From Halopiger aswanensis (GTDB lineage: Archaea; Halobacteriota; Halobacteria; Halobacteriales; Natrialbaceae): a stretch of 64,000 nt of DNA. The notes beneath the pieces were generated by a model. It worked only from the letters and a program-made list of their open reading frames with translations. It did no database searches and was not told the origin of the DNA. The stretch is taken from the NCBI RefSeq assembly GCF_003610195.1, contig NZ_RAPO01000001.1:1364001-1428000 (forward strand), in the 5' to 3' direction. Positions 1-64,000 of the stretch are shown here, in pieces (position 1 is the stretch's first letter; the number at the start of each line of letters is the position of its first letter). The position numbers were made by a program, and so were the translations under genes.

Positions 1-491
1 GCCTCACCCTTCGTACGGATCATCGCCGCGCCCTCGTCGATGCGCCGGAGGGCTTCGCCGAGGTTCCGCGCGCCGCAGACGAAGGGTGCGGTGAACTCGC
101 GCTTGTCGATGTGGTAGGCGTCGTCGGCCGGCGTGAGCACCTCGGACTCGTCGATCATGTCCACGCCGACGGCCTCCAAGATTTGGGCTTCCTTCGTGTG
201 CCCGATTCGGGACTTGCCCATTACGGGGATCGAGACCTCCTGGACGATCTCCTCGACGTCCGCGGGGTCGGCCATCCGGGCGACGCCGCCGCGCTTGCGG
301 ATGTCGGCGGGGACGGCCTCCAACGCCATGACGGCGACCGCACCGGCGTCCTCGGCGATGCGAGCCTGTTCTTTATTGACGACGTCCATGATGACGCCGC
401 CCTTCTGCATCCGAGCGAAGCCGCGCTTGACGAGATCGGTCCCCCGGCGCAGTTCCTCGAGGTCGGCATCAGCGTCGGTCGTATCTGCCAT
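1..491 (-). CDS. pdxS: Pyridoxal 5'-phosphate synthase lyase subunit PdxS (3' end outside window)
   Basis: Glutaminase-coupled PLP synthase subunit, which makes pyridoxal phosphate from ribose 5-phosphate, glyceraldehyde 3-phosphate and ammonia supplied by PdxT. The visible 163 residues cover the first two thirds of the TIM barrel. Family blocks seen are [37 protein letters not shown] (Lys93, equivalent to the Schiff-base lysine), [10 protein letters not shown], and RTKGE at the cut edge. The ATG at 491 gives [20 protein letters not shown], a typical haloarchaeal N-terminus. The gene runs off the left edge, so PdxT cannot be judged. Identification is secure from the family blocks. Confidence 0.97.
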
Positions 492-587
492 AGTGCGGCG
501 TTAGGATCGATCGCACTTACGCGTGTCCTTTACGGCGACGCCGGCTGGTGCGTTCGGATGCGCCGACGCCGCGTTCGGACTCGAGGC

Positions 588-1397
588 TCACTCGACGGCG
601 TCGCCGGCTTCTAACCGTGCTCGAACGTCCGCGCCGTACAGTCGGGCGATCGGGCGTCGCCAGAGCCCCAGCTCGGACGCCAGTTCGGACGCGACACACA
701 GGTTCGCGCCGACGGGCGACCCGATCGCGATCTCACCGCGGATTCGAGCCTGCGCGCGGTGGAGAGCTCCGTCCGTGATGCTGTAGCTCCGAAGCGTCAG
801 ATCTCGTCGTCGGCCGCCGATCAGCGGGCGTAGAACCTCGAGTCGTACCGCGAGGTCGTCGCCGTCTCCGGCATCGTCACCGCGGCTGCCGTCCCGCCGG
901 CTAACGGCGATCCGCATCCCCCGCGGCGTGTCGGCGACCGTGAGGGCGACCCGCTCCTTCGGATACCCCCAGATCTCGCGGCCGAGCGCGACCGACGCGT
1001 CGGTCGTGACGGGAAGCCAGTGGACGTAGCCGCCGAGTTCGCCGTCGAGGGCCTGCGCGAGCGGGACGGACGTGCGGGCGCCGCGGACCGCCGGGACGAT
1101 GACGGCGAACTCGTCGTAGGGCTCGAGACCGGCGCCGTCGCCGGCTTCGTCCCCGCGGCCGACCCGTCGGTACCGGATGCCGACGAGCGCGACGCAGCCG
1201 ATCCCCGGTGCGATCGCCAGCGGCTCGAGTGCCGACGGGAGCGCCGCCTCGAGCCGTCGTCGACGAGCGGGGACGACGACCCCGCCCATCGCGAACGAAA
1301 GCTCGAGGGGCAGCGAGACGGTGTGGCCGGTCGAGAGGCGCACGCGCGATCGATCGCCGTCGGAGCGCGACGTGGTGTGGGGAGGGTCGGCTGACAT
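588..1397 (-). CDS. Acetoacetate decarboxylase-family protein
   Basis: 269 residues. The middle contains EPYDEFAVIVP and GREIWGYPKERVALTV, which match the two conserved blocks of the acetoacetate decarboxylase (ADC) fold; the lysine of GYPK is where the family places its catalytic lysine. The N-terminal half includes STGHTVSLPLELSF. The frame stays open another 82 codons upstream, but the ATG at 1397 (MSADPPHTTS) is preferred because the upstream part is low-complexity Arg/Ser typical of out-of-gene reading. Many haloarchaeal members of this family have no proven substrate, so decarboxylase activity is inference. It runs toward pdxS with about 100 bases between them. Confidence 0.75.
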   Translation of the reverse strand: MSADPPHTTSRSDGDRSRVRLSTGHTVSLPLELSFAMGGVVVPARRRRLEAALPSALEPLAIAPGIGCVALVGIRYRRVGRGDEAGDGAGLEPYDEFAVIVPAVRGARTSVPLAQALDGELGGYVHWLPVTTDASVALGREIWGYPKERVALTVADTPRGMRIAVSRRDGSRGDDAGDGDDLAVRLEVLRPLIGGRRRDLTLRSYSITDGALHRAQARIRGEIAIGSPVGANLCVASELASELGLWRRPIARLYGADVRARLEAGDAVE

Positions 1398-1527
1398 GGG
1401 TGTGAGTACGGAGACGGGCGAACCGACGACGCCCAGCCCGTTAGTTCGACGGGAAACCGAGTACCGGATTCGGACGCCGATACCGCTACCGTTTTGCTCC
1501 CCCCGTTCGTCGCGCCTGACGAACACG

Positions 1528-2238
1528 ATGAGCACGTCGACCGGGCTGCCGGACCGCGATCCGCTGCCGACGTACCTCGCACCCGTGCCGAAGACGCTCG
1601 AAGATCTAGGGCTTCGATTCGCGTGGCTGGTCGTCGCGATCAACCTCGCGGGGACGGCCTTCGGCTTCTGGTACTACTCGGGCCAGTTCGCGCACACGCC
1701 GACCGCGATGTGGCCGTGGGTGCCCGACAGCCCGATGGCAACGTTGCTGATCGCGCTGGCGATCGGCTGCTGGAAACTGGGGCGCGAGCAGCCGTGGCTC
1801 ACGGCGCTGGCGTTCTTCGGAAACATCATCCTCGGGCTGTGGACGCCGTACACGCTGCTGGCGTTCGCCGACGCCTACAGCTACCTCCACCCGCTGATGT
1901 ACCAGTTCCTCTTCTGGAGCCACCTCGCGATGGTCGTCCAGGCGCTGGTGCTCCACCGCATCTCGGACTTCCCGGTGTGGAGCGTCGCCGTCGCGCTCGT
2001 CTGGTACGGAAGTAACCTCGTCGTCGACTACTTCGTGCCGATCGTCGGCGAGCCCCACCACACGTTCATCCCCGTCGCGCGCGAGACGCCGATGTTCCTC
2101 GGCGCGGACGCACTCGGCGTCATCGCCGCCGGTGAAGTGACGTTCACGCTGCTCGCACTCTTTCTCGCGCTCGCCATCCGCGCCGAGAAGCTCGCACTTC
2201 GGGTCGACGGCGGACCGGCGACAACCGGCGGCTCGTAA
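1528..2238 (+). CDS. DUF1405-like multi-spanning membrane protein
   Basis: 236 residues with about six hydrophobic helices. One begins FAWLVVAINLAGTAFGFWYY; others lie around residues 65-85, 95-115, 125-145, 150-170 and 195-220. The pattern of short acidic loops, PMATLLIALAIGCWKL, and HPLMYQFLFWSHLAMV resembles the DUF1405 family of archaeal and Bacillus membrane proteins, whose function is unknown. The ATG at 1528 starts just ahead of a short polar leader; the longer upstream frame is antisense to the neighbouring decarboxylase-like gene. It is divergent from that gene with 130 bases between them. Confidence 0.7.
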   Translation: MSTSTGLPDRDPLPTYLAPVPKTLEDLGLRFAWLVVAINLAGTAFGFWYYSGQFAHTPTAMWPWVPDSPMATLLIALAIGCWKLGREQPWLTALAFFGNIILGLWTPYTLLAFADAYSYLHPLMYQFLFWSHLAMVVQALVLHRISDFPVWSVAVALVWYGSNLVVDYFVPIVGEPHHTFIPVARETPMFLGADALGVIAAGEVTFTLLALFLALAIRAEKLALRVDGGPATTGGS

Positions 2239-2328
2239 GCCGGCCAAAACCAGCCGGGAGCAACGTCAGAAAAGCCGTAATGAGGTATACGACAGCATCT
2301 GACGGAGTGTCAGCCCGAGCGCCACACG

Positions 2329-2335
2329 TTTATTG
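2329..2335 (+). promoter_or_regulatory. TATA-like box of the histidine kinase gene
   Basis: TTTATTG lies 22-28 bases ahead of the ATG at 2357. That is the spacing expected when an archaeal transcript begins at or very near the start codon, so leaderless translation is likely. Confidence 0.4.
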
Positions 2336-2356
2336 ATCTGTCGCTAGAGTGGTCCT

Positions 2357-4525
2357 ATGGGAGTTCCCGGTCCCGCTCCGGACGTCACGCTCGAGGACGT
2401 CCGGAACGTCGTCGCCGAGTCCGAGCAGCCCGGCGCGCCGATCACGGCCGGGGAAGTCGCCGACCGACTGACGTGTAGCACTCGTGCGGCCCGGGCCACG
2501 CTGCGCGAACTGACCGAGAGCGGCGAGTTTCGAACGAAGCAGATCGACGGGACCCGCGTCTGGTGGCGGCCGGCGGAACGGTCGACTGACGACCCGAACG
2601 AGCGGAACGAGCGAAACGAGCGAGCAGACCGAGACGTATCTCCGGGACTCGAGGAGTCCGACCGGCAACGCGAGGACGACCGGCCGCTCGCCGAACGCAT
2701 CCTCGAGACCGTGCCGGTCGGGATCGGCGTCGTCGCGGCCGACGGGACGATCGTGCAAGGGAACGAACGACTGTTCGAGCGGCTCCCGTGTCCGGACGGC
2801 AGCTGCGAACCCGACGACGTCGACGGCTGGACGCTCTACGACGCCGACGGCGAACCGATCTCGAGCGACGACCGACCGTGGGAACGGGTCTTCGACACCG
2901 GCGAGCCCGTCGCCGACTACGAGTGTCAGGTCGAACGCGCGGACGGCGAGCGGCGCTGGCGGTCGATCACCGCTACGCCGATCGCGGGCGAAGGCGGGGA
3001 CGACCTCGTCGTGCTTTCGATCGACGACATCACCGACCGGAAAGAACGCGAACGGCAACTCCGTCGGGAACACGACCAGACCGAGAAGCTCCTCGAGACG
3101 GCGCCGATCGCGATCGCCGTCCAGACCGCCGACCGGGAGACGATCCGCGCGAACCAACGCGCCCAGGAGGCCTTTGGCCTCTCCGAGGAAGAGTTCCGCG
3201 ACAACCCCGTCGATACCGGCGACTGGAAGATCTACGACGAGGACGGAACCCTCCTCGACTCGAGCGAGACGACCTCCGCACGCGCGATGAAGACCGGCGA
3301 ACCGGTCCTGGACGAGGAGCTGGTCTTCGAACCGCCCGACGGCGACCGCCTGCACTTCCGCGTGAATACGGCGCCGGTCTACGGCCCCGACGGCGACCTC
3401 GAGCGGATCGTCACCGCGGCGAAGGATATTACCGAACTCAAGGCCCGGGAACGCCAACTCGAGCAGCGGAAGGCGGAACTCGAGACGGAGTTGAGCGAGA
3501 TCCTCGGGCGCATCTCGGACGCGTTCTACGCGCTCGACGAGGAGTGGCGGTACACCCACTTAAACGAGCAGGCGGTCGCAATTTTAGACCGCTCGCGGGA
3601 GGACCTGCTCGGCCGGCCCGTCTGGGAGACGATTCCCGACGCGGTGGAGCCGTTCTTCCGAGAGCAGTATCAGACGGCGATGGAAACCCAAGAGCCGGTT
3701 AGCTTCGAAATCGAAGCCGCGACGTTCGACGCCTGGCTGGAGTTTGCCGTCTACCCCTCCGAGTCGGGCCTGTCGGTCTACTTTCGGGATATCAGCGAAC
3801 GCAAGGCCTACGAGCAGCAACTCGAGGCCTCGAACGAGCGCTTAGAGCAGTTCGCCTACGCAGCCTCCCACGACTTACAGGAGCCCCTGCGGATGGTCAC
3901 GAGCTACCTGCAACTCCTCGAGCGCCGCTATGCGGACGACCTCGACGACGACGCCGAGGAGTTCATCGACTTCGCCGTCGACGGCGCCGAGCGCATGCGC
4001 GAGATGATCGACGGCCTCCTCGAGTACTCGCGGGTCGAAACGCAGGGCGATCCGCTCGAGCCGGTCGATCTGAACGACCTGCTGGCGGACGTCCGCGAGG
4101 ACCTCCGGGTCCGGATCGAGGAGAGCGACGCCGACATCGAAGCCGAGGACCTCCCGCGCGTCGACGGCGACGCCAGCCAGTTACGGCAGGTGTTCCAGAA
4201 CCTGCTCACCAACGCGATCCAGTACAGCGGCGACGACCCGCCGCGGGTACGGGTCAGCGCCGAGCGAGCGGGAGACAGGTGGGAAGTCTCGGTCCGCGAC
4301 GAGGGGGTCGGGATCGATCCCGACGATCAGGACCGCATCTTCGAGGTCTTCCAGCGACTTCACAGCCGCGAGGACCATCCCGGGACCGGTATCGGCCTCT
4401 CGCTCTGTCGGCGCATCGTCGAACGCCACGGCGGCGAGATTCGGGTCGACTCCGAACCCGACGAGGGAACGACGTTCTCGTTCACGCTCCCGGCGGTCGG
4501 GACGGGTGCCGCCGGCGACGACTGA
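2357..4525 (+). CDS. Multi-PAS sensor histidine kinase with N-terminal winged helix
   Basis: 722 residues, no transmembrane segment. Residues 1-72 look like a winged helix (TAGEVADRLTCSTRAARATL, then a basic wing ending TRVWWRP). Three PAS domains follow at about 115-235, 244-367 and 380-490, the first two each ending in the DITxxKxRERQL-type linker. The HisKA region holds the phospho-acceptor His near residue 505 in AASHDLQEPLRM. The HATPase has the N box NLLTNAIQY (about 614), G1 DEGVGI (about 647) and G2 GTGIGLSL (about 676). It is a cytoplasmic sensor kinase of the haloarchaeal PAS type. The DNA-binding-like N-terminus is unusual for a kinase. No response regulator lies nearby. Confidence 0.93.
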   Translation: MGVPGPAPDVTLEDVRNVVAESEQPGAPITAGEVADRLTCSTRAARATLRELTESGEFRTKQIDGTRVWWRPAERSTDDPNERNERNERADRDVSPGLEESDRQREDDRPLAERILETVPVGIGVVAADGTIVQGNERLFERLPCPDGSCEPDDVDGWTLYDADGEPISSDDRPWERVFDTGEPVADYECQVERADGERRWRSITATPIAGEGGDDLVVLSIDDITDRKERERQLRREHDQTEKLLETAPIAIAVQTADRETIRANQRAQEAFGLSEEEFRDNPVDTGDWKIYDEDGTLLDSSETTSARAMKTGEPVLDEELVFEPPDGDRLHFRVNTAPVYGPDGDLERIVTAAKDITELKARERQLEQRKAELETELSEILGRISDAFYALDEEWRYTHLNEQAVAILDRSREDLLGRPVWETIPDAVEPFFREQYQTAMETQEPVSFEIEAATFDAWLEFAVYPSESGLSVYFRDISERKAYEQQLEASNERLEQFAYAASHDLQEPLRMVTSYLQLLERRYADDLDDDAEEFIDFAVDGAERMREMIDGLLEYSRVETQGDPLEPVDLNDLLADVREDLRVRIEESDADIEAEDLPRVDGDASQLRQVFQNLLTNAIQYSGDDPPRVRVSAERAGDRWEVSVRDEGVGIDPDDQDRIFEVFQRLHSREDHPGTGIGLSLCRRIVERHGGEIRVDSEPDEGTTFSFTLPAVGTGAAGDD

Positions 4526-4660
4526 GACGACTGCTGCGGAGCCAGCTATGCTCACAACTGCGCAGTAGAGCCAGCGGCGATATCGGAGCCGCCAGTCTCG
4601 TAGCTACCATAGTGGGGTTTCGATGACTCGAGCTTCCGAATCGGAAGCGGCGTACCGCTC

Positions 4661-5314
4661 CTATCCGGGACCGAAGGCCGCGATATCGGCGCCTACCGTC
4701 GCCAGCGCGTCCGCGGGATTCGGGTCGCTGTCGGTCAAATGCGTGTACCGGTGGTCCGGAACGCTCGAGAGCGCCGCCGCAACGGCCTCGCTGTACGTGT
4801 CGACGCCCGACTCGGTCGGCTCCTCGCCACCCCAGACGTCCCGGATGACCGTCATCGAGTCGATACGCACCTCGAGCGTTCGCGGCTCGTAGCGAGTCAA
4901 CAGCTCGGCGAGTCCGAGCTGGAGGGCGACGTACTCGGCGGTGTTGTTCCCCGTTCGGGAGCCGACGGGTCGACCGAGGCGGGCGAGTTCGTCCCCCGCA
5001 GCGTCCACGATGACGGCGCCGGCACCCGCGGGACCGGGGTTACCGCGCGAACTGCCGTCGACGTAGAGGACGAAGCTGTCGCCCGTCGGCTCGGGGACGG
5101 ACGGGCGGGCGAGCCCCGAGTCCAGCAGGCGCTCGAGCGCGCGGCGCAACTCGGCCGAGTCGGTCGCGGGATCGAACAGGCCGCCGTAGCCGGGGACCGC
5201 GTCGTCGATGGCGTCGGTGGCGGCCGCCACCTCGTAGCCGACGCCCGCGAGTACCTCGTCGACGAGCGCGGCGAGCGGCGAGAGGTGTTCGGACGGGAGT
5301 CGGTCGTCGGTCAC
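4661..5314 (-). CDS. rnhA: Ribonuclease HI
   Basis: 217 residues. The C-terminal 150 form an RNase H fold with the four acidic catalytic positions visible: VLYVDGSSRGNPG (Asp), NNTAEYVALQLGL (Glu), RIDSM (Asp) and NPADALA (Asp). It hydrolyses RNA in RNA/DNA hybrids. About 70 N-terminal residues ahead of the fold are helical and acidic, as in other haloarchaeal RNase HI proteins. The frame is open for 61 more codons upstream, but the GTG at 5314 (TDDRLPSEHLSPL) is chosen because the extension is Arg/Pro-rich and unlike a haloarchaeal protein. Confidence 0.9.
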   Translation of the reverse strand: MTDDRLPSEHLSPLAALVDEVLAGVGYEVAAATDAIDDAVPGYGGLFDPATDSAELRRALERLLDSGLARPSVPEPTGDSFVLYVDGSSRGNPGPAGAGAVIVDAAGDELARLGRPVGSRTGNNTAEYVALQLGLAELLTRYEPRTLEVRIDSMTVIRDVWGGEEPTESGVDTYSEAVAAALSSVPDHRYTHLTDSDPNPADALATVGADIAAFGPG

Positions 5315-5623
5315 GCTACCGCCCCCGTGGGACCTCGGTTTCGGGCTCGCACACCCTCTCTTTCGGGCGATCTCGTTCGCTGGTCGCACCGCTGCATAGT
5401 GGTCCTCGGTGCTCGAGCGGGAAATCGCTTCAGGTGGCGCCGGTGGCAGGCCGTGTCGAACCGGTCGTCGCCTCGTGACCGTAGGTAACTGACACAAACG
5501 GCTGCCGCATCCGGAGAGAATCAGCGTGGGAAAGCAGGTTCCGACGTCTCCCCCGGTGAAACGGGAGAACGACCGGTCCTTTGCAGGCCGTGGCGATTCC
5601 CGTCTCTAGACTCAACACCGACC
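5315..5623. other. Intergenic stretch with no recognised feature
   Basis: 309 bases between the divergent starts of RNase HI and the small membrane protein. Both promoters must lie here. I see no clear tRNA, repeat or conserved small gene. Confidence 0.4.
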
Positions 5624-5794
5624 ATGGCCGGATTACTCCAACGAACGGCACGGGCGATCGACGATATGTGGCGCTCGATCTGGCACGAGTCGAGTCGCGC
5701 CGAGAAAATCGTGATCGCCGTTTTGCTTCTCGTCACCGGTCTGGCCATCCCGGTCCTCCCGATCGTCTGGATCGCCCGACTTATCGCCAACTGA
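5624..5794 (+). CDS. Small single-span membrane protein (56 aa)
   Basis: Starts MAGLLQRTARAIDDMWRSIW. A basic/amphipathic N-terminus of about 28 residues precedes one strongly hydrophobic helix (EKIVIAVLLLVTGLAIPVLP, then IVWIARLIAN). Codon use is that of the surrounding genes (third positions mostly G/C). The ATG is preceded by ACCGACC without an obvious Shine-Dalgarno. I do not recognise the family. It sits alone between RNase HI and ValS, and could be a small membrane-associated regulator or subunit. That it is a gene is inferred from the coherent hydrophobic segment and codon use. Confidence 0.6.
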   Translation: MAGLLQRTARAIDDMWRSIWHESSRAEKIVIAVLLLVTGLAIPVLPIVWIARLIAN

Positions 5795-5868
5795 TCGACG
5801 AGTCAGCAGACGAGAGACACGCTCTGTTACTGCAAAGGAGCGCGAAACGAACGAAAATGTGAGTGTTT

Positions 5869-5923
5869 AGTCCTCGAGTCGGCTCTCGAGTCCGTTCAGT
5901 CCTCGAGTCGCATCCCGATCGGA

Positions 5924-5936
<13 letters not shown>
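5869..5936. repeat. Triplicated 13-mer at the 3' end of valS
   Basis: AGTCCTCGAGTCG occurs at 5869-5881 and 5898-5910. A third partial copy, AGTCCTCGAGG at 5926-5936, covers the last codons of valS. It looks like local duplication of the gene's end. Confidence 0.5.
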
Positions 5937-8611
<2,675 letters not shown>

Positions 8612-8866
8612 GCTCTCACCGCCCGTGCCGGGCGTCGATTCGTCGTCCGATGAAACGTAGCGTCGTCCATTGGTGATACCAGTCGTTGCTCGGTGAATGC
8701 TGGTCGCCGACAATACATCCGTCGAAACGGGGTGGGTATGCGGGGCTACGGGGCCCCTACGAAAACCGCGCCGCGCGGGCCGTCGAACGGATCGGCCGAA
8801 ACCGCGACTGCAGCGGGCATACGTACATCTTGCCCGGGGACCGGTGTTAGGTGTTTCGTCGTCCGG

Positions 8867-9529
8867 TCACCCGCCGGCGGCCCCGTCGCCCGCCTCGAGA
8901 TCGATAATCGCCCGCGAGTCGGTGACGAATCGGAGGTCGCCGTCCAGGTACGACGCCAGCCGCTCGAGGAATCCGTCGCTGCCGCCGGCATCGGCAGCGG
9001 TGGCGAGCGCGATCCGATCGTGGTCCGTCGGGTCGTACTCGCCCTCCATGACCAGGGTGAACAGTTCGCGAGGGGTGACCGGCTCGCCGGCCTCGAGGCG
9101 CGCGACGACGTCCGAGAGCGAGGATTCGACGGTCGTCTCGACGTCGAACGTTACGTCGACCGAGACGGCCTCGTCGTCGGTCGCCGCGAGATACTCCTCG
9201 CAGCTCCTGACGGCCGGCTCGAGGACGGCCGCGAAGTCGACCCCGCGCTCCTCGAGGCCGAGGTAGGCGAAGGCGAGCATCGACCGGAGTCCGGCCCGCA
9301 GTTCCTCGTCCTCGCCGGTCGCGACACCCTCGAATACCTGCCGACGGTCCTTCTCGGGCAGCGTGTGCAAGAAGAGGTCGAAGTCCAGCACGCCGGCTCG
9401 GATCCGGTTGCGGATCCGGGCCTCCGCGTTCCGTTTCGACTGGTCGTGGCTCATCTCGCGTTCGCCGAGGAGGTAGGCGCGATCCGCGGGCGAGAGGACG
9501 CCGCGGTCGCGGTCGATATCCGTGTTCAT
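8867..9529 (-). CDS. Conserved haloarchaeal protein of unknown function
   Basis: 220 residues, soluble and acidic. The N-terminal third (SPADRAYLLGEREMSHDQSK, then RNAEARIRNRIRAGVLDFDL) is the type of block found in a widespread haloarchaeal uncharacterised family. The rest is helical with no catalytic motif that I recognise. ATAAT lies about 15-20 bases ahead of the ATG at 9529. It diverges from the RND exporter, so the two share a 70-bp promoter region. No function is claimed. Confidence 0.75.
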   Translation of the reverse strand: MNTDIDRDRGVLSPADRAYLLGEREMSHDQSKRNAEARIRNRIRAGVLDFDLFLHTLPEKDRRQVFEGVATGEDEELRAGLRSMLAFAYLGLEERGVDFAAVLEPAVRSCEEYLAATDDEAVSVDVTFDVETTVESSLSDVVARLEAGEPVTPRELFTLVMEGEYDPTDHDRIALATAADAGGSDGFLERLASYLDGDLRFVTDSRAIIDLEAGDGAAGG

Positions 9530-9601
9530 AATCCGAAATCGATTATACGACAGCGGTTTCCATCCGAACCGTTATGAGCGGTCCGGTTGCACCCGCTGAC
9601 A

Positions 9602-12280
9602 GTGACCGAACGCGATCCCGACCGCGAGCGACGACCGAGCGGCGCTCTCGCCGACCGATACGCAGCGACCGTCGTCTCGCACGGGCGGCTGGTCGTCGTC
9701 CTCGTCCTGTTGCTCACCGCGGTCGTCGCGGCGGGTGCGGCGATCGGCGAGTCCGAGGACGGCGAAATCGGCCAGTTCGAAACCGACTCGCCGGAGCAGG
9801 CGGCCCTCGAGGAGATCGAGGCGACCTACGGGACCGACGACGCGGTCGTCGCCCAACTGGTCGTCCGCGACGAGGGCGGGGACGTGCTCACGCGGGAGTC
9901 GCTGCTCGAGGGGCTGCGGCTCCAGCGGGAGTTCCGCGATGATCCCGAGTCGAACGCCACGCTGGACGAGCGGGGGTTCGTCGGCCTCGAGAACGTCGTC
10001 GGGACCGCCGCCGTCTTCGAGGACCGCGCGGCCGGGGCGGACGGCCCGCCGGAGCGGAGCGAGCCGACCCTCGAGGAACAGATCGCGGCGCTCGAGTCGC
10101 GCTCGGACGACGAGGTCGAGGAGCTACTCGCGGACGTTCTCGACCCAGATGCTGACGGGGACGGCGCCACCGCAGGACCGGACGGCGAGCGTGACCCCTA
10201 CGAGTTCCTCCCGGCCGATTACGAACCGGGCGACACGTCGGCCGACGCGCGGATTACCTTCCTTTTTCAGGTCGACGACGGCGGCCCCGAGGAGGACCCG
10301 CAGGCCGCCTACGACGCGCAGGTAGAACTCGCCGATCGGGTCGACGAGCGCTTCGACGACGCGTTCGTCTTCGGTCAGGGGATCACCGACGCGGCGTCCT
10401 CGAGCGCCGTCGGCGACAGTTTCGCGATCATCACGCCCGTCGCGCTCGTGCTCGTGCTCGGCGTTCTCGCGTTCACCTACCGGGATATCGTCGATATCGT
10501 GATCGCGCTCGTCGGGATCGGCGTCGTCATGGCGTGGCTCGCCGGCGTGCAGGGCTGGCTCGAGATCCCCTCGAGCCAGTTGTTGATCGCCGTCCCCTTC
10601 CTGCTGATCGGATTGAGCATCGACTACGCGCTCCACGTGGTCATGCGGTACCGGGAGGCCAGAGCCGGCGACCTCGAGCGGAGCGCGACGACGGAGCGAA
10701 CGGTAACTGCGGGCGCGAACGGCGGTTCGGGGCCGATCAGCCCGCGTACCGGGATGACGCTCGGGCTCGCGGGCGTCATCCTCGCGCTGTTCGCCGCCAC
10801 GGTCTCGACGGCCGTCGGGTTCCTCTCGAACGTCGTCAGTCCGTTGGGCGCGGTGCGGGACTTCGCCGTCCTCAGCGGCGCGGGCATCCTCGCGACGTTC
10901 GTCGCGTTCGCCGTCCTGGTGCCGGCGCTCAAAGCCGAGGTCGACGACGTGCTCGAGACGCGGTTCGGCCGCGATCGAGCGAAGCGGCCGTTCGGGGCGG
11001 GATCGGGCGGGGCCAACCGCGTCCTCTCGCGAGCGGTCGCGATCCCCCGACGAGCTCCGCTGGCGGTCGTCCTCGTCGCGCTCGTCCTCGCCGCCGGGGG
11101 CGCCTACGGCGCGACGGGGATCGACACTGAGTTCAATCAGGCCGATTTCCTCCCCGAGGACGCGCCCGAGTGGGCCAAGTCCCTGCCCGGCCCGCTGGCG
11201 CCCGACACGTACACGATCAGCGACGACGCGGCGTACCTCGGGGACAACTTCGCCGAGCGCGGGGAGGGCAGTCGAGCGCAGATTCTGATACGCGGGGACG
11301 TCACGGATCCCGCAGCACTCGCCGCGATGGACGAGGCCGGGGGCGCAGTCGATTCGGACGGGACGATCGTCATCCGCCCGGACGGCGCAGCCGCGATCGA
11401 GGGCCCGCCGTCAGTCGTCCGCGAGCTCGCGAGCGAGAACGCGTCCGTCGCGGCCGCGGTCGACGAACGCGATACGACCGGCGACGGGCTCCCGAACGAG
11501 GACGTCGCCGGCATCTACAACCTGCTGTTCGACGTCGACCCCGATCGGGCGGATGACGTCCTCTACCCGGTCGATTCGGGCGACGGATCGGGCGGGACTC
11601 GATACGAGTCCGCACGGCTCCTCGTGAGCGTGCAGGGCGACGCGGCCGCCCAGTCGGTCGCCGACGACACCCGCGCGGTAGCGACCGAGGTCGAACGCGC
11701 CGCGGACGGGGGCTCGATCACGGCCATCGCGACCGGCGGCCCGGTGACGACGGCGGTGGTACAGGACGCGCTCCTCGAGACGCTCGTCGAGGCCTTCGCG
11801 ATCACGCTGGTCGTCATCCTCGTCTTCCTGACGGGGCTGTACTGGGTCCGCCACCGCTCGTTCTCGCTGGGCGCGGTCACGCTCGCGCCGGTCGTCGCCG
11901 CGCTCGCGTGGCTGCTCGGGACGATGGCGCTGCTCGACCTGCCGTTCAACAGCGAGACGGCCGTCATCACGAGCCTCGCGATCGGACTCGGCGTCGACTA
12001 CAGCATCCACGTCGGCGAGCGGTTCGTCGCGGAGCGAAACGAGCGAGAATCGCTCGAGGACGCGCTGGCCGCGACGGTCACCGGGACCGGCGGCGCGCTG
12101 TTGGGAAGCGCCGCGACGACGGCCGCCGGATTCGGCGTCCTCAGTCTGGCGCTTGCACCCCCGCTGCAGCGGTTCGGACTGGTCACGGGACTGAGCATCG
12201 TCTTCGCGTTCGTCGCCTGCCTCACCGTGCTGCCGTGCCTGCTCGTTCTCCGGGAACGGGTCCTCGAGCGGGTCGGCTGA
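9602..12280 (+). CDS. RND/MMPL-superfamily exporter
   Basis: About 892 residues from the GTG at 9602 (an in-frame TTG at 9587 is the alternative). Two repeated halves are visible: a first helix (RLVVVLVLLLTAVVAAGAAI), a long extracytoplasmic domain, then a five- to six-helix block including QLLIAVPFLLIGLSIDYALH; the second half repeats this with SLAIGLGVDYSIHVGERF. The GLSIDYALH and GLGVDYSIH motifs, with their membrane Asp, are the proton-relay signature of MMPL/RND proteins. It probably exports lipids or hydrophobic compounds by proton antiport; the substrate is unknown. It converges on the CARF-HTH gene with only 20 bases between the stops. Confidence 0.9.
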   Translation: MTERDPDRERRPSGALADRYAATVVSHGRLVVVLVLLLTAVVAAGAAIGESEDGEIGQFETDSPEQAALEEIEATYGTDDAVVAQLVVRDEGGDVLTRESLLEGLRLQREFRDDPESNATLDERGFVGLENVVGTAAVFEDRAAGADGPPERSEPTLEEQIAALESRSDDEVEELLADVLDPDADGDGATAGPDGERDPYEFLPADYEPGDTSADARITFLFQVDDGGPEEDPQAAYDAQVELADRVDERFDDAFVFGQGITDAASSSAVGDSFAIITPVALVLVLGVLAFTYRDIVDIVIALVGIGVVMAWLAGVQGWLEIPSSQLLIAVPFLLIGLSIDYALHVVMRYREARAGDLERSATTERTVTAGANGGSGPISPRTGMTLGLAGVILALFAATVSTAVGFLSNVVSPLGAVRDFAVLSGAGILATFVAFAVLVPALKAEVDDVLETRFGRDRAKRPFGAGSGGANRVLSRAVAIPRRAPLAVVLVALVLAAGGAYGATGIDTEFNQADFLPEDAPEWAKSLPGPLAPDTYTISDDAAYLGDNFAERGEGSRAQILIRGDVTDPAALAAMDEAGGAVDSDGTIVIRPDGAAAIEGPPSVVRELASENASVAAAVDERDTTGDGLPNEDVAGIYNLLFDVDPDRADDVLYPVDSGDGSGGTRYESARLLVSVQGDAAAQSVADDTRAVATEVERAADGGSITAIATGGPVTTAVVQDALLETLVEAFAITLVVILVFLTGLYWVRHRSFSLGAVTLAPVVAALAWLLGTMALLDLPFNSETAVITSLAIGLGVDYSIHVGERFVAERNERESLEDALAATVTGTGGALLGSAATTAAGFGVLSLALAPPLQRFGLVTGLSIVFAFVACLTVLPCLLVLRERVLERVG

Positions 12281-12300
12281 TCCTCGCCGGCCTCGCCGGC

Positions 12301-13233
12301 TTACCGCTCCTGCGAGTCGTTATCGGAGTGGGCACGAACCCACAGCTCGCCGATCCGGGAGAGCCGCGTTCGGTAGGATTTCCCGTGTTCCTCGCGCTCG
12401 ATGTAGCCCTTTCCGCCGGGGCCGAGGCGGTCGACGTTGTAGATCACCTTCGAGCGGAAGCTGTCGGTGTACTCCTCGTTGAGTTCCCGCGCGAGCGACT
12501 CGGCCAGTTCGGAGACGGAGTCGAACTCCCCGTCCTCGCCGAGTTTGTAGAGGATGAGCTCCTCGAAGGGTTTGACGTTCGAGAAGGAGGCGACCGGCAG
12601 TTCGACGATGTGGCTGCCGTCGATCTCCTTCGCGCCGATGGTCGTCCCGCGCTCGTCGAACTCCGAGAGGAGGTCTCGGGCGCTCTCGAGCCGGGTTGCG
12701 ATGCGCTCGTCCGCGACCGCATCGCCGTTCCCCGTGTCCCCACCCGCGCCGGCCGCCTCGAGATCCTCGAGCAACTCGATCTGCTCGCGCAGTTCCTCGG
12801 CGAGTTCCGTCTCGAGGTACTTCTCGGGGGCGGTGTAGTAGGTGTGGATCTGCTCGCGGTCGTCCTCGCGCTCGACCATCAGCGAGTTCGCGGCGGTCGC
12901 GAACGCGAAGCTGACGGTGCGGGGCATCGCGGCGATGTTGACCCAGACCTCGTTGCCGCGATCGAGTTCGGCGGTGATGAGGCCGTAGGCCTGCTCGAAT
13001 GCCTCGTCGTAGTCGTAGACGTCCTCCAAGACGAACCGCTCGGTGCTCGCGCCCAGCAGGTTCTGGAAGTCCGTCTCGAGTTTCTCCGAGAGCCGCCGGG
13101 AGTACTCCACGTTGGCCTCGCTCCCGACGGCGCCCTCCAGCAAGATGACGCGCTCGACGTCGATCTGATCGCGCACCAGCGGCGCGATCAGCCGGTCGTA
13201 GTCGAAGCCGACCGGGACGATGTGGGTTTGCAT
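12301..13233 (-). CDS. CARF-domain HTH regulator (HFX_2341/DUF6293 type)
   Basis: 310 residues. Residues 1-125 look like a CARF (CRISPR-associated Rossmann fold) sensor: strand 1 THIVPVGFD, strand VERVILLEG, and EVWVNIAAMPRTVSFAFATA at the place of the nucleotide-binding loop. A charged linker rich in Glu leads to a C-terminal winged helix around residues 215-300 (FEELILYKLGEDGEFDSVSE, then DRLGPGGKGYIEREEHGKSY). This matches the haloarchaeal HFX_2341-type regulators. The start at 13233 (MQTHIVPVGF) puts strand 1 directly at the N-terminus, as usual; the upstream extension is rejected. It is divergent from rtcA, sharing a 97-bp control region. Confidence 0.85.
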   Translation of the reverse strand: MQTHIVPVGFDYDRLIAPLVRDQIDVERVILLEGAVGSEANVEYSRRLSEKLETDFQNLLGASTERFVLEDVYDYDEAFEQAYGLITAELDRGNEVWVNIAAMPRTVSFAFATAANSLMVEREDDREQIHTYYTAPEKYLETELAEELREQIELLEDLEAAGAGGDTGNGDAVADERIATRLESARDLLSEFDERGTTIGAKEIDGSHIVELPVASFSNVKPFEELILYKLGEDGEFDSVSELAESLARELNEEYTDSFRSKVIYNVDRLGPGGKGYIEREEHGKSYRTRLSRIGELWVRAHSDNDSQER

Positions 13234-13330
13234 ACGTCCGGATTGGGCCGACCGACTCCTAACAGTATTGATCGAGCGAGCGCGACGGCGACGAACAACG
13301 GCTACGGCACTCGAGCCCCAAGCCCCTCGC

Positions 13331-14485
13331 ATGACGGCTATCGACGCCGACCGCGAACTCGACGGCTCGAGTGCTGGCGGGCAGTTCCTCCGCACGGCGC
13401 TGGACCTCGCAGCCCTGAAAAACGAGACCGTCCGCCTCGAGCACGTCCGCGGGGATCGGTCGACGCCCGGCCTTCGGCACCAGCATTTGGCGGTGCTCGA
13501 GACGATGGCCGAGATCTGCGACGCCGACGTTTCGGGTTCGGAACTCGGCGCGGAGACCGTCGCGTTCGATCCGGAACTCGCCGACGGCGACTCGAGGGCG
13601 ACCGGGACCGCGACCCCGCAACTCGAGGGCGGCGAGTACGCCGTCGACATCGGCACCGCCGGCAGCGTGACGCTGCTGTTCGACTCCCTGCTGCCGCTCG
13701 CGACGATCCTCGAGTCGCCGCTTCGGGTGACGGCAACCGGCGGGACCGACGTGAAGTGGTCCCCGCCGCTGGACTACTTCAGACACGTTAAACTCCCGCT
13801 GCTGCGCCGGTACGGACTCACGGCCGCCTGCGAGGTCGAACGTCGCGGGTTCTACCCCGACGGCGGCGGGCGGACGACGCTACACCTCGCCCCTTCCACG
13901 ATCGAGCCGATCGAACTCGCCGAGCGCGGGTCGCTCGAGGACGTGCGAATCTATTCGACTGAATCCGAATCGCTGGCCGACAGAGACGTCGCATTTCGGC
14001 AGGTCGAGGGGGCGCTCGAACGGCTCGGGGTCGAGGAACGCGAAGGCGAGAGCGGCAGCGATCTCGAAATCGCAGAGCGGTGCGAAACCACCGCAGCGAG
14101 CCCCAGTCCCGGCTCGGCGCTCGTCGTACGGATCGACCACGGCACCGGCGTCGCGGGCTTCACCGCGCTAGGCGAGCGCGGCAAGCCCGCCGAGCGCGTC
14201 GGCGAAGACGCCGCTGACGCCGCGAACCGCTTCCTCGAGCGCGAGGACGCGGCGCCGGTCGACCGACACATGGCCGACCAGTTGCTCGTCTTCCTCGCTA
14301 TCGCGGGGGGACGCGTCCGCGTGCCTGAAGTAACCGATCACGTCGCGGCGAGTTGCGAGTTGCTCGAGGACTTCGGCGCGGCGATCGAGATCGAGGGCGA
14401 GGACGGCGACCGCGGCGAGACCGACGACGCCCGCCCCGCGACGGTGACCGCCGAGCCCTCGATCGGCTCGAGTGCGAGCCGCTAA
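13331..14485 (+). CDS. rtcA: RNA 3'-terminal phosphate cyclase
   Basis: 384 residues. RtcA converts RNA 3'-phosphate ends to 2',3'-cyclic phosphate through a covalent His-AMP intermediate. Family blocks: SSAGGQFLRTALDLAALKN, RHQHLAVL, IGTAGSVTLLFDSLLPLA, GGTDVKWSPPLDYFRHVKLP, RRGFYPDGGG, and DRHMADQLLVFLAIAGG, where the His before MADQL matches the adenylylated histidine. ATG 13331 is chosen, since the region upstream is the shared promoter. The C-terminus has an acidic haloarchaeal insert (EGEDGDRGETDD). Its partner across the promoter is a CARF-HTH regulator, which suggests control by RNA-end signals (inference). No RtcB ligase gene is in the window. Confidence 0.95.
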   Translation: MTAIDADRELDGSSAGGQFLRTALDLAALKNETVRLEHVRGDRSTPGLRHQHLAVLETMAEICDADVSGSELGAETVAFDPELADGDSRATGTATPQLEGGEYAVDIGTAGSVTLLFDSLLPLATILESPLRVTATGGTDVKWSPPLDYFRHVKLPLLRRYGLTAACEVERRGFYPDGGGRTTLHLAPSTIEPIELAERGSLEDVRIYSTESESLADRDVAFRQVEGALERLGVEEREGESGSDLEIAERCETTAASPSPGSALVVRIDHGTGVAGFTALGERGKPAERVGEDAADAANRFLEREDAAPVDRHMADQLLVFLAIAGGRVRVPEVTDHVAASCELLEDFGAAIEIEGEDGDRGETDDARPATVTAEPSIGSSASR

Positions 14486-14601
14486 CCGCAACTCGTGCGA
14501 CGCCGCGGCCGTCGAGTGACAACGACACGACTTATACCGGCCCCGTCCGTTGACCGACCTATGACGCCGATCGATCCGCACGCCGGACGGAGGGATGCAC
14601 C

Positions 14602-15555
14602 GTGAGCGATCTCGTCTCCTTCGGAGAGACCATGCTACGGCTCTCTCCGCCCGACAACGAGCGCCTCGAGGACACCGACGAGTTCGAGGTCCACGTCGGC
14701 GGCGCCGAGAGCAACGTCGCGATCGCCGCCCAGCGGCTCGGCACGTCGGCGACGTGGCTCTCGAAGCTCCCCGAGAACCCGCTGGGGCGGCAGGTCGTCG
14801 GCAAGCTCCGCCAGTACGGCATCGAGACCGACGTCGCCTGGAGCCCGCAGGGACGAGTGGGGACCTACTACATGGAACAGGCGGGCGAACCCCGCGGTAC
14901 GAACGTCATCTACGACCGGCAAAACGCCGCGATCACGACCGCGAAGGCCCGCCAGTTCGACCTCGACGTGATCAAGGACGCCAACGTCTTCTTCACGACC
15001 GGCATCACGCCCGCGCTCTCGCCGACGCTGCGCGAGACGACGACGAACCTCCTGAAGGCCGCGAAGGAGGGCGGGACGACGACCGCCTTCGACTTCAACT
15101 ACCGCGCCAAGCTCTGGTCGCCCGAGGAGGCCAAGGAGGTGCTGACCCAGCTGTTCCCCGGCATCGACGTGCTCGTCATCGCCGCCCGCGACGCGCAGAA
15201 CGTCCTCGGCCTCGAGGGCGATCCGCGACAGATCGCCCACCAGCTGGGCTCGCAGTACGACTTCGAGACGGTCATCGTCACCCGCGGCGCGGAGGGGGCG
15301 ATCGGCTGGCACGACAACGTCGTCCACGAACAGGACGTCTACGAGACGGACACCGTCTCGCCGATCGGCACCGGCGACGCCTTCACGGGCACCTTTATCG
15401 CCCGGCGACTCGACGGCGACGACGTGCCGACGGCGCTCGAGTACTCGGCGGCGGCGGCCGCGCTCAAGCGGACGATTCCGGGCGACGTCGCGCTCATCAC
15501 CGAGGAGGAGGTCGAAGCGGTCGTCAAAGAGGGCGCGAAGGCGATTTCCCGGTAG
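14602..15555 (+). CDS. kdgK: PfkB-family sugar kinase, probable 2-keto-3-deoxygluconate kinase
   Basis: 317 residues with a GTG start at 14602 (SDLVSFGETMLRLSPPDNER). Ribokinase fold: GGAESNVAIAAQRLG near residue 35, TAFDFNYRAKLW near 165, TRGAEGAIGW, and the catalytic/anion-hole PIGTGDAFTGTF near 253-264 with its Asp general base. The N-terminal GETMLRL/F and the DFNYRAKLW block resemble KDG kinases of the semi-phosphorylative Entner-Doudoroff route in haloarchaea. Substrate assignment (KDG/KDGal) is by family resemblance only. It follows rtcA in the same direction at 116 bases and appears to have its own promoter. Confidence 0.82.
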   Translation: MSDLVSFGETMLRLSPPDNERLEDTDEFEVHVGGAESNVAIAAQRLGTSATWLSKLPENPLGRQVVGKLRQYGIETDVAWSPQGRVGTYYMEQAGEPRGTNVIYDRQNAAITTAKARQFDLDVIKDANVFFTTGITPALSPTLRETTTNLLKAAKEGGTTTAFDFNYRAKLWSPEEAKEVLTQLFPGIDVLVIAARDAQNVLGLEGDPRQIAHQLGSQYDFETVIVTRGAEGAIGWHDNVVHEQDVYETDTVSPIGTGDAFTGTFIARRLDGDDVPTALEYSAAAAALKRTIPGDVALITEEEVEAVVKEGAKAISR

Positions 15556-15682
15556 CGATTCCTGCGCTTGCGTTTCGTGTGATCCGAGTTATACTACCGG
15601 CCGCCGTATACGGGGTCGGACCCGTCATTTGGACGGATTTGCCACAAGCCGTTTTACGTCCCTCTCGCATTCTCCGGACGCA

Positions 15683-17020
15683 ATGAACGTGAACCGAGGA
15701 GCCACAGTGCTCGTTGTACTGCTCGTGGCCGCGAGTACGATCGGACTGGCCGCGGGCGCCGGTGCAGCGGGCGCAGCGACGACTCAGAGCGGAGACGGAA
15801 CATCGAGTACGAGCGCCGACGGCGAGGCGTACGCGGGGACCCACGTCGACTTCGCGGTCGACGGTGACGCCATCGCCAACTACACGATCGACGGCGAGGA
15901 GGCGTTCTCCTCGGTGTCGGTTCAGTCCCAGAGCGACGCCGGTGCGGATGCCGGCCTCGGCGCCGACATCAGCCTCGAGACGATGACGGATCTGAACGGG
16001 GCGGGGCTGTCGCTCGCCGCGCAGACCGAGACCAGCGCGCAGGTCGAGGCCGAGAGCGGCGCGACGCTGTCGGCTCACGACAACCAGCGCGGCTCGCTGG
16101 TCGTCCGCAGCGGCGGCGAGAGCCAGTACGTCCAGGCCGAACTCGGCGCCGACGCAACGGCCGAACAGGACGGCGACACGGTCCGCGTCGAGACCGGCAG
16201 CAACGAGGGCGTCTTCCTCGTCGTCGGCGACGGCGAGGTCACCGTCAACGACGAGGGCGACGTTACCGCCGAACTCGCGAGCGACGCGGCGCTGACCTTC
16301 CGCTCCTACGAGGACGGCGAACGTGACGAGGACGCCGAGTACGAGGAGTCGCTGATCGCCGACGGCACGGCGGCCGCCGAGGTCCACGTCGAGGACCGCG
16401 ACGGCGAGACCGCAAAGAGCGCGGTGGCCTACGGCGAGGATATCAGCGCCGAGGTCAGCCAAGCCGCCGAGAGTCAGGTCGAGATGACCGTCGAGCGCGC
16501 CCACGGTGAGGGGACGGTCGTCATCACGACCGTCTCCGAGGAAGCCGTCGGAAGCCTCGAGGACATCGACGTAACCGTCGACGGCGAGGCGGCCGTCGAA
16601 GCCTCCTCGAAGAGCGAACTCGAGGCGGCGACGCAGAACGCCGACAGTTCGCACTACATGGTCGCCCAGCAGGCCGAAGCGCAGGGTGAGGCGACGGTCT
16701 ACATCGCCTTCAACCACTTCTCCGAGCGAACGGCGACGATCGACGGCTCGGACGACGGGGGGTCGACCGACGACGGCTCGAGCGACGACGAAACCGACTC
16801 GAGCGACGGGACCGACGACGAGAGCGATACCAGCACGACGGATTCGGAGACCCAGGAGGAAACCGACACGACCGACAGTGACGACGAGACGACGGACGAG
16901 GAAACCGGTGAAAGCGAGAGCGACTCCGGCGGGAGCGGCGACAGCCTCCCCGGCTTCGGCGTCGGCGTCGCGACGATCGCACTCTCGATCGCCGGACTGC
17001 TCGCGCGACTGCAGGACTGA
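15683..17020 (+). CDS. Secreted acidic surface protein with PGF-CTERM-like anchor
   Basis: 445 residues. The Sec-type signal is at 1-32 (RGATVLVVLLVAASTIGLAA, then GAGAAGAA). A beta-rich acidic body is followed by a low-complexity Asp/Ser/Thr/Glu stalk (about residues 355-420), then SLPGFGVGVATIALSIAGLL and ARLQD. PGFG-hydrophobic-Arg is the tripartite PGF-CTERM sorting pattern processed by archaeosortase A, which lipid-anchors the protein to the membrane. The Ser/Thr-rich stalk is a likely O-glycosylation region. Body function is unrecognised. ATG 15683 places the signal peptide correctly; an 18-codon upstream extension would disrupt it. Confidence 0.85.
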   Translation: MNVNRGATVLVVLLVAASTIGLAAGAGAAGAATTQSGDGTSSTSADGEAYAGTHVDFAVDGDAIANYTIDGEEAFSSVSVQSQSDAGADAGLGADISLETMTDLNGAGLSLAAQTETSAQVEAESGATLSAHDNQRGSLVVRSGGESQYVQAELGADATAEQDGDTVRVETGSNEGVFLVVGDGEVTVNDEGDVTAELASDAALTFRSYEDGERDEDAEYEESLIADGTAAAEVHVEDRDGETAKSAVAYGEDISAEVSQAAESQVEMTVERAHGEGTVVITTVSEEAVGSLEDIDVTVDGEAAVEASSKSELEAATQNADSSHYMVAQQAEAQGEATVYIAFNHFSERTATIDGSDDGGSTDDGSSDDETDSSDGTDDESDTSTTDSETQEETDTTDSDDETTDEETGESESDSGGSGDSLPGFGVGVATIALSIAGLLARLQD

Positions 17021-17208
17021 TCGCTCGAGCGGATGCTGAGCGAGTCTCGAGTCTCGAGTCCCGAATCCGAATCACGTCCGACGATTCTCCTTCTTCCTGC
17101 ACGATTTCGTCAGCTCGCAGCCCGCCAGCCCACCAGCCCGCCGCATCCCGTTCTCGAGCACTGGAACGTCGGACGAACGCATTTTTGCGTCGACACCGTA
17201 GCAAGCCT

Positions 17209-18729
17209 ATGGTCCACGTAGCCATCGTCGGCGCCTACGGGAGCGCCGGCGTCGCCGTCGCCGACGAACTCCTCGAGCGGGCCGACGAACTCGAGCCGGA
17301 GACCGCGAGCGACGGGGAGCGCGCGGGCGGAATCAAACCGGACGACGGCCTCGAACTCACGCTGATCGACGACGGCGAGCCCGGCGGCGGCCTCTGTATT
17401 CTGCGCGGCTGCATGCCCTCGAAGGACGTCCTCTCGGCCGGCCAGCACCGCTATCAGGCGCGCCACGACGACCGACTCGAGGGTGTCCCCGAGGTCGATC
17501 CCGAAGCAGTCGTCGAGCGGAAAGACGAACACATCTCGAGCTTCGCCGCACACCGCCGGAATCACGTCCACGATCTCGCCGAGCGCGAGGGCGTCGAGTT
17601 CGTCCACGACACCGCACGGTTCGTCGACGACCGCGTGCTCGAACTCGAGGACGGCGGGCGCCGAATCGAACCCGACTACGTCGTCATCGCGACGGGATCG
17701 GTGGTCAACGCCCCCACTGAGTTGCCGGGGATCGACGACGTGTCGTTCCGGACTAGCGCGGACGTCCTCGACGCGACCGAGTTTCCCGACTCGGCGATCG
17801 TGATGGGCCACGGCTACGTCAGCCTCGAGCTCGGGCCCTACCTGAGCGAGGTCGGCGACGTCGATCTCACGGTGATCGAGCACGATCGGCGCCCCCTCGA
17901 GGACGTGCCGGACGCGTACGGCGACGCGCTGCTCGAACTCTACTGCGATCACTTCGGCATCGAGGTGCTGACCGAAACGGACGAGAAGCGCGTCGAACCG
18001 ACCGACGACGGCGGCGTTCGGATGGTCGTCGAACGCCGGGACGGCGAACCGCGGACCGTCGAGGCCGACGAACTCTACTGCTTCACCGGCCGTCGGCCCA
18101 ATCTCGACGGGCTGGGACTCGAACACACCGCTCTCGAGCCGGGCGAGGGCTGGGTCGGGTCGACGATGCAGGCGAGCGACGACGAACGCGTCTTCGTCGT
18201 CGGCGACGCCAACGGCCGCGAGCCGATTTTGCACGTCGCCAAGGAACAGGGTTTTGCGGCCGGTGAGAACATCGTCCACCACGCTCGCGGCGAGGAGTGC
18301 GAACCGTACGCCAACGTCCCCCACCACGTGATCTTCTCGGGGCTGGGCGTCTACCCGTTCGTCCGCATCGGGCACACGCCGATGACGGCCGCCGAGTCGG
18401 GAATGGACGCGTTCGTCGTCAGCCGCGAGGCGTCGTCAGACGGCGTCTTCAAGAGCAAGAACCACCCCGAAGGGCGCGCGACGCTGGTCGTCAGCGCCGA
18501 AACCGGGTCCGTACTGGGCTATCAGGGGCTGCACCTCCACGCCGACGTGATGGCCAAGACGATGCAGGTCGCCGTCGAGATGGGACTGGACGTCCGCGAC
18601 CTGCCCAAGCGGGCCTACCATCCGACGACGCCCGAGATTCTGGACGGGCTATTCCGGGAAGCCTGTGCCGAACTCGAGGACCGCCAGCAGTGCGTCGGCG
18701 ACAGCGACGGCCGTGACCCGTCGCTGTAG
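17209..18729 (+). CDS. FAD-dependent pyridine nucleotide-disulphide oxidoreductase
   Basis: 506 residues of the dihydrolipoamide dehydrogenase/mercuric reductase class. The redox-active pair is in GGLCILRGCMPSKDVL (Cys-x4-Cys). The NAD(P) fold is IVMGHGYVSLELGPYL, the second FAD block is ERVFVVGDANGREPILHVA, and the dimerisation end is LPKRAYHPTTPEILDG with the conserved His-Pro. The N-terminal FAD motif reads GAYGSAG rather than GxGxxG, one residue longer than usual. About 20 residues are inserted between the first strand and ELTLIDDG. No lipoamide-complex genes are nearby, so the substrate is open. ATG 17209 is used. Confidence 0.88.
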   Translation: MVHVAIVGAYGSAGVAVADELLERADELEPETASDGERAGGIKPDDGLELTLIDDGEPGGGLCILRGCMPSKDVLSAGQHRYQARHDDRLEGVPEVDPEAVVERKDEHISSFAAHRRNHVHDLAEREGVEFVHDTARFVDDRVLELEDGGRRIEPDYVVIATGSVVNAPTELPGIDDVSFRTSADVLDATEFPDSAIVMGHGYVSLELGPYLSEVGDVDLTVIEHDRRPLEDVPDAYGDALLELYCDHFGIEVLTETDEKRVEPTDDGGVRMVVERRDGEPRTVEADELYCFTGRRPNLDGLGLEHTALEPGEGWVGSTMQASDDERVFVVGDANGREPILHVAKEQGFAAGENIVHHARGEECEPYANVPHHVIFSGLGVYPFVRIGHTPMTAAESGMDAFVVSREASSDGVFKSKNHPEGRATLVVSAETGSVLGYQGLHLHADVMAKTMQVAVEMGLDVRDLPKRAYHPTTPEILDGLFREACAELEDRQQCVGDSDGRDPSL

Positions 18730-18828
18730 CGTTGGCTCTCGCGTTCTGGAGTTCCCCGCCCGCCGACGATCCTACGGCGTAGCCAACCGATCAGCCGATA
18801 CTGTCATATAGCACTCATAAACAAACAC

Positions 18829-18848
18829 GCGGAGCTGTATTACTCCGC
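18829..18848. repeat. Short stem-loop between oxidoreductase and GNAT genes
   Basis: GCGGAG, an 8-base loop, then CTCCGC followed by AAAACG. The six-bp GC stem could be a transcription terminator or an operator for the downstream gene. There is no independent support. Confidence 0.3.
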
Positions 18849-18923
18849 AAAACGTATTAGAGACCGATACAACGATCACTTTCCAGCCACGGGCTTTTTG
18901 TCGGTGCGGTGGTAGGCCCGTCC

Positions 18924-19448
18924 GTGACTGGAGCGGTCCGACGGGCGACCACCGACGACGCGTGGGCCATCCACGAAACGGCGCGGGCGAGTTGGCACGC
19001 CGCCTACGACGACATCCTCGGCCCCGGAACGGTCGACGAGGTCGTCGACGAGTGGTACGCGCTCGGCGACCTCGAGTCCTCGATTACCGACGTTATCGGG
19101 CGCGACGACGCCGAGTTCCTCGTCGTCGAGCCGGACGACTCCGACGGCGGCCCCGAGGAGTGTCGCGGCTTCGCTCACGCCGTCCCCTGGCCCGAAGACG
19201 ACTCGGTCGCGTACGTCGCCCGGTTCTACGTCCGTCCCGACGCCTGGGGCGAGGGCGTCGGCACGACGCTGCTCGAGCGCCTCGAGGCGCTGCTGGCGGA
19301 CTCGTTCGACCGCGTGCGGCTGGCGGTCCTCGCGGACAACGATATCGGGATTTCCTTCGCCGAATCGTCGGGGTACGAACGGGTCGCAGTGCGAGAGACG
19401 GGGTTGGGCGACGAACTCGAGGAGTTCGTTTACGAGAAGGCTATCTGA
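18924..19448 (+). CDS. GNAT-family N-acetyltransferase
   Basis: 174 residues from the GTG at 18924 (TGAVRRATTDDAW); a GTG at 18909 is also possible. The acetyl-CoA binding block is RFYVRPDAWGEGVGTTLLER, a Q/RxxGxG/A-like P-loop, followed by RLAVLADNDIGISFAESSGY, the usual beta5-alpha4 ending. It transfers acetyl from acetyl-CoA to an unknown amine. The next gene is a close paralogue (shared SWHAAYDDILG and ESSI/ESIR). Confidence 0.85.
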   Translation: MTGAVRRATTDDAWAIHETARASWHAAYDDILGPGTVDEVVDEWYALGDLESSITDVIGRDDAEFLVVEPDDSDGGPEECRGFAHAVPWPEDDSVAYVARFYVRPDAWGEGVGTTLLERLEALLADSFDRVRLAVLADNDIGISFAESSGYERVAVRETGLGDELEEFVYEKAI

Positions 19449-19514
19449 GCAGCATTCGGTCCACGTTCACAACCCGCACGAGAGACTTTGCCGGTCCGGG
19501 TACAGGACAACACC

Positions 19515-20090
19515 ATGGACTGGACCATCCGTCAGGCGACGACGGACGCGGCACCGGTCGTCCGCGAAATCGCCCGCGAGAGTTGGCACGCTGCCTACGA
19601 CGATATCCTCGGCGCCGAGACGGTCGCCGACGTTACCGACGACTGGTACGCGATCGCGGAACTCGAGGAGTCGATCCGGAATTCGCGGGAGACGGACGAC
19701 GAAACGTTCTTGCTCGCAGTCCCTGCCGACACGAATGACGATTCCGACACTGACACTGCTCCTGACGCTACCGCCGGTTCCGACGCCGGCGTCGGTGCCG
19801 AAATCGAGGGGTTCGCCCACGCGGGGCTCCACCCCGACGACCCCGCCGCCGCCTACCTCGTTCGGCTGTACGTCCGACCGGACACGTGGGGCGAAGGCGC
19901 CGGAACGGCGCTGCTCGAGCGGATCGAAGCGGCGTTCGAGCCGACGTGCGATCGACTTCGACTGACGGTTCTGGCGGACAACGAGATCGGCGTCTCGTTC
20001 TACGAGTCGGCGGGATTCGAGCGAGTGCAGACGCGACGGTCCGATCTGGCGGACGGGGTCGACGAGTGCATCTACGAAAAACGGTTGTGA
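19515..20090 (+). CDS. GNAT-family N-acetyltransferase, tandem paralogue
   Basis: 191 residues, starting MDWTIRQATTDAAPVVREIA. It shares SWHAAYDDILGAETV, VRPDTWGEGAGTALLERIEA and LTVLADNEIGVSFYESAGFE with the gene just upstream, so the two arose by tandem duplication. It differs by an acidic Asp/Thr-rich insert near residues 72-90 (TNDDSDTDTAPDATAGSDAG). The acetyl-CoA P-loop RPDTWGEGAG is intact. Substrate unknown. 66 bases separate it from its paralogue; co-transcription is likely. Confidence 0.85.
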   Translation: MDWTIRQATTDAAPVVREIARESWHAAYDDILGAETVADVTDDWYAIAELEESIRNSRETDDETFLLAVPADTNDDSDTDTAPDATAGSDAGVGAEIEGFAHAGLHPDDPAAAYLVRLYVRPDTWGEGAGTALLERIEAAFEPTCDRLRLTVLADNEIGVSFYESAGFERVQTRRSDLADGVDECIYEKRL

Positions 20091-20121
20091 GTCGGAGCGC
20101 GTCGCGTGACGGCGACCGGAG

Positions 20122-21420
20122 TTACAGCGTCTTTTCGGCCTCGTCCGCGTCGACGACCTCGATCCCGCGGTTGTTGACCGCCATCGGATCGAGGCCGACC
20201 TCCTGCAGGAAGTTCTTGTACTCGCGCTCGCACTGCTCGGCGTCCTTCTGCTTATCGCTGGCGCGGTCGCAGAGTTCGATCAGGTTCTCGGGCACGTCGT
20301 TCTGGTAGACGATCCAGTGGTTGATCAGGTCCGAGAGTCGGCGGATCGGGCTGGTGAAGTGGCCGTAGATCTCGAAGTTCAGCGCGTGGTGGCCGCCGAA
20401 CGGGTCGTTCATGTACTTCGCGCGCGGCATCACCTTCATCACCGCCCACTGGATCTTGTCCAGTTGGCGGCCCGGCGCCTCCTCGAGCGTCGCGTTGACC
20501 GCCTTGCGCGGGTCGTCCCAGGTGCTGCCGGGGATCGAGACGCCGTCCAGATCCTGAATCTCCTGCAGCGCCTCGGACCACTCGTCGGGGCTGGGCTGGG
20601 GGTGAACGCGGTACATCGCCTCGACGCCGCGATTCCACATGAGTTCGTGCGTGACGGCCTTGTTGGCCTTCAGCATGCACTCCTCGATGATGGTGTGGGC
20701 GCGGTCCCGAGAGGGGTTCAGGACCAGCGAGCCGTCCTCCTTGCGCTGTTCGTGCATCCGGTCGGCGAGTTCGTAGACGAGTTTGTTCTCCTCGTGGAGG
20801 TCGGCGTCGGGGTCCTCGAGGCGGTTTTCGGCCTGCGTGTAGGTGAGCCGCTCGTCGGACTGGATGACGGACTTGTAGATCTCGATGTTCTCGTAGCCCA
20901 GGTTCTCCTTGTCGAGGTGCATCTCGACGGTGTGGGCCAGCCGGTCCTCGTTGGGGACCAGCGAGCAGACGGTCTCCGCGAGGACGGGCGGCAGCATGTG
21001 GATGGTGTAGCCCGGCAGATAGACCGTGTTCCCGCGCTCGACGGCCTCGTCCCACATCGCGGTGTCGGGGTTGACGTAGTGGGTTACGTCGGCGATGTGG
21101 ACCCAGAGGACGTACTCGTCCTCCCGCTCCTCGATCGAGAGGGCGTCGTCGAAGTCCTGCGCGTCGATCGGGTCGGTCGTCCACGTCGTCAGATCGCGGA
21201 GGTCCTTCCGTTCGTCGACCTCCTCCTGGATCTCGTTCTGGACGTCCTCCGTTCGGGCTTCGGCCTCCTCGAGGACCTCCGCGGGAAACTCGTCGCGGAT
21301 CTCGAACTTCTCGAAGAGTTCCTCGCGCTTGTTCTCGAGGTGGCGCGCGAGGTCCTCGGAGACTTCGACGGGGCCCTGGCCTTCGGCCGTACCGGCCTCG
21401 GCCTGTGCGTCGTTACTCAT
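20122..21420 (-). CDS. RNB-domain exoribonuclease (RNase R/II family, minimal)
   Basis: 432 residues. The RNB catalytic signature TTDPIDAQDFDDALSIE lies at about 81-96, with the clustered Asp ligands for magnesium. Later blocks are VLWVHIADVTHYV, GNTVYLPGYTIHMLPPVL, IEECMLKANKAVTHEL and HFTSPIRRLSDLINHW, the conserved C-terminal end of the RNB domain. Bacterial RNase R is about 650-800 residues with cold-shock and S1 domains; here only a roughly 80-residue helical N-terminus precedes RNB and no S1 domain follows. Predicted 3'-5' exonuclease acting in RNA turnover. Confidence 0.9.
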   Translation of the reverse strand: MSNDAQAEAGTAEGQGPVEVSEDLARHLENKREELFEKFEIRDEFPAEVLEEAEARTEDVQNEIQEEVDERKDLRDLTTWTTDPIDAQDFDDALSIEEREDEYVLWVHIADVTHYVNPDTAMWDEAVERGNTVYLPGYTIHMLPPVLAETVCSLVPNEDRLAHTVEMHLDKENLGYENIEIYKSVIQSDERLTYTQAENRLEDPDADLHEENKLVYELADRMHEQRKEDGSLVLNPSRDRAHTIIEECMLKANKAVTHELMWNRGVEAMYRVHPQPSPDEWSEALQEIQDLDGVSIPGSTWDDPRKAVNATLEEAPGRQLDKIQWAVMKVMPRAKYMNDPFGGHHALNFEIYGHFTSPIRRLSDLINHWIVYQNDVPENLIELCDRASDKQKDAEQCEREYKNFLQEVGLDPMAVNNRGIEVVDADEAEKTL

Positions 21421-21485
21421 GGGATGGCCTACGGACGTGAAGGTCAAAGACGTGTCGGGACGGCGAAACCGACCCGGACCTGTCG

Positions 21486-21499
21486 ATAGGAAAACCTAT
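21486..21499. promoter_or_regulatory. Small inverted repeat in divergent promoter
   Basis: ATAGG-AAAA-CCTAT lies between the divergent RNB and ABC ATPase genes and overlaps the likely TATA region for the ABC operon (CCTATTACT, 22-30 bases ahead of the ATG). It has the same arm/spacer geometry as the iron-type boxes further on, but the arms differ at one base each. Role uncertain. Confidence 0.3.
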
Positions 21500-21524
21500 T
21501 ACTGATACAACACGATTTCCGACG

Positions 21525-22439
21525 ATGCCCGCAATCGCCCTCCGCGGCGTCGCCAAGCGCTACGGCGACGTCGCCGCCCTCCGCGGAATCGACCCCGAGA
21601 TCGAACGCGGTGAGGTGTTCGGCTTCCTCGGACCCAACGGCGCGGGGAAGTCGACGACCATCGACATTCTGCTGCACTACACCCACCCCTCCGCCGGATC
21701 GGTCGAAGTGCTCGGCCGCGACGTCACTGCGGATCCGACTGCCGTCCGGGAACGGGTCGGCATCCTTCCGGAAGGATTCGCCCCGTTCGAGACGATGACC
21801 GGCCGACAGCACCTCGCGTACGCGATCGAAGCCAACGGCGCCGACGACGATCCCGACGCGCTGCTCGAGCGAGTCGGCCTCGAGGGCGTCGGCGACCGGC
21901 TCGCGAGCGACTACTCGAAGGGGATGGCCCAGCGACTGGCGCTCGCGATGGCCCTCGTGGGCGAGCCCGAGTTGCTGATCTTAGACGAACCCTCGACCGG
22001 CCTCGACCCCCACGGCGTGCGCCGGATGCGCGAGATCGTCCGCGAGGAGCGCGACCGCGGCGCGGCCGTCTTCTTCTCGAGTCACATCTTAGAGCAGGTC
22101 GAGGCGGTCGCCGACCGCGTCGGCATCCTGCGGGCCGGCGAACTCGTCGCCGTCGACACGATCGACGGGCTCCGCGCGGCGGCCGACGCCGACGCCGAAC
22201 TAACGGTCGAACTGGCCGCCGGCGAGGACCCCGAGACGGTCGCGCCGGCCCTCGACGACCTCGATGGCGTCTCTTCGGTCGTTGCGCGCGACGGCAATCT
22301 CGTCGTCGCCTGCGCGACGGACGCGAAGCTGACCGTCCTCGACGAGATCCGGGCGGCCGGCGGGACGATCCGGGACTTTACGACCGGCGAGGCGTCGCTC
22401 GAGGATCTGTTCGTCTCCTACACGGGGGGATCCCGATGA
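21525..22439 (+). CDS. ABC transporter ATP-binding protein
   Basis: 304 residues. Walker A is GPNGAGKST, the signature region YSKGMAQRLALAMALVG, Walker B LLILDEPSTGLDP, and the switch His is in SSHILEQVEAVADR. The roughly 80-residue C-terminal extension is typical of CcmA/DrrA/NatA-type exporters. Its stop overlaps the next gene's ATG by four bases (ATGA), so the two are translationally coupled. The substrate is not predictable from sequence. Confidence 0.93.
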   Translation: MPAIALRGVAKRYGDVAALRGIDPEIERGEVFGFLGPNGAGKSTTIDILLHYTHPSAGSVEVLGRDVTADPTAVRERVGILPEGFAPFETMTGRQHLAYAIEANGADDDPDALLERVGLEGVGDRLASDYSKGMAQRLALAMALVGEPELLILDEPSTGLDPHGVRRMREIVREERDRGAAVFFSSHILEQVEAVADRVGILRAGELVAVDTIDGLRAAADADAELTVELAAGEDPETVAPALDDLDGVSSVVARDGNLVVACATDAKLTVLDEIRAAGGTIRDFTTGEASLEDLFVSYTGGSR

Positions 22440-23239
22440 GCCGGAGCCGCGGCTGGCTGCTGATCGCGCGCAAGGAGGTCGGCGACGCGATCCGCAACCG
22501 GCAGCTGTACTCGAACGCCGCGCTGTTCGCGCTCGTCTTCGCGTTGATCGCCTACCTGCACGTCGACCGGGCTCGAGCCGGCTACGCGGAGCCGGTAAAC
22601 CTCGTCGGGCTGCTCAGCGGGGTGAGCATCGTCCTCGTGCCTGCGGTCGCGCTCATGCTGTCCTACGCGGCGATCGTCAAGCCGCGCGAGGACGGCCAGC
22701 TTACCCTCCTGCTCGGCCTGCCCTACGACCGGCGCGACGTCGTCGTCGGCACCTACCTCGGGCGGTACGTCGTGCTGGCCGTCTCGCTCGTCGCCGGCGT
22801 CCTCGCGGCCGCGCTGGTCACGCTCGTCTTTTCGGTCGAACTGGCCGCCGTCGAACTGGGCGGCTACCTCGTCGCGGCGGCCGTCCTCGGGCTCGCCTAC
22901 GTCGCGATCGCGACCTGCCTCTCGACGCTGACGCGGGACCAGACGTGGGCCTCGATCGGAGCCTTCGTCGTCTTCATGCTGTTCGTCTTCGCCTGGCGGT
23001 TCGTCCCCGACGCGGCCGTCTTCCTCGTCAACGGCCTCGAGATGCCGAGCCAACGGCCGTGGTGGCACCCCTACGTCGGCGCGCTCTCGCCGAGCGTCGC
23101 GTACGAGCGGGCGCTCGACCTCGTTCTCGAGGCGGACCCCGACCGGACGCTGTCGCTGTTCGGTGTCGCCGTCCTCCTCGGGTGGGCCGTCCTCGCCCCC
23201 GCTGCGGGCTACGCGCGGTTCAAGACGAGCGATCTGTAG
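22436..23239 (+). CDS. ABC-2-type transporter permease
   Basis: 267 residues with six hydrophobic helices, starting with a cytoplasmic amphipathic segment (GWLLIARKEVGDAIRNRQLY) characteristic of ABC-2 permeases of the NosY kind. Other blocks: MLSYAAIVKPREDGQLTLLL and LPYDRRDVVVGTYLGRYVVL, conserved in this subfamily. It forms an exporter with the overlapping upstream ATPase. It ends 15 bases before the convergent zinc-ribbon gene. Confidence 0.9.
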   Translation: MSRSRGWLLIARKEVGDAIRNRQLYSNAALFALVFALIAYLHVDRARAGYAEPVNLVGLLSGVSIVLVPAVALMLSYAAIVKPREDGQLTLLLGLPYDRRDVVVGTYLGRYVVLAVSLVAGVLAAALVTLVFSVELAAVELGGYLVAAAVLGLAYVAIATCLSTLTRDQTWASIGAFVVFMLFVFAWRFVPDAAVFLVNGLEMPSQRPWWHPYVGALSPSVAYERALDLVLEADPDRTLSLFGVAVLLGWAVLAPAAGYARFKTSDL

Positions 23240-23253
23240 CCAGTCGCGAGCGG

Positions 23254-23574
23254 TTAGCGCTCCTCGCGGCGCTCCTCGGGCCGTTCCTCGAGCGGTCCGT
23301 ACCGTTCTTCGACCGCCGCGAGGTAGCCGTCGAGAAACGCCGTTCGATCCCGCTCGCCGGCCTCGAGGTCGACCAGCAGCTCCTCGAGTTCGTTCCGCGG
23401 GTGGTGACAGAGCTCCCGGTCGCAGGACTTGCAGAGGTACTCGAACTCCTTGTCCTCGCGGTCCCAGCGGTTGCCGTACTTGTCGTACTCCCGGGCCTTC
23501 GACCGGGTGACCTCGTCGCCGCAGGCGAGGCACGTGACCGTCGTCGTTCGGCGCCGAGAGGACCAGGGCCACAT
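23254..23574 (-). CDS. Small zinc-ribbon protein
   Basis: 106 residues. Two CxxC knuckles (CLACGDEV and CKSCDREL, about 25 residues apart) make one zinc ribbon, followed by a helical acidic tail with HHPRNELEELLVDLEAG. The family is common in haloarchaea and uncharacterised. The ATG at 23574 has no near alternative. Convergent with the ABC permease. Confidence 0.75.
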   Translation of the reverse strand: MWPWSSRRRTTTVTCLACGDEVTRSKAREYDKYGNRWDREDKEFEYLCKSCDRELCHHPRNELEELLVDLEAGERDRTAFLDGYLAAVEERYGPLEERPEERREER

Positions 23575-23606
23575 AGTCGCACTATCGCCGTGCGATCACT
23601 TAGCAA

Positions 23607-23939
23607 TTACCGCACGTTCGTGCTGACCGGAGACTCCGGCTGGGTGAGCAGTCGCGCTCGAGGACGGGGTAGCCGTTGCCATCTCCGTCTGTCGGTGGGA
23701 ACGCAGGTTCCGAGCAGATAGCGACTGCAGCGAGCGCAGCAGCGGGTGTCGGTCGCTCGCCGTCCGTCCTCTTCTCCCTCCCGTCTTTCGCCGTCCCGCT
23801 CGTCCGCGTCTGCGGTGACCCGCCGGTAGTATCGAATCCACAGCACCTGCAGCGGCGCGATCAGCAGCGGGATCGCGAACACGCCGTCTCCCAGCGCTTC
23901 CATCCGATCCGTTCCCTCGCGGCCAATCGTCCTGACCAT
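23607..23939 (-). pseudogene. Remnant of a TMEM175-like potassium channel gene
   Basis: The frame opens TIGREGTDRMEALGDGVFAI, which is the helix-1 signature of TMEM175/DUF1211 channels (RxEAxxDGVFAI). It then jumps directly to PLLIAPLQVLWIRYYRR, like the end of the last helix and its basic tail. Family members are about 200 residues with six helices; here most of the middle is gone and the remaining residues are Arg-rich and structureless. I read it as an internal deletion leaving a dead gene. The alternative is a short, novel single-span protein. Confidence 0.55.
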
Positions 23940-24063
23940 ACGGCTCTTCCACACCGGCGGTGAATAGCGTCGACCCTCCCCGCACCGTCTGCAGGGGCGG
24001 TGGCAGCCGTGACACCGCTCCGGAATCTAATCCGTTAAATGCATACAGCGGGTAGCGCGGGGT

Positions 24064-24543
24064 ATGGAAGTCAAGTCTCGCCACCACCTGCGGAGCGACG
24101 CCGTCTCGGCGCTCGAGGACGCACTCGCCGATCACCTCGGCGTCGAACCCGAGGGGGACGCCTACGAGCGCGTCGAGTTCGAGGACACCGACTGGGAAGT
24201 GATCCTCATCGACGGCGAACCGCAGGTCGCGTACTTCGACGAGGAGCCGTTCCTGACGGTGCGAGGCGCCAACGCCTACGAGCCGGACAAACGGGTCGTG
24301 ACGGTTGATTCGGGTGCGATCTCGTTCGTCAGCGACGGCGCGGACGTGATGCGGCCCGGGATCACGGAGGCGACCGACGACATCGAGCCGGACGATCTGG
24401 TCGTCATCGCCGAGGAATCGCACGGAAAGGTGCTGGCGGTCGGCCGCGCCCGCGTTCCGGGCGACGACATGGTCGGCGACGAGGGGAAGGTCGTCGACTC
24501 GCTGCACCACGTCGGCGACGAACTCTACGAGTTTACCGGCTGA
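24064..24543 (+). CDS. PUA-domain RNA-binding protein
   Basis: 159 residues. The N-terminal half (VKSRHHLRSDAVSALEDALA; WEVILIDGEPQVAY) and a C-terminal PUA domain at about 78-155 (RVVTVDSGAISFVSDGADVM, then PDDLVVIAEESHGKVLAVGR) match the archaeal MCT-1/TMA20-like family. PUA domains bind structured RNA. The eukaryotic relatives act in ribosome recycling and re-initiation, so a translation role is inferred. Stand-alone between the channel remnant and the SRAP gene. Confidence 0.85.
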   Translation: MEVKSRHHLRSDAVSALEDALADHLGVEPEGDAYERVEFEDTDWEVILIDGEPQVAYFDEEPFLTVRGANAYEPDKRVVTVDSGAISFVSDGADVMRPGITEATDDIEPDDLVVIAEESHGKVLAVGRARVPGDDMVGDEGKVVDSLHHVGDELYEFTG

Positions 24544-24614
24544 TCGCCGGTCGGGCCGGTCCAGATTGCCGCCGAACGGGTACACGTTTCACCACGGGTG
24601 CCCTACGGACGGGT

Positions 24615-25337
24615 ATGTGCGGACGATACACGCTGACCCTCGAGCGCGACGCGTTCGAGGATCGATTCGACGTGATCGTCGGCGACTCGAGCGGCGCGTT
24701 CGAGCCGCGGTACAACGCGGCGCCGGGCCAGGAACTGCCGGTCATCACCGACGACGCGCCCGAGACGGTGCGACGGCTCGAGTGGGGCCTCGTGCCGTCG
24801 TGGGCCGACGACGACAGCGGCGGGATGATCAACGCGCGGGCGGAGACCGTCGACGAGAAGCCGAGTTTTCGCGAGGCCTACGAGCGGCGCCGGTGTCTCG
24901 TTCCCGCAGACGGCTTCTACGAGTGGGTCGAGACCGAGAACGGCAAACAGCCCTACCGGGTCGCCCTCGAGGACGACCGGCCGTTCGCGATGGCCGGGCT
25001 GTGGGAGCGCTGGGAGCCCGACGACGAAACGACCCAGGCCGGGCTCGACGCCTTCGGCGGCGGGCTCGAGAGCGACGGCGAGGACGACGGCGCGCTCGAG
25101 ACCTTCACCATTCTCACCGCGGAGCCGAACGACCTCGTCGCCGATCTCCACCACCGGATGGCCGTCATCCTCGAGCCCGACCGCGAGCGGGAGTGGTTGA
25201 CCGCCGACGATCCCAAAGCCGAGGGGCTGCTCGAGCCCTATCCGGCCGACGAGATGCGGGCGTATCCGGTGTCGACGGCGGTCAACGATCCGGCGAACGA
25301 CGATCCGTCGCTGCTCGAGCCGATCGAGACGGCGTGA
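24615..25337 (+). CDS. SOS-response-associated peptidase (SRAP/HMCES/YedK)
   Basis: 240 residues starting MCGRYTL. After Met removal, Cys2 forms the thiazolidine link to abasic sites in single-stranded DNA. Other family residues are present: Asn in GGMINARAETV, Glu in DGFYEW and His in LHHRMAVIL. It shields abasic lesions during replication. The length is ordinary, with one acidic haloarchaeal insert after WERWEPDDE. It precedes the iron-type box of the next gene by about 48 bases. Confidence 0.94.
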   Translation: MCGRYTLTLERDAFEDRFDVIVGDSSGAFEPRYNAAPGQELPVITDDAPETVRRLEWGLVPSWADDDSGGMINARAETVDEKPSFREAYERRRCLVPADGFYEWVETENGKQPYRVALEDDRPFAMAGLWERWEPDDETTQAGLDAFGGGLESDGEDDGALETFTILTAEPNDLVADLHHRMAVILEPDREREWLTADDPKAEGLLEPYPADEMRAYPVSTAVNDPANDDPSLLEPIETA

Positions 25338-25380
25338 GAGCAGCCGATGTACTGAGGCCGGTGCGACTCGTTCCAACGGG

Positions 25381-25405
25381 TATAAGGATTAGGTCGACCT
25401 AATCC
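25381..25405 (+). promoter_or_regulatory. Iron-type operator 1 abutting a TATA box
   Basis: TATAAG (25381-25386) runs into the perfect 20-bp palindrome GGATTAGGTCGACCTAATCC (25386-25405). The ATG at 25412 is 26-31 bases after the TATA, so the palindrome lies between TATA and transcription start, where a bound repressor would block initiation. The TTAGG-N4-CCTAA core resembles operators of archaeal DtxR-family metal regulators (Idr/SirR type); this is inferred from shape. Confidence 0.75.
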
Positions 25406-25411
25406 GCGCGT

Positions 25412-25513
25412 ATGGAACGGAGACGGCGCGAGACGTCCGGAGGACGCGCCGCGCTCGAGGGGGACGGCGGTCGAGCGACCGGCGCACTCGATCGACGGGG
25501 GGCGACGGCGTGA
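25412..25513 (+). CDS. Possible leader peptide or remnant ahead of the GMC dehydrogenase (33 aa)
   Basis: The first ATG after operator 1 opens MERRRRETSGGRAALEGDGG and ends with TGA overlapping the GMC gene's GTG start (GTGA). The position fits a leaderless start with translational coupling to the dehydrogenase. The sequence is very basic and Gly/Arg-rich, unlike haloarchaeal proteins, so it may be untranslated leader or a scar of a lost gamma-subunit start. Confidence 0.3.
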   Translation: MERRRRETSGGRAALEGDGGRATGALDRRGATA

Positions 25514-27144
25514 GTATCGACAGATCCCCCGCGGAGAGCGCCGCCCCGGTCGACGACGACGTCGACCGAACGCCGGTCTCGGGTGCCGACGTCTGTATCA
25601 TCGGCGCGGGACCGGCCGGCGGACTCGTCGCCGATCGACTCGCCGACGCGGGCCGCGAAGTCGTCGTGCTCGAGGCCGGCCCGCGGTTCGACCCGGAAGA
25701 TCGGCTCGCGCGCCAAGAGCGGGCGATCAGACCGGCCTACGACCGACCGGACGTCTGGGACGGCGAGCCCGAACGGGACGCGCACGCGGCGTCGGGCGAC
25801 TGGTTCTACCCGCTGAATCACGCCCGCGTGAAGGGCGTCGGCGGCTCGACGCTCCACTGGCAGGGGATGGTGATGCGGCTCCACGAGGACGACTTCAACT
25901 CGAAGAGCGCTCGCGGGGTCGGCGTCGACTGGCCGATCGACTACGAGGATTTGCGGCCTTACTACGCCGAGGCCGAGCGCGAACTCGGCGTCGCCGGCGC
26001 CAGCGACAACCCGTTCGCGCCGCCCCGCGAAGAACCGCATCCGATGCCGGCGTTCGAGCCCTCCTACAGCGACTCGCTGTTCGCCGAGGCCTGCGAGGAG
26101 GTGGGGATCGCGATGCACTCGGTGCCGAACGCGCGCAACTCGGAGGCCTACGACGACCGCAACGCCTGCGTCGGCTACGGCACCTGCCAACCGGTCTGTC
26201 CCGCCGGCGCGAAGTACGACGCGACGGTCCACGTCGAGCGCGCCGAGTCGAAGGGGGCGACGGTGATCGACCGCGCGCCCGTCCAGCGCTTAGAGCACGG
26301 CCCCGACCGGATCGAGGCGGCCGTCTACGCGACGCCGGAGGACGAGCAGCACCGGCAGGAGGCCGACGCCTTCGTCATCGCCTGCGGCGGCGTCGAGACG
26401 CCGCGCCTGCTCTTGCTCTCGGAATCGAGCCACTACCCCGACGGCCTCGCGAACTCGAGCGGCCTCGTCGGGAAGTTCTTCATGGACCACCTCTTCGCCG
26501 GCACGGGCGGCGTCCTCGACGAACGGACCCGGCAGAACCACGTCGGCTTCCTCACCAGCGAGTCCCACCAGTTCTACGACGAGGCCGACGCGGAGCAGGC
26601 GCCGTTCAAACTCGAGTTCTTCAACTACGACGGGCCCTCGCCCGTCGAGTCGGCTCTGACCGGCGACGACTGGGGCGACGACCTCCTCGAGCGCCTGCGC
26701 AGCGAGTACGGCAACCACATCGGCATGGGCGCGCTGGTCGAGCAACTCCCCCGCGAGGACAGCTACGTCGGCCTCGACCGGTCGACGACCGACGACCGCG
26801 GCAATCCGGTGCCGGACGTCCACTGGAACGTCGGCGATCGGGCTCTAGAGACCATCGAGCGGGTCAACGAGATTCAGGAGCGGGTTCTCGAGGAACTGGG
26901 CGCCGAGATCACCTGGCAGGTCGGCCCCGACAACACGGGTCCGGCCTACCACCACATGGGCACGACGCGGATGGGGAACGACCCCGCGGAGAGCGTGGTG
27001 AACGCCCGCCTGCGGACCCACGACCTCGCAAACTGCTGGATCGCCTCGAGCAGCGTTTTCCCGACCGCCGGCGCGATGAACCCGACGCTGACGATCGCGG
27101 CGCTGGCGCTGAAGACGGCCGATCACGTCCACGAGGACCTGTAA
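25510..27144 (+). CDS. GMC-family FAD-dependent sugar/alcohol dehydrogenase, large subunit
   Basis: 544 residues, GTG start. FAD Rossmann motif is VCIIGAGPAGGLVADRLADA, followed by VVVLEAGPRF. KGVGGSTLHWQGMVMRLHED is the GMC signature region. The Cys motif CVGYGTCQPVCPAGAKYDA is characteristic of the gluconate/fructose/glucose dehydrogenase branch. The C-terminal GMC domain is YHHMGTTRMGNDP with AMNPTLTIAALALKTADHV. This branch normally works with a small Tat-bearing gamma subunit that carries it across the membrane; that partner is encoded here at 29708-30253. It passes electrons to a respiratory acceptor; sugar substrate unknown. Transcribed from operator 1. Confidence 0.88.
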   Translation: MSIDRSPAESAAPVDDDVDRTPVSGADVCIIGAGPAGGLVADRLADAGREVVVLEAGPRFDPEDRLARQERAIRPAYDRPDVWDGEPERDAHAASGDWFYPLNHARVKGVGGSTLHWQGMVMRLHEDDFNSKSARGVGVDWPIDYEDLRPYYAEAERELGVAGASDNPFAPPREEPHPMPAFEPSYSDSLFAEACEEVGIAMHSVPNARNSEAYDDRNACVGYGTCQPVCPAGAKYDATVHVERAESKGATVIDRAPVQRLEHGPDRIEAAVYATPEDEQHRQEADAFVIACGGVETPRLLLLSESSHYPDGLANSSGLVGKFFMDHLFAGTGGVLDERTRQNHVGFLTSESHQFYDEADAEQAPFKLEFFNYDGPSPVESALTGDDWGDDLLERLRSEYGNHIGMGALVEQLPREDSYVGLDRSTTDDRGNPVPDVHWNVGDRALETIERVNEIQERVLEELGAEITWQVGPDNTGPAYHHMGTTRMGNDPAESVVNARLRTHDLANCWIASSSVFPTAGAMNPTLTIAALALKTADHVHEDL

Positions 27145-27158
27145 CCTGTGCAACCGTA

Positions 27159-27184
27159 TTTTAGGCATACCTAAAAGTATAAAT
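27159..27184 (+). promoter_or_regulatory. Iron-type operator 2 next to TATA of the GT2 gene
   Basis: TTTTAGGCATACCTAAAA (27159-27176, arms of seven) is followed at once by GTATAAAT (27177-27184), a good TATA box 24-31 bases before the ATG at 27208. Here the palindrome covers the BRE/upstream side of TATA. GGTGGTGAG at 27191-27199 is a plausible ribosome-binding site. Confidence 0.75.
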
Positions 27185-27207
27185 GAGATCGGTGGTGAGT
27201 ACCATCC

Positions 27208-27948
27208 ATGAGTAGTGGGGATCAGACCGAACTGGAGGCGAGCGGCGAGACCGACGACCGATGCGACCGCGAGTACACCTTCGAGGACGTCAGCGTCGTC
27301 ATGGGGACCTACAACGAGGAGGAAGCGATCGGCACGGTGCTCTCGGACATCGAGGACGTAACCGACGGCAAGGCCGAAGTCGTCTGCGTCGACGGCTCCT
27401 CGGACCGGACGCCCGAGATCGCCCGCGAGCACGGCGCGACGGTCATCGAGCAGCGCCCGCAGGGGTACGGCGTCGCCGTCCGCGCGGCGATCTTAGAGCC
27501 CGACCGACCGATCGTCGTCACGACCGACTGCGACGACACCTACCCGATGGAGCAGCTCCCGGAGTTCCTCGAGCTGATCAACGAGGGGTACGACGTCGTC
27601 AGCGGCGACCGGCTCTACCACGGCGCGGACGCGATGCCGACGTTCAACCGCTTCGGTAACCACGCCTTCGCCGCCATCGCCAGCGTCCTGATGGGCACCC
27701 GCGTTCACGACACGACGACCGGGATGCGGGCCTACCGCCGCGACGTCGTCGAGTCCATCGAGTGGACCGAAAACACGGGCCTCTCGGCCGAGTTGCTGAT
27801 CCGGCCGCTGATGCGCGGCTACGACGTCCGCGAGCACCCGATCGAGTACCGCGAACGCGCCGGCGAGACGAAGCTCGACCCGATTCAGGGCGGCGCCGAG
27901 ATCGCGAAATCGATCGTCAAGGTCTGTCTCGAGGAACGGTTCCGCTAA
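27208..27948 (+). CDS. GT2-family glycosyltransferase (dolichyl-phosphate sugar synthase-like)
   Basis: 246 residues. The GT-A fold begins SVVMGTYNEEEAIGTVL; CVDGSSDRTPEIAREHGA and TTDCDDTYPMEQL supply the nucleotide- and metal-binding Asp residues, and FGNHAFAAIASVLMGTRVHD with TTGMRAYRRDVVE is the acceptor loop typical of Dol-P-mannose/glucose synthases and AglJ-like proteins. No C-terminal membrane helices, so a cytoplasmic enzyme acting at the membrane face. It likely charges a polyprenyl phosphate with a sugar for the ArnT-like enzyme nearby (inference). Controlled by operator 2. Confidence 0.88.
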   Translation: MSSGDQTELEASGETDDRCDREYTFEDVSVVMGTYNEEEAIGTVLSDIEDVTDGKAEVVCVDGSSDRTPEIAREHGATVIEQRPQGYGVAVRAAILEPDRPIVVTTDCDDTYPMEQLPEFLELINEGYDVVSGDRLYHGADAMPTFNRFGNHAFAAIASVLMGTRVHDTTTGMRAYRRDVVESIEWTENTGLSAELLIRPLMRGYDVREHPIEYRERAGETKLDPIQGGAEIAKSIVKVCLEERFR

Positions 27949-27991
27949 CCGTCGGCGGTGTGGCTGGCAGGAGCGCAGAACGCGGCCTGCG

Positions 27992-28468
27992 CTACTCGCG
28001 CTCACGTTCGTTCGCAACGCCGAGAAACACCAGCGCACCCCCGAGCAGCGCCGTGTTCTTGAGGAAGTTGATCATCTCCTGTTGCTGTTGCTCGGGATCG
28101 TCGACGGTCCAGAAGTCGTGCATCGCCGGCGTCACGCCCAGGAAGAACGCGGCCGCCGCGCTCGCCGCAACCGCCGGAATCCGCCAGAGGGCGATGCCGA
28201 CTCCGCCGACGAGCAAAAGCGTATGGGCTCCGATGTTCGCGAGCCCGGGCATCGGGACCCCCTTCGCCGCCGCGTACTCGGCGCGCTCTTCGGTGTTCAT
28301 CAGCCCGTCGACCGCCATCGTCGCGAGCACGCCGCCGTACAGCAGCCGACCCAACCGGACGGGAGTCGTCCGAGAGAGCGGTTTCGAAGCCGTTCCCTCA
28401 CCGTCCGTCGGGGACCGGTCGGTCGCTTCGCCGTCGGTCGCCGATCGCTGGCGGAGGGACTCGAGCAT
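27992..28468 (-). CDS. DoxX-family membrane protein
   Basis: 158 residues. After about 35 polar residues come four helices: RLLYGGVLATMAVDGLMN, GLANIGAHTLLLVGGVGIAL, VAASAAAAFFLGVTPAMHDF and FLKNTALLGGALVFLGVANE. The layout plus EYAAAKGVPMPG after helix 1 and MINFLKNTALLGG before the last helix is the DoxX pattern. Function in haloarchaea is not established. It lies opposite to the GT2 gene (convergent) and has no iron-type box. Confidence 0.8.
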   Translation of the reverse strand: MLESLRQRSATDGEATDRSPTDGEGTASKPLSRTTPVRLGRLLYGGVLATMAVDGLMNTEERAEYAAAKGVPMPGLANIGAHTLLLVGGVGIALWRIPAVAASAAAAFFLGVTPAMHDFWTVDDPEQQQQEMINFLKNTALLGGALVFLGVANERERE

Positions 28469-28569
28469 ACGGGATCACGGGAGCGTACGCTCGAGACGTA
28501 CTTAGAAGCGTGGGGCGGCTCGAGTTCGGACCGGTCGCGGGAAGCGGACGGCGCACGGACGACGAATGG

Positions 28570-29616
28570 TTAGGATTCCACGCTCTGCGTGAGGACGAAC
28601 ACCAACAGCGCCATCAGCAGCGAGCCGAGCAGCGTCTCGACGCTCGCGATGGCCCGCGCCCACTGGCCGACCGGCTGGATGTCGCCGTAGCCGAGCGTCG
28701 CGAAGGTGACGACGCTGAAGTAGAGACTTTTGAGGAACGCCCGGACGAGGACGCGACCGGGCGTGTCGGCGGGGTCCTCGATCGCGTACGTGACCGCGCT
28801 GTCGGTTCCGACCTCCTGGACGCCGCCCGTCAGCGGGTACAACCCGGCACAGACGACGATCAGTACCAGCGAAGTTGCGACGACGCGCCACGGGCTGGTG
28901 CCGTAGTGCATGATCCACCGCGAGCCCGCGAGTTTGATCGCCCGCAGGTAGGCGCCGGTCCGCCAGGCGTGGCGGCGCCGGAAGTCCTTCTCGCGGAGAT
29001 AGTACGCGTGGACGCGCTCGGGAAACGCGTTCTCGTCGTAGACGCGCTGCAGTTCCCGGTACACCCACTGCACGGAGTCCGCCCTGGCCGTGACGTCGTT
29101 CCCCGACGCCGCGTCGAATTCGTCCTCGTAGACGGTTCGGTCGCCGAACGCGGTCTCGAGGTTGAGCCGGACGTCGGTCAGACCCGCGCGGTAGAGCCGG
29201 GCGTCCCGAAAGTCGGCGCCGCGGAGGTCCGCGAAGACGAACGACGCGTCGTGGAGATTGGCCCCGCGGAAGGAGGTGCCGTGGGCGTCGACGTCTCGAA
29301 ACGTGGCGCGGCGGAGGTCGGTTTCGGAGAGGTCGGCGCCGTCCAGTACCGCGTCCGTGAAATCGGCTTCGACGAGCGAGCAGCCGGCGAGAAACGAGGT
29401 GTCGCTCAGCGTCGCCTCGCGGAAGTTCGCGCCGTCGAGGCGCTCGTCCGCGGCCGGCACGTGCTCCTCGTAGGCCGGCGTCGGGACGACGGTTTCGGTG
29501 TGCCAGAGACAGCGGTCGCCGTCGCGCCAGGTCGGGCGGTAGCAACAGACCGCGCCGGCGTCGTTGACGCCGCTGCTGGTCGTGACGTGTCCGCATCGGT
29601 CCGTCGGCGGAGTCAT
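28570..29616 (-). CDS. Pentapeptide-repeat protein fused to a two-helix ion channel
   Basis: 348 residues. A Cys/His-rich N-terminus (CGHV, CCYRP, RCLWH) is followed by pentapeptide repeats of the A(D/N)LxG type at about 58-150 (LDGANFREATLSDTSFLAGC and onward), a charged linker, then helix ATSLVLIVVCAGLYPL, pore loop SVVTFATLGYGDIQPVG with the potassium-selectivity signature TLGYGD, and helix LLGSLLMALLVFVLTQS. It should form a tetrameric potassium channel with a beta-helical cytoplasmic prism. ATG 29616 is chosen because the upstream frame overlaps the next gene antisense-like. 91 bases after the gamma-subunit gene, same strand. Confidence 0.88.
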   Translation of the reverse strand: MTPPTDRCGHVTTSSGVNDAGAVCCYRPTWRDGDRCLWHTETVVPTPAYEEHVPAADERLDGANFREATLSDTSFLAGCSLVEADFTDAVLDGADLSETDLRRATFRDVDAHGTSFRGANLHDASFVFADLRGADFRDARLYRAGLTDVRLNLETAFGDRTVYEDEFDAASGNDVTARADSVQWVYRELQRVYDENAFPERVHAYYLREKDFRRRHAWRTGAYLRAIKLAGSRWIMHYGTSPWRVVATSLVLIVVCAGLYPLTGGVQEVGTDSAVTYAIEDPADTPGRVLVRAFLKSLYFSVVTFATLGYGDIQPVGQWARAIASVETLLGSLLMALLVFVLTQSVES

Positions 29617-29707
29617 CGGTATACGCGTCCGTGGCGCGTAGCCGCCCCCTAACAGTAGTGCCTGAAATACGCGGCTGGGGGTTGAACCCGCGGCTCCGGT
29701 GGGGGTG

Positions 29708-30253
29708 TCACTCCGACGGTCCGGGCGGCCCGCGACGGTAACTCTCGGTCCCGCCCGGGTGGCCCTGCGGATTCTCGAGGCCGACCAGTTCGCCGCCGGT
29801 CGGCGACGCGTACAGCGCGAACAGGAGTTCGTTGACGACGTAGTAGCGGACCCGCTCGACGGAGCCGCCGTCGGGCTCCGACGAGACCGCGTCCGCGCCC
29901 ATCCGCCGCAGCGCATCGTCGCGGGCGTCCGGGGAAAGCGACGCGAACGAGTCGTCGTACCAGGCGTCGGCGTAGTCGTCGAGGTACGCGACGACGTCGG
30001 CGACCGCGTCGGCCCAGTCCTCGTCGGCGGCCGCGCGGCCGCCGACGTACGACTCGACGAACTCCCGAACGCCGTCGACGGCCGACGGGTACAGCACCTC
30101 GGCGGCGGCGACCATCGTCTCGAGGTCGTCGTCCGCGAGGCCGCGGTCCGACTCCGATGAATCGGACGACGAGAGCGCGAAGGCGCCGGCGCCCGCGATA
30201 CCGGCGGCGCCGAGCGCCGCGACCGCGTCCCGTCGCGTGAGTTCCATGGGCAT
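29708..30253 (-). CDS. Gluconate 2-dehydrogenase subunit 3-like gamma subunit (Tat signal)
   Basis: 181 residues. A twin-arginine signal sits at the start (ELTRRDAVAALGAAGIAGAG). The body has the helical pattern of the gluconate/fructose dehydrogenase small subunit: MVAAAEVLYPSAVDG, then VREFVESYVGG and YYVVNELLFALYASPTGGEL ending NPQGHPGGTESYRRGPPG. The family escorts the signal-less GMC subunit through the Tat pore. ATG 30253 or 30247 may start it. It begins 18 bases after the ArnT-like gene on the same strand, so it is probably the last gene of the iron ABC operon, while its likely GMC partner lies 3 kb away on the other strand. Confidence 0.85.
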   Translation of the reverse strand: MPMELTRRDAVAALGAAGIAGAGAFALSSSDSSESDRGLADDDLETMVAAAEVLYPSAVDGVREFVESYVGGRAAADEDWADAVADVVAYLDDYADAWYDDSFASLSPDARDDALRRMGADAVSSEPDGGSVERVRYYVVNELLFALYASPTGGELVGLENPQGHPGGTESYRRGPPGPSE

Positions 30254-30271
30254 AGCTCGAGTGCGTGCGTT

Positions 30272-32347
30272 TTAGTCGTTGGTTGGTTCGGTGCTGTCGG
30301 TCTCGTCGTCCTCGAGCGCGACGAGCTCGGTCTGTACGTCGACGCCGGTGTCGCCGGGCGATTCGGTCGGGATGTACGCCGCTTCGCCGCCGCAGTCGCG
30401 GATCGCGGTGCACCGTTCGACGCGGGGCGTCAGCGCGTCGACGGTGTCGCCGGTCGTGCGGACCGGGAGCTCGAACCGGTAGCTGAAACTGCTCCCGGGG
30501 CCGCGGTCGACGAACACGGTCAGGGTGACGTCCTCCCGGTCGGCGACCGGGAGCGAGGCGTCGACGTCCCCGCCCGTCCCCTGGACGCGGACGGTGTCGT
30601 CGGTGACTGTCACCCGGAGGCTCGTCGGCCCGGAGGCGTTCGAGGCGACGGCCGTGTCGCTGCCGTTGGCCGCGGTGACGGTTACGGTGGCCCCCGACGC
30701 CGCGTCGGGAACTGCGACGGTCGCGTTCAACCGCACCGCGTCGCCGGCGACGTGGTCGACCGGCTGCAGCCGCGACGCGTGGGGCGAGCCGGCCTGGGGC
30801 GACCACGCGCCGCGGTAGGCGAACCGGTACAGCGATCGGTCGGGGTAGGTGTCCGCGACGGCGAACGGCCGCTCGTCGAGGGCGTACACCCGCTGCCCGT
30901 CGAAGTCGGGATCGTTCCGGAACGGCTGGAACGGATGGTTGAGCCAGTCGCCGTACGGCGTCGGGAGGAAGACGACCGACCGATCATCCGGCGCGTCCTC
31001 GAGCGGGTCGTAGACCCGGTCGTAGGTATCAGTCACGGCGGCGTTGCGGTCGACCTTCTCGTCGAAGGTCACCGCCGTCACGCCGCCGACGGCGAGGGCG
31101 CTCACGAGTAGCGCTACAACGAGCGTCGCGCGGGCGACCCGCGGCGTCAGCCGCCGGTCGGCCGTCCGCCGAAGGCCGCGACCCAGCGCCAGCGCGCCGA
31201 CGGCGCCGAAGGCCGCGAACGGCACCAATAGGTCGAAGTGGTAGTACGGGCCGTGGGTCGCGATCAACCCGTCGCCGGCGACCTCGAGGGCGCCGAGGAT
31301 GTTGAAGTTGCCCCAGAAGAAGACGTTGCCGACGACGACGCTCGGGGCGACGGCGGCGAGGACGGCCTGCCGAGGTGAGAGCCCGCGTCGGACAGTCGCG
31401 GCGAACCCGACCGCGGCGGCCGCCGCGCCGAGGAAGCCGCCCGCGATCCACTCGGTCGCGAACGACCGCAGGACCAGGGCGTTCGAGCGCAGCGCCAACT
31501 CGACGGTGTAGTCGGCCTCGTGGCCGAGAATCTCCCGGTGGCCGAACCCGGGTCCGTCGAGCGGGGCGAACGCCTGGTAGGGGAACACCAGCGGCGAGCC
31601 GGTCACGACGGCGTTGTAGGAAAGCGCGAGCGCGACCCCCGCAAGTCCGAGCGCCGCCGTCGCGAGTTGTCGGGGCAGCGCCGCTCGAGGATCGCGCCGG
31701 ATGGTCCAGCAGGCGTGGAGGATAAAGGGCGCGGCGAACAGGACGGCGGTGTAGGGGCGCGCGAAGAAGGCTAGGCCGATGGCCGCGCCGGCGCCGGCGG
31801 CCCAACGGCTATCGTCCGTCCGGTCGGCCCGGAAGTAACTGTAGGCGAAGGCCAAGTTGAGCATCGTCGTCGGAGCATACGGAAGGAACATCGCCGTGTC
31901 GAGCAGGAACAGCGGCGAACAGAGCACGGCGACGGCGGCCGCGATACCGGTTCGCCGGTCGAACGCCTCCCGGACGACCAGCGCCACCAGCGCGAGGATC
32001 GCGGCGGCGATCGCGGGCAGCGCGATCCGGTAGCTCCAGACCAGTTCGCCGAGCGCGAAGATCGCCGCGGGGACGGGCGCGTACTTCGGATAGAGCCGGT
32101 CGCCGTCCTCGACGAAGAACCACGGGCGGAAGACGCCCTCGACGGGCGGCTCGAGGAAGAGTTGGCCGTCCAGCACCATCGCCGCCTGCTGGAGGTAGAC
32201 CCCCTCGTCGTGGTTGAGCGAGTGGTACTGGAAGGTGCGGGTCGCGAGCAACCAGACGGCGACGGCACCGACGAGGGCGACGACGGCGACCGCGGCGTAC
32301 CAGGTTCGGCGTCTTAGATCGTTTCGACTCGAGTCGGCGCCGATCAT
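30272..32347 (-). CDS. ArnT/PMT-like membrane glycosyltransferase (DUF7846 type)
   Basis: 691 residues. About ten helices begin with TWYAAVAVVALVGAVAVWLL. FQYHSLNHDEGVYLQQAAM carries the Asp-Glu pair in the first external loop that is catalytic in the GT-C/PMT superfamily. FFVEDGDRLYPKYAPVPAAI and RTDDSRWAAGAGAAIGLAFF follow. The last 280 residues are an extracytoplasmic beta-rich domain (GATVTVTAANGSDTAVASN). It would move sugar from a polyprenyl phosphate to an external acceptor. ATG 32347 overlaps the permease stop by four bases (ATGA), so the 217-codon upstream extension is rejected. Confidence 0.82.
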   Translation of the reverse strand: MIGADSSRNDLRRRTWYAAVAVVALVGAVAVWLLATRTFQYHSLNHDEGVYLQQAAMVLDGQLFLEPPVEGVFRPWFFVEDGDRLYPKYAPVPAAIFALGELVWSYRIALPAIAAAILALVALVVREAFDRRTGIAAAVAVLCSPLFLLDTAMFLPYAPTTMLNLAFAYSYFRADRTDDSRWAAGAGAAIGLAFFARPYTAVLFAAPFILHACWTIRRDPRAALPRQLATAALGLAGVALALSYNAVVTGSPLVFPYQAFAPLDGPGFGHREILGHEADYTVELALRSNALVLRSFATEWIAGGFLGAAAAAVGFAATVRRGLSPRQAVLAAVAPSVVVGNVFFWGNFNILGALEVAGDGLIATHGPYYHFDLLVPFAAFGAVGALALGRGLRRTADRRLTPRVARATLVVALLVSALAVGGVTAVTFDEKVDRNAAVTDTYDRVYDPLEDAPDDRSVVFLPTPYGDWLNHPFQPFRNDPDFDGQRVYALDERPFAVADTYPDRSLYRFAYRGAWSPQAGSPHASRLQPVDHVAGDAVRLNATVAVPDAASGATVTVTAANGSDTAVASNASGPTSLRVTVTDDTVRVQGTGGDVDASLPVADREDVTLTVFVDRGPGSSFSYRFELPVRTTGDTVDALTPRVERCTAIRDCGGEAAYIPTESPGDTGVDVQTELVALEDDETDSTEPTND

Positions 32348-33954
32348 CGCCCCTCCTGTGCCAGCATGACGGCCATCGACAGGCCGGAGATGACGACCAG
32401 TACGAGCGCCGGCACCGCAGCCTGCCCGTACAGGCCGGCCTCCTCGACCCGCCAGATGAAGGTGACGAGCGTTTCGAATCCGAGCGGGCGCAACATCAGC
32501 GTCGCGGGCAGTTCCTTCATCGTCGTGAGGAAAACGAGCGCGGCGCCGGTCACCACTCCCGGAAGGATCAGGGGCAGCGTCACCGAGCGGAACGTGTTCA
32601 GTCGCGAGCGCCCGAGCGTGCGCGCCGCTTCTACGAGCCGCCGGTCCACCTGCAGGGTCGACGTTCGAATCGAGCCGATCGCCTGGGGCATAAAGCGGAC
32701 GACGTAGGCGAACACCAGCAGCGGCACGGTCTTGTAGATCGCCGGCAGCACGTCGAGGGTGAAACTCAACAGCGCGATCGCCAGCACGATCCCGGGCGTC
32801 GCGTAGCCGACGTACGGCGCGCGATCGGCCAGCGCCGCCAGCCTCGAGTCCGACGTCGCCGAGCCGATCGCGATCGGCAGGGCGACCAGTACCGACGCGA
32901 TCGCGGCCAGCAGGGCGACGTACGCCGAGTTGAAGCCGTACTCCCAGTCGAAGGTGAGCCGACCGACCTGGTAGCCGGGGCCGCCCGTGACCAGCCACAG
33001 CCCGAAGATGGCGATCGGCAGGGCGATCGCCAACAGAGCGATCGCCGCCGGCAACGCCAGCGCCGCGTACCGCCAGCGACCGAGTTCGAGGTCGGCGGTG
33101 CCGCGGTGGCCGCTGCTCTCGTAGGCGCCGGACTCGTCGACGCCGATGCGCGACTCGAGGGCGAGGACGATCGCCGTCACGGTCAGCAACTGGAGCGACA
33201 GCAAGGCGGCGTAGTCGCGGGCGAAGGCGTTGTACCGGGCGTAGATGAACTGCGTGAACACCTCGACGCGCATGATGTTGGGCGTCCCGAAGTCGGCCAG
33301 CGCGTACAGCGCCACGAGCAAGGCGCCGGCGGTGATGCCGGGCAGGATCTGGGGCAGCGTGACCCGCCGGAACGCCTCCCAGCGGCCGGCGTTGAGCGTT
33401 CGGGCGGCCTCGACGAGCGAGCCGTCGAGCGAGAGCAGCGAGGCCCGCGTCGTGAGGAAGACGTAGGGGTAGGTATAGAGCGTCAGTACGAACGCCGCGC
33501 CGGCGAACCCGTAGATCGAAGGCACCGACTCGACGCCGAGCGGCGCCAGCAGGTCGGCGAACTCGCCGTTCGGGCCGAACGCCGAAACGAACGCGAACGC
33601 CCCGAGATAGCTCGGTACCGCGAGCGGGAGCGCGGCGAGGACGGTCCAGAAGCGCGGAAACGGGATCGACCCCTGCACCGTCAACAGCGCGAGCGGGACG
33701 CCGATGAGGATGCTCGCACCGGTGACGACCGCCACGAGCGCGACGCTGCGAACCAGCACCTCGAGGGTCTGGGGCGCCACGGCGAGCTCGAGCGCGCGGC
33801 TCCCGAGCGCGGCGGCGTCGAAGACGAGCCAGACGAGCGGGAGTACGAGGACGGCGGCGAGAGCCGCGGCGAGCAGCGTCAGGCCGACGCCGGCGGCGTC
33901 GTCGCCGTCGGCGGCCCGCTCGAGCGTCCGCGAAAGCCGCTTCCGGAGGGTCAT
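32344..33954 (-). CDS. Iron-type ABC transporter permease (FbpB-like)
   Basis: 536 residues with two binding-protein-dependent transport domains fused, about twelve helices. The two EAA loops are seen: EAARTLNAGRWEAFRRVTLP and EAARTLGRSRLNTFRSVTLP, each followed by ILPG. The duplicated layout is that of FbpB/SfuB and ThiP permeases. It overlaps the binding-protein gene by four bases upstream and the ArnT-like gene by four bases downstream. The matching ATP-binding subunit is missing from the window. Iron as substrate comes from the adjacent binding protein and operator. Confidence 0.9.
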   Translation of the reverse strand: MTLRKRLSRTLERAADGDDAAGVGLTLLAAALAAVLVLPLVWLVFDAAALGSRALELAVAPQTLEVLVRSVALVAVVTGASILIGVPLALLTVQGSIPFPRFWTVLAALPLAVPSYLGAFAFVSAFGPNGEFADLLAPLGVESVPSIYGFAGAAFVLTLYTYPYVFLTTRASLLSLDGSLVEAARTLNAGRWEAFRRVTLPQILPGITAGALLVALYALADFGTPNIMRVEVFTQFIYARYNAFARDYAALLSLQLLTVTAIVLALESRIGVDESGAYESSGHRGTADLELGRWRYAALALPAAIALLAIALPIAIFGLWLVTGGPGYQVGRLTFDWEYGFNSAYVALLAAIASVLVALPIAIGSATSDSRLAALADRAPYVGYATPGIVLAIALLSFTLDVLPAIYKTVPLLVFAYVVRFMPQAIGSIRTSTLQVDRRLVEAARTLGRSRLNTFRSVTLPLILPGVVTGAALVFLTTMKELPATLMLRPLGFETLVTFIWRVEEAGLYGQAAVPALVLVVISGLSMAVMLAQEGR

Positions 33955-35117
33955 CCCGAGACGCCGGCGTCCTCCATCAGCTCGAGGGTCGGCTCGAGAT
34001 CGGACAGTTCCGCGAGGTCGATCTCCGGCGGATTCAGGTCGGCGATCGACGGGAGACCGCCGACGGGATCGACGCCCTCGATCATCGGGTAGGCGAAACT
34101 GACCGTCGTGAAGTACTCCTGGGCCTCCGCGGACAGCAGGTGGCGGACGAAGTTGTCGACGAGGTCACCCCGTTGGGTGCCCTGGACCTTCAGCGCGCCG
34201 GCGACGTTGACCAGCGCGCCGGCGTCGCCTTCGGTGAAGGCAAGATCGATCGGCGCGTCGGGCTGTTGGTTCTTGACGCGCATCGCGTAGTAGTGGTTGG
34301 CGAACCCGGCCGCGAGCGATCCGTTGGCGACGTTCTGCGAGACGGCGTACTCGTTGCCGTACCGTTCGGTGCCGGCGTCGCGCATGTCGACCAGCCACTG
34401 GCGCGTCGCGTCCTCGCCCTGGATCAACCGCATGGCGGTCACGAACGACTTGAACGCGCCGTAGGTCGGCGCCCAGCCCATCGTTCCCTGCAGCGCGTCG
34501 GTTCCGGGGAACTCCTGGACGGTATCGGGGATATCCGACTCGCTCAACTCCTCGGTGTTGTACGGGACCGCACGGGCGCGCCCGGCGACGCCCGCCCAGG
34601 CGTTGTCGTCGCCGACGAACTGGTCGTTGGCGACCGATCCGACTGCCTCGTCCGACAGCGGCTCGTAGGCGTCGTTGTCCGCGACGAACCCCAGCGAACT
34701 GGCGTCGATCGACCAGAACACGTCGGCCTGTGCGGCGCCGGAGTCGACCTCCTCGACGATCGTCTGGGCCAGCGACGCGGAGCTGTCGTCGTTGGGATAG
34801 ACCTCGAAATCGGGGTAGATCTCCTGGAGCATGTTCACGAACTCGTAGTAGATGCCGCCCTCCCCGCCGCCGATGTAGAGCGAGAGTTCGCCGGAGAGGT
34901 CGGGAAGCTCCTCGATCGACGTCCCGCCCGGGGCGGGGCGGCCCTCTGCCAGCGCTCCGGAGCCGCGGAACGTCGAGAGTTCCGGAATCTCGGCGTTCTG
35001 GCCGCCGTCGCCGCCGAACATTCCCAAACATCCCGCCATCGAGGCCGCGCCGAGCGCAGATCCGATCTGTAGCGCTTTTCGGCGCGAAACCGCGTCGTAT
35101 TCACTGTCGTCTTCCAT
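33951..35117 (-). CDS. Iron(III)-type ABC substrate-binding lipoprotein
   Basis: 388 residues. Tat-lipoprotein signal: SRRKALQIGSALGAASMAGC, with lipobox Cys at about residue 29. The mature protein has the FbpA/Fut fold: GELSLYIGGGEGGIYYEFVN, SAQ-type loop ADVFWSIDASSLGFVA, WAGVAGRARAVPYNTEEL and FANHYYAMRVKNQ, where the Tyr pair matches the iron-coordinating tyrosines of FbpA. It delivers ferric iron to the permease. Thiamine is a less likely alternative for this transporter class. It is the first gene of the operon; operator 3 lies 7 bases before its ATG. Confidence 0.88.
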   Translation of the reverse strand: MEDDSEYDAVSRRKALQIGSALGAASMAGCLGMFGGDGGQNAEIPELSTFRGSGALAEGRPAPGGTSIEELPDLSGELSLYIGGGEGGIYYEFVNMLQEIYPDFEVYPNDDSSASLAQTIVEEVDSGAAQADVFWSIDASSLGFVADNDAYEPLSDEAVGSVANDQFVGDDNAWAGVAGRARAVPYNTEELSESDIPDTVQEFPGTDALQGTMGWAPTYGAFKSFVTAMRLIQGEDATRQWLVDMRDAGTERYGNEYAVSQNVANGSLAAGFANHYYAMRVKNQQPDAPIDLAFTEGDAGALVNVAGALKVQGTQRGDLVDNFVRHLLSAEAQEYFTTVSFAYPMIEGVDPVGGLPSIADLNPPEIDLAELSDLEPTLELMEDAGVSG

Positions 35118-35123
35118 ATTCGA

Positions 35124-35147
35124 TTTAGGCCTACCTAAAAACTTATA
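35124..35147 (-). promoter_or_regulatory. Iron-type operator 3 of the iron ABC operon
   Basis: TTTAGGCCTACCTAAA (35124-35139) sits between a TATA-like CTATAAG (35141-35147 on the minus strand) and the ATG at 35117. The order TATA-palindrome-ATG is the same as at operator 1, so repression by blocking initiation is expected. Transcripts would be nearly leaderless. Confidence 0.78.
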
Positions 35148-35155
35148 GGTGACGA

Positions 35156-36328
35156 TTAACGGTTGGCAGCGATCCGAACGGATTCGTTATCGGCCGTCGA
35201 CAGCGCCGACAGACACTCGAGCCAGTCGAGCATGTGTTCGCCGACGTAGTTGAAGAAAGCCCCGTTATTGTAGTCCGACCAGTCGCCGTCGACGAGTTCG
35301 CGGGCCATCGCCTCGAAGACGTCGGCGTAGGAGTCGGCGTCTTCGCCCGCGTCGTCGATGACCCGCCAGAGGTGCTCGTTCAACTCGAGCCCCGGGACCT
35401 CGTTGTTGAGGTCGTCGAAGGTGCTGCGCGGCGCCTTGTTGTGTTCACAGAGCGGCGCGCCGTTGTAGATGCGCTTGCCGAGCACGTCGCAGGCGCGCTT
35501 CAAGAAGACGCCCGACCAGATGTCGTCGAAGCGGCCGACGTCCCACTCGTTGTCGTCCATCGGAAGCTGGTAGAACGCGGGGATCACCTCGCGGCGGAAG
35601 GCGAGGTTCATCGAGCAGACGGTGAGGTAGTTGCCGCGCGCGGCGACGAAGTCCTCGCCGAAGTCGTCTGCCGTCGTACGCGTCTGAGCCTGCCCCTCGA
35701 GGTCGCCGTCCATCAGGATCCGGACGGCGTCGAGGTCGGGCACGTTGGTCCACAGCCCCTGCGAGGCGACGACCTCTCCGCCTTCGATTGCGGTCGTGTC
35801 CGTCTCGACGGTCTCGCCCATCGCCGAGTAGGGATACCCCCGCGGGTAGAGGCCGTGCTCGTCGGCGTTCTGGTAGAGGACGTTGACCCACTGCTCGTCG
35901 GAGGAGACTGCCTCGATCTCGCCCTCGAACGCGAGGTTCTCCATGTGCGTCCCGAAGAAGTCCTCCTCGGGGTGTGGAAGGGTGTCGTCGTCGATGAAGA
36001 AGCCGTACTCGAACTCGTCGTTGGCCCACATGTACAGCAGGCCGAAGCTCGTCTCGGCGTGGCTGGCCGCCGGAACGACGTGGCCGTACTCCTCGATTCC
36101 GTGTTCGGCGTACCACTCCTCGCGCCGAGAGCCGTCGAAGACCTCGCCGGAGACGCCCTCCTCCTCGAGCATCCGTTCCATCGCGTCGGTCTCGCAGAAG
36201 TCCTCGGTGACGAGCACGACGTGGAGCCGCGAGAGGTCGAACCCGTGTTCGCGCGCGTTCTCGAAGTACGATCGCATGCACTCGTACTCCCGGATCGTCG
36301 GCACGACGACGCAGATGTCCTGACTCAT
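35156..36328 (-). CDS. GT75 / reversibly glycosylated polypeptide-like protein
   Basis: 390 residues, soluble. It begins ICVVVPTIREYECMRSYFEN, holds FFIDDDTLPHPEEDFFG (the DDD metal-binding motif), then SSDEQWVNVLYQNADEHGLY, RGNYLTVCSMNLAFRREVIP and FDDIWSGVFLKRACD. These are the landmarks of plant reversibly glycosylated polypeptides/UDP-arabinopyranose mutases (GT75, often labelled alpha-1,4-glucan-protein synthase). The plant enzymes interconvert ring forms of UDP-arabinose and glycosylate themselves. In archaea the role is unknown; supplying an unusual UDP-sugar for surface glycans is my inference. Operator 4 precedes it by 11 bases. Confidence 0.8.
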   Translation of the reverse strand: MSQDICVVVPTIREYECMRSYFENAREHGFDLSRLHVVLVTEDFCETDAMERMLEEEGVSGEVFDGSRREEWYAEHGIEEYGHVVPAASHAETSFGLLYMWANDEFEYGFFIDDDTLPHPEEDFFGTHMENLAFEGEIEAVSSDEQWVNVLYQNADEHGLYPRGYPYSAMGETVETDTTAIEGGEVVASQGLWTNVPDLDAVRILMDGDLEGQAQTRTTADDFGEDFVAARGNYLTVCSMNLAFRREVIPAFYQLPMDDNEWDVGRFDDIWSGVFLKRACDVLGKRIYNGAPLCEHNKAPRSTFDDLNNEVPGLELNEHLWRVIDDAGEDADSYADVFEAMARELVDGDWSDYNNGAFFNYVGEHMLDWLECLSALSTADNESVRIAANR

Positions 36329-36338
36329 TGTCCTTCAG

Positions 36339-36358
36339 TTTTTAGGCTCGCCTAAAAA
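36339..36358 (-). promoter_or_regulatory. Iron-type operator 4 of the GT75 gene
   Basis: TTTTTAGGCTCGCCTAAAAA is a perfect-armed inverted repeat (arms of eight). It lies 11-30 bases before the GT75 ATG, at the TATA position. It also overlaps the stop codon (36352-36354) of the upstream membrane-protein gene, so operator and coding end share bases. Confidence 0.78.
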
Positions 36359-37536
36359 GTCCGTCGGTCCTCGCTCGAGACCGAGCGGTCGTCGGTGGCC
36401 GCGTCGACGGCGGTCGCGTCCGTCGCGTCGGCGAACGACACCCCGAATCCGGCGACCGCCGCGCCGCCTCCGACCAGCGTGACGCCGTTTTTCAGCGCGT
36501 GGTCGACGACCGCGGCCGCAAGCGCCGTGCTCGCGCCGACCGGCGTGAGGCCGACGACCAGCGCCGTGAAGGCGGCCTCGTAGAGGCCGACGCCGCCCTG
36601 CGAGAGCGGCAGGACCTTCGCGAGGTTGCCGACGCTGACCGCGAGCGTGCCGACGGCCAGCAGCGGGCCGACGGCGAGGCCGCTGTCCAGCGCCGCGAGG
36701 ACGACGACGGCCGTGAGCACGTCGAGCGTCCAGACGAGCAGGCTGGTTCCGGCGACGGCGGCCAGCACCCGCGGGCGGCGCGCGACGACGCCGACATCGC
36801 CCGCAAAGCGGAGCGCTGCCTCGAGCGCCCCCTCGAGCCGCGGCGAGCCGGCAACGAGCGCCCGCAACCGCGCGGCGACTCGCGCGCTGTAATCCGAGCG
36901 GGCGCTCGTCGCGACGGCGAGGCCGACCCCGACGGTAGCCGTACTCACCGCGGCCGCGCCGGCGAACGCGACCCGTGCGCCGCCAGTCTCGGCGGCGAGC
37001 TCGAGCGGGCCGACGCCGCCGCCGATCGCGAGCCACGCCGTCGCACCCCCGGCCAGCACGGCGATCGCTGCCAGATCGAAGAGCCGCTCGACGGCCAGCG
37101 CGGCGAACCCCGCGGTGTAGGGGACGTTCGCTCGAGCGTTGACGACGTACGCGCGAGTCGCGTCGCCCGCCCGTGCCGGAATCGCGAGGTTGGCCGTCTG
37201 GCTGACGAAGACGGCCGCCGTGAGCAGTCCCGTGCCGGCGCGGTGGCCCGTCGCGCTCAGGACGTCCCCGTACCGGCGCCCGCGAATCGGCCACGAGACG
37301 GCGTAGACGGCGACCGCGAGGGCGAGCAGCCGCGGATCGGCGCTCGCGGCGTCGGCGACGACCGCCTCGAGGTCGAGTTGCCGGGCCGCGACGACGAGCC
37401 CGAGAGCGACGAGAAGCGTGCCGGCGAGCGTCAGCCGGCGGCGAGTCAGCGCGGCTCGGATGCCGCCGTCGCCGTCGACACCTATCGACCGCTCATCCGG
37501 CGCTTGCGACTCCCCCCGGTCGCCGCCGTCGTGCAT
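36352..37536 (-). CDS. AglD-like lysylphosphatidylglycerol synthase-TM family protein
   Basis: 394 residues, about eight helices: LTLAGTLLVALGLVVAARQL, LLALAVAVYAVSWPIRGRRY, TANLAIPARAGDATRAYVVN, AVERLFDLAAIAVLAGGATA, LLVWTLDVLTAVVVLAALDS, and VGNLAKVLPLSQGGVGLYEA with AVVDHALKNGVTLVGGG. PARAGDATRAY and PLSQGGVGLYEAAFTAL are the two conserved blocks of the LPG_synthase_TM (UPF0104) family. Haloferax AglD of this family takes part in adding the final sugar of the N-glycan, perhaps as a dolichol-sugar translocator. ATG 37536 is used; the open frame to 38097 is antisense to the epimerase gene. Confidence 0.88.
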   Translation of the reverse strand: MHDGGDRGESQAPDERSIGVDGDGGIRAALTRRRLTLAGTLLVALGLVVAARQLDLEAVVADAASADPRLLALAVAVYAVSWPIRGRRYGDVLSATGHRAGTGLLTAAVFVSQTANLAIPARAGDATRAYVVNARANVPYTAGFAALAVERLFDLAAIAVLAGGATAWLAIGGGVGPLELAAETGGARVAFAGAAAVSTATVGVGLAVATSARSDYSARVAARLRALVAGSPRLEGALEAALRFAGDVGVVARRPRVLAAVAGTSLLVWTLDVLTAVVVLAALDSGLAVGPLLAVGTLAVSVGNLAKVLPLSQGGVGLYEAAFTALVVGLTPVGASTALAAAVVDHALKNGVTLVGGGAAVAGFGVSFADATDATAVDAATDDRSVSSEDRRTF

Positions 37537-37560
37537 ACGCGAGTGCTTTGCAGCCAGATA

Positions 37561-37577
37561 TTTAAGCCCACCTAAAA
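37561..37577 (-). promoter_or_regulatory. Degenerate iron-type operator 5
   Basis: On the minus strand TTTTAGG-TGGG-CTTAAA, one arm intact and the other altered by one base (CTTAA for CCTAA). TTAAATAT (37559-37566) overlaps it and serves as a plausible TATA box 23-30 bases before the ATG at 37536. Position and half-site support it; the mismatch lowers confidence. Confidence 0.55.
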
Positions 37578-37652
37578 CACGCTCGAGCGTCGGGCTCGAG
37601 TGCGTTCGAGCGACAATTCGGCAACAGGAACCGTGGCGCGGCGCCGCGACAG

Positions 37653-38594
37653 TCAGCGCTCGTTGTACTCGTCGAGAATCTCCCGCGTCGCTCGCCGTAC
37701 CGCCTCGTCGCTCGAGCGTTCGGGCTCCCAGCCCAGCGCCGCGAGCTTCTCGATCGAGAGGCGCATCTTCGGCACGTCGCCGGTCCAACCGCGCTCGCCG
37801 CCGGTGTACTCGAAGTCGGGCTCTACGCCCATCTCGTCGGCGACGATGGCCGCGATGCGGTCGACCGACGTGGTCGTGCGCGTACCGAGGTTGTAGGTGT
37901 TCATCGCGGCGTCGGCGTGCTCGATCACGTGCAGCATGGCGTCCAGACAGTCCTCGACGTGGAGGTAGGACTTCTCCTGGCGGCCGTTGCCGAGGATCGT
38001 CAGCGTGTCGGGATCCGCCCGCAGTTTCTCGACGAAGTCCGGAATCACCGCGCCGCGCAGGCGCGGGCCGACGACGTTGGCGAAGCGGAAGTTCCACACC
38101 GTCAGGTCGTGGCTGTGCGTGCGCGCAGAGAGTAATCCCTCGTCCGCTAACTTGCTCGCGCCGTAGGCGCTGATCGGCTCGAGCGGCGCGAAGTCCTCGG
38201 GCGTCGGCCGCGGCGCCTCGCCGTAGACCGTCGAGGAGGAGGTGTAGGCGATATCCGTGACGTCCGCCTCGGCCATCGCCTCGAGGAGCGTGCGAGTCAT
38301 CCGCGTGTTGGCCTCGAACTGGCCGTGCGGGCGATCCGTGTCGACGTGTTTCGACGCCGCAAGGTGGAAGACGCGGTCGACGGTCTCGAGGTGGTCCGCG
38401 AGCGCGTCAGCCGAGATCGACGTCAAGTCGGCCTCGACGAGTTCGGCGTCGTCGGGGACGCGCTCGGCGGCGCCGTTCGAGAGGTCGTCTACGATCGTTA
38501 CGTCGGCGCCGTCCGCGAGCAGCCGCTCCGTGAGGTGCGAGCCGATGAACCCGGCGCCGCCCGTGACAAAGACGTGGCCGTCTACCCCGGTCAT
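37653..38594 (-). CDS. NAD-dependent NDP-sugar epimerase/dehydratase (extended SDR)
   Basis: 313 residues. NAD motif VTGGAGFIGSHLTERLL at about 10-26, DDLSNGAAERV, active site SSSTVYGEAPRPTP and Tyr-x3-Lys in SAYGASKLADEGLL, then NVVGPRLRGAVIPDFVEKL and the substrate loop GNGRQEKSYLHVEDCLDAML. This is the GalE/WbpP-like group that makes UDP-sugars for glycan assembly. No iron-type box lies before it, so it may be constitutive. It is the last gene of the glycan group, 116 bases upstream of the AglD-like gene on the same strand. Confidence 0.9.
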   Translation of the reverse strand: MTGVDGHVFVTGGAGFIGSHLTERLLADGADVTIVDDLSNGAAERVPDDAELVEADLTSISADALADHLETVDRVFHLAASKHVDTDRPHGQFEANTRMTRTLLEAMAEADVTDIAYTSSSTVYGEAPRPTPEDFAPLEPISAYGASKLADEGLLSARTHSHDLTVWNFRFANVVGPRLRGAVIPDFVEKLRADPDTLTILGNGRQEKSYLHVEDCLDAMLHVIEHADAAMNTYNLGTRTTTSVDRIAAIVADEMGVEPDFEYTGGERGWTGDVPKMRLSIEKLAALGWEPERSSDEAVRRATREILDEYNER

Positions 38595-38915
38595 ACCGAT
38601 GGATTCGACGAGAGGCGGTTAATTGTTCGCTTTGTCGCCGACGGTTCGAGCCACGAGGGCGTCGCCGGCGTCCTCGAGTCGCCGTCGCCCTGCTCGAGAG
38701 TCACCAACCCCGTCGCGCAAATTGAATTCACTTAAACGTGGCGGGAAACCCCGGTTCGTGCAGGAGTTGTTCGAGTGGTATCACGTCGCACTATCTCGGC
38801 CATATCAGCGTCCCCTCCGGTGGTTTCCGGGCCTCGATCGAGTACCGGTGCAACAACCATCGTCTCGATAGAACGGTACATTTATGTAGAATCACAATCA
38901 ATGGTTCGACCGACT
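38595..38915. other. Intergenic control region of the thermosome gene
   Basis: 321 bases between the divergent epimerase and thermosome genes. TACATTTATG (38877-38886) is the best TATA candidate, about 30-39 bases before ATG 38916. A second AT-rich block (AATTGAATTCACTTAAAC, 38720-38737) has no gene near it. I see no RNA gene here. Confidence 0.45.
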
Positions 38916-40586
38916 ATGAGCCAGCGAATGCAGCAGGGACAGCCGATGATCGTAATGAGCGAGGACTCCCAGCGCGTCAAGGACAAGGACGCGCAGGACT
39001 ACAACATCAGCGCCGCCCGTGCGGTCGCCGAAGCCGTCCGCTCGACCCTCGGCCCGAAGGGGATGGACAAGATGCTCGTCGACTCGATGGGGTCGGTCAC
39101 CATCACGAACGACGGCGTCACCATCCTCCAGGAGATGGACATCGACAACCCGACGGCCGAGATGATCATCGAGGTCGCCGAAACCCAGGAGGACGAGGCT
39201 GGCGACGGCACCACGACGGCCGTCGCGATCGCCGGCGAACTGCTGAAGAACGCCGAGGACCTCCTCGAGCAGGACATCCACCCGACGGCGATCATCAAGG
39301 GCTTCCACATGGCCTCCGAGCAGGCCCGCGAGGAGATCGACGACATCGCTCAGGACGTCGACACCGAAGACGAGGACCTCCTGCGCTCGGTCGCCGAGAC
39401 CTCGATGACCGGCAAGGGCACCGAGGTCAACAAGGAGTACCTCGCCGAACTCATCGTCGAGGCCGTCCGCCAGGTCACCGTCGAGGACGAGAACGGCGAC
39501 AACGTCGTCGACCTCGAGTTCCTCAACATCGAGACCCAGACCGGCAACAGCGCCGGCGAGTCCGACCTCCTCGAGGGCGGCATCGTGGACAAGGACCCGG
39601 TCCACGACAACATGCCCACCGAGGCCACGGACGCCAACATCCTGCTGCTGAACGAGCCCATCGAGGTCGAGGAGACCGACGTCGACACCGAAGTGTCGGT
39701 CACCGACCCCGACCAGCTCCAAAAGTTCCTCGACCGCGAGGAGGAGCAGCTCCGCGAGAAGGTCGACCAGATCGCCGCCCTCGGCGCCGACGTCGTCTTC
39801 TGCCAGAAGGGCATCGACGACCTGGCTCAGCACTACCTCGCCAAGGAAGGCATCCTCGCCGTCCGCCGCGCCAAGAAGTCCGACCTCGAGTTCCTGCAGG
39901 AGGTCGTCGGCGCGACGGTCGTCTCCGACCTCGAGAGCGCCACCGAGGACGATCTCGGCTTCGGTGACGTCACCCGCGACGAGGAGGACGAACTGTTCTA
40001 CGTCACCGGCGAGGACGCCCACGGCGTCACGCTCCTGCTGCGCGGCTCGACCGACCACGTCGTCGACGAACTCGAGCGCGGCGTCAACGACGCGCTCGAC
40101 GTCGTCGCCCAGACCGTCTCCGACGGCCGCGTCCTCGCGGGCGGCGGTGCCATCGAAGTCGAACTCGCCAGCCGCCTCCGCAACTACGCCGACTCCGTCT
40201 CCGGCCGCGAGCAGCTGGCCGTCGAGGCCTTCGCCGACTCGCTCGAGCTCGTCCCGCGCGTGCTCGCCGAGAACGCCGGTCTCGACTCCATCGACACGCT
40301 CGTCGACCTGCGTGCGGCCCACGAGGACGGCGACATCGAAGCCGGCCTGAACGTCTTCACGGGCGACGTCGAGGACACCTACGAGGCTGGCGTCGTCGAA
40401 CCGGCCCACGCCAAGGAACAGGCCGTCACCTCCGCTGCCGAGGCCGCGAACCTGGTCCTCAAAATCGACGACATCATCTCCGCCGGCGACCTCTCGACCG
40501 ACAAGGGCGGCGACGAAGAGGGCGGCGCCCCCGGCGGTGCCGGCGGCATGGGCGGCATGGGCGGCGGCATGGGCGGCATGATGTAA
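38916..40586 (+). CDS. thsA: Thermosome subunit (group II chaperonin)
   Basis: 556 residues. Group II chaperonin blocks: [36 protein letters not shown], the nucleotide-binding [18 protein letters not shown] near residue 90, [16 protein letters not shown], and a C-terminal Gly/Met tail ([14 protein letters not shown]). It forms hetero-oligomeric double rings that refold proteins using ATP. ATG 38916 ([14 protein letters not shown]) is preferred over 38901 because it matches other haloarchaeal thermosomes and fits the TATA spacing. The alpha or beta paralogue number cannot be set from one window. Confidence 0.95.
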
Positions 40587-40785
40587 GCCGTCTCGGTCGC
40601 ACACGCCACCCACCTTCCGCTGATTCGCCGTTTGCGGGTCGCACCGCTCGCACACTACGGAGTTCGACGTCCTGACGCTTCGTTTCCGCTCGCTCCGGTT
40701 TCGCTTTCCTGACGCCCTCGTTCGTCGTCTCGCGCGTTCGACGTCACCGCTGTCGAATTGTCGAATTTTCGTAGAGAGGCCGGAT

Positions 40786-41778
40786 TTACTGTACTCTCAA
40801 CCGCTCGAGTGGAAACGATCGACCGACGAGAACGGCAGCGTACATCGCGATTGCGGCGAGGACGATCGACCCGCCGGCCGCGATCCCGTAGCTGTAGGAG
40901 ACGGTGACGCCGGCGACGGCCGCGAACTCGGCGACGAGGATCGCGAGCAGGACCGACCGCTTGAAGCTCCGGGCGACCAGCGCCGCGGTGGCGACGGGGA
41001 CGACCAGCATCGCGGCGACGAGGATGACGCCCATGATCTGCATGGCGCTCACTACGACGAGCGCCGTCAGGACGACCATGAGTCGCTTGTACAGGCGCAC
41101 GTTGAGCCGCGCCGCCCGCGCACCGGTCGCGTCGAAGGTGACGTACAGCAGCGGGCGGTAGGCGAGCGTGACGAGGCCGCCGACGAAGAGGCTCATCGCG
41201 ACCAAAATCCCGACGTCGGCCCGCGAGACGGTCGCCAGACTCCCGAAGAGGTAGGCGTCGATGCCGACGGCGATGCCGCCGTCGGTCGCCGTGATGAGGA
41301 CGCTGCCGAGGGCGAACCCGCCCGTCAGGACGATCGCCAGCGAGGTGTCGCTGTAAGCGCCGCCGTGCTCGATGAGGAGTTCGACGAGGAGGGCCGTGAC
41401 GACGGCCGTCACGAACGCGGTCAGCAGCGGGGACAGCGAGAGCGACAGCGTCGCGTTGAGAAAGAGGCCGACGGCGACGCCCGCGAAGGCGGTGTGGGCG
41501 AGCGTGTCGCCGATCAGCGAGATCTCGCGGTGGACGAGGAAGGTCCCCACGAGGGGCCCGATCACGGCGATACAGACCGCGGCGAGGTAGGCCCGCTGCA
41601 TGTACGGGTAGCCGAGCATCCGCACGCCCAGATACTCCCCGAGACGGTTCATTCTGGTGCCGTACGCGTCCTCGAGGAACCACTCGAAGACCCCGTACAG
41701 GATCTCGAGGAGTTGGATCGCGGCGACGGCGGACGAAGTGTCCGCGCCGAGGAGAGTGAGGGTGAACTGGCCGAGCAT
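40786..41778 (-). CDS. Zinc/manganese-type ABC transporter permease (ZnuB/MntB family)
   Basis: 330 residues, eight to nine helices. Blocks AVCIAVIGPLVGTFLVHREI, LIGDTLAHTAFAGVAVGLF, AMQIMGVILVAAMLVVPVAT and GIAAGGSIVLAAIAMYAAVL are the ABC-3 family pattern (GDxLxHxxLxGxAxG). Its ATG at 41778 is one base after the ATPase stop. Last gene of the metal-uptake operon. Confidence 0.93.
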   Translation of the reverse strand: MLGQFTLTLLGADTSSAVAAIQLLEILYGVFEWFLEDAYGTRMNRLGEYLGVRMLGYPYMQRAYLAAVCIAVIGPLVGTFLVHREISLIGDTLAHTAFAGVAVGLFLNATLSLSLSPLLTAFVTAVVTALLVELLIEHGGAYSDTSLAIVLTGGFALGSVLITATDGGIAVGIDAYLFGSLATVSRADVGILVAMSLFVGGLVTLAYRPLLYVTFDATGARAARLNVRLYKRLMVVLTALVVVSAMQIMGVILVAAMLVVPVATAALVARSFKRSVLLAILVAEFAAVAGVTVSYSYGIAAGGSIVLAAIAMYAAVLVGRSFPLERLRVQ

Positions 41779-41779
41779 A

Positions 41780-42553
41780 TCAGTGGTCGTGCTGAACGAC
41801 GTGTTGATCCGTCCCGTACGCCTGCGCGAGGGCGTCGGTCTCGACGAACTCCTCCGGTGCGCCGTCGAAGTGCAACCGGCGGTTGAGGCAGGCGATCTCC
41901 GTCGCGTACGTCGTGACGACGCCGATGTCGTGCTCGATCAGAACGACCGTCATGCCCTCGGCGTTCAACTCGCCGAGGAGATCGTAGAACGCCTCGCGGG
42001 ACTCCGCGTCGACGCCGACCGTCGGCTCGTCGAGCGCGAGCAGATCCGCCTCCGAGGCGAGCGCGCGGGCGATGAACACGCGCTGGCGCTGGCCGCCCGA
42101 GAGGCGGCCGATGCGACGCGACGCGAGGTCGGCGATACCGACTCGCGACATCGCCTCGTCGACCGCGCGTCGATCGGTCCGCGAGAAGCGGCCGACGAGC
42201 CGGTGTGGATACCGGCCCATCGCGACGACTTCCCGGACCGTCATCGGCATCGCTCGAGCGGCGGTCGTCACGTCCTGCGGGACGTACCCGATCCGCTCGC
42301 CGGCTTCGAATCGGTGTGCCGGTTCGCCGAACAGTCTGACCGTCCCCTCGTCCGGGCGACGCAAGCCGAGCAGCAACTCGAGCAGCGTGCTCTTGCCGCT
42401 CCCGTTCGGCCCGACGAGGCCGAGGAAGGTGCCCGGTTCGACGTCGATCGAGACGTCCTCCAGGACCGGCTGCTCGCCGTAGCCGAAGGTCACGCCCTCG
42501 ACGCTAACGGCGGGTTCGTCGACCGGGCCGTCGGTCGATTCGTGGTCGCTCAT
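41780..42553 (-). CDS. Zinc/manganese-type ABC transporter ATP-binding protein
   Basis: 257 residues. Walker A GPNGSGKST, Q-loop YVPQDVTT, signature LSGGQRQRVFIARALAS, Walker B ADLLALDEPTVGVDAES, and switch VLIEHDIGVV. The FGYGEQPVLEDVSIDVEPG opening is typical of ZnuC/MntB ATPases. ATG 42553 and 42556 are adjacent candidates; both overlap the stop of the upstream small gene, so coupling is tight. Confidence 0.93.
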   Translation of the reverse strand: MSDHESTDGPVDEPAVSVEGVTFGYGEQPVLEDVSIDVEPGTFLGLVGPNGSGKSTLLELLLGLRRPDEGTVRLFGEPAHRFEAGERIGYVPQDVTTAARAMPMTVREVVAMGRYPHRLVGRFSRTDRRAVDEAMSRVGIADLASRRIGRLSGGQRQRVFIARALASEADLLALDEPTVGVDAESREAFYDLLGELNAEGMTVVLIEHDIGVVTTYATEIACLNRRLHFDGAPEEFVETDALAQAYGTDQHVVQHDH

Positions 42554-42822
42554 CATCGCCACTCCTCGAGGGAGACGAACGCGTCGCCGTGGGCGGTTAT
42601 CCAGGTCGTCGTGCGGTACGGCGCGGCGACGTCCGGCGGGTAGATGGTGCAAGTCGGTCGGCCCGTCGACTCGGACTCGAGGACGACCGACAGCAGCGTC
42701 GAGCGCGGCGTCTCGTCGGGGCCGGGCGTTTTCGAGCCGTTCCACTCCGGAGCGTCGGCACCGTCGGTGCCGTCGCGATCGCTGTGGTCGTCGGGGTTGG
42801 ACGCGGCGCCGTTCACACTCAT
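42553..42822 (-). CDS. Small DUF7511-like protein inside the metal ABC operon
   Basis: 89 residues, starting MSVNGAASNPDDHSDRDGTD. An acidic unstructured N-terminus precedes a compact domain (SVVLESESTGRPTCTIYPPD, then APYRTTTWITAHGDAFVSLE), resembling the haloarchaeal DUF7511 family. It overlaps both neighbours (binding protein and ATPase), so it is surely co-translated. Function unknown; a regulatory or metal-sensing accessory is possible. Confidence 0.75.
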   Translation of the reverse strand: MSVNGAASNPDDHSDRDGTDGADAPEWNGSKTPGPDETPRSTLLSVVLESESTGRPTCTIYPPDVAAPYRTTTWITAHGDAFVSLEEWR

Positions 42823-43922
42823 GCGTCGAGCGCTCGTTCGAGCGTCGCGAGGTTGATCTCCTCCATGATCTCGACGTACCCCCAACCCTCGTCGGCCCAC
42901 TCCCGGGTCTGCCCGGCGATCGGCGTCAGCGGCAACACCTCGCTCGCGTCGGTTTCGGCGATCAGCTGTTCGGCGGCGTCCTGCGGTTCGAGCGGGTCCG
43001 CGCAGACGTACTCGAGGTCGTGCTCGTCGATGATCGTCTGCGCGCGTTCGATGTCGGCCGGCGTGGGCTGTTCGTCGGGGGTGAGCCCGGTCAGCGTCTC
43101 GATCTCGAAGCCGTAGCGGTTCCCGAGGTACGCGAACGGGTCGTGGCCGGCGACGAGGACGACGTCGCGCGCGGCGTTCTCGAGAGTCGACCGGAAGGCT
43201 TCGTCGAGTTCGTCCAGTCGGCTGCGGAATTCGTCGGCGTTGGCGGCGTAGGCGTCGGCGTTATCGCCGTCGACGGTTGCGAATCCGTCTTCGATGGCGT
43301 CGACGGCCCGCTTTGCCCGCACCGGGTCGAGCCAGAAGTGGGGGTCGGCGGTCCCGTGGTCGTGCTCGTGATCGTGGTCGCCGTCCTCGCTTTCATCGTG
43401 TTCGTGGTCATCGTGATCGTGACCGTCGCCATCTCCGTCGTGCTCGTGGGCGTGATCATCGTGACCCTCGAGATCGTGCGCATCGCCGTCGCCGTGCTCG
43501 TGATCGTGGCCACCCTCACTCTCGAGCAGGTCCACTTCCGCGCCGGCGGCCACGATGTGAACGTCGGCGTCGTCCTCCCGGAGGCTCGTCACGAGATCGT
43601 CCGCCCAGGGCTGGAAGCCGTCCACGACGGAGATGAACAGGTCCGACTCGAGGACGGTACCCTGAATCTGCGGTCCGGGTTCCCAGCCGTGGCCGTGCTG
43701 GCCGATCGGCACCAGCGTCTCGGCCTGCGCGGTGTCGCCCGCGACCGCGGCCGCGAAATCGCCGAACACGAAAAACGAGGCCTGGGCCGTCGGGGCCGAA
43801 CCGTCGCCCGCGTCGTTCGATCCGCCGTTACCCGACTCGTCCGAGACGCAACCGGCGAACGCGCCGATCGTGGCGGCGCTGGCACCGGTCGCGACGAGTT
43901 GTCGTCGAGTGTATCGTGGCAT
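42819..43922 (-). CDS. znuA: Zinc-type ABC substrate-binding lipoprotein (ZnuA-like)
   Basis: 367 residues. Tat-lipoprotein signal TRRQLVATGASAATIGAFAGC with Cys25. Metal ligands are expected in QHGHGWEP (residues 75-82), DPHFWLDP (193-200), VAGHDPFAYLGNRYGFE and VCADPL. A His/Asp/Glu-rich loop spans about 139-189, as in ZnuA proteins, and probably captures Zn(II) before transfer. First gene of the operon binding protein-small protein-ATPase-permease. The His-rich loop favours zinc over manganese. Confidence 0.92.
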   Translation of the reverse strand: MPRYTRRQLVATGASAATIGAFAGCVSDESGNGGSNDAGDGSAPTAQASFFVFGDFAAAVAGDTAQAETLVPIGQHGHGWEPGPQIQGTVLESDLFISVVDGFQPWADDLVTSLREDDADVHIVAAGAEVDLLESEGGHDHEHGDGDAHDLEGHDDHAHEHDGDGDGHDHDDHEHDESEDGDHDHEHDHGTADPHFWLDPVRAKRAVDAIEDGFATVDGDNADAYAANADEFRSRLDELDEAFRSTLENAARDVVLVAGHDPFAYLGNRYGFEIETLTGLTPDEQPTPADIERAQTIIDEHDLEYVCADPLEPQDAAEQLIAETDASEVLPLTPIAGQTREWADEGWGYVEIMEEINLATLERALDA

Positions 43923-44226
43923 GTATTACTAACTCTTCCCCATTAGTTAATAATAACTGTGATCTGTATAGGGGTGATTAATATTGGTCGGTCCCCGCGG
44001 CGCGGTTCACAGCGCAATCAGAGCGCGGTACAGCACCGATCGCAACCGGGGTCCCGACTCGGGACTCGAGCGGCTACGACGGGCACTGTGGCGGTGAAAG
44101 ACGGTCGAAAACGACTGTGCGAGAATCGGTATCGGCACTGCGCTGGGACTGAATACATCACGCAGCCGGATTCACACCGGATCTGACGTTCCAATGACCT
44201 ATTGGGCTGGGCGGCGTATCGTTCGT
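43923..44226. other. Control region between znuA operon and small membrane protein
   Basis: 304 bases. AGTTAATAATAACT (43945-43958, arms of five around a 4-base spacer) lies 23-36 bases before the znuA ATG and overlaps its likely TATA, so it is a candidate metal-repressor operator. A related AGTTAGTAAT sits between it and the ATG on the minus strand. The rest shows nothing I can name. Confidence 0.5.
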
Positions 44227-44370
44227 ATGGCATTCCGAACGACCCTCGGGTGGTCCCTGCTCTCCTCCGGTATCGTGACGCTCATCCTCAAAGTCCTCCC
44301 CGGTGACTCGCTGTGGTGGGGACTGCTGTTTCTGGCCCTGGGCGTGGCGCTGTTGGTGTACAGACAGTGA
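44227..44370 (+). CDS. Very small two-helix membrane protein (47 aa)
   Basis: It begins MAFRTTLGWSLLSSGIVTLI and ends with WWGLLFLALGVALLVYRQ. Two hydrophobic stretches flank a Gly-Asp turn, giving a hairpin. Codon use is that of the surrounding genes. I do not know the family. It precedes the CaCA exchanger by 87 bases on the same strand and may be co-transcribed. Confidence 0.6.
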   Translation: MAFRTTLGWSLLSSGIVTLILKVLPGDSLWWGLLFLALGVALLVYRQ

Positions 44371-44457
44371 ACGTGCGCACGAGCGCACACGCCGGAAGGG
44401 GTCTCCGGCCCGCGTATCGGTCGGAAAACTAAGTAGACGAACGTCGATGGTGACGGT

Positions 44458-45606
44458 ATGGTCGCACCGGGCCTCGAGATCGCGCTCTTCGCCGCCGCCT
44501 TTCTCGTCGGGGTCGTGCTGGTCATCTGGTGCGTCGAGGTGTTCATCGAGGCGGTCGCCCAGAGCGCCGTCTCGCTGGGAATTTCGGGCTTCTTCCTCGC
44601 GGTGATCCTGGCCGGGATCGACCTCGAGAACGCCGCGCTCGGGGTGACGGCCGCCGTGGTCGCCCTGCCGGATCTCGCGCTAGGGACGGTTTTCGGCGAG
44701 TCGCTGTTCGTCCTCGCGGTTGCACTCGGACTCGCGGGGGTGTTCGTTCCCTTCGAGATGGACGTACCACGGGCCTACCTGGCCATGCTCCTGCTCGTCC
44801 CGCTGCCGGCGTTCGCGCTGTCGGTGGGCGGGACGATCGGGGCCGCGTACGGGGCGGCGCTGCTGGCGATATTCGTCCCCTTACTCGCCTACATCTTCTG
44901 GCACGAGCGGCGCTCGGAGACGACGTACTTGCTCTCCGGCGAGGTCGAGGAAGCGATCGACGTCGACGACGATCTCGAGGCCGAGGTCGGACCACCGACT
45001 GACGACGCGCTGGCGACGAACGGGAACGGACCGCGTACGGATCGCGAGGCGCCGACAACCGCTGACGGTGAGCGAGGCGAGTCTCTGCTCGAGTCGGATT
45101 CGGACCGCGATCTCGACCTCGACCTCGATTTCGACGAGTTCGTCCCCGACCTCGAGGACCGTAGCGGTCGGGTCACCCTCGCCGTCGCCGTTCTCGCGAC
45201 CGTCGGCATGACGCTGGGGTCGTTCATCACGGTCGGCAGCGCCGAGCGGCTCTTCGTCGCCTTCGGCATCTCGGGGCTGGCCTTCGGCGCGACGGTCCTG
45301 AGTTTCATCGCCTCGATCGAGGAACTGGCGCTGACCCTCGAGCCCGTCCGGCAGGGGCGACCGCACCTCGCCGTGGGTAACGTCGTCGGGAGCACGGTCT
45401 TCTACATGACCGCGAACGTGGGCCTGATCGCGCTGTTGCACCCCGTCGACACCGGCGGTGCGGTGATGACCGTCCACTGGCCGTTCTTCGGCGCGTGCCT
45501 GCTCGTCGCGACGGCGATGCTAGCTCGCAGCCGCGTGACCCGCGCCGGCGGCGCGCTGCTGCTCGCGCTGTACGCCGGCTACTGGGTGCTGAACTACGCC
45601 GCGTGA
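44458..45606 (+). CDS. CaCA-family sodium/calcium exchanger-like protein
   Basis: 382 residues, about eleven helices in two halves separated by a long acidic cytoplasmic loop (around 160-235, including DRDLDLDLDFDEFVPD). The alpha-repeat motifs are GTVFGESLFVLAVALGLAG in the first half and GNVVGSTVFYMTANVGL in the second, corresponding to the ion-binding GxxxxNxxG-type segments. Predicted cation/proton or sodium exchange across the membrane. The acidic loop may sense calcium (inference). Confidence 0.85.
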   Translation: MVAPGLEIALFAAAFLVGVVLVIWCVEVFIEAVAQSAVSLGISGFFLAVILAGIDLENAALGVTAAVVALPDLALGTVFGESLFVLAVALGLAGVFVPFEMDVPRAYLAMLLLVPLPAFALSVGGTIGAAYGAALLAIFVPLLAYIFWHERRSETTYLLSGEVEEAIDVDDDLEAEVGPPTDDALATNGNGPRTDREAPTTADGERGESLLESDSDRDLDLDLDFDEFVPDLEDRSGRVTLAVAVLATVGMTLGSFITVGSAERLFVAFGISGLAFGATVLSFIASIEELALTLEPVRQGRPHLAVGNVVGSTVFYMTANVGLIALLHPVDTGGAVMTVHWPFFGACLLVATAMLARSRVTRAGGALLLALYAGYWVLNYAA

Positions 45607-45673
45607 CCCGCAGGGCGGGTCCACCGTCCGCAGCGGGCGCCGAAAACCGGCCCGCATTCCCGACAACACTAGT

Positions 45674-45680
45674 AATTTAT
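45674..45680 (+). promoter_or_regulatory. TATA-like box of the ABC exporter
   Basis: AATTTAT lies 25-31 bases before the GTG at 45705. The spacing implies a leaderless transcript and supports that start codon against the longer frame. Confidence 0.45.
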
Positions 45681-45704
45681 GTTTCGAAACGATACCGGAC
45701 GGGC

Positions 45705-47624
45705 GTGAGTGCTGACACGGACGAAACGCCGTTCGACGCCTACCGCGAGGACGTCGAGCGACCGCTGACGAGGTTGTTCCGCGAGTACGCACCGGGCCGA
45801 CTCGGCTACTTCACGACCGGGATGGTCGCGAACTTTCTCGCCCGCATGGCGAGTCTCGTGCCGCCGCTGGTGCTCGGGGCCGCCATCGACGCGATCTTCC
45901 TCGAGTCCGGGCCGTACGAGCTGCCGGTCGTCCCCAATACGTGGCTGCCCACCGGCGACCTGGCGCAGTTCTGGTTCTCCGTCGGCGCGATCATCGCCTC
46001 GTTCCTCGCGATGGCGGTCCTCACCTGGATCTACGGCGTCACCGCTAATCTGTTCGCCCACGACGTGATGCACACCGTCCGTGTCGATTCCTTCGAGAAG
46101 ATGCAGCGCCTGGACATGGCCTTCTTCGACGAGAAACAGACCGGCGAGGTCATGGCCGTCCTCAACAACGACACGCAGAACTTAGAACGATTTCTGGATA
46201 ACGCCCTGATGAACTCCGCGCGACTCCTCGTGATGGTCGGCGGCATCGCGGCCGTGCTCTTCTACCTGAACTGGCAACTCGCCGTCGTCACGCTGTTCGC
46301 GATCCCCGCCATGGTCGCGTTTACGATCTGGTTCATGCGCGTCGTCGAACCGCGGTACGTCCGCCAGCGCTCCGCCGTGGGACGGCTCAACACCCGCCTC
46401 GAGAACGCCATCGCGGGGATGGGGCTGACCAAGGCCTCCTCGAGCGAGGGCTACGAGGTCGACCGGGTCCGGGACTCCTCGATGAACCTGTTCGAGCGGA
46501 CGATGGACGTGCTCAAACTGAGCTACTTCTACCGGCCGGGGATGGAACTGCTCGCCGGCGTCGCCTTCGCCGCGACCTTCTTCGTCGGCGGCTACTGGCT
46601 CACGACGGGGACCGCGCCGGGACCGTTCACCGGCACGCTGTCGGTCGGCGACTTCGTCATCTTCCTCACCCTCACCCAGCGGATCGTCGACCCGCTCGCG
46701 GAGGTCTCGAACATCGTCGACCAGTACGAGAACGCCAAGGCCTCGAGCGAGCGCATCTTCGGGCTGATGGACATCCCCGTCCACGTCGACGACCCGGAAG
46801 ACCCCGCGGACATCGAACCGGTCGAGGGCCGGGTGGCGTACGAGAACGTCTCCTTTAGCTACGCAGATAGCGAGGTACGGGCGACGAGCGACGACGAGAA
46901 AGCCTTCGAGGAGACGGTCATCGAGGACGTCTCCTTCGAGGCCGACCCCGGCGATACCGTCGCGCTGGTCGGCCCGACCGGCGCCGGCAAGTCGACGGTC
47001 CTCAAACTGCTGCTCCGGCTGTACGACGTCCAGGAGGGCTCGGTGAAGCTCGACGGCCACGACGTCCGCGATATTGCGCTGTCGGACCTGCGGTCCGCGG
47101 TCGGCTACGTCAGCCAGGACACCTTCCTCTTCGACGGGACCATCGCGGACAACATCCGGTACGGTCAGTTCGACGCCTCGGACGAGGCGGTCCGAGAAGC
47201 CGCGAAGGCCGCGCAGGCCCACGAGTTCATCGCCGACCTCGAGGACGGCTACGACACCCGCGTCGGCGAGCGCGGCGTCAAACTCTCCGGCGGGCAGCGC
47301 CAGCGGATCGCGCTCGCGCGGACCGTCCTCGACGATCCCGAGGTGCTGATCTTGGACGAGGCGACGAGCGCGGTCGACACGAAGACCGAACTGCTGATCC
47401 AGCGGTCGATCGATCGGCTCACCGAGGATCGGACGACGCTGGCGATCGCCCACCGCCTCTCGACGGTCAAGGACGCCGACACGATCCTCGTCATGGCAGA
47501 CGGCGAGATCGTCGAACGGGGCACCCACGAGGAGTTACTCGAGCTGGACGGTCAGTACGCAACGTTGTGGCGCGCACAGGCGGGCGACCGGGAGGCGGCC
47601 GCCGAGGCGCTCGTCGACGATTGA
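45705..47624 (+). CDS. ABC exporter (fused membrane and ATPase domains)
   Basis: 639 residues from a GTG start. The membrane domain has six helices (MVANFLARMASLVPPLVLGA first) and the coupling segment FDEKQTGEVMAVLNNDTQNL. The ATPase has Walker A VGPTGAGKST, Q-loop YVSQDTFLFDG, signature LSGGQRQRIALAR, Walker B VLILDEATSAVD and H-loop AIAHRLSTV. It is a half-transporter that dimerises; MsbA/multidrug type. The 70-codon upstream extension covers the end of the exchanger and is not used. Confidence 0.94.
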   Translation: MSADTDETPFDAYREDVERPLTRLFREYAPGRLGYFTTGMVANFLARMASLVPPLVLGAAIDAIFLESGPYELPVVPNTWLPTGDLAQFWFSVGAIIASFLAMAVLTWIYGVTANLFAHDVMHTVRVDSFEKMQRLDMAFFDEKQTGEVMAVLNNDTQNLERFLDNALMNSARLLVMVGGIAAVLFYLNWQLAVVTLFAIPAMVAFTIWFMRVVEPRYVRQRSAVGRLNTRLENAIAGMGLTKASSSEGYEVDRVRDSSMNLFERTMDVLKLSYFYRPGMELLAGVAFAATFFVGGYWLTTGTAPGPFTGTLSVGDFVIFLTLTQRIVDPLAEVSNIVDQYENAKASSERIFGLMDIPVHVDDPEDPADIEPVEGRVAYENVSFSYADSEVRATSDDEKAFEETVIEDVSFEADPGDTVALVGPTGAGKSTVLKLLLRLYDVQEGSVKLDGHDVRDIALSDLRSAVGYVSQDTFLFDGTIADNIRYGQFDASDEAVREAAKAAQAHEFIADLEDGYDTRVGERGVKLSGGQRQRIALARTVLDDPEVLILDEATSAVDTKTELLIQRSIDRLTEDRTTLAIAHRLSTVKDADTILVMADGEIVERGTHEELLELDGQYATLWRAQAGDREAAAEALVDD

Positions 47625-47748
47625 CGGGTGACGACTAACGAGTAGCGAACGGCGAGTAGCGAGCGACGAGGCTGGACGGCCGTGCGAAACTCGAGTAAGG
47701 AAGCTACCGATCGCACAATCGAGCGACCGATACCGAATGGCCGAACAA

Positions 47749-48210
47749 TCAGGTATCGTCGACGTCGAGTTCGAACTGTTCGTTTTCGCTGACGGCGTTG
47801 AGCACGACGCTGGTGTTCGAGGACTTGATGTCCGGATCGGTCAGCAGTTGCTTGATGTTGTCGTTCATCTCGTCCGTGTCCTGGAACTTGCCGATGGCGA
47901 TCACGTCGTAGTCGCCCGTGACCTCGTAGACGCTGATCATCTGGCGGTGGTCCTTCAGCGTGTCCGTGATGTCGGGCAGGGCGTTCCCCTCGACCTGCAA
48001 CTGGATGACGGCGGTGACGTCGTAGCCGAGCGCGTCGTAGTCGAGTCGGGGTGTGTAGCCTTCGATGACGCCGTCTTCCTCGAGATCGGAGAGGTGATTC
48101 GAGACGGTTGTGACGGAGACGTCCAGGTCCTCGGCGAGGCTCCGGAGGCTCGCGCGGCCGTCACCGAGGAGGGCATTCACTAGTTTTGCATCGAGATTTT
48201 CGTAGGTCAT
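47749..48210 (-). CDS. Lrp/AsnC-family transcriptional regulator
   Basis: 153 residues. The N-terminal HTH is [20 protein letters not shown], followed by [20 protein letters not shown], the hallmark linker; the C-terminal RAM domain is [22 protein letters not shown] 48210 is used. It is divergent from glnA with 126 bases between them, an arrangement that suggests it senses amino acids and controls glutamine synthetase. Confidence 0.93.
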
Positions 48211-48336
48211 CACATCAAACAACTCAGCCTAGCCTTTAGAAATTTACGAATATACAATTTCAGTGCGGTGAGGGGATATTTGCTCGGAGCAGCAGGGTTT
48301 TAGTAGCGGAGATTCTTGAGAAGGACGACTGGAAAG

Positions 48337-49692
48337 ATGACAAGCGGAAACATCAGCGAGGCTGAACAAGCCGTACTCGACGAGATCGAGGAGCAGGACG
48401 TAGACTTTCTCCGACTGCAGTTTACCGACATTCTGGGCACGGTCAAGAACGTCGCCGTGCCGGCCCGACAGGCCGAGAAGGCATTCACCGAGGGGATCTA
48501 CTTCGACGGCTCCTCGATCGAGGGCTTCGTCCGCATTCAGGAATCGGACATGCGTCTGGTTCCCGATCCGGACACCTTCGCGGTTCTGCCGTGGCGCAAC
48601 GACGAGGAAAGCGCCGCGGCCCGGATGATCTGTGACGTCTACGACACCTCGACGGACGAACCGTTCGAGGGCGACCCGCGACGCGTCCTCAAGAACGCCC
48701 TCGAGCGCGCCGAGGAGATGGGCTACACGGTCAACGCGGCGCCCGAACCGGAGTTCTTCCTCTTCGAGGAGGACGAGGAAGGCCGCGCGACCACTGAGAC
48801 CAACGACGCCGGCGGCTACTTCGACGTCGCGCCCAAGGACCTCGCCTCGGACGTTCGCCGCGACATCATCTACGGCCTCGAGGAGATGGGCTTCGAGATC
48901 GAAGCGAGCCACCACGAAGTGGCGGAAGGACAGCACGAGATCAACTTCACCTACGACGACGCGCTCGCGACGGCCGACAACGTCGCGACCTTCCGGACCG
49001 TCGTTCGCGCCATCGCGGCCCAGCACGACTACCACGCCACCTTCATGCCCAAACCGATCCCGCGGATCAACGGCTCGGGCATGCACACCCACCTCTCCCT
49101 GTTCACCGAGGACGGCGAGAACGCCTTCCACGACGAGGACGACGAGTTCAACCTCTCCGAGGAGGCCCACGCCTTCACCGCCGGCATCCTCGAGCACGCG
49201 CCGGCGATCACGGCGGTCGCGAACCCCACCGTCAACAGCTACAAGCGCCTGGTTCCGGGCTACGAGGCGCCCGTGTACGTCGCGTGGTCCGACCGCAACC
49301 GCTCGGCGCTGATCCGCAAGCCGGCCGCGCGCGTCCCCGCGGCCTCGCGCATCGAACTGCGCTCGCCGGACCCGTCGTGTAACCCCTACCTCGCGCTCGC
49401 AGTCATGATCCACGCCGGCCTGGACGGCATCGAGCAGGGCCTCGAGTGTCCCGACCCGGTTCGGGAGAACATCTACGAGTTCGACGAGCAGAAGCGCGAC
49501 GAGTACGGCATCGACACGCTGCCGTCGAACCTCGGCGACGCCGTCGACGCGCTCGAAGAGGACGAGGCGATCTACAACGCGCTCGGCGAACACGTCGCGC
49601 CCAAGTTCGTCGAAGCCAAGCGCCAGGAGTTCGAGGAGTACCTCGTCGACGTCTCCGAGTGGGAACTCGACCGCTACCTCGAGAAGTTCTGA
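48337..49692 (+). CDS. glnA: Glutamine synthetase, type I
   Basis: 451 residues. Makes glutamine from glutamate, ammonia and ATP. Blocks: [60 protein letters not shown], the glutamate-binding [19 protein letters not shown], and [23 protein letters not shown] 48337 follows a purine-rich AAGGACGACTGGAAAG. TTTTAG (about 48298-48303) is a likely TATA. Its divergent neighbour is an Lrp regulator. Confidence 0.97.
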
Positions 49693-50003
49693 CGCGTTCA
49701 GGCCGCGAGTCGCCGACTCGACGCTGACACCGCGACAACCACCCCCTGTCGGTTCCGGTCTCCGATTTTTGCATCGAATTCGATCGAGTTCGATCCGGTT
49801 CGATTCCGTTTACGCACGGATTACGGCGATCATCCACATTGCCACCGCAGCGGTAGCGCTGATCCCAGCAGCGGCGCTGTCGCCGACACGACCACGAGCT
49901 ACCGGCGGCGAAGGAGGTAACGGACGGGCGAGTACGGTTGCCGAGAGGGCGAGAGAAGCGACGGATTCGGGACGGGAGAAACGCGGACGACTCGAGGCGG
50001 CCG
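49693..50003. other. Intergenic stretch after glnA, no gene recognised
   Basis: 311 bases between convergent glnA and the YihY/BrkB gene. GATTTTTGC near 49766 could end glnA transcription. It is followed by a run of related hexamers (CGATCG, CGATCC, CGATTCC). No RNA gene or conserved small protein seen. Confidence 0.4.
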
Positions 50004-51437
50004 TTAGGACCGGCGCTCGCCGATCCAGTTCCGGAGCCGTCCCGGTACGCCGAGCAGGGACAGGCCCGCGCCGAGCAGCACCATCAGGACGTAGACGCCG
50101 AGCGTCGACGTCCAGACGACGAACATCGCGAGGATCGCCCAGGGGCCGGTGAGGAAGTAAAACGCCGCGATGGCCATCGCCGTCCCGTACAGCAAGACGA
50201 GGTAGGGGCCCCAGCCGTGGGCGTGGCCGCGGCGGACGCGCCGCCGGACGTAGCGCTTGAGTTCGCTCTCGAGCGACTCCTTCTCGACGGTGCGGCGCTC
50301 GACGTTGTCCTCGAAGTCCTCGACGCGGTCGCGCAGGCGCTCGATCTCCTCGCGAAGGGCTTCGGGGTCGTCGGCTCGGTCCCGCGTGCGAGCACTGTGC
50401 GGGCCTCGCCGTTCGGTTTCGGTTTCAGTCCCGGCCGTGCGCGTACCCGTAGCTGCGCTCGAGCGATCGCGGTCCGAGTCGAGGTCGCGGTCGCGGTCGC
50501 GGTCGCGAGTACGGGCCTCGTCGCTGTTAGTCCCGGTTTCGGTTCCGTTCCCGTCGCCCGCGGTCGCGTCCGCGTCCCCCTCGTCGGCACCCGTAGCGTC
50601 GTCAGTCATCGCTTCTGTCAGAATCTGTCGACGGCCGGGACTTTGTAGCTGCCGATCCACTTCACGGCCGGCGAGGACGGCGTTACAGACCGCGCCGAAC
50701 ACGAGGATGATCGCGCCGAGGTACAGCCAGACGAGCACGAGAAAGACGGCCCCGAGGGCCCCGTAGACCACGTAATCCGTCGCAACGGCGGCGTACAGCG
50801 AGAACGTCCGGCTCAGGACGAACCAGCCAACGGCGGCGATGACCGTCCCCGGCAGGGCCTCCCGAAGGTCCACGTCGGCGTCCGGAAAGACGACGTACAG
50901 CGGCAGGAACGCCGCGACCAGCCCCAACAGGACGAAGACCGGGCCGACGTAGCCGAGTCCGACCACCGGGGCGAACCGAATCGCAACCTCGAGCGCGCCG
51001 ACCAGCGCGAGTCCGAACGAGATCACGAGAAAGACGATCGTCGCGTCCCATATCGTATCGATGACCGACTTCTCGCCGACGGTGCCGTACACCTGCGAGA
51101 AGGCTCGATCGAGGCCCCGGAGAACGCGGCTCGAGCCCCAGAGCAGACCGAACGCGCCGACGACCGTCGCGCTCTGGCGGCCGGTCTCGTCGAGCACCGT
51201 CTCGGCGAGCAGCTCCCGCGCTGCCGGCGTCAGCACGTCGCTCGCGGCGACCGTGAGCCGTACCGCGAGCGCTTCCCCGCCCAGCGACGCGGCAATCCCG
51301 AGCGCGAGCAACAGGAGCGGGACGAGCGAGATGAAACCGTAGAAGGCGACGCCGGCCGCCAGCAGCGTCAACTGCTGGGTGCGAGCCAGTTCCGTCACCC
51401 GACGCGCGATATCGAGCCCTTCGCTGCGGTCGATCAC
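50004..51437 (-). CDS. YihY/virulence-factor BrkB-family membrane protein
   Basis: About 477 residues from a GTG at 51437 (IDRSEGLDIARRVTEL). Six helices in the YihY core: LLAAGVAFYGFISLVPLLLL, SSRVLRGLDRAFSQVYG, VIAAVGWFVLSRTFSLYAAV and VYGALGAVFLVLVWLYLGAI with ILVFGAVCNA. A long hydrophilic segment (RDRDRDRDLDSDRDRSSAAT) and a coiled coil (REEIERLRDRVEDFEDNVER) follow, then two more helices at the C-terminus. The extended acidic/basic tail is a haloarchaeal addition. Function is not established; not an RNase BN. Confidence 0.88.
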   Translation of the reverse strand: MIDRSEGLDIARRVTELARTQQLTLLAAGVAFYGFISLVPLLLLALGIAASLGGEALAVRLTVAASDVLTPAARELLAETVLDETGRQSATVVGAFGLLWGSSRVLRGLDRAFSQVYGTVGEKSVIDTIWDATIVFLVISFGLALVGALEVAIRFAPVVGLGYVGPVFVLLGLVAAFLPLYVVFPDADVDLREALPGTVIAAVGWFVLSRTFSLYAAVATDYVVYGALGAVFLVLVWLYLGAIILVFGAVCNAVLAGREVDRQLQSPGRRQILTEAMTDDATGADEGDADATAGDGNGTETGTNSDEARTRDRDRDRDLDSDRDRSSAATGTRTAGTETETERRGPHSARTRDRADDPEALREEIERLRDRVEDFEDNVERRTVEKESLESELKRYVRRRVRRGHAHGWGPYLVLLYGTAMAIAAFYFLTGPWAILAMFVVWTSTLGVYVLMVLLGAGLSLLGVPGRLRNWIGERRS

Positions 51438-51601
51438 TAGCCGTCCTACGACGGGGACCGAGGTATGCAATCGTGTGGCATAGGCTTGCTCCCTAAAGGC
51501 TCCCGCGACCGACCGCGGCCGCGTTCGCTCGCGCGGTCCAACGACGGACCACCGCCGACGCCCGTCGAAACTGTTTTTCGCTGTCACGTCGACCGAAGCC
51601 C

Positions 51602-51805
51602 ATGGAGCAGCGACGCTGTCCCGACTGCGGCGTGACGATGGAACCGGTTCCGGTACGCGACGGCGAGAGCATGCGGCTCTCGATCGCGACCGGCGAACGC
51701 GAGGGACTGCTGGGAAAACTCGGCCTCAAGCAGCGGGCGAAACTGCAGGGCGTCTGTTGTCCGGAATGTCGACTCGTCCGCTTGTACGCCGGGGACGACG
51801 CGTAA
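51602..51805 (+). CDS. Small zinc-ribbon protein (67 aa)
   Basis: Two CxxC pairs (RCPDCGV and CCPECRL) about 45 residues apart make a single zinc ribbon around the helix GLLGKLGLKQRAKLQG. The family is common in haloarchaea and uncharacterised. ATG 51602. Confidence 0.75.
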   Translation: MEQRRCPDCGVTMEPVPVRDGESMRLSIATGEREGLLGKLGLKQRAKLQGVCCPECRLVRLYAGDDA

Positions 51806-51856
51806 GTCCTCGAGTCGACAGGTCGGAAGGACGCGTCGTCACGGCAAGTGTCGACG

Positions 51857-52978
51857 TTACTCGAGACTGCCCTCGGTCGCCGCCCGGATCTCCCCGACGC
51901 TGGCGTCCGTCTTGAACGTCGTCCCGCCGTAGTGCGCTCTCGAGGCTTCGTATCCCGCTGCGCGCAGATCCGCGAGGAACTCGTCCATCGCGTTGGCGGG
52001 CAGCCCCCAGTTGCGACAGAGCTTGTGCTGGTCGTAGTGGGTCGGCTCGTCGAGTTCCGCCTCGAGCGTCTCGCAGAGTTCGCGTCCCTTCTCGGCGGTG
52101 CCGAAGGCGTCGGGAATCTCCTCGCGGACCGCGACGACGAACTCGCGGTCGCGGACGGGTCCGAGCCAGACCGGACCGGCGGCGAGGATCCGGTCGCCCT
52201 CGCAGTGGGGACAGGTCTCGATCGGGTCGGCGATCAGCCCCGGGTCGGCCTCGCGGTACAGGCAGTCCTCGCAGTGGTAGAGGTAGCCTAACTCGTCGAC
52301 CGCGGCGTCGGCCGACGTCGCCTTGTGCTCGAGCTCGAGGTAGGTCCGGACGTAGTGGCTCGTCGCGTGGGTCAGCAGCGGCTGCACGCCGACGTCGAAC
52401 CGGGCTGCGCTGCGCGCGAGCGCGGAGACGAGTATCCGAACGCCCATCTCGGCGTGGTAGTCGGTGTTTTGCGGAACCGCCGAGTAGGAGCGGACGCCGC
52501 TGTTGAAGTGCGCGCCGCACATGGGTGCGGTGTCGGTCGCGGTGACACAGACTAGATCCCGGCAGTTGGCGAAGGCAGCGTCGGCGAACGGCATCGGCGT
52601 CCCGTAGGGGTCGAGGTCGATCACGTCGAACACCTCGTCGTGCATGAGGGCGCTGACGTCGCGGTGTTCGACGGTCGCCCGTTCGGCGCAGTCGTTGCGC
52701 GCGAGGTTCTCGCGGGCGAGGTCGACGGCCTCCTCGTCGACGTCGCAGCAGGTGACGTCCCAGCCGTCGGCGGCCGCCCGAACGCCGCGGACGCCGCTTG
52801 CCGTCATCGCGTCGAGATACGTTTCGGCACGCTCCTCGCGCTCGCGATAGGCTCGCAGCGTTGCGATCGTCAGATCCCGGTTCAGCTCCTGGCGCGGATT
52901 GTAGAAGACCGACTCCTCGATACCCTCGGTCTGCTCGCCGGGGACCTCGAGCTCGATTCCGCCCTCGGTGACGCGCAT
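51857..52978 (-). CDS. trm1: tRNA (guanine26-N2)-dimethyltransferase
   Basis: 373 residues. Trm1 methylates G26 of tRNA with S-adenosylmethionine. N-terminal [16 protein letters not shown] and the SAM fold ([29 protein letters not shown]) are followed by [18 protein letters not shown], the catalytic DPYG-type motif, and a C-terminal zinc site ([17 protein letters not shown]). The length is typical of archaeal Trm1. ATG 52978. Confidence 0.96.
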
Positions 52979-53062
52979 ACTCCCTCTGGACGGCGGCAGT
53001 CGAAAAACACCGTGGTATCGGTCGGGTCGTCTGAAGTCACACTCACTGCTCAGTTCGCGGGG

Positions 53063-54271
53063 TTACGCGTCCAAATCCGCGTGCTCGGCCGCCGGCAGCG
53101 TCACCGAGAACGTCGACCCCTCGCCGGGGTCGGAGTCGACCCGAATCCTCCCGCCGTGACGGTCGACGATGCGCTCACACAGCGCGAGTCCCAGGCCCGT
53201 CCCCTCGTACTCCTCGGGGCCGTGCAGACGCTGGAACACGTCGAAGATCCGATCCGCGTCGGCCGGATCGATGCCGATTCCCGCGTCGGCGACCGAAATC
53301 GTCCAACTCGAGCCGTCAGCGTTCGGCTCGGCATCCACGCGGACCCGCGGCGGCTCGTCGCCGCAGTACTCGAGCGCGTTCGAGAGCAGGTTCTCGAACA
53401 GTTGGCGTAACTGGCTGGCGTCACCGTCGACGGTCGGCAGCGAGTCGATCTCGAGGACGGCGTCGCTCTCGGCGATCCGTACTTCGAGGTCCTTTCGGGC
53501 ATCGGCGAGCACGTCGTCGAGCGCGACGGGCTCGAACGGCTTGCCCTGCGAATCGATCCGCGAGTACGCGAGGAGGCCGTCGATCATCGCGCGCATCCGG
53601 TCGGCACCGTCGACCGCGTAGTCGATGAACTCGCGCCCGTCCGCGTCGAGATTGTCGCCGTACCGCTTCTCGATGAGCGTCAGGTAACTCGAGACCATCC
53701 GCAGGGGCTCCTGGAGGTCGTGACTCGCCGCGTAGGCGAACTGCTCCAGGCGCTCGTTCGAGTCCGCGAACTCCCGATTGGCGACCTCGAGTCGCGCGAT
53801 CGTCTCGTCGAGTTGCGCCGTGAGTTGCTCGAGGTCTCGATTCCGGCATTCGATCTCGTGTGCCCGCGTCTTCGCCAGCGCGTCGTTGCGCCCGACGCCG
53901 AAGCCCGCGGCGGCGCCGAAGGCCGAAAGGACGAGTGCGGCCCGAACCGGATCGCTCACGCTCTCGGCCGGCTCGAGTTGGTAGAGCGCGAGCATCGCCA
54001 GCAACAGCCCGCTCCCGCCGAGACACCAGGCCGCGATCGTCGGATAGTACGCGCCGCGAACGTCGGTCCTGGGTAATCGATAGGCGCCGTACAGCAGGAC
54101 CAATCCGGGAAGGCCGATGAACCCCGCGACGAGGACGACGTTCGACAGCGCCTTCCCTGCGGTCAGTTGGCCGACTGCCCAGCCGACCGCGAGCACGACG
54201 TACAGTGCCCCCACGGCTGCGATCGCCCCTCGTCCGCTACCAGCAGTTGGTGGTCGATACCAATCCCCCAT
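53063..54271 (-). CDS. Membrane sensor histidine kinase
   Basis: 402 residues. Four helices in the first 128 residues (AIAAVGALYVVLAVGWAV; LSNVVLVAGFIGLPGLVLLY; TIAAWCLGGSGLLLAMLALY; RAALVLSAFGAAAGFGVG), then a coiled coil to about 175. HisKA with His184 in YAASHDLQEPLRMV; HATPase with NLLSNALEY, VADAGIGID and GTGLGLALC. Its kinase core is very close to the PAS kinase at the left of the window. ATG 54271. It is divergent from the SWIM-protein gene. No receiver-domain gene is nearby. Confidence 0.92.
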   Translation of the reverse strand: MGDWYRPPTAGSGRGAIAAVGALYVVLAVGWAVGQLTAGKALSNVVLVAGFIGLPGLVLLYGAYRLPRTDVRGAYYPTIAAWCLGGSGLLLAMLALYQLEPAESVSDPVRAALVLSAFGAAAGFGVGRNDALAKTRAHEIECRNRDLEQLTAQLDETIARLEVANREFADSNERLEQFAYAASHDLQEPLRMVSSYLTLIEKRYGDNLDADGREFIDYAVDGADRMRAMIDGLLAYSRIDSQGKPFEPVALDDVLADARKDLEVRIAESDAVLEIDSLPTVDGDASQLRQLFENLLSNALEYCGDEPPRVRVDAEPNADGSSWTISVADAGIGIDPADADRIFDVFQRLHGPEEYEGTGLGLALCERIVDRHGGRIRVDSDPGEGSTFSVTLPAAEHADLDA

Positions 54272-54463
54272 GTGTATACTCCGTGGCACGCCTATTTTCG
54301 CGTTCCGCTGCCCGTCGGATCACCCGAGTATCCGTCCAGTAGATGTGTCAGCTCGCGACGGGCGGCGAGTCAGCCCCGATCCGTCAACAGTCCGGATCAC
54401 TCCGCAAAATCGCAATGCTGACGGCTGTCGGTCGGCCGCTCGCTCGAGCGACAACCAAACCGA

Positions 54464-54470
54464 TTTTACA
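54464..54470 (+). promoter_or_regulatory. TATA-like box of the SWIM-protein gene
   Basis: TTTTACA lies 22-28 bases before the GTG at 54492, which supports a leaderless GTG start. Confidence 0.4.
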
Positions 54471-54491
54471 GTCGGGTGCACAGTCACGAAC

Positions 54492-54848
54492 GTGTCGGAA
54501 GCCAACCCCGTCGAGCGGTGGCAAGCGGATCTCGAGGAGGCAGGCGAGCTGACGCCGGATATCGTCGACCGGATTTCGCGCCTCCACGGCGACCGCGGGG
54601 TGCAGGCGGTCGAGGCAGTCGGCGAGAACCGCGTCAAGACCTACCGCGATTTTACCATCGTCGTCGGCTACGACGACGAGTACATCGTCGAGGACGGGGG
54701 CTGTACCTGCAAGGACAGCGAGTACAATCTCGATCCGGACGACCCGACCGATCTCTGCTGGCACGTGATCGCGGTCGCGATCGCGCGCCGGATCGGCCAC
54801 GTCGACTACCACGACATGTGGTACTCGGACGTACGCGAACTGATCTGA
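54492..54848 (+). CDS. Small SWIM zinc-finger protein
   Basis: 118 residues from a GTG. The SWIM motif CxCx(n)CxH is seen in GGCTCKDSEYNLDPDDPTDL followed by CWHVIAVAIARRIG. Before it come a helical N-terminus (LTPDIVDRISRLHGDRGV) and the strand KTYRDFTIVVGYDDEYIV. Stand-alone SWIM proteins of haloarchaea are uncharacterised; SWIM domains bind DNA or protein partners. The upstream frame is open to 54117 but lies antisense to the kinase gene and is rejected. Confidence 0.85.
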   Translation: MSEANPVERWQADLEEAGELTPDIVDRISRLHGDRGVQAVEAVGENRVKTYRDFTIVVGYDDEYIVEDGGCTCKDSEYNLDPDDPTDLCWHVIAVAIARRIGHVDYHDMWYSDVRELI

Positions 54849-54897
54849 GGACCGCGACACCGTTCGGATCAACGCCCACAATTACCCGTTACGGTCG

Positions 54898-55302
54898 TCA
54901 CGGCGCTTCCGCCGTCGGCTCCGTCGACGGATCCGTCCGGAGTCGGAGGGCCCCGAATGCGATAAAACTGACACCCGCGACGAGTGTCGCGACGCCGAGA
55001 AGCGACGCTATGGAGACCAGACCGGAGACGACGAGGTACGACCCGATCGCGCCGTAGCCGACGCTTTGAATCTGCCACCACTCGAGCGTCCGGCCGGCGA
55101 CCGTCAGCCGCCGGGTTAGCCCGGCGACGACGAACGCGACGCTGCCGAACAGCAACAGTGCACCACCGGCGACGGTCACAGCCGCCGTCGGCGAGGCAGG
55201 TTCGTCGACGATCACTTCGAGACTCTCCGTGAACGACAGGGCGAACGTCGCGAGAAACAGGACGCCGAGGACGAGACTGAGCCGTCGGTCGGACCAGGAC
55301 AT
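54898..55302 (-). CDS. Four-helix membrane protein of unknown function
   Basis: 134 residues with helices LSLVLGVLFLATFALSF, AVTVAGGALLLFGSVAFVVA, SVGYGAIGSYLVVSGLVSIA and LLGVATLVAGVSFIAFGALR. I do not recognise a family. It runs toward the SWIM-protein gene (convergent) and in the same direction as orc1/cdc6, 63 bases downstream. Confidence 0.7.
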   Translation of the reverse strand: MSWSDRRLSLVLGVLFLATFALSFTESLEVIVDEPASPTAAVTVAGGALLLFGSVAFVVAGLTRRLTVAGRTLEWWQIQSVGYGAIGSYLVVSGLVSIASLLGVATLVAGVSFIAFGALRLRTDPSTEPTAEAP

Positions 55303-55365
55303 ACACCGACCAACAGCGAGTGGCGGAATAACTATAGCGGACCGAACACGTCGATCGGGAACGCC

Positions 55366-56565
55366 TCAGTCGGATTCGTTACAAGCCGCGATGATAACCT
55401 CCGGATCGTCGATTAGTCGGTTCTCCATGTAGTTTCCCTTCCCCTTACCGGCCCACTTGCGCTCCTGCTCGATGATCGAGAGGAACTCGAGTTCCGAGAG
55501 AATATCGCGGACGCGACGCAGTTTCAGGTGATCGGACTGATCCCGGTCGCACAGTCGCTTGTAGAGGTCGTACACCTCGTTGGTCGTCACCGGCGCGTCG
55601 TCGCCCTCCTTCTGCTGGGTGAGCAGCGCCATCGCCTCGAGCACCAGCTTCGCGTGACTCGGGCTCTTCGAGATGAGTTCGGCCAGCCGGCTGGTCTCCT
55701 CGCGCTCGTGGGCCTGATCGACGCAGGACTCGGTCACCCGCTCGAAGTCGTTCTCCTCGGCGATTTCGCCCGCAAAGCGGAGGATGTCGATCGCCTTCCG
55801 CGCGTCGCCGTGTTCGCGGGCCGCGAGTGCGGCCACGCGCGGGACGACGCCGTCCTCGAGGACCCCCTCGTGGAACGCGTCGGAGCGCGAGCGGAGGATC
55901 TCGCGGATCTGGGTCGCGTCGTACGGCGAGAAGACGTACTCGCGCTCGCAGAGGCTGGACTTGATTCGCTCGTCCAGCGAGTCTTTGTACCGGACCTTGT
56001 TCGAGATGCCGATGACGCCGACCGTACTCTCGGTGAGCTTGCCGGACTCGACGGCCCGAGAGAGTTGCATGAGGATATCGTCGTCCTCGATCTTGTCGAC
56101 CTCGTCTAAGATAATCAGCGCGACGTCGTAGCGGGTGTCGATGATCTGCCAGAGCCGGCGGTAGTACTCGGCGGTGCTCAGGCCCGAGTGAGGGATCGAG
56201 ATGTCCGTCTCCGTCTGGTCATTGAGCTGGTGCCCGGCCGATTGGACGGCCTGGGTCTCCGTCGACTCCTGAAGACAGTCGACGTACGCGACGCCGATCG
56301 AGACGTCGTTGCCCTTGGCGCGCTCGATCGCCTGGTTCGTGATGAACTTCGAGCACAGCGATTTGCCGGTCCCCGTCTTCCCGTAGACGAGGACGTTGTT
56401 CGGCGTGTTCCCCCGCGTCGCCGGTTTGATCGCGTTCGCGAGGTTCGTCAGTTCGTCCTCGCGACCGATGATCCGATCGCCGTCCGGGAGGTGCGAAACC
56501 TGCAGGAGCTCCTTGTTGCGGAAGATCTCGTTTTCGCTCCCGAAGTAATCCGTCGAGCCCGACAT
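55366..56565 (-). CDS. orc1: Orc1/Cdc6 replication initiator
   Basis: 399 residues. AAA+ ATPase: Walker A VYGKTGTGKSLCSKFI, Walker B LIILDEVDKIEDDD, sensor 1 IGISNKVRYK, sensor 2 GDARKAIDILRFAG. The C-terminal winged helix (residues about 300-390) holds VTTNEVYDLYKRLCDRD and KLRRVRDILSELEFLSII. It binds ORB repeats and loads the MCM helicase. The ATG at 56565 faces directly into the repeat-bearing region, the usual layout of an archaeal origin. GTTTAAGAG (56596-56604, minus strand) is a plausible TATA. Confidence 0.96.
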   Translation of the reverse strand: MSGSTDYFGSENEIFRNKELLQVSHLPDGDRIIGREDELTNLANAIKPATRGNTPNNVLVYGKTGTGKSLCSKFITNQAIERAKGNDVSIGVAYVDCLQESTETQAVQSAGHQLNDQTETDISIPHSGLSTAEYYRRLWQIIDTRYDVALIILDEVDKIEDDDILMQLSRAVESGKLTESTVGVIGISNKVRYKDSLDERIKSSLCEREYVFSPYDATQIREILRSRSDAFHEGVLEDGVVPRVAALAAREHGDARKAIDILRFAGEIAEENDFERVTESCVDQAHEREETSRLAELISKSPSHAKLVLEAMALLTQQKEGDDAPVTTNEVYDLYKRLCDRDQSDHLKLRRVRDILSELEFLSIIEQERKWAGKGKGNYMENRLIDDPEVIIAACNESD

Positions 56566-56610
56566 TCAGTTACTCGAGACATTCGGCGTCGCTCTCTTAA
56601 ACGTTCGGAA

Positions 56611-57005
56611 CCGGAGTTCCGCTGTATAATCCAGATCTCAACGATTCAAGAACCAAAACGATCCATCTACACCCCTCGGTGCCGCTGTATAGGCCGAAAC
56701 GGACCCCGGATTTCCGCTGTATAGGCGAGCGGGTGTCGGCCGTCACGGATGAGCCGCGAATTACGCCGTCTCGTCGCGGTGGGACCCCGGAGTGCCGCTG
56801 TATAGCAACCGGCCACCCCGGAGTGCCGCTGTATCACGAGCCGGTCGGCGACGAATTGCGCTCCAGACACGAACCGGCGGGAGCGGGACGGACACCGTAT
56901 TTCCGCTGTATTGATTGAAAAGGATTTCTATAGGAAGCGAGCGGTTCGTTTTCCACCCCTCGGTGCCGCTGTATACGGAGACACACACCCCGCGTTGCCG
57001 CTGTA
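56611..57005 (+). repeat. Eight forward ORB-like repeats
   Basis: Best copies at 56670-56690, 56703-56722, 56784-56803, 56815-56834, 56892-56911, 56954-56974 and 56986-57005, plus a shorter one at 56611-56627. The typical form is ACCCCTCGGTGCCGCTGTAT; read on the other strand it is ATACAGCGGC-(x)-GGGGT, like the archaeal ORB with its G-string (CAGTGGAAAC-GGGGT). Spacing is irregular (20-80 bases). Confidence 0.9.
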
Positions 57006-57312
57006 AGGAGTCGGCCGCGCCGTCGACCTGAAACCGAGGTCGAGTACCGCCGAGACTGCACTGGTAGCCGCGACGAACCGAAAACCGAGTCAAAACTGCG
57101 CCTCGAGTCGACTCGAGCGGACGCGGACGGTCAATTCCGAATGACCGTCACGACGTTCAATTCACTTAGTGGACTATGACTAAAGTCACCTATTTATGAA
57201 TGTCGGAATCAGAATAGTTTCTCGATCCTGTTGTAGGGCTATAGCAACCCGCGGTAGATTACTGCCAGGTATACTGTGCTGATTGCCAGTTTTCAGACCG
57301 TCTCGAGCGGTC

Positions 57313-57333
57313 ATACAGCGGCAACGAGGGGTG
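57313..57333 (-). repeat. Inverted ORB-like repeat on the far side of the AT-rich core
   Basis: ATACAGCGGCAACGAGGGGTG. With flanking TGTCTCCG it extends the match to the forward copy at 56976-57005 (GGAGACACAC-CCCC-CGTTGCCGCTGTA). The pair forms the long inverted repeat bracketing the probable unwinding region. Confidence 0.88.
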
Positions 57334-57405
57334 TGTCTCCGGCCCAACCACTGTGAGATCGCAGTTACGAACGGTATCGAAGCCGCGCCGAGAAGAAACC
57401 GAACC

Positions 57406-58068
57406 CTACGCGTCCGCGCAGATTTCGACGAAGTTCCGCAGAATCTGTAGCCCCGTCTCGCCGCTCTTCTCGGGGTGGAACTGGGTGCCGAAGACGTTGC
57501 CCGCGTCGTTGGCGACGATCGAGGGGAACTCGCGTTCGTAGTCGGTGCTCGCGACCGTCGCGAACCCGTCGTCGGGAACCGCGTAGTAGGAGTGGACGAA
57601 GTAGGCGTACTGGCCATCGATGCCCTCGACGAGCGGGTGATCCCGCTGGACGTCCAGTTCGTTCCAGCCCATGTGGGGCACCTTCTGGCCGTCCGAGAAC
57701 CGGACGTTCGTTCCGGGAATCAGGTCCAGCCCTTCGACGGCGGACTCGCCGTCGGTCGTCCCCTCCTCGCTCGAGGTCAGCAGCATCTGCATGCCGAGAC
57801 AGATGCCGAACAGGGGTTGGTCGCGCTCGGCGACCTCGAGGAGGTGTTCGCGGATCGGCTCGGCGTTCTCGACGCCTTCGCGGAAGGCGCCGACGCCGGG
57901 GAGGACGACGCCGTCGGCGTCGGCGAAGGCGTCGGGGTCGTCGGTGATCGTGACGTCGGCGCCCGCGCGCTCCAGGCCGCGGGTGACGCTGCGCAGGTTC
58001 CCCAGTCCGTAGTCGACGACGACGACGGAGGCGAGGGATTGGTCGGCTGCGGACGAAACGCTGCTCAT
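57406..58068 (-). CDS. hisH: Imidazole glycerol phosphate synthase glutaminase subunit
   Basis: 220 residues. Class I glutamine amidotransferase feeding ammonia to HisF in histidine synthesis. VVVDYGLGNLRSVTRGLERA, the oxyanion/nucleophile block LFGICLGMQMLLTSSEEG with Cys90, VPHMGWNEL and the His-x-Glu of GTQFHPEKSG complete the catalytic triad. Its 3' end faces the origin. No other his gene is nearby, as usual in haloarchaea. Confidence 0.96.
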   Translation of the reverse strand: MSSVSSAADQSLASVVVVDYGLGNLRSVTRGLERAGADVTITDDPDAFADADGVVLPGVGAFREGVENAEPIREHLLEVAERDQPLFGICLGMQMLLTSSEEGTTDGESAVEGLDLIPGTNVRFSDGQKVPHMGWNELDVQRDHPLVEGIDGQYAYFVHSYYAVPDDGFATVASTDYEREFPSIVANDAGNVFGTQFHPEKSGETGLQILRNFVEICADA

Positions 58069-58178
58069 ACTCGAACTGAGGGCGGAACGTTGAAGTGTAT
58101 TGCCATTCGCGCAACTGCAACCGGGCGTACTCCGCGCGTCTTCCCCGCTCCTTAGGTTCTCGAGGCTGTAGGGCCGAT

Positions 58179-58613
58179 ATGGTCGACAGCGATAGCGAAA
58201 CCGATACCGATACCGACTCCGACGCGCCTACCGGAACCGACTCCAACACCAGCACCGCCACCAGCGCCGACCCGGAATCCGTCGTCCGCGACTACTACGA
58301 GTACGTCGACGCCGAGCGGTACGACGACCTCGTCGACCTCTTCGCCGACGACGTTCGGTACGAGCGCCCCGGACAGGGTGCGATCACCGGCCGCGAGGAA
58401 CTCCGCGAGTTCTATCTCGACGGCCGGCCGCTCGAGGAGGGATCCCACGAGGTTCACGATATCGTCGTCGAGGAAGACACCGTCGCCGTCCGCGGGAGCT
58501 TTACCGGTTTGCAGGGCGACGAACGCGTCGCGTTCGACTTCGCGGACTTCCACGAATTCGAGGACGGGAAGATCTCGCGGCGCTATACGTTCACGGACCG
58601 AGACGAGGTGTGA
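58179..58613 (+). CDS. NTF2-like (SnoaL-type) protein
   Basis: 144 residues. After an Asp/Ser/Thr-rich leader (SDSETDTDTDSDAPTGTDSN) comes an NTF2-like cone fold: VVRDYYEYVDAERYDDLVDL, FADDVRYERPGQGAITGREE, LREFYLDGRPLEEGSHEVHD and HEFEDGKISRRYTF. Such domains are small ligand-binding or isomerase folds; no catalytic assignment is possible. A second gene of the same type starts at 63908. Confidence 0.85.
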   Translation: MVDSDSETDTDTDSDAPTGTDSNTSTATSADPESVVRDYYEYVDAERYDDLVDLFADDVRYERPGQGAITGREELREFYLDGRPLEEGSHEVHDIVVEEDTVAVRGSFTGLQGDERVAFDFADFHEFEDGKISRRYTFTDRDEV

Positions 58614-58652
58614 TAATCGCTCGCGGGTTCGCAGGCTCGTAAGCTCGCGGAA

Positions 58653-59255
58653 TCAGAAGCCGTCGAGCCGCGTCTGGCCGCTTTCGCTCCCGTCGACGTC
58701 CGCGAGATCGGCGGCCCGCTCGAGGGCCGACTCGAACGTCTCCTCCTGACTGCGATCGTACAGCGTCGCCGCCGGATGGACGCAGAGCAGCAGCCGTCGG
58801 GGGGTACCGGCGATGCGAACCTCCTCGAGCGACCCGGCTTCCTTCGTGACGGCGACCGAGCGCTCGAGCAGGTGTTCGCTGGGAACCTTCCCGAGCGTGA
58901 CGATTACGTCCGGATCGACGAGGTCGATTTCGGTCTCGAGGTAGCCCCGGCAGTGCTCGAGTTCCTCGTCGGTGGGGTCGCGGTTCTCGGGCGGGCGACA
59001 GCGCACGCAGTTGGTGATGCGGACGGTCTCGCGGTCGAGGCCGACGGTCCGGAGTTGTTCGTCGAGGACGGTCCCGCTGCGGCCGACGAAGGGTTCGCCC
59101 TCCGCGTCCTCCTGCGCGCCGGGCCCCTCGCCGACGAATAGGACGTCGGCGTCCTCGGGACCGGTTCCGTTGACGATCCGACTGCGGGAGTCGACCAGCA
59201 CCGGACAGCGCGTACACTCGTCCACGCAGAGATCCTCCGCATTCAGCTCGCTCAT
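58653..59255 (-). CDS. udg: Family-4 uracil-DNA glycosylase (4Fe-4S)
   Basis: 200 residues. It removes uracil from DNA. Cys14, Cys17, Cys86 and Cys102 occupy the iron-sulphur positions of family-4 UDGs; Cys83 is also present. VLFVGEGPGAQEDAEGEPFV is motif A (GExPG) and CVHPAATLYDR is motif B. ATG 59255 (MSELNAEDLCVDECTRCP) is chosen; the upstream 19 codons are not conserved-looking. It is followed by DUF99 upstream on the same strand. Confidence 0.95.
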   Translation of the reverse strand: MSELNAEDLCVDECTRCPVLVDSRSRIVNGTGPEDADVLFVGEGPGAQEDAEGEPFVGRSGTVLDEQLRTVGLDRETVRITNCVRCRPPENRDPTDEELEHCRGYLETEIDLVDPDVIVTLGKVPSEHLLERSVAVTKEAGSLEEVRIAGTPRRLLLCVHPAATLYDRSQEETFESALERAADLADVDGSESGQTRLDGF

Positions 59256-59344
59256 GTGGTGTCGCTCAGGCGGGCGACTACTACGTCTTTCGCCTTTCGG
59301 GCTCGCAGCCAACTAGCTGCCGAAGGCGTTCAAGTCGATTCCCG

Positions 59345-59944
59345 TCACTCGCCGCCCTGCTCGTCGACTGCAGTGGCGTACGCATCGCCCGCTCGAGCCG
59401 CGAGCCGCGCCACGCGAATCGGTTCCGGACGGCCGCCCGCCGGCGTGAACGCCCGGACGACTTCGTCGGCCTCGCTCGTCTCGCAGCCGACGTGCCTGAC
59501 GTAGACCGTGTCGTCGTTGACCGACAGCGACCGCCGCTCGGGCAGGGAGCGGTACGCCTCGAGCCGCTCGTCGCGTTCCGTCCCGGAAAAGGCGTCTCGA
59601 ATCCCGGCCTCGAGACCGCCGCTTTCCTCGAAGGTGACGGCGATCACGGGCCGATCGGCAGCCTCGTGAATCCGTGCGAGGTCGAGAATATTGTACCACG
59701 CGGGGGCGACGGCGCCGAGCAGCACGTAGCGTACGTCCGGTCGCCCGACCGACTCGAGCAGCGATCGGACGGCCGCAGTCGCGTCCGTGCCGCCGACGGT
59801 ACAGGCTTCGTAGGCGAGGCCGTCGACGACGCGGTCCGCGCGGACGACCGCGGCCGCGAGGGTGCTTCGACGCCGACCGTCCCGGTCGTCGCGATCACCG
59901 CCGTACGACTCGGCGATGCCCAGCGCCCGCACCCCGGACTTCAT
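59345..59944 (-). CDS. DUF99-family protein (endonuclease V-like fold)
   Basis: 199 residues. VRALGIAESYGG, VVRADRVVDGLAYEACTVGG and TDATAAVRSLLES, then VRYVLLGAVAPAWYNILDLA and RPVIAVTFEE match the DUF99 family, which is related in fold to endonuclease V. Activity is not proven. It is 89 bases from the UDG gene on the same strand, so a role in repair of deaminated bases is suggested by position only. Confidence 0.85.
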   Translation of the reverse strand: MKSGVRALGIAESYGGDRDDRDGRRRSTLAAAVVRADRVVDGLAYEACTVGGTDATAAVRSLLESVGRPDVRYVLLGAVAPAWYNILDLARIHEAADRPVIAVTFEESGGLEAGIRDAFSGTERDERLEAYRSLPERRSLSVNDDTVYVRHVGCETSEADEVVRAFTPAGGRPEPIRVARLAARAGDAYATAVDEQGGE

Positions 59945-59950
59945 CCCTCG

Positions 59951-60124
59951 TTACTCCTCGTCCTTGATTTCCTGCAGTCGGTCGAGGAGTTCGTCGCTCG
60001 AGGCCCCGTTTTCGAACTCGATCGTTCCGTCGTGGTCGGTCTGCGAAGACTGCACCGCGTCGTCGTCATCAAAATCGGCGTCGACTTCCTGTTGCTCGGA
60101 TTCGTCGTAGCTCCCGAATCCCAT
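59951..60124 (-). CDS. DUF5786-like small acidic protein (57 aa)
   Basis: It begins MGFGSYDESEQQEVDADFDD and ends SSDELLDRLQEIKDEE. The MGFGSYDESEQQ opening and the C-terminal amphipathic helix are characteristic of a short haloarchaeal family (DUF5786). Function unknown. It precedes the DUF99 gene by six bases, so the two are probably co-transcribed. Confidence 0.85.
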   Translation of the reverse strand: MGFGSYDESEQQEVDADFDDDDAVQSSQTDHDGTIEFENGASSDELLDRLQEIKDEE

Positions 60125-60316
60125 ACATATCGCTATAAGCGGTTGGAAGTGAAAAAATCCATGGTTACATGTTTCAATTTCGCGGAAAGTGAAACGATCC
60201 GACGGTCAAGTTCGAGTGTGGGATCCACCCGCTGACGGAGACGGGGGCGGGCGACACCAAGTCGCTGCTACCCGAACGACGCCAGGATTTTGTCGATTCC
60301 CGACGACGTGACGCAC

Positions 60317-60928
60317 ATGGACGTTCACCACGTCACCGAACCCGCGGAGACGTTCACGTGTAACGCCTTTCTCGCGCTCGGCGAGGCGCCGACGCTTGTC
60401 GACGCCGGCGCCTGGGACGGCGTCGTCGACGAGATCAGCGAGCACACCGACGTGCTCGACGCCATCGTACTCACCCACCAGCACGGCGACCACGTCGAGC
60501 AACTCGAGACCGTCGTCGAGGCCTTCGATCCGACGGTGTACGCCTACGGCGACCACCCGCTGCGCGACCGCGCGCTCGAGGACGGCGACACGGTCCACAT
60601 CGGCGACGAGGCGTTCGACGTGGTCTACACGCCCGGCCACGCCGACGATCACGTTTCGTTCGTCTCCGAATCGTCGCTGTTCTCCGGCGACGTGGTCGTC
60701 CACGACGACGGCGCCTTCGACTACGGGAGCTTCGGCCGCACCGACATGGCGGGCCAGTCCCGCGAGCGGCTCATCGAGAGCATCGAGGCGCTGCTCGAGC
60801 GCATGCCCGACGGCGTCGAGCACATGTACGCGGGCCACGGCGGCGTCTTCCACGGGGACGTTCGGGACGTCGTCGAGACGGCGCTCGAGCGGGCCGAGAA
60901 GCGAGAGCCGAAGTACCCCGACGAATGA
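60317..60928 (+). CDS. MBL-fold metallo-hydrolase
   Basis: 203 residues. The metal-binding signature VLTHQHGDHVEQL (HxHxDH) is followed by YTPGHADDHVSF, SSLFSGDVVVHDDGAFDYG and HMYAGHGGVFHGD. It resembles glyoxalase II-like haloarchaeal hydrolases; the substrate is unknown. ATG 60317 (MDVHHVTEPAETFTC) is preferred over an in-frame TTG at 60290. Confidence 0.9.
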   Translation: MDVHHVTEPAETFTCNAFLALGEAPTLVDAGAWDGVVDEISEHTDVLDAIVLTHQHGDHVEQLETVVEAFDPTVYAYGDHPLRDRALEDGDTVHIGDEAFDVVYTPGHADDHVSFVSESSLFSGDVVVHDDGAFDYGSFGRTDMAGQSRERLIESIEALLERMPDGVEHMYAGHGGVFHGDVRDVVETALERAEKREPKYPDE

Positions 60929-61019
60929 GTGGCCGGTCCGGAGACGAGCCACGACGGGGCGAGTCTCCGGCTTTTTGGTCCAGATTTTTGCGCGAGCGGT
61001 GAGCGACGCCGGGAGCGAA

Positions 61020-61068
61020 CCCGAGCGGAAAAAGTGAGTCAGACCCGAGCGGAAAAGGTGGGGTCAGA
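61020..61068. repeat. Two-copy tandem repeat (24/25 bp)
   Basis: CCCGAGCGGAAAA-GTG-GTCAGA is present at 61020-61043 and 61044-61068 with small differences, directly adjacent. T-runs at 60970-60990 (CTTTTTGG, GATTTTTGC) may terminate the MBL gene. No gene in this gap. Confidence 0.55.
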
Positions 61069-61126
61069 GACGGCGTCGCAACTCGAGCGGCGCTGAAACG
61101 GAAAGAAGACGAACCGAGACGCCCGA

Positions 61127-61276
61127 TTATGCCGCGCGGGGTTCCTTCGCCTTGGGGCGGAGCTTCTCGTAGCCGCACTTCCGGCAGCTGTCGGCTCGCT
61201 TCGGGTTGCGAGCGTTACAGCGCATGCAGATCATCTTCTCGAGCGTTCGTTTCTCGGCAGCGTCGAAACTTGGCAT
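61127..61276 (-). CDS. rpl40e: 50S ribosomal protein L40e
   Basis: 49 residues. [20 protein letters not shown] forms the CxxC-x(n)-CxxC zinc finger of L40e; the ends are basic ([12 protein letters not shown]). The length and all four Cys fit archaeal L40e. The ATG at 61276 is clear. It precedes Tsr3 on the same strand upstream, so ribosomal and rRNA-modifying genes are adjacent. Confidence 0.95.
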
Positions 61277-61333
61277 GTCGCTGCGTTCGGCCGTGGTGCA
61301 TTTAACCGCTGTGGTTGGCGCGTTCCGCTTTGA

Positions 61334-61855
61334 TTACTCCTCGCCCTCGCCCTCGTCGGCTAGATAGTCGTCCTGCACGGCGACGACCTCGCTCGAGTCG
61401 GCACACGCACTGTACCGCCGCAGCGGTTCCTCGTTGAGGTCGAGAAAGGTCTGGCCCCAGCGGAACGGCTCGAGGAGGTCCTCGGCGCGGTCCCGCTCGC
61501 CGAAGATGCAGCAGGCGCCGGCCAGCGCCTCGACGGTCGTGAGTTGAAACGGCCGCCCGTAGTTGACCGGGTTCGCGGCCACGAGGAACGGCAGCGCGCG
61601 GTGGACGCCGTTCATGCGGAAGGAAGCCGCTTCGGCGGACTCCCACGAGCAGTCGAGCGCGACCAGCGTGCCGAGCCCCTCCTCGGCGTCGGCCGGTGAG
61701 AGCGCCTGATCGGCGTGGGGGTTGAGGACGACGCCGTAGGGCACCTGGCCCATCGACCGGTAGAGGGTCGCCTCGTCGAACTTCTCGAGGCGACGGGCGG
61801 TGCACTTTGCGGGGTCGTCGTCGCCCTCATAGTAGACGTGACACTCCAGTTCCAC
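61334..61855 (-). CDS. tsr3: 16S rRNA aminocarboxypropyltransferase Tsr3 (DUF367)
   Basis: 173 residues from a GTG at 61855. Tsr3 adds the aminocarboxypropyl group of SAM to a hypermodified uridine in small-subunit r[51 protein letters not shown] and [20 protein letters not shown] with [11 protein letters not shown] are the family's conserved blocks. The C-terminus is acidic (DEGEGEE). Confidence 0.93.
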
Positions 61856-61925
61856 GCCTGATCGTACGCACAGCGGGGAGAAAAGCCCGACGGACCGGCT
61901 GCCGGCGCTCGCGGGCGTCCCCCGA

Positions 61926-63803
61926 TCAGTCGTCGTGAATCGCCTCGCCGCGGTTGAGCCGCGACGCGATCGAAAACGTCTGTTCGGCTTCCCGGCGCGT
62001 CGGGAAGTGAGCCGCCATGTAGCGCGCGGTCGCGATCAGCGGCACGCGGCGACGCCGCTCGAGATTCGGCTCGTTCGCTGACGCCTCCGCCCCCTCGCCG
62101 GTGCCGTTCCCGCCGGCAGTCGCTCGCTCGGACGCGAGATCGAACTGGCGGAACGCCGCCTCGAGGTTCTGCAGCGTGTGGAAGCCGGCGTCCTCGCGTA
62201 ACAACCCGTGCCCGAGCGTGCGCTTCAGCGCCGCCGGGTCGCCGCCGCAGTCGAAGAACTCCCCGATCAGGCGACCGGCCTCGTTCACCTCGCCTTCCGC
62301 GTCGAACGTCTCGAGCAGATCCTCGAGAACGGCGTCGGGGTCGCGTCCGGTTTCGTTCTCGCCGGGGTCCGGGATCGGCGCGGGCGGCGTGTTGAGGAAC
62401 CGGTCGAGGTAGACGTTGATCGCGGCGTCGAAGACCCCGCGGTAGGTCTCGAGGGCGTCGGTTCGGCGCGCGAACCCGCAGACGGCGTTGGCGTACGTGA
62501 AAGTGTGGTGAACCGTGTTCCAGTCGCTGAACTCGTTGGCCGTGCCGAACTGGGCGACCCGCGTCGCTGCGGCGTGGGCGACCTCCGTCGCGAGCGCCTC
62601 GGTCGTCGCCCCCGCCCGGACGGCGTCGGCCAGCGCGTCCACGATCGCCTCGGGGTCGTCGCCGAGCAGCGTCTCCTGAAAGTTCGCGGGCGGTGACCAC
62701 GGTGAATCCGAGTTCACACCGTCGCCCGAACTCGCGAGCGCCTCGAGACCGCTCGTATCCGAGACGTCGCCCCCGTAGACGTCCTCGAGCAGCGCGACGA
62801 GGTCGATCGGCCGCCGCCAGGACGACTGCTCGTCGCTTCGGGAAGCGGTCACGAGCGGGTCGACGAGGCTCGCGAGGGCGTCGCCCCGGAGGGTCTGCTC
62901 GTCGCCCCTGTGTCCGTCCGCGTGCTCGAGCGTTTCGAACGCCGTGTTCGCGAAATCGAGGACGTGCCCGCTCGAGAGGTAGGGGTGGTCGGTCGCGGCG
63001 GCGACGACCAGTTCGGCGAGGTCGGCGTCCGACCGATCGGCGGCGACGGCGGTGCGGAGACAGCGCTCGGCACCGTCGGCGTCGCGCACCTCGACGCAGT
63101 CGCGGAACCACGACTTCAGGCGGTCGAACGCGACGTCGCGGGTCGAAAACGACGGCTGGTCGAAGTTCGGCGGTTCGCCGGCGCAGTCGTCCGCGACGTG
63201 GCGGACGCCGGTGTAGAGCGCCCGCTTTCGATCTTCGGGCTCGAGGTCATCGATTACGTTCGCCGTGCAACCGAGAATGGTCAACCCGGAACCCCAGCCC
63301 GAGTCGCGGTACTGCGTGCCGAACTCGAGGGTTCGGGCCACCGGCTCGCGGTAGTCGACGGCCGCGTCGAGCAGCCCGATCGTCGATTTCGCGACGACGA
63401 GTCGCAGGTTTTCCTCGAGGCCGGTCTCTAAGCGCCGGGTCCAGTGCTCGTCGGGCGGCAGGTCCCGAGGCGGGGTCGGGTTCACGTAGACGGTGCCGTC
63501 CCGGACCTCGACGGGGTAGGTGGGGACGTCGTCGGCCCACGGATCGAACGTGTCGCCACAGGAGAGTTCGAACCGCGCGTGGTGCCAGTGGCAGGTGAGG
63601 ATACCGTCGTCGACGGTGCCCTCGACCAGCGGAAACCCCATGTGCGGACAGCGGTTGTTCACCGCGCGCACCTCGCCCTCGTGGTAGAAGACGGCGATCG
63701 GCGTCCCCTCGAGACTCACCAGTTCGCGCCCCGATTCCGCGAGGTCCTCGAGCGCGACGACCTCGCGAAAGTCGTCCGTGTCGGCATCGTCTGCTGTTGC
63801 CAT
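61926..63803 (-). CDS. Large Rieske [2Fe-2S] fusion protein
   Basis: 625 residues. Residues 1-115 are a Rieske domain with ligands [11 protein letters not shown] and [10 protein letters not shown] (Cys-x-His, then Cys-x2-His). The remaining 500 residues are helical with no motif I recognise (for example [60 protein letters not shown]). Such long Rieske-helical proteins occur in haloarchaea and some actinobacteria and have no assigned reaction. The lack of a Rieske-oxygenase iron triad in an obvious place argues against a ring-hydroxylating enzyme. No signal peptide; cytoplasmic. Confidence 0.85.
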
Positions 63804-63907
63804 ACGCCAACGGACAACACGCGGTCGTGTAAGCGTTCCCTGAACGCAGCTACTGTAACGAATCGGTCATATCACAGCCTTTTGGGAGTCGCGACGAAAC
63901 GTCGGGT

Positions 63908-64000
63908 ATGGATTCGGACTCGGACGCGGACGGTGATTCGGCGACAAAGGCGAACACGGACGCAGGTGCCCTCGTCCGCCGCTACTACGACGGGCTCGAC
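63908..64000 (+). CDS. NTF2-like protein, start only
   Basis: 31 visible codons, starting MDSDSDADGDSATKANTDAG and continuing ALVRRYYDGLD at the window edge. The Asp/Ser leader and VRRYYDGLD match the NTF2-like protein at 58179 (VVRDYYEYVD), so this is probably a paralogue. The rest lies outside. Confidence 0.6.
   Translation, partial: MDSDSDADGDSATKANTDAGALVRRYYDGLD

Follow-up and report, generated by a model that had tools for sequence, protein, structure and literature searches.

The bacterial ferric importers FbpABC, SfuABC and HitABC are the closest described counterparts of a locus that we analyzed in a 64,000-nucleotide stretch of the Halopiger aswanensis genome (hereafter, the window). 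The locus is like them in the FbpA fold with its Tyr-Tyr pair, the fused two-domain permease and the FbpC-type TOBE ATPase, whereas here the ATPase is assigned to a gene in trans with its own operator, a GT-C glycosyltransferase lies in the operon, and the binding protein is an archaeal lipoprotein. With the shared ATPases of the MsmK type it has in common an ATPase gene that lies apart from the permeases and is present also without this cassette; it differs from them in belonging to an iron regulon, in being haloarchaeal, and in the strict alternation of this ATPase with an in-operon copy.

AglS acts in haloarchaeal dolichol-phosphate glycosylation. AglD and UPF0104 proteins belong to the same process (PMC5898192). 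Glycosylation of the AglD/AglS type resembles the locus in its dolichyl-phosphate hexose synthase, UPF0104 flippase-like protein and GT-C enzyme, but here each unit bears an iron-type operator and is linked to FbpA. The haloarchaeal DtxR-family iron regulators include Idr, SirR and FerR (PMC11349517), and the regulons of this family are like the one described below in that a palindromic operator precedes genes for siderophore-binding proteins and one of the DtxR family. From the comparisons that follow, the locus very probably encodes an FbpA–FbpB ferric importer that works with an orphan FbpC in trans and lies within a dolichol-linked glycosylation module under iron control.

Operon layout and the ferric-binding protein

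The ORF coordinates and the sequence place the genes for the binding protein (SBP), the permease (PERM), the glycosyltransferase (GT) and a Gluconate_2-dh3 subunit (G2DH3) in this order in one minus-strand operon (Table 1). SBP and PERM overlap by four bases (ATGA, 33951–33954), as do PERM and GT (ATGA, 32344–32347), and 18 bases separate GT from G2DH3. No ATPase ORF was found inside the operon or adjoining it in the ORF list or with Pfam. This gene order, with its overlaps, its gap and its missing ATPase, agrees in full with what an earlier note had read from the sequence. Scanning the window for Rfam families and tRNAs gave no matches. Downstream of the operon, a pentapeptide-repeat protein fused to an Ion_trans_2 channel is encoded at 28570–29616 of the window (minus strand) and is conserved in many relatives.

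Table 1 Features of the locus, with positions counted from the first base of the window.
Feature	Position	Strand	Basis or remark
FbpA-type ferric-binding lipoprotein (SBP)	33951..35117	-	PDB profile, Foldseek, invariant residues
FbpB-type fused permease (PERM)	32344..33954	-	Pfam PF00528, 2 stretches
GT-C membrane glycosyltransferase (GT; PMT_2 + DUF7846)	30272..32347	-	start ATG; Pfam, fold, invariant residues
Gluconate_2-dh3 (gamma) subunit (G2DH3)	29708..30253	-	Pfam PF13618, layouts of relatives
Reversibly glycosylated polypeptide / UDP-sugar mutase-like (RGP)	35156..36328	-	Pfam PF03214
LPG_synthase_TM (UPF0104) flippase-like membrane protein (LPG)	36352..37536	-	Pfam PF03706; start chosen from upstream sequence
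NAD-dependent sugar epimerase, syntenic	37653..38594	-	
Dolichyl-phosphate hexose transferase	27208..27948	+	NF041391 above cut-off, E 1.5e-126
GMC oxidoreductase (GMC)	25510..27144	+	Pfam
Operator TTTAGGCCTACCTAAA of the SBP operon	35124..35139	.	between TATAAG and ATG
Operator TTTAGGCTCGCCTAAA upstream of RGP	36341..36356	.	
Operator upstream of LPG	37561..37576	.	1 mismatch, the same mismatch kept in relatives
Operator TTTAGGCATACCTAAA upstream of the dolichyl-phosphate hexosyltransferase	27160..27175	.	
Fifth operator ATTAGGTCGACCTAAT upstream of GMC	25388..25403	.	degenerate

A chance arrangement is excluded because the SBP-PERM-GT order was found again in 20 close relatives and SBP followed by GT in nearly all of 69 named haloarchaeal RGP loci. 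The earlier note had taken a glycosyltransferase in a transporter operon for a rarity; in haloarchaea, however, this operon has a GT as a rule. Nor does the GT occupy the place of FbpC, as the note also proposed: the commonest layout outside the family is SBP-PERM-ATPase-GT, and this order in relatives rules out a replacement of FbpC by the GT. A standard FbpABC operon holds its ATPase in the same operon and the window operon holds none; we therefore do not file it as a standard FbpABC operon, but take the FbpA-, FbpB- and FbpC-type parts as ones that would work like FbpABC.

The best PDB match of a profile of 30 SBP homologues was VmFbpA (E 1.8e-79), and the top matches were ferric-binding proteins only (VmFbpA, TtFbpA, HitA and FbpA); the Pfam family is SBP_bac_6. 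The predicted structure (pLDDT 87.6) matched VmFbpA (7w3w) in Foldseek with an E value of 5.3e-29 and a TM score (target) of 0.94. Invariant in the 30 homologues are R12 and R13 of the Tat signal, C30 of the lipobox and the residues N274 H275 Y276 Y277, and Y276 and Y277 align with the Tyr-Tyr iron ligands of solved FbpA. By sequence and predicted fold the SBP is a true FbpA, and the profile matches, the predicted structure and the invariant Tyr-Tyr pair together support Fe(III) as the predicted substrate of the SBP and the importer. The PERM consists of two BPD_transp_1 halves with both EAA loops present, as read by eye.

Operators and the ATPase encoded in trans

The operator TTTAGGNNNNCCTAAA is a palindrome that we take to resemble a DtxR box. 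Four operators occur in the window at ≤1 mismatch, compared with 0.00 expected from 100 shuffles, and the genome has 41 forward matches versus 12 for the reversed control when up to two mismatches are allowed. Elsewhere in the genome the operators precede, among others, nine Peripla_BP_2 siderophore-binding proteins, a Fe_dep_repress regulator and a hemerythrin. Since they stand before siderophore-binding and DtxR-type repressor genes, the operator set, judged by sequence, is the mark of a DtxR-type iron regulon, with the identity of the repressor presumed.

Three operator copies (3066, 3740 and 3776) flank a DtxR-family repressor gene (L162, 3158–3568, minus strand), which is a candidate for the self-regulated master of the regulon. 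Operators also stand directly before the genes of two further regulon members, a DUF5059/plastocyanin-like protein (L155, 3050–4611) and a ScdA_N-hemerythrin protein (L173, 3065–3873).

The earlier note had considered that the permease borrows an ATPase from elsewhere, and a search for an orphan FbpC-like ATPase with the same operator yielded such a gene. The genome encodes 12 TOBE_2 ATPases, 11 of which lie no more than about 6 kb from BPD permeases, and only one lacks a permease within 100 kb (G000:C2:1094702-1095886, on another contig; L083, 6703–7890). This ATPase is intact (Walker A, LSGGQ and TOBE domain), its gene stands alone among unrelated neighbors, and the operator TTTTAGGAGTGCCTAAA lies just upstream (L083, 6653–6670). 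The contrary case named in the note, an FbpC elsewhere that is encoded with its own permease, was not found, no permease being near the orphan.

Where relatives have an ATPase in the operon, between PERM and GT, that ATPase is the orphan's best match. The two locations exclude each other: the ATPase is in the operon in 11 and in trans in 49 of the 60 strong-SBP genomes of the family, and in the operon in 11 and in trans in nine of the 20 genomes (17 genera) from outside the family, with no genome having both or neither. Over all 80 FbpA-cassette genomes this amounts to 22 in the operon, 58 in trans, 0 with both and 0 with neither, counts that are non-independent since the genomes are related, the ATPase tree implying about six changes between operon and trans. 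An operator stands in front of every trans ATPase examined, namely 49 in the family, 31 of them from strong-SBP genomes and 18 from genomes without a strong SBP (48 operators perfect), and nine outside it (six perfect, three with one mismatch). The genes flanking the trans ATPase locus are conserved within the family, and one locus (L283) has an in-between state, SBP-PERM-GT and then operator-G2DH3-ATPase.

That the permease uses one of the non-orphan ATPases, as a shared sugar or polyamine type, with the orphan serving something else, seems to us highly improbable. Shared ATPases exist in bacteria, such as MsmK of Anaerocellum bescii (PMC11212667), and 11 candidates are at hand in the genome; however, these have permeases close by, and the relatives' in-operon ATPase and the orphan are orthologues, share the operator and are mutually exclusive. 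Borrowing from elsewhere, in the form of an operator-bearing orphan FbpC, is thus strongly supported by the genome comparisons as the way in which the importer would obtain its ATPase.

The orphan-type ATPase is present also in 57 family genomes without a strong SBP, so it is probably common to other permeases as well. The PERM proteins of the two cassette types described below show 87% versus 56% identity, whereas the trans ATPase varies with the genomes, and a shared ATPase fits this better than a dedicated one; the same orphan accompanies permeases of two different clades and is retained in cassette-less genomes. More distant FbpA-like SBP-PERM operons (L080–L082, SBP at about 5000–6150) have three operators upstream and no ATPase, and their genomes carry the orphan, which may serve these permeases too.

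The glycosyltransferase and its neighboring genes

The GT has an acidic motif in its first outer loop, D47 E48, that is invariant in 27 homologues, and its fold is like those of AglB, ArnT, ALG9 and AftA (Foldseek: AglB 1.7e-07, ArnT 5.1e-07), which by sequence and model places it in the GT-C superfamily. The label "ArnT-like" from the earlier note thus holds at the level of fold but not of sequence family: no ArnT family matched in Pfam or NCBIfam, where the matches were PMT_2, DUF7846 and, weakly, the LA3751 family. No solved relatives were found by sequence.

In all 50 loci checked, the GT directly follows SBP, PERM or ATPase, with gaps of −8 to 93 bases and one of 190, and no operator was seen between SBP and GT, which speaks against an independently transcribed GT. 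In layout C (Halorubrum and several Natrinema) both PERM and the ATPase are gone and the GT still stands behind the SBP. The same two deep clades divide the tree of SBP and that of GT, whereas the trans ATPase tree agrees with the genomes, mixing layouts B and C within one genus. From this we infer that an SBP-(PERM)-GT cassette may have been exchanged around a fixed trans ATPase. One genus (g15) has two SBP-GT cassette types at one site (L044–L062 versus L075 and L076), flanked by highly conserved RGP and hexosyltransferase genes, which suggests cassette exchange of surface genes.

The constant SBP-GT pairing and the congruent trees would also fit a GT that decorates the FbpA lipoprotein itself in an N-glycan step. 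However, N-X-S/T sequons number 0–5 per SBP, are unconserved and are absent in several homologues; by this count, which leaves O-glycosylation aside, FbpA is an unlikely N-glycan target, and we regard its decoration by the GT as improbable.

RGP is present in 306 of the 391 genomes of the class. Compared by hand in the family sample, a strong SBP accompanies RGP in 50/50 RGP-positive genomes and occurs in one of 20 listed RGP-negative ones, and this lone genome (G017) has SBP-PERM-ATPase without the GT. The importer can therefore stand alone, and the module without the importer was not seen in the sample. In 20 loci from other families and in most of the 69 named loci, RGP, SBP and hexosyltransferase are again preceded by operators; in Haloferax the hexosyltransferase sits elsewhere yet keeps its operator with one mismatch. 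No operator was found for the NAD-dependent sugar epimerase of the window.

A rather unlikely reading of these data is that the GT and the glycan genes are syntenic passengers, an importer having entered an old glycosylation cluster, with the GT co-transcribed but sharing no joint function. The flanking RGP and dolichyl-phosphate hexosyltransferase genes could keep the GT in place by synteny, and SBP-PERM-ATPase without a GT or RGP beside it in three family genomes (L065, L066 and L068) indicates an importer that works alone. On the other hand, an iron operator that is conserved across families stands before each of RGP, LPG and hexosyltransferase, and one is present at the Haloferax hexosyltransferase despite its location elsewhere; the shared deep clades of SBP and GT and the retention of the GT with the SBP after loss of PERM and ATPase are against mere synteny.

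We therefore consider co-regulation of the glycan genes with the importer well supported from the operators, and, because these are shared class-wide before glycan genes, the locus by sequence is an iron-regulated ferric importer plus a dolichol-glycosylation module. The linked glycan function that the earlier note had offered stands, though as an addition to the borrowed ATPase and not as an alternative to it.

In Haloferax volcanii, HVO_1859 (UPF0104) and HVO_0655 (GalE) are up 11.6-fold and 12.7-fold, respectively, under iron starvation (PMC11349517). Their identification as orthologues of LPG and of the epimerase is unsupported: the only Haloferax LPG match found lies in a long AglD-fusion-like open frame, and the Haloferax epimerase match has no operator.

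The dehydrogenase subunit, which the note had counted with the importer operon, is to be grouped with GMC, whose gene lies 2.6 kb from it. Relatives have G2DH3 and GMC side by side behind a single operator, with G2DH3 directly before GMC in most, and GMC is likely the catalytic partner of the subunit. In the window, the degenerate GMC operator is followed by ATGGAACGGAGACGG (25388–25430), which is out of frame with GMC and resembles the start of G2DH3 genes. G2DH3 likely moved from before GMC to behind GT, with ATGGAACGGAGACGG as a possible relic; it lies behind GT also in L216 and L283.

Proposed mechanism and its meaning

At low iron, a DtxR-family repressor of presumed identity would release the TTTAGGNNNNCCTAAA operators at the promoter of each unit. 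An SBP-PERM-GT-G2DH3 mRNA, presumably a single transcript, would be made together with that of the distant FbpC, and at the same time RGP, LPG, GMC and the dolichyl-phosphate-hexose gene would be expressed. FbpC dimers would engage the EAA loops of the permease in a putative complex and drive Fe(III) import, and the GT-C enzyme would use the dolichyl-phosphate hexose made by its neighbor, as the presumed donor, to place the sugar onto a putative envelope acceptor.

Given the co-regulation and conservation, glycosylation of an envelope acceptor at iron scarcity is most likely what the module would do. It is possible, though we put this forward tentatively, that it makes a dedicated iron-starvation envelope glycan for ferric capture or protection of the uptake surface, as a class-wide module tied to FbpA in which the SBP-GT cassette is exchanged around the fixed trans ATPase.

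Viewed alone, the operon would lead annotators to label the transporter broken, an apparent incompleteness that the ATPase in trans resolves, and it offers a clear example of an ABC ATPase that leaves or enters an operon yet keeps the same operator. The locus suggests a link between iron starvation and the sugar coating of the cell surface. With a glycosylation module that is predicted to respond to iron and is conserved across haloarchaea, a connection of metal limitation to archaeal surface glycans would be open to direct tests in genetically tractable Haloferax species.
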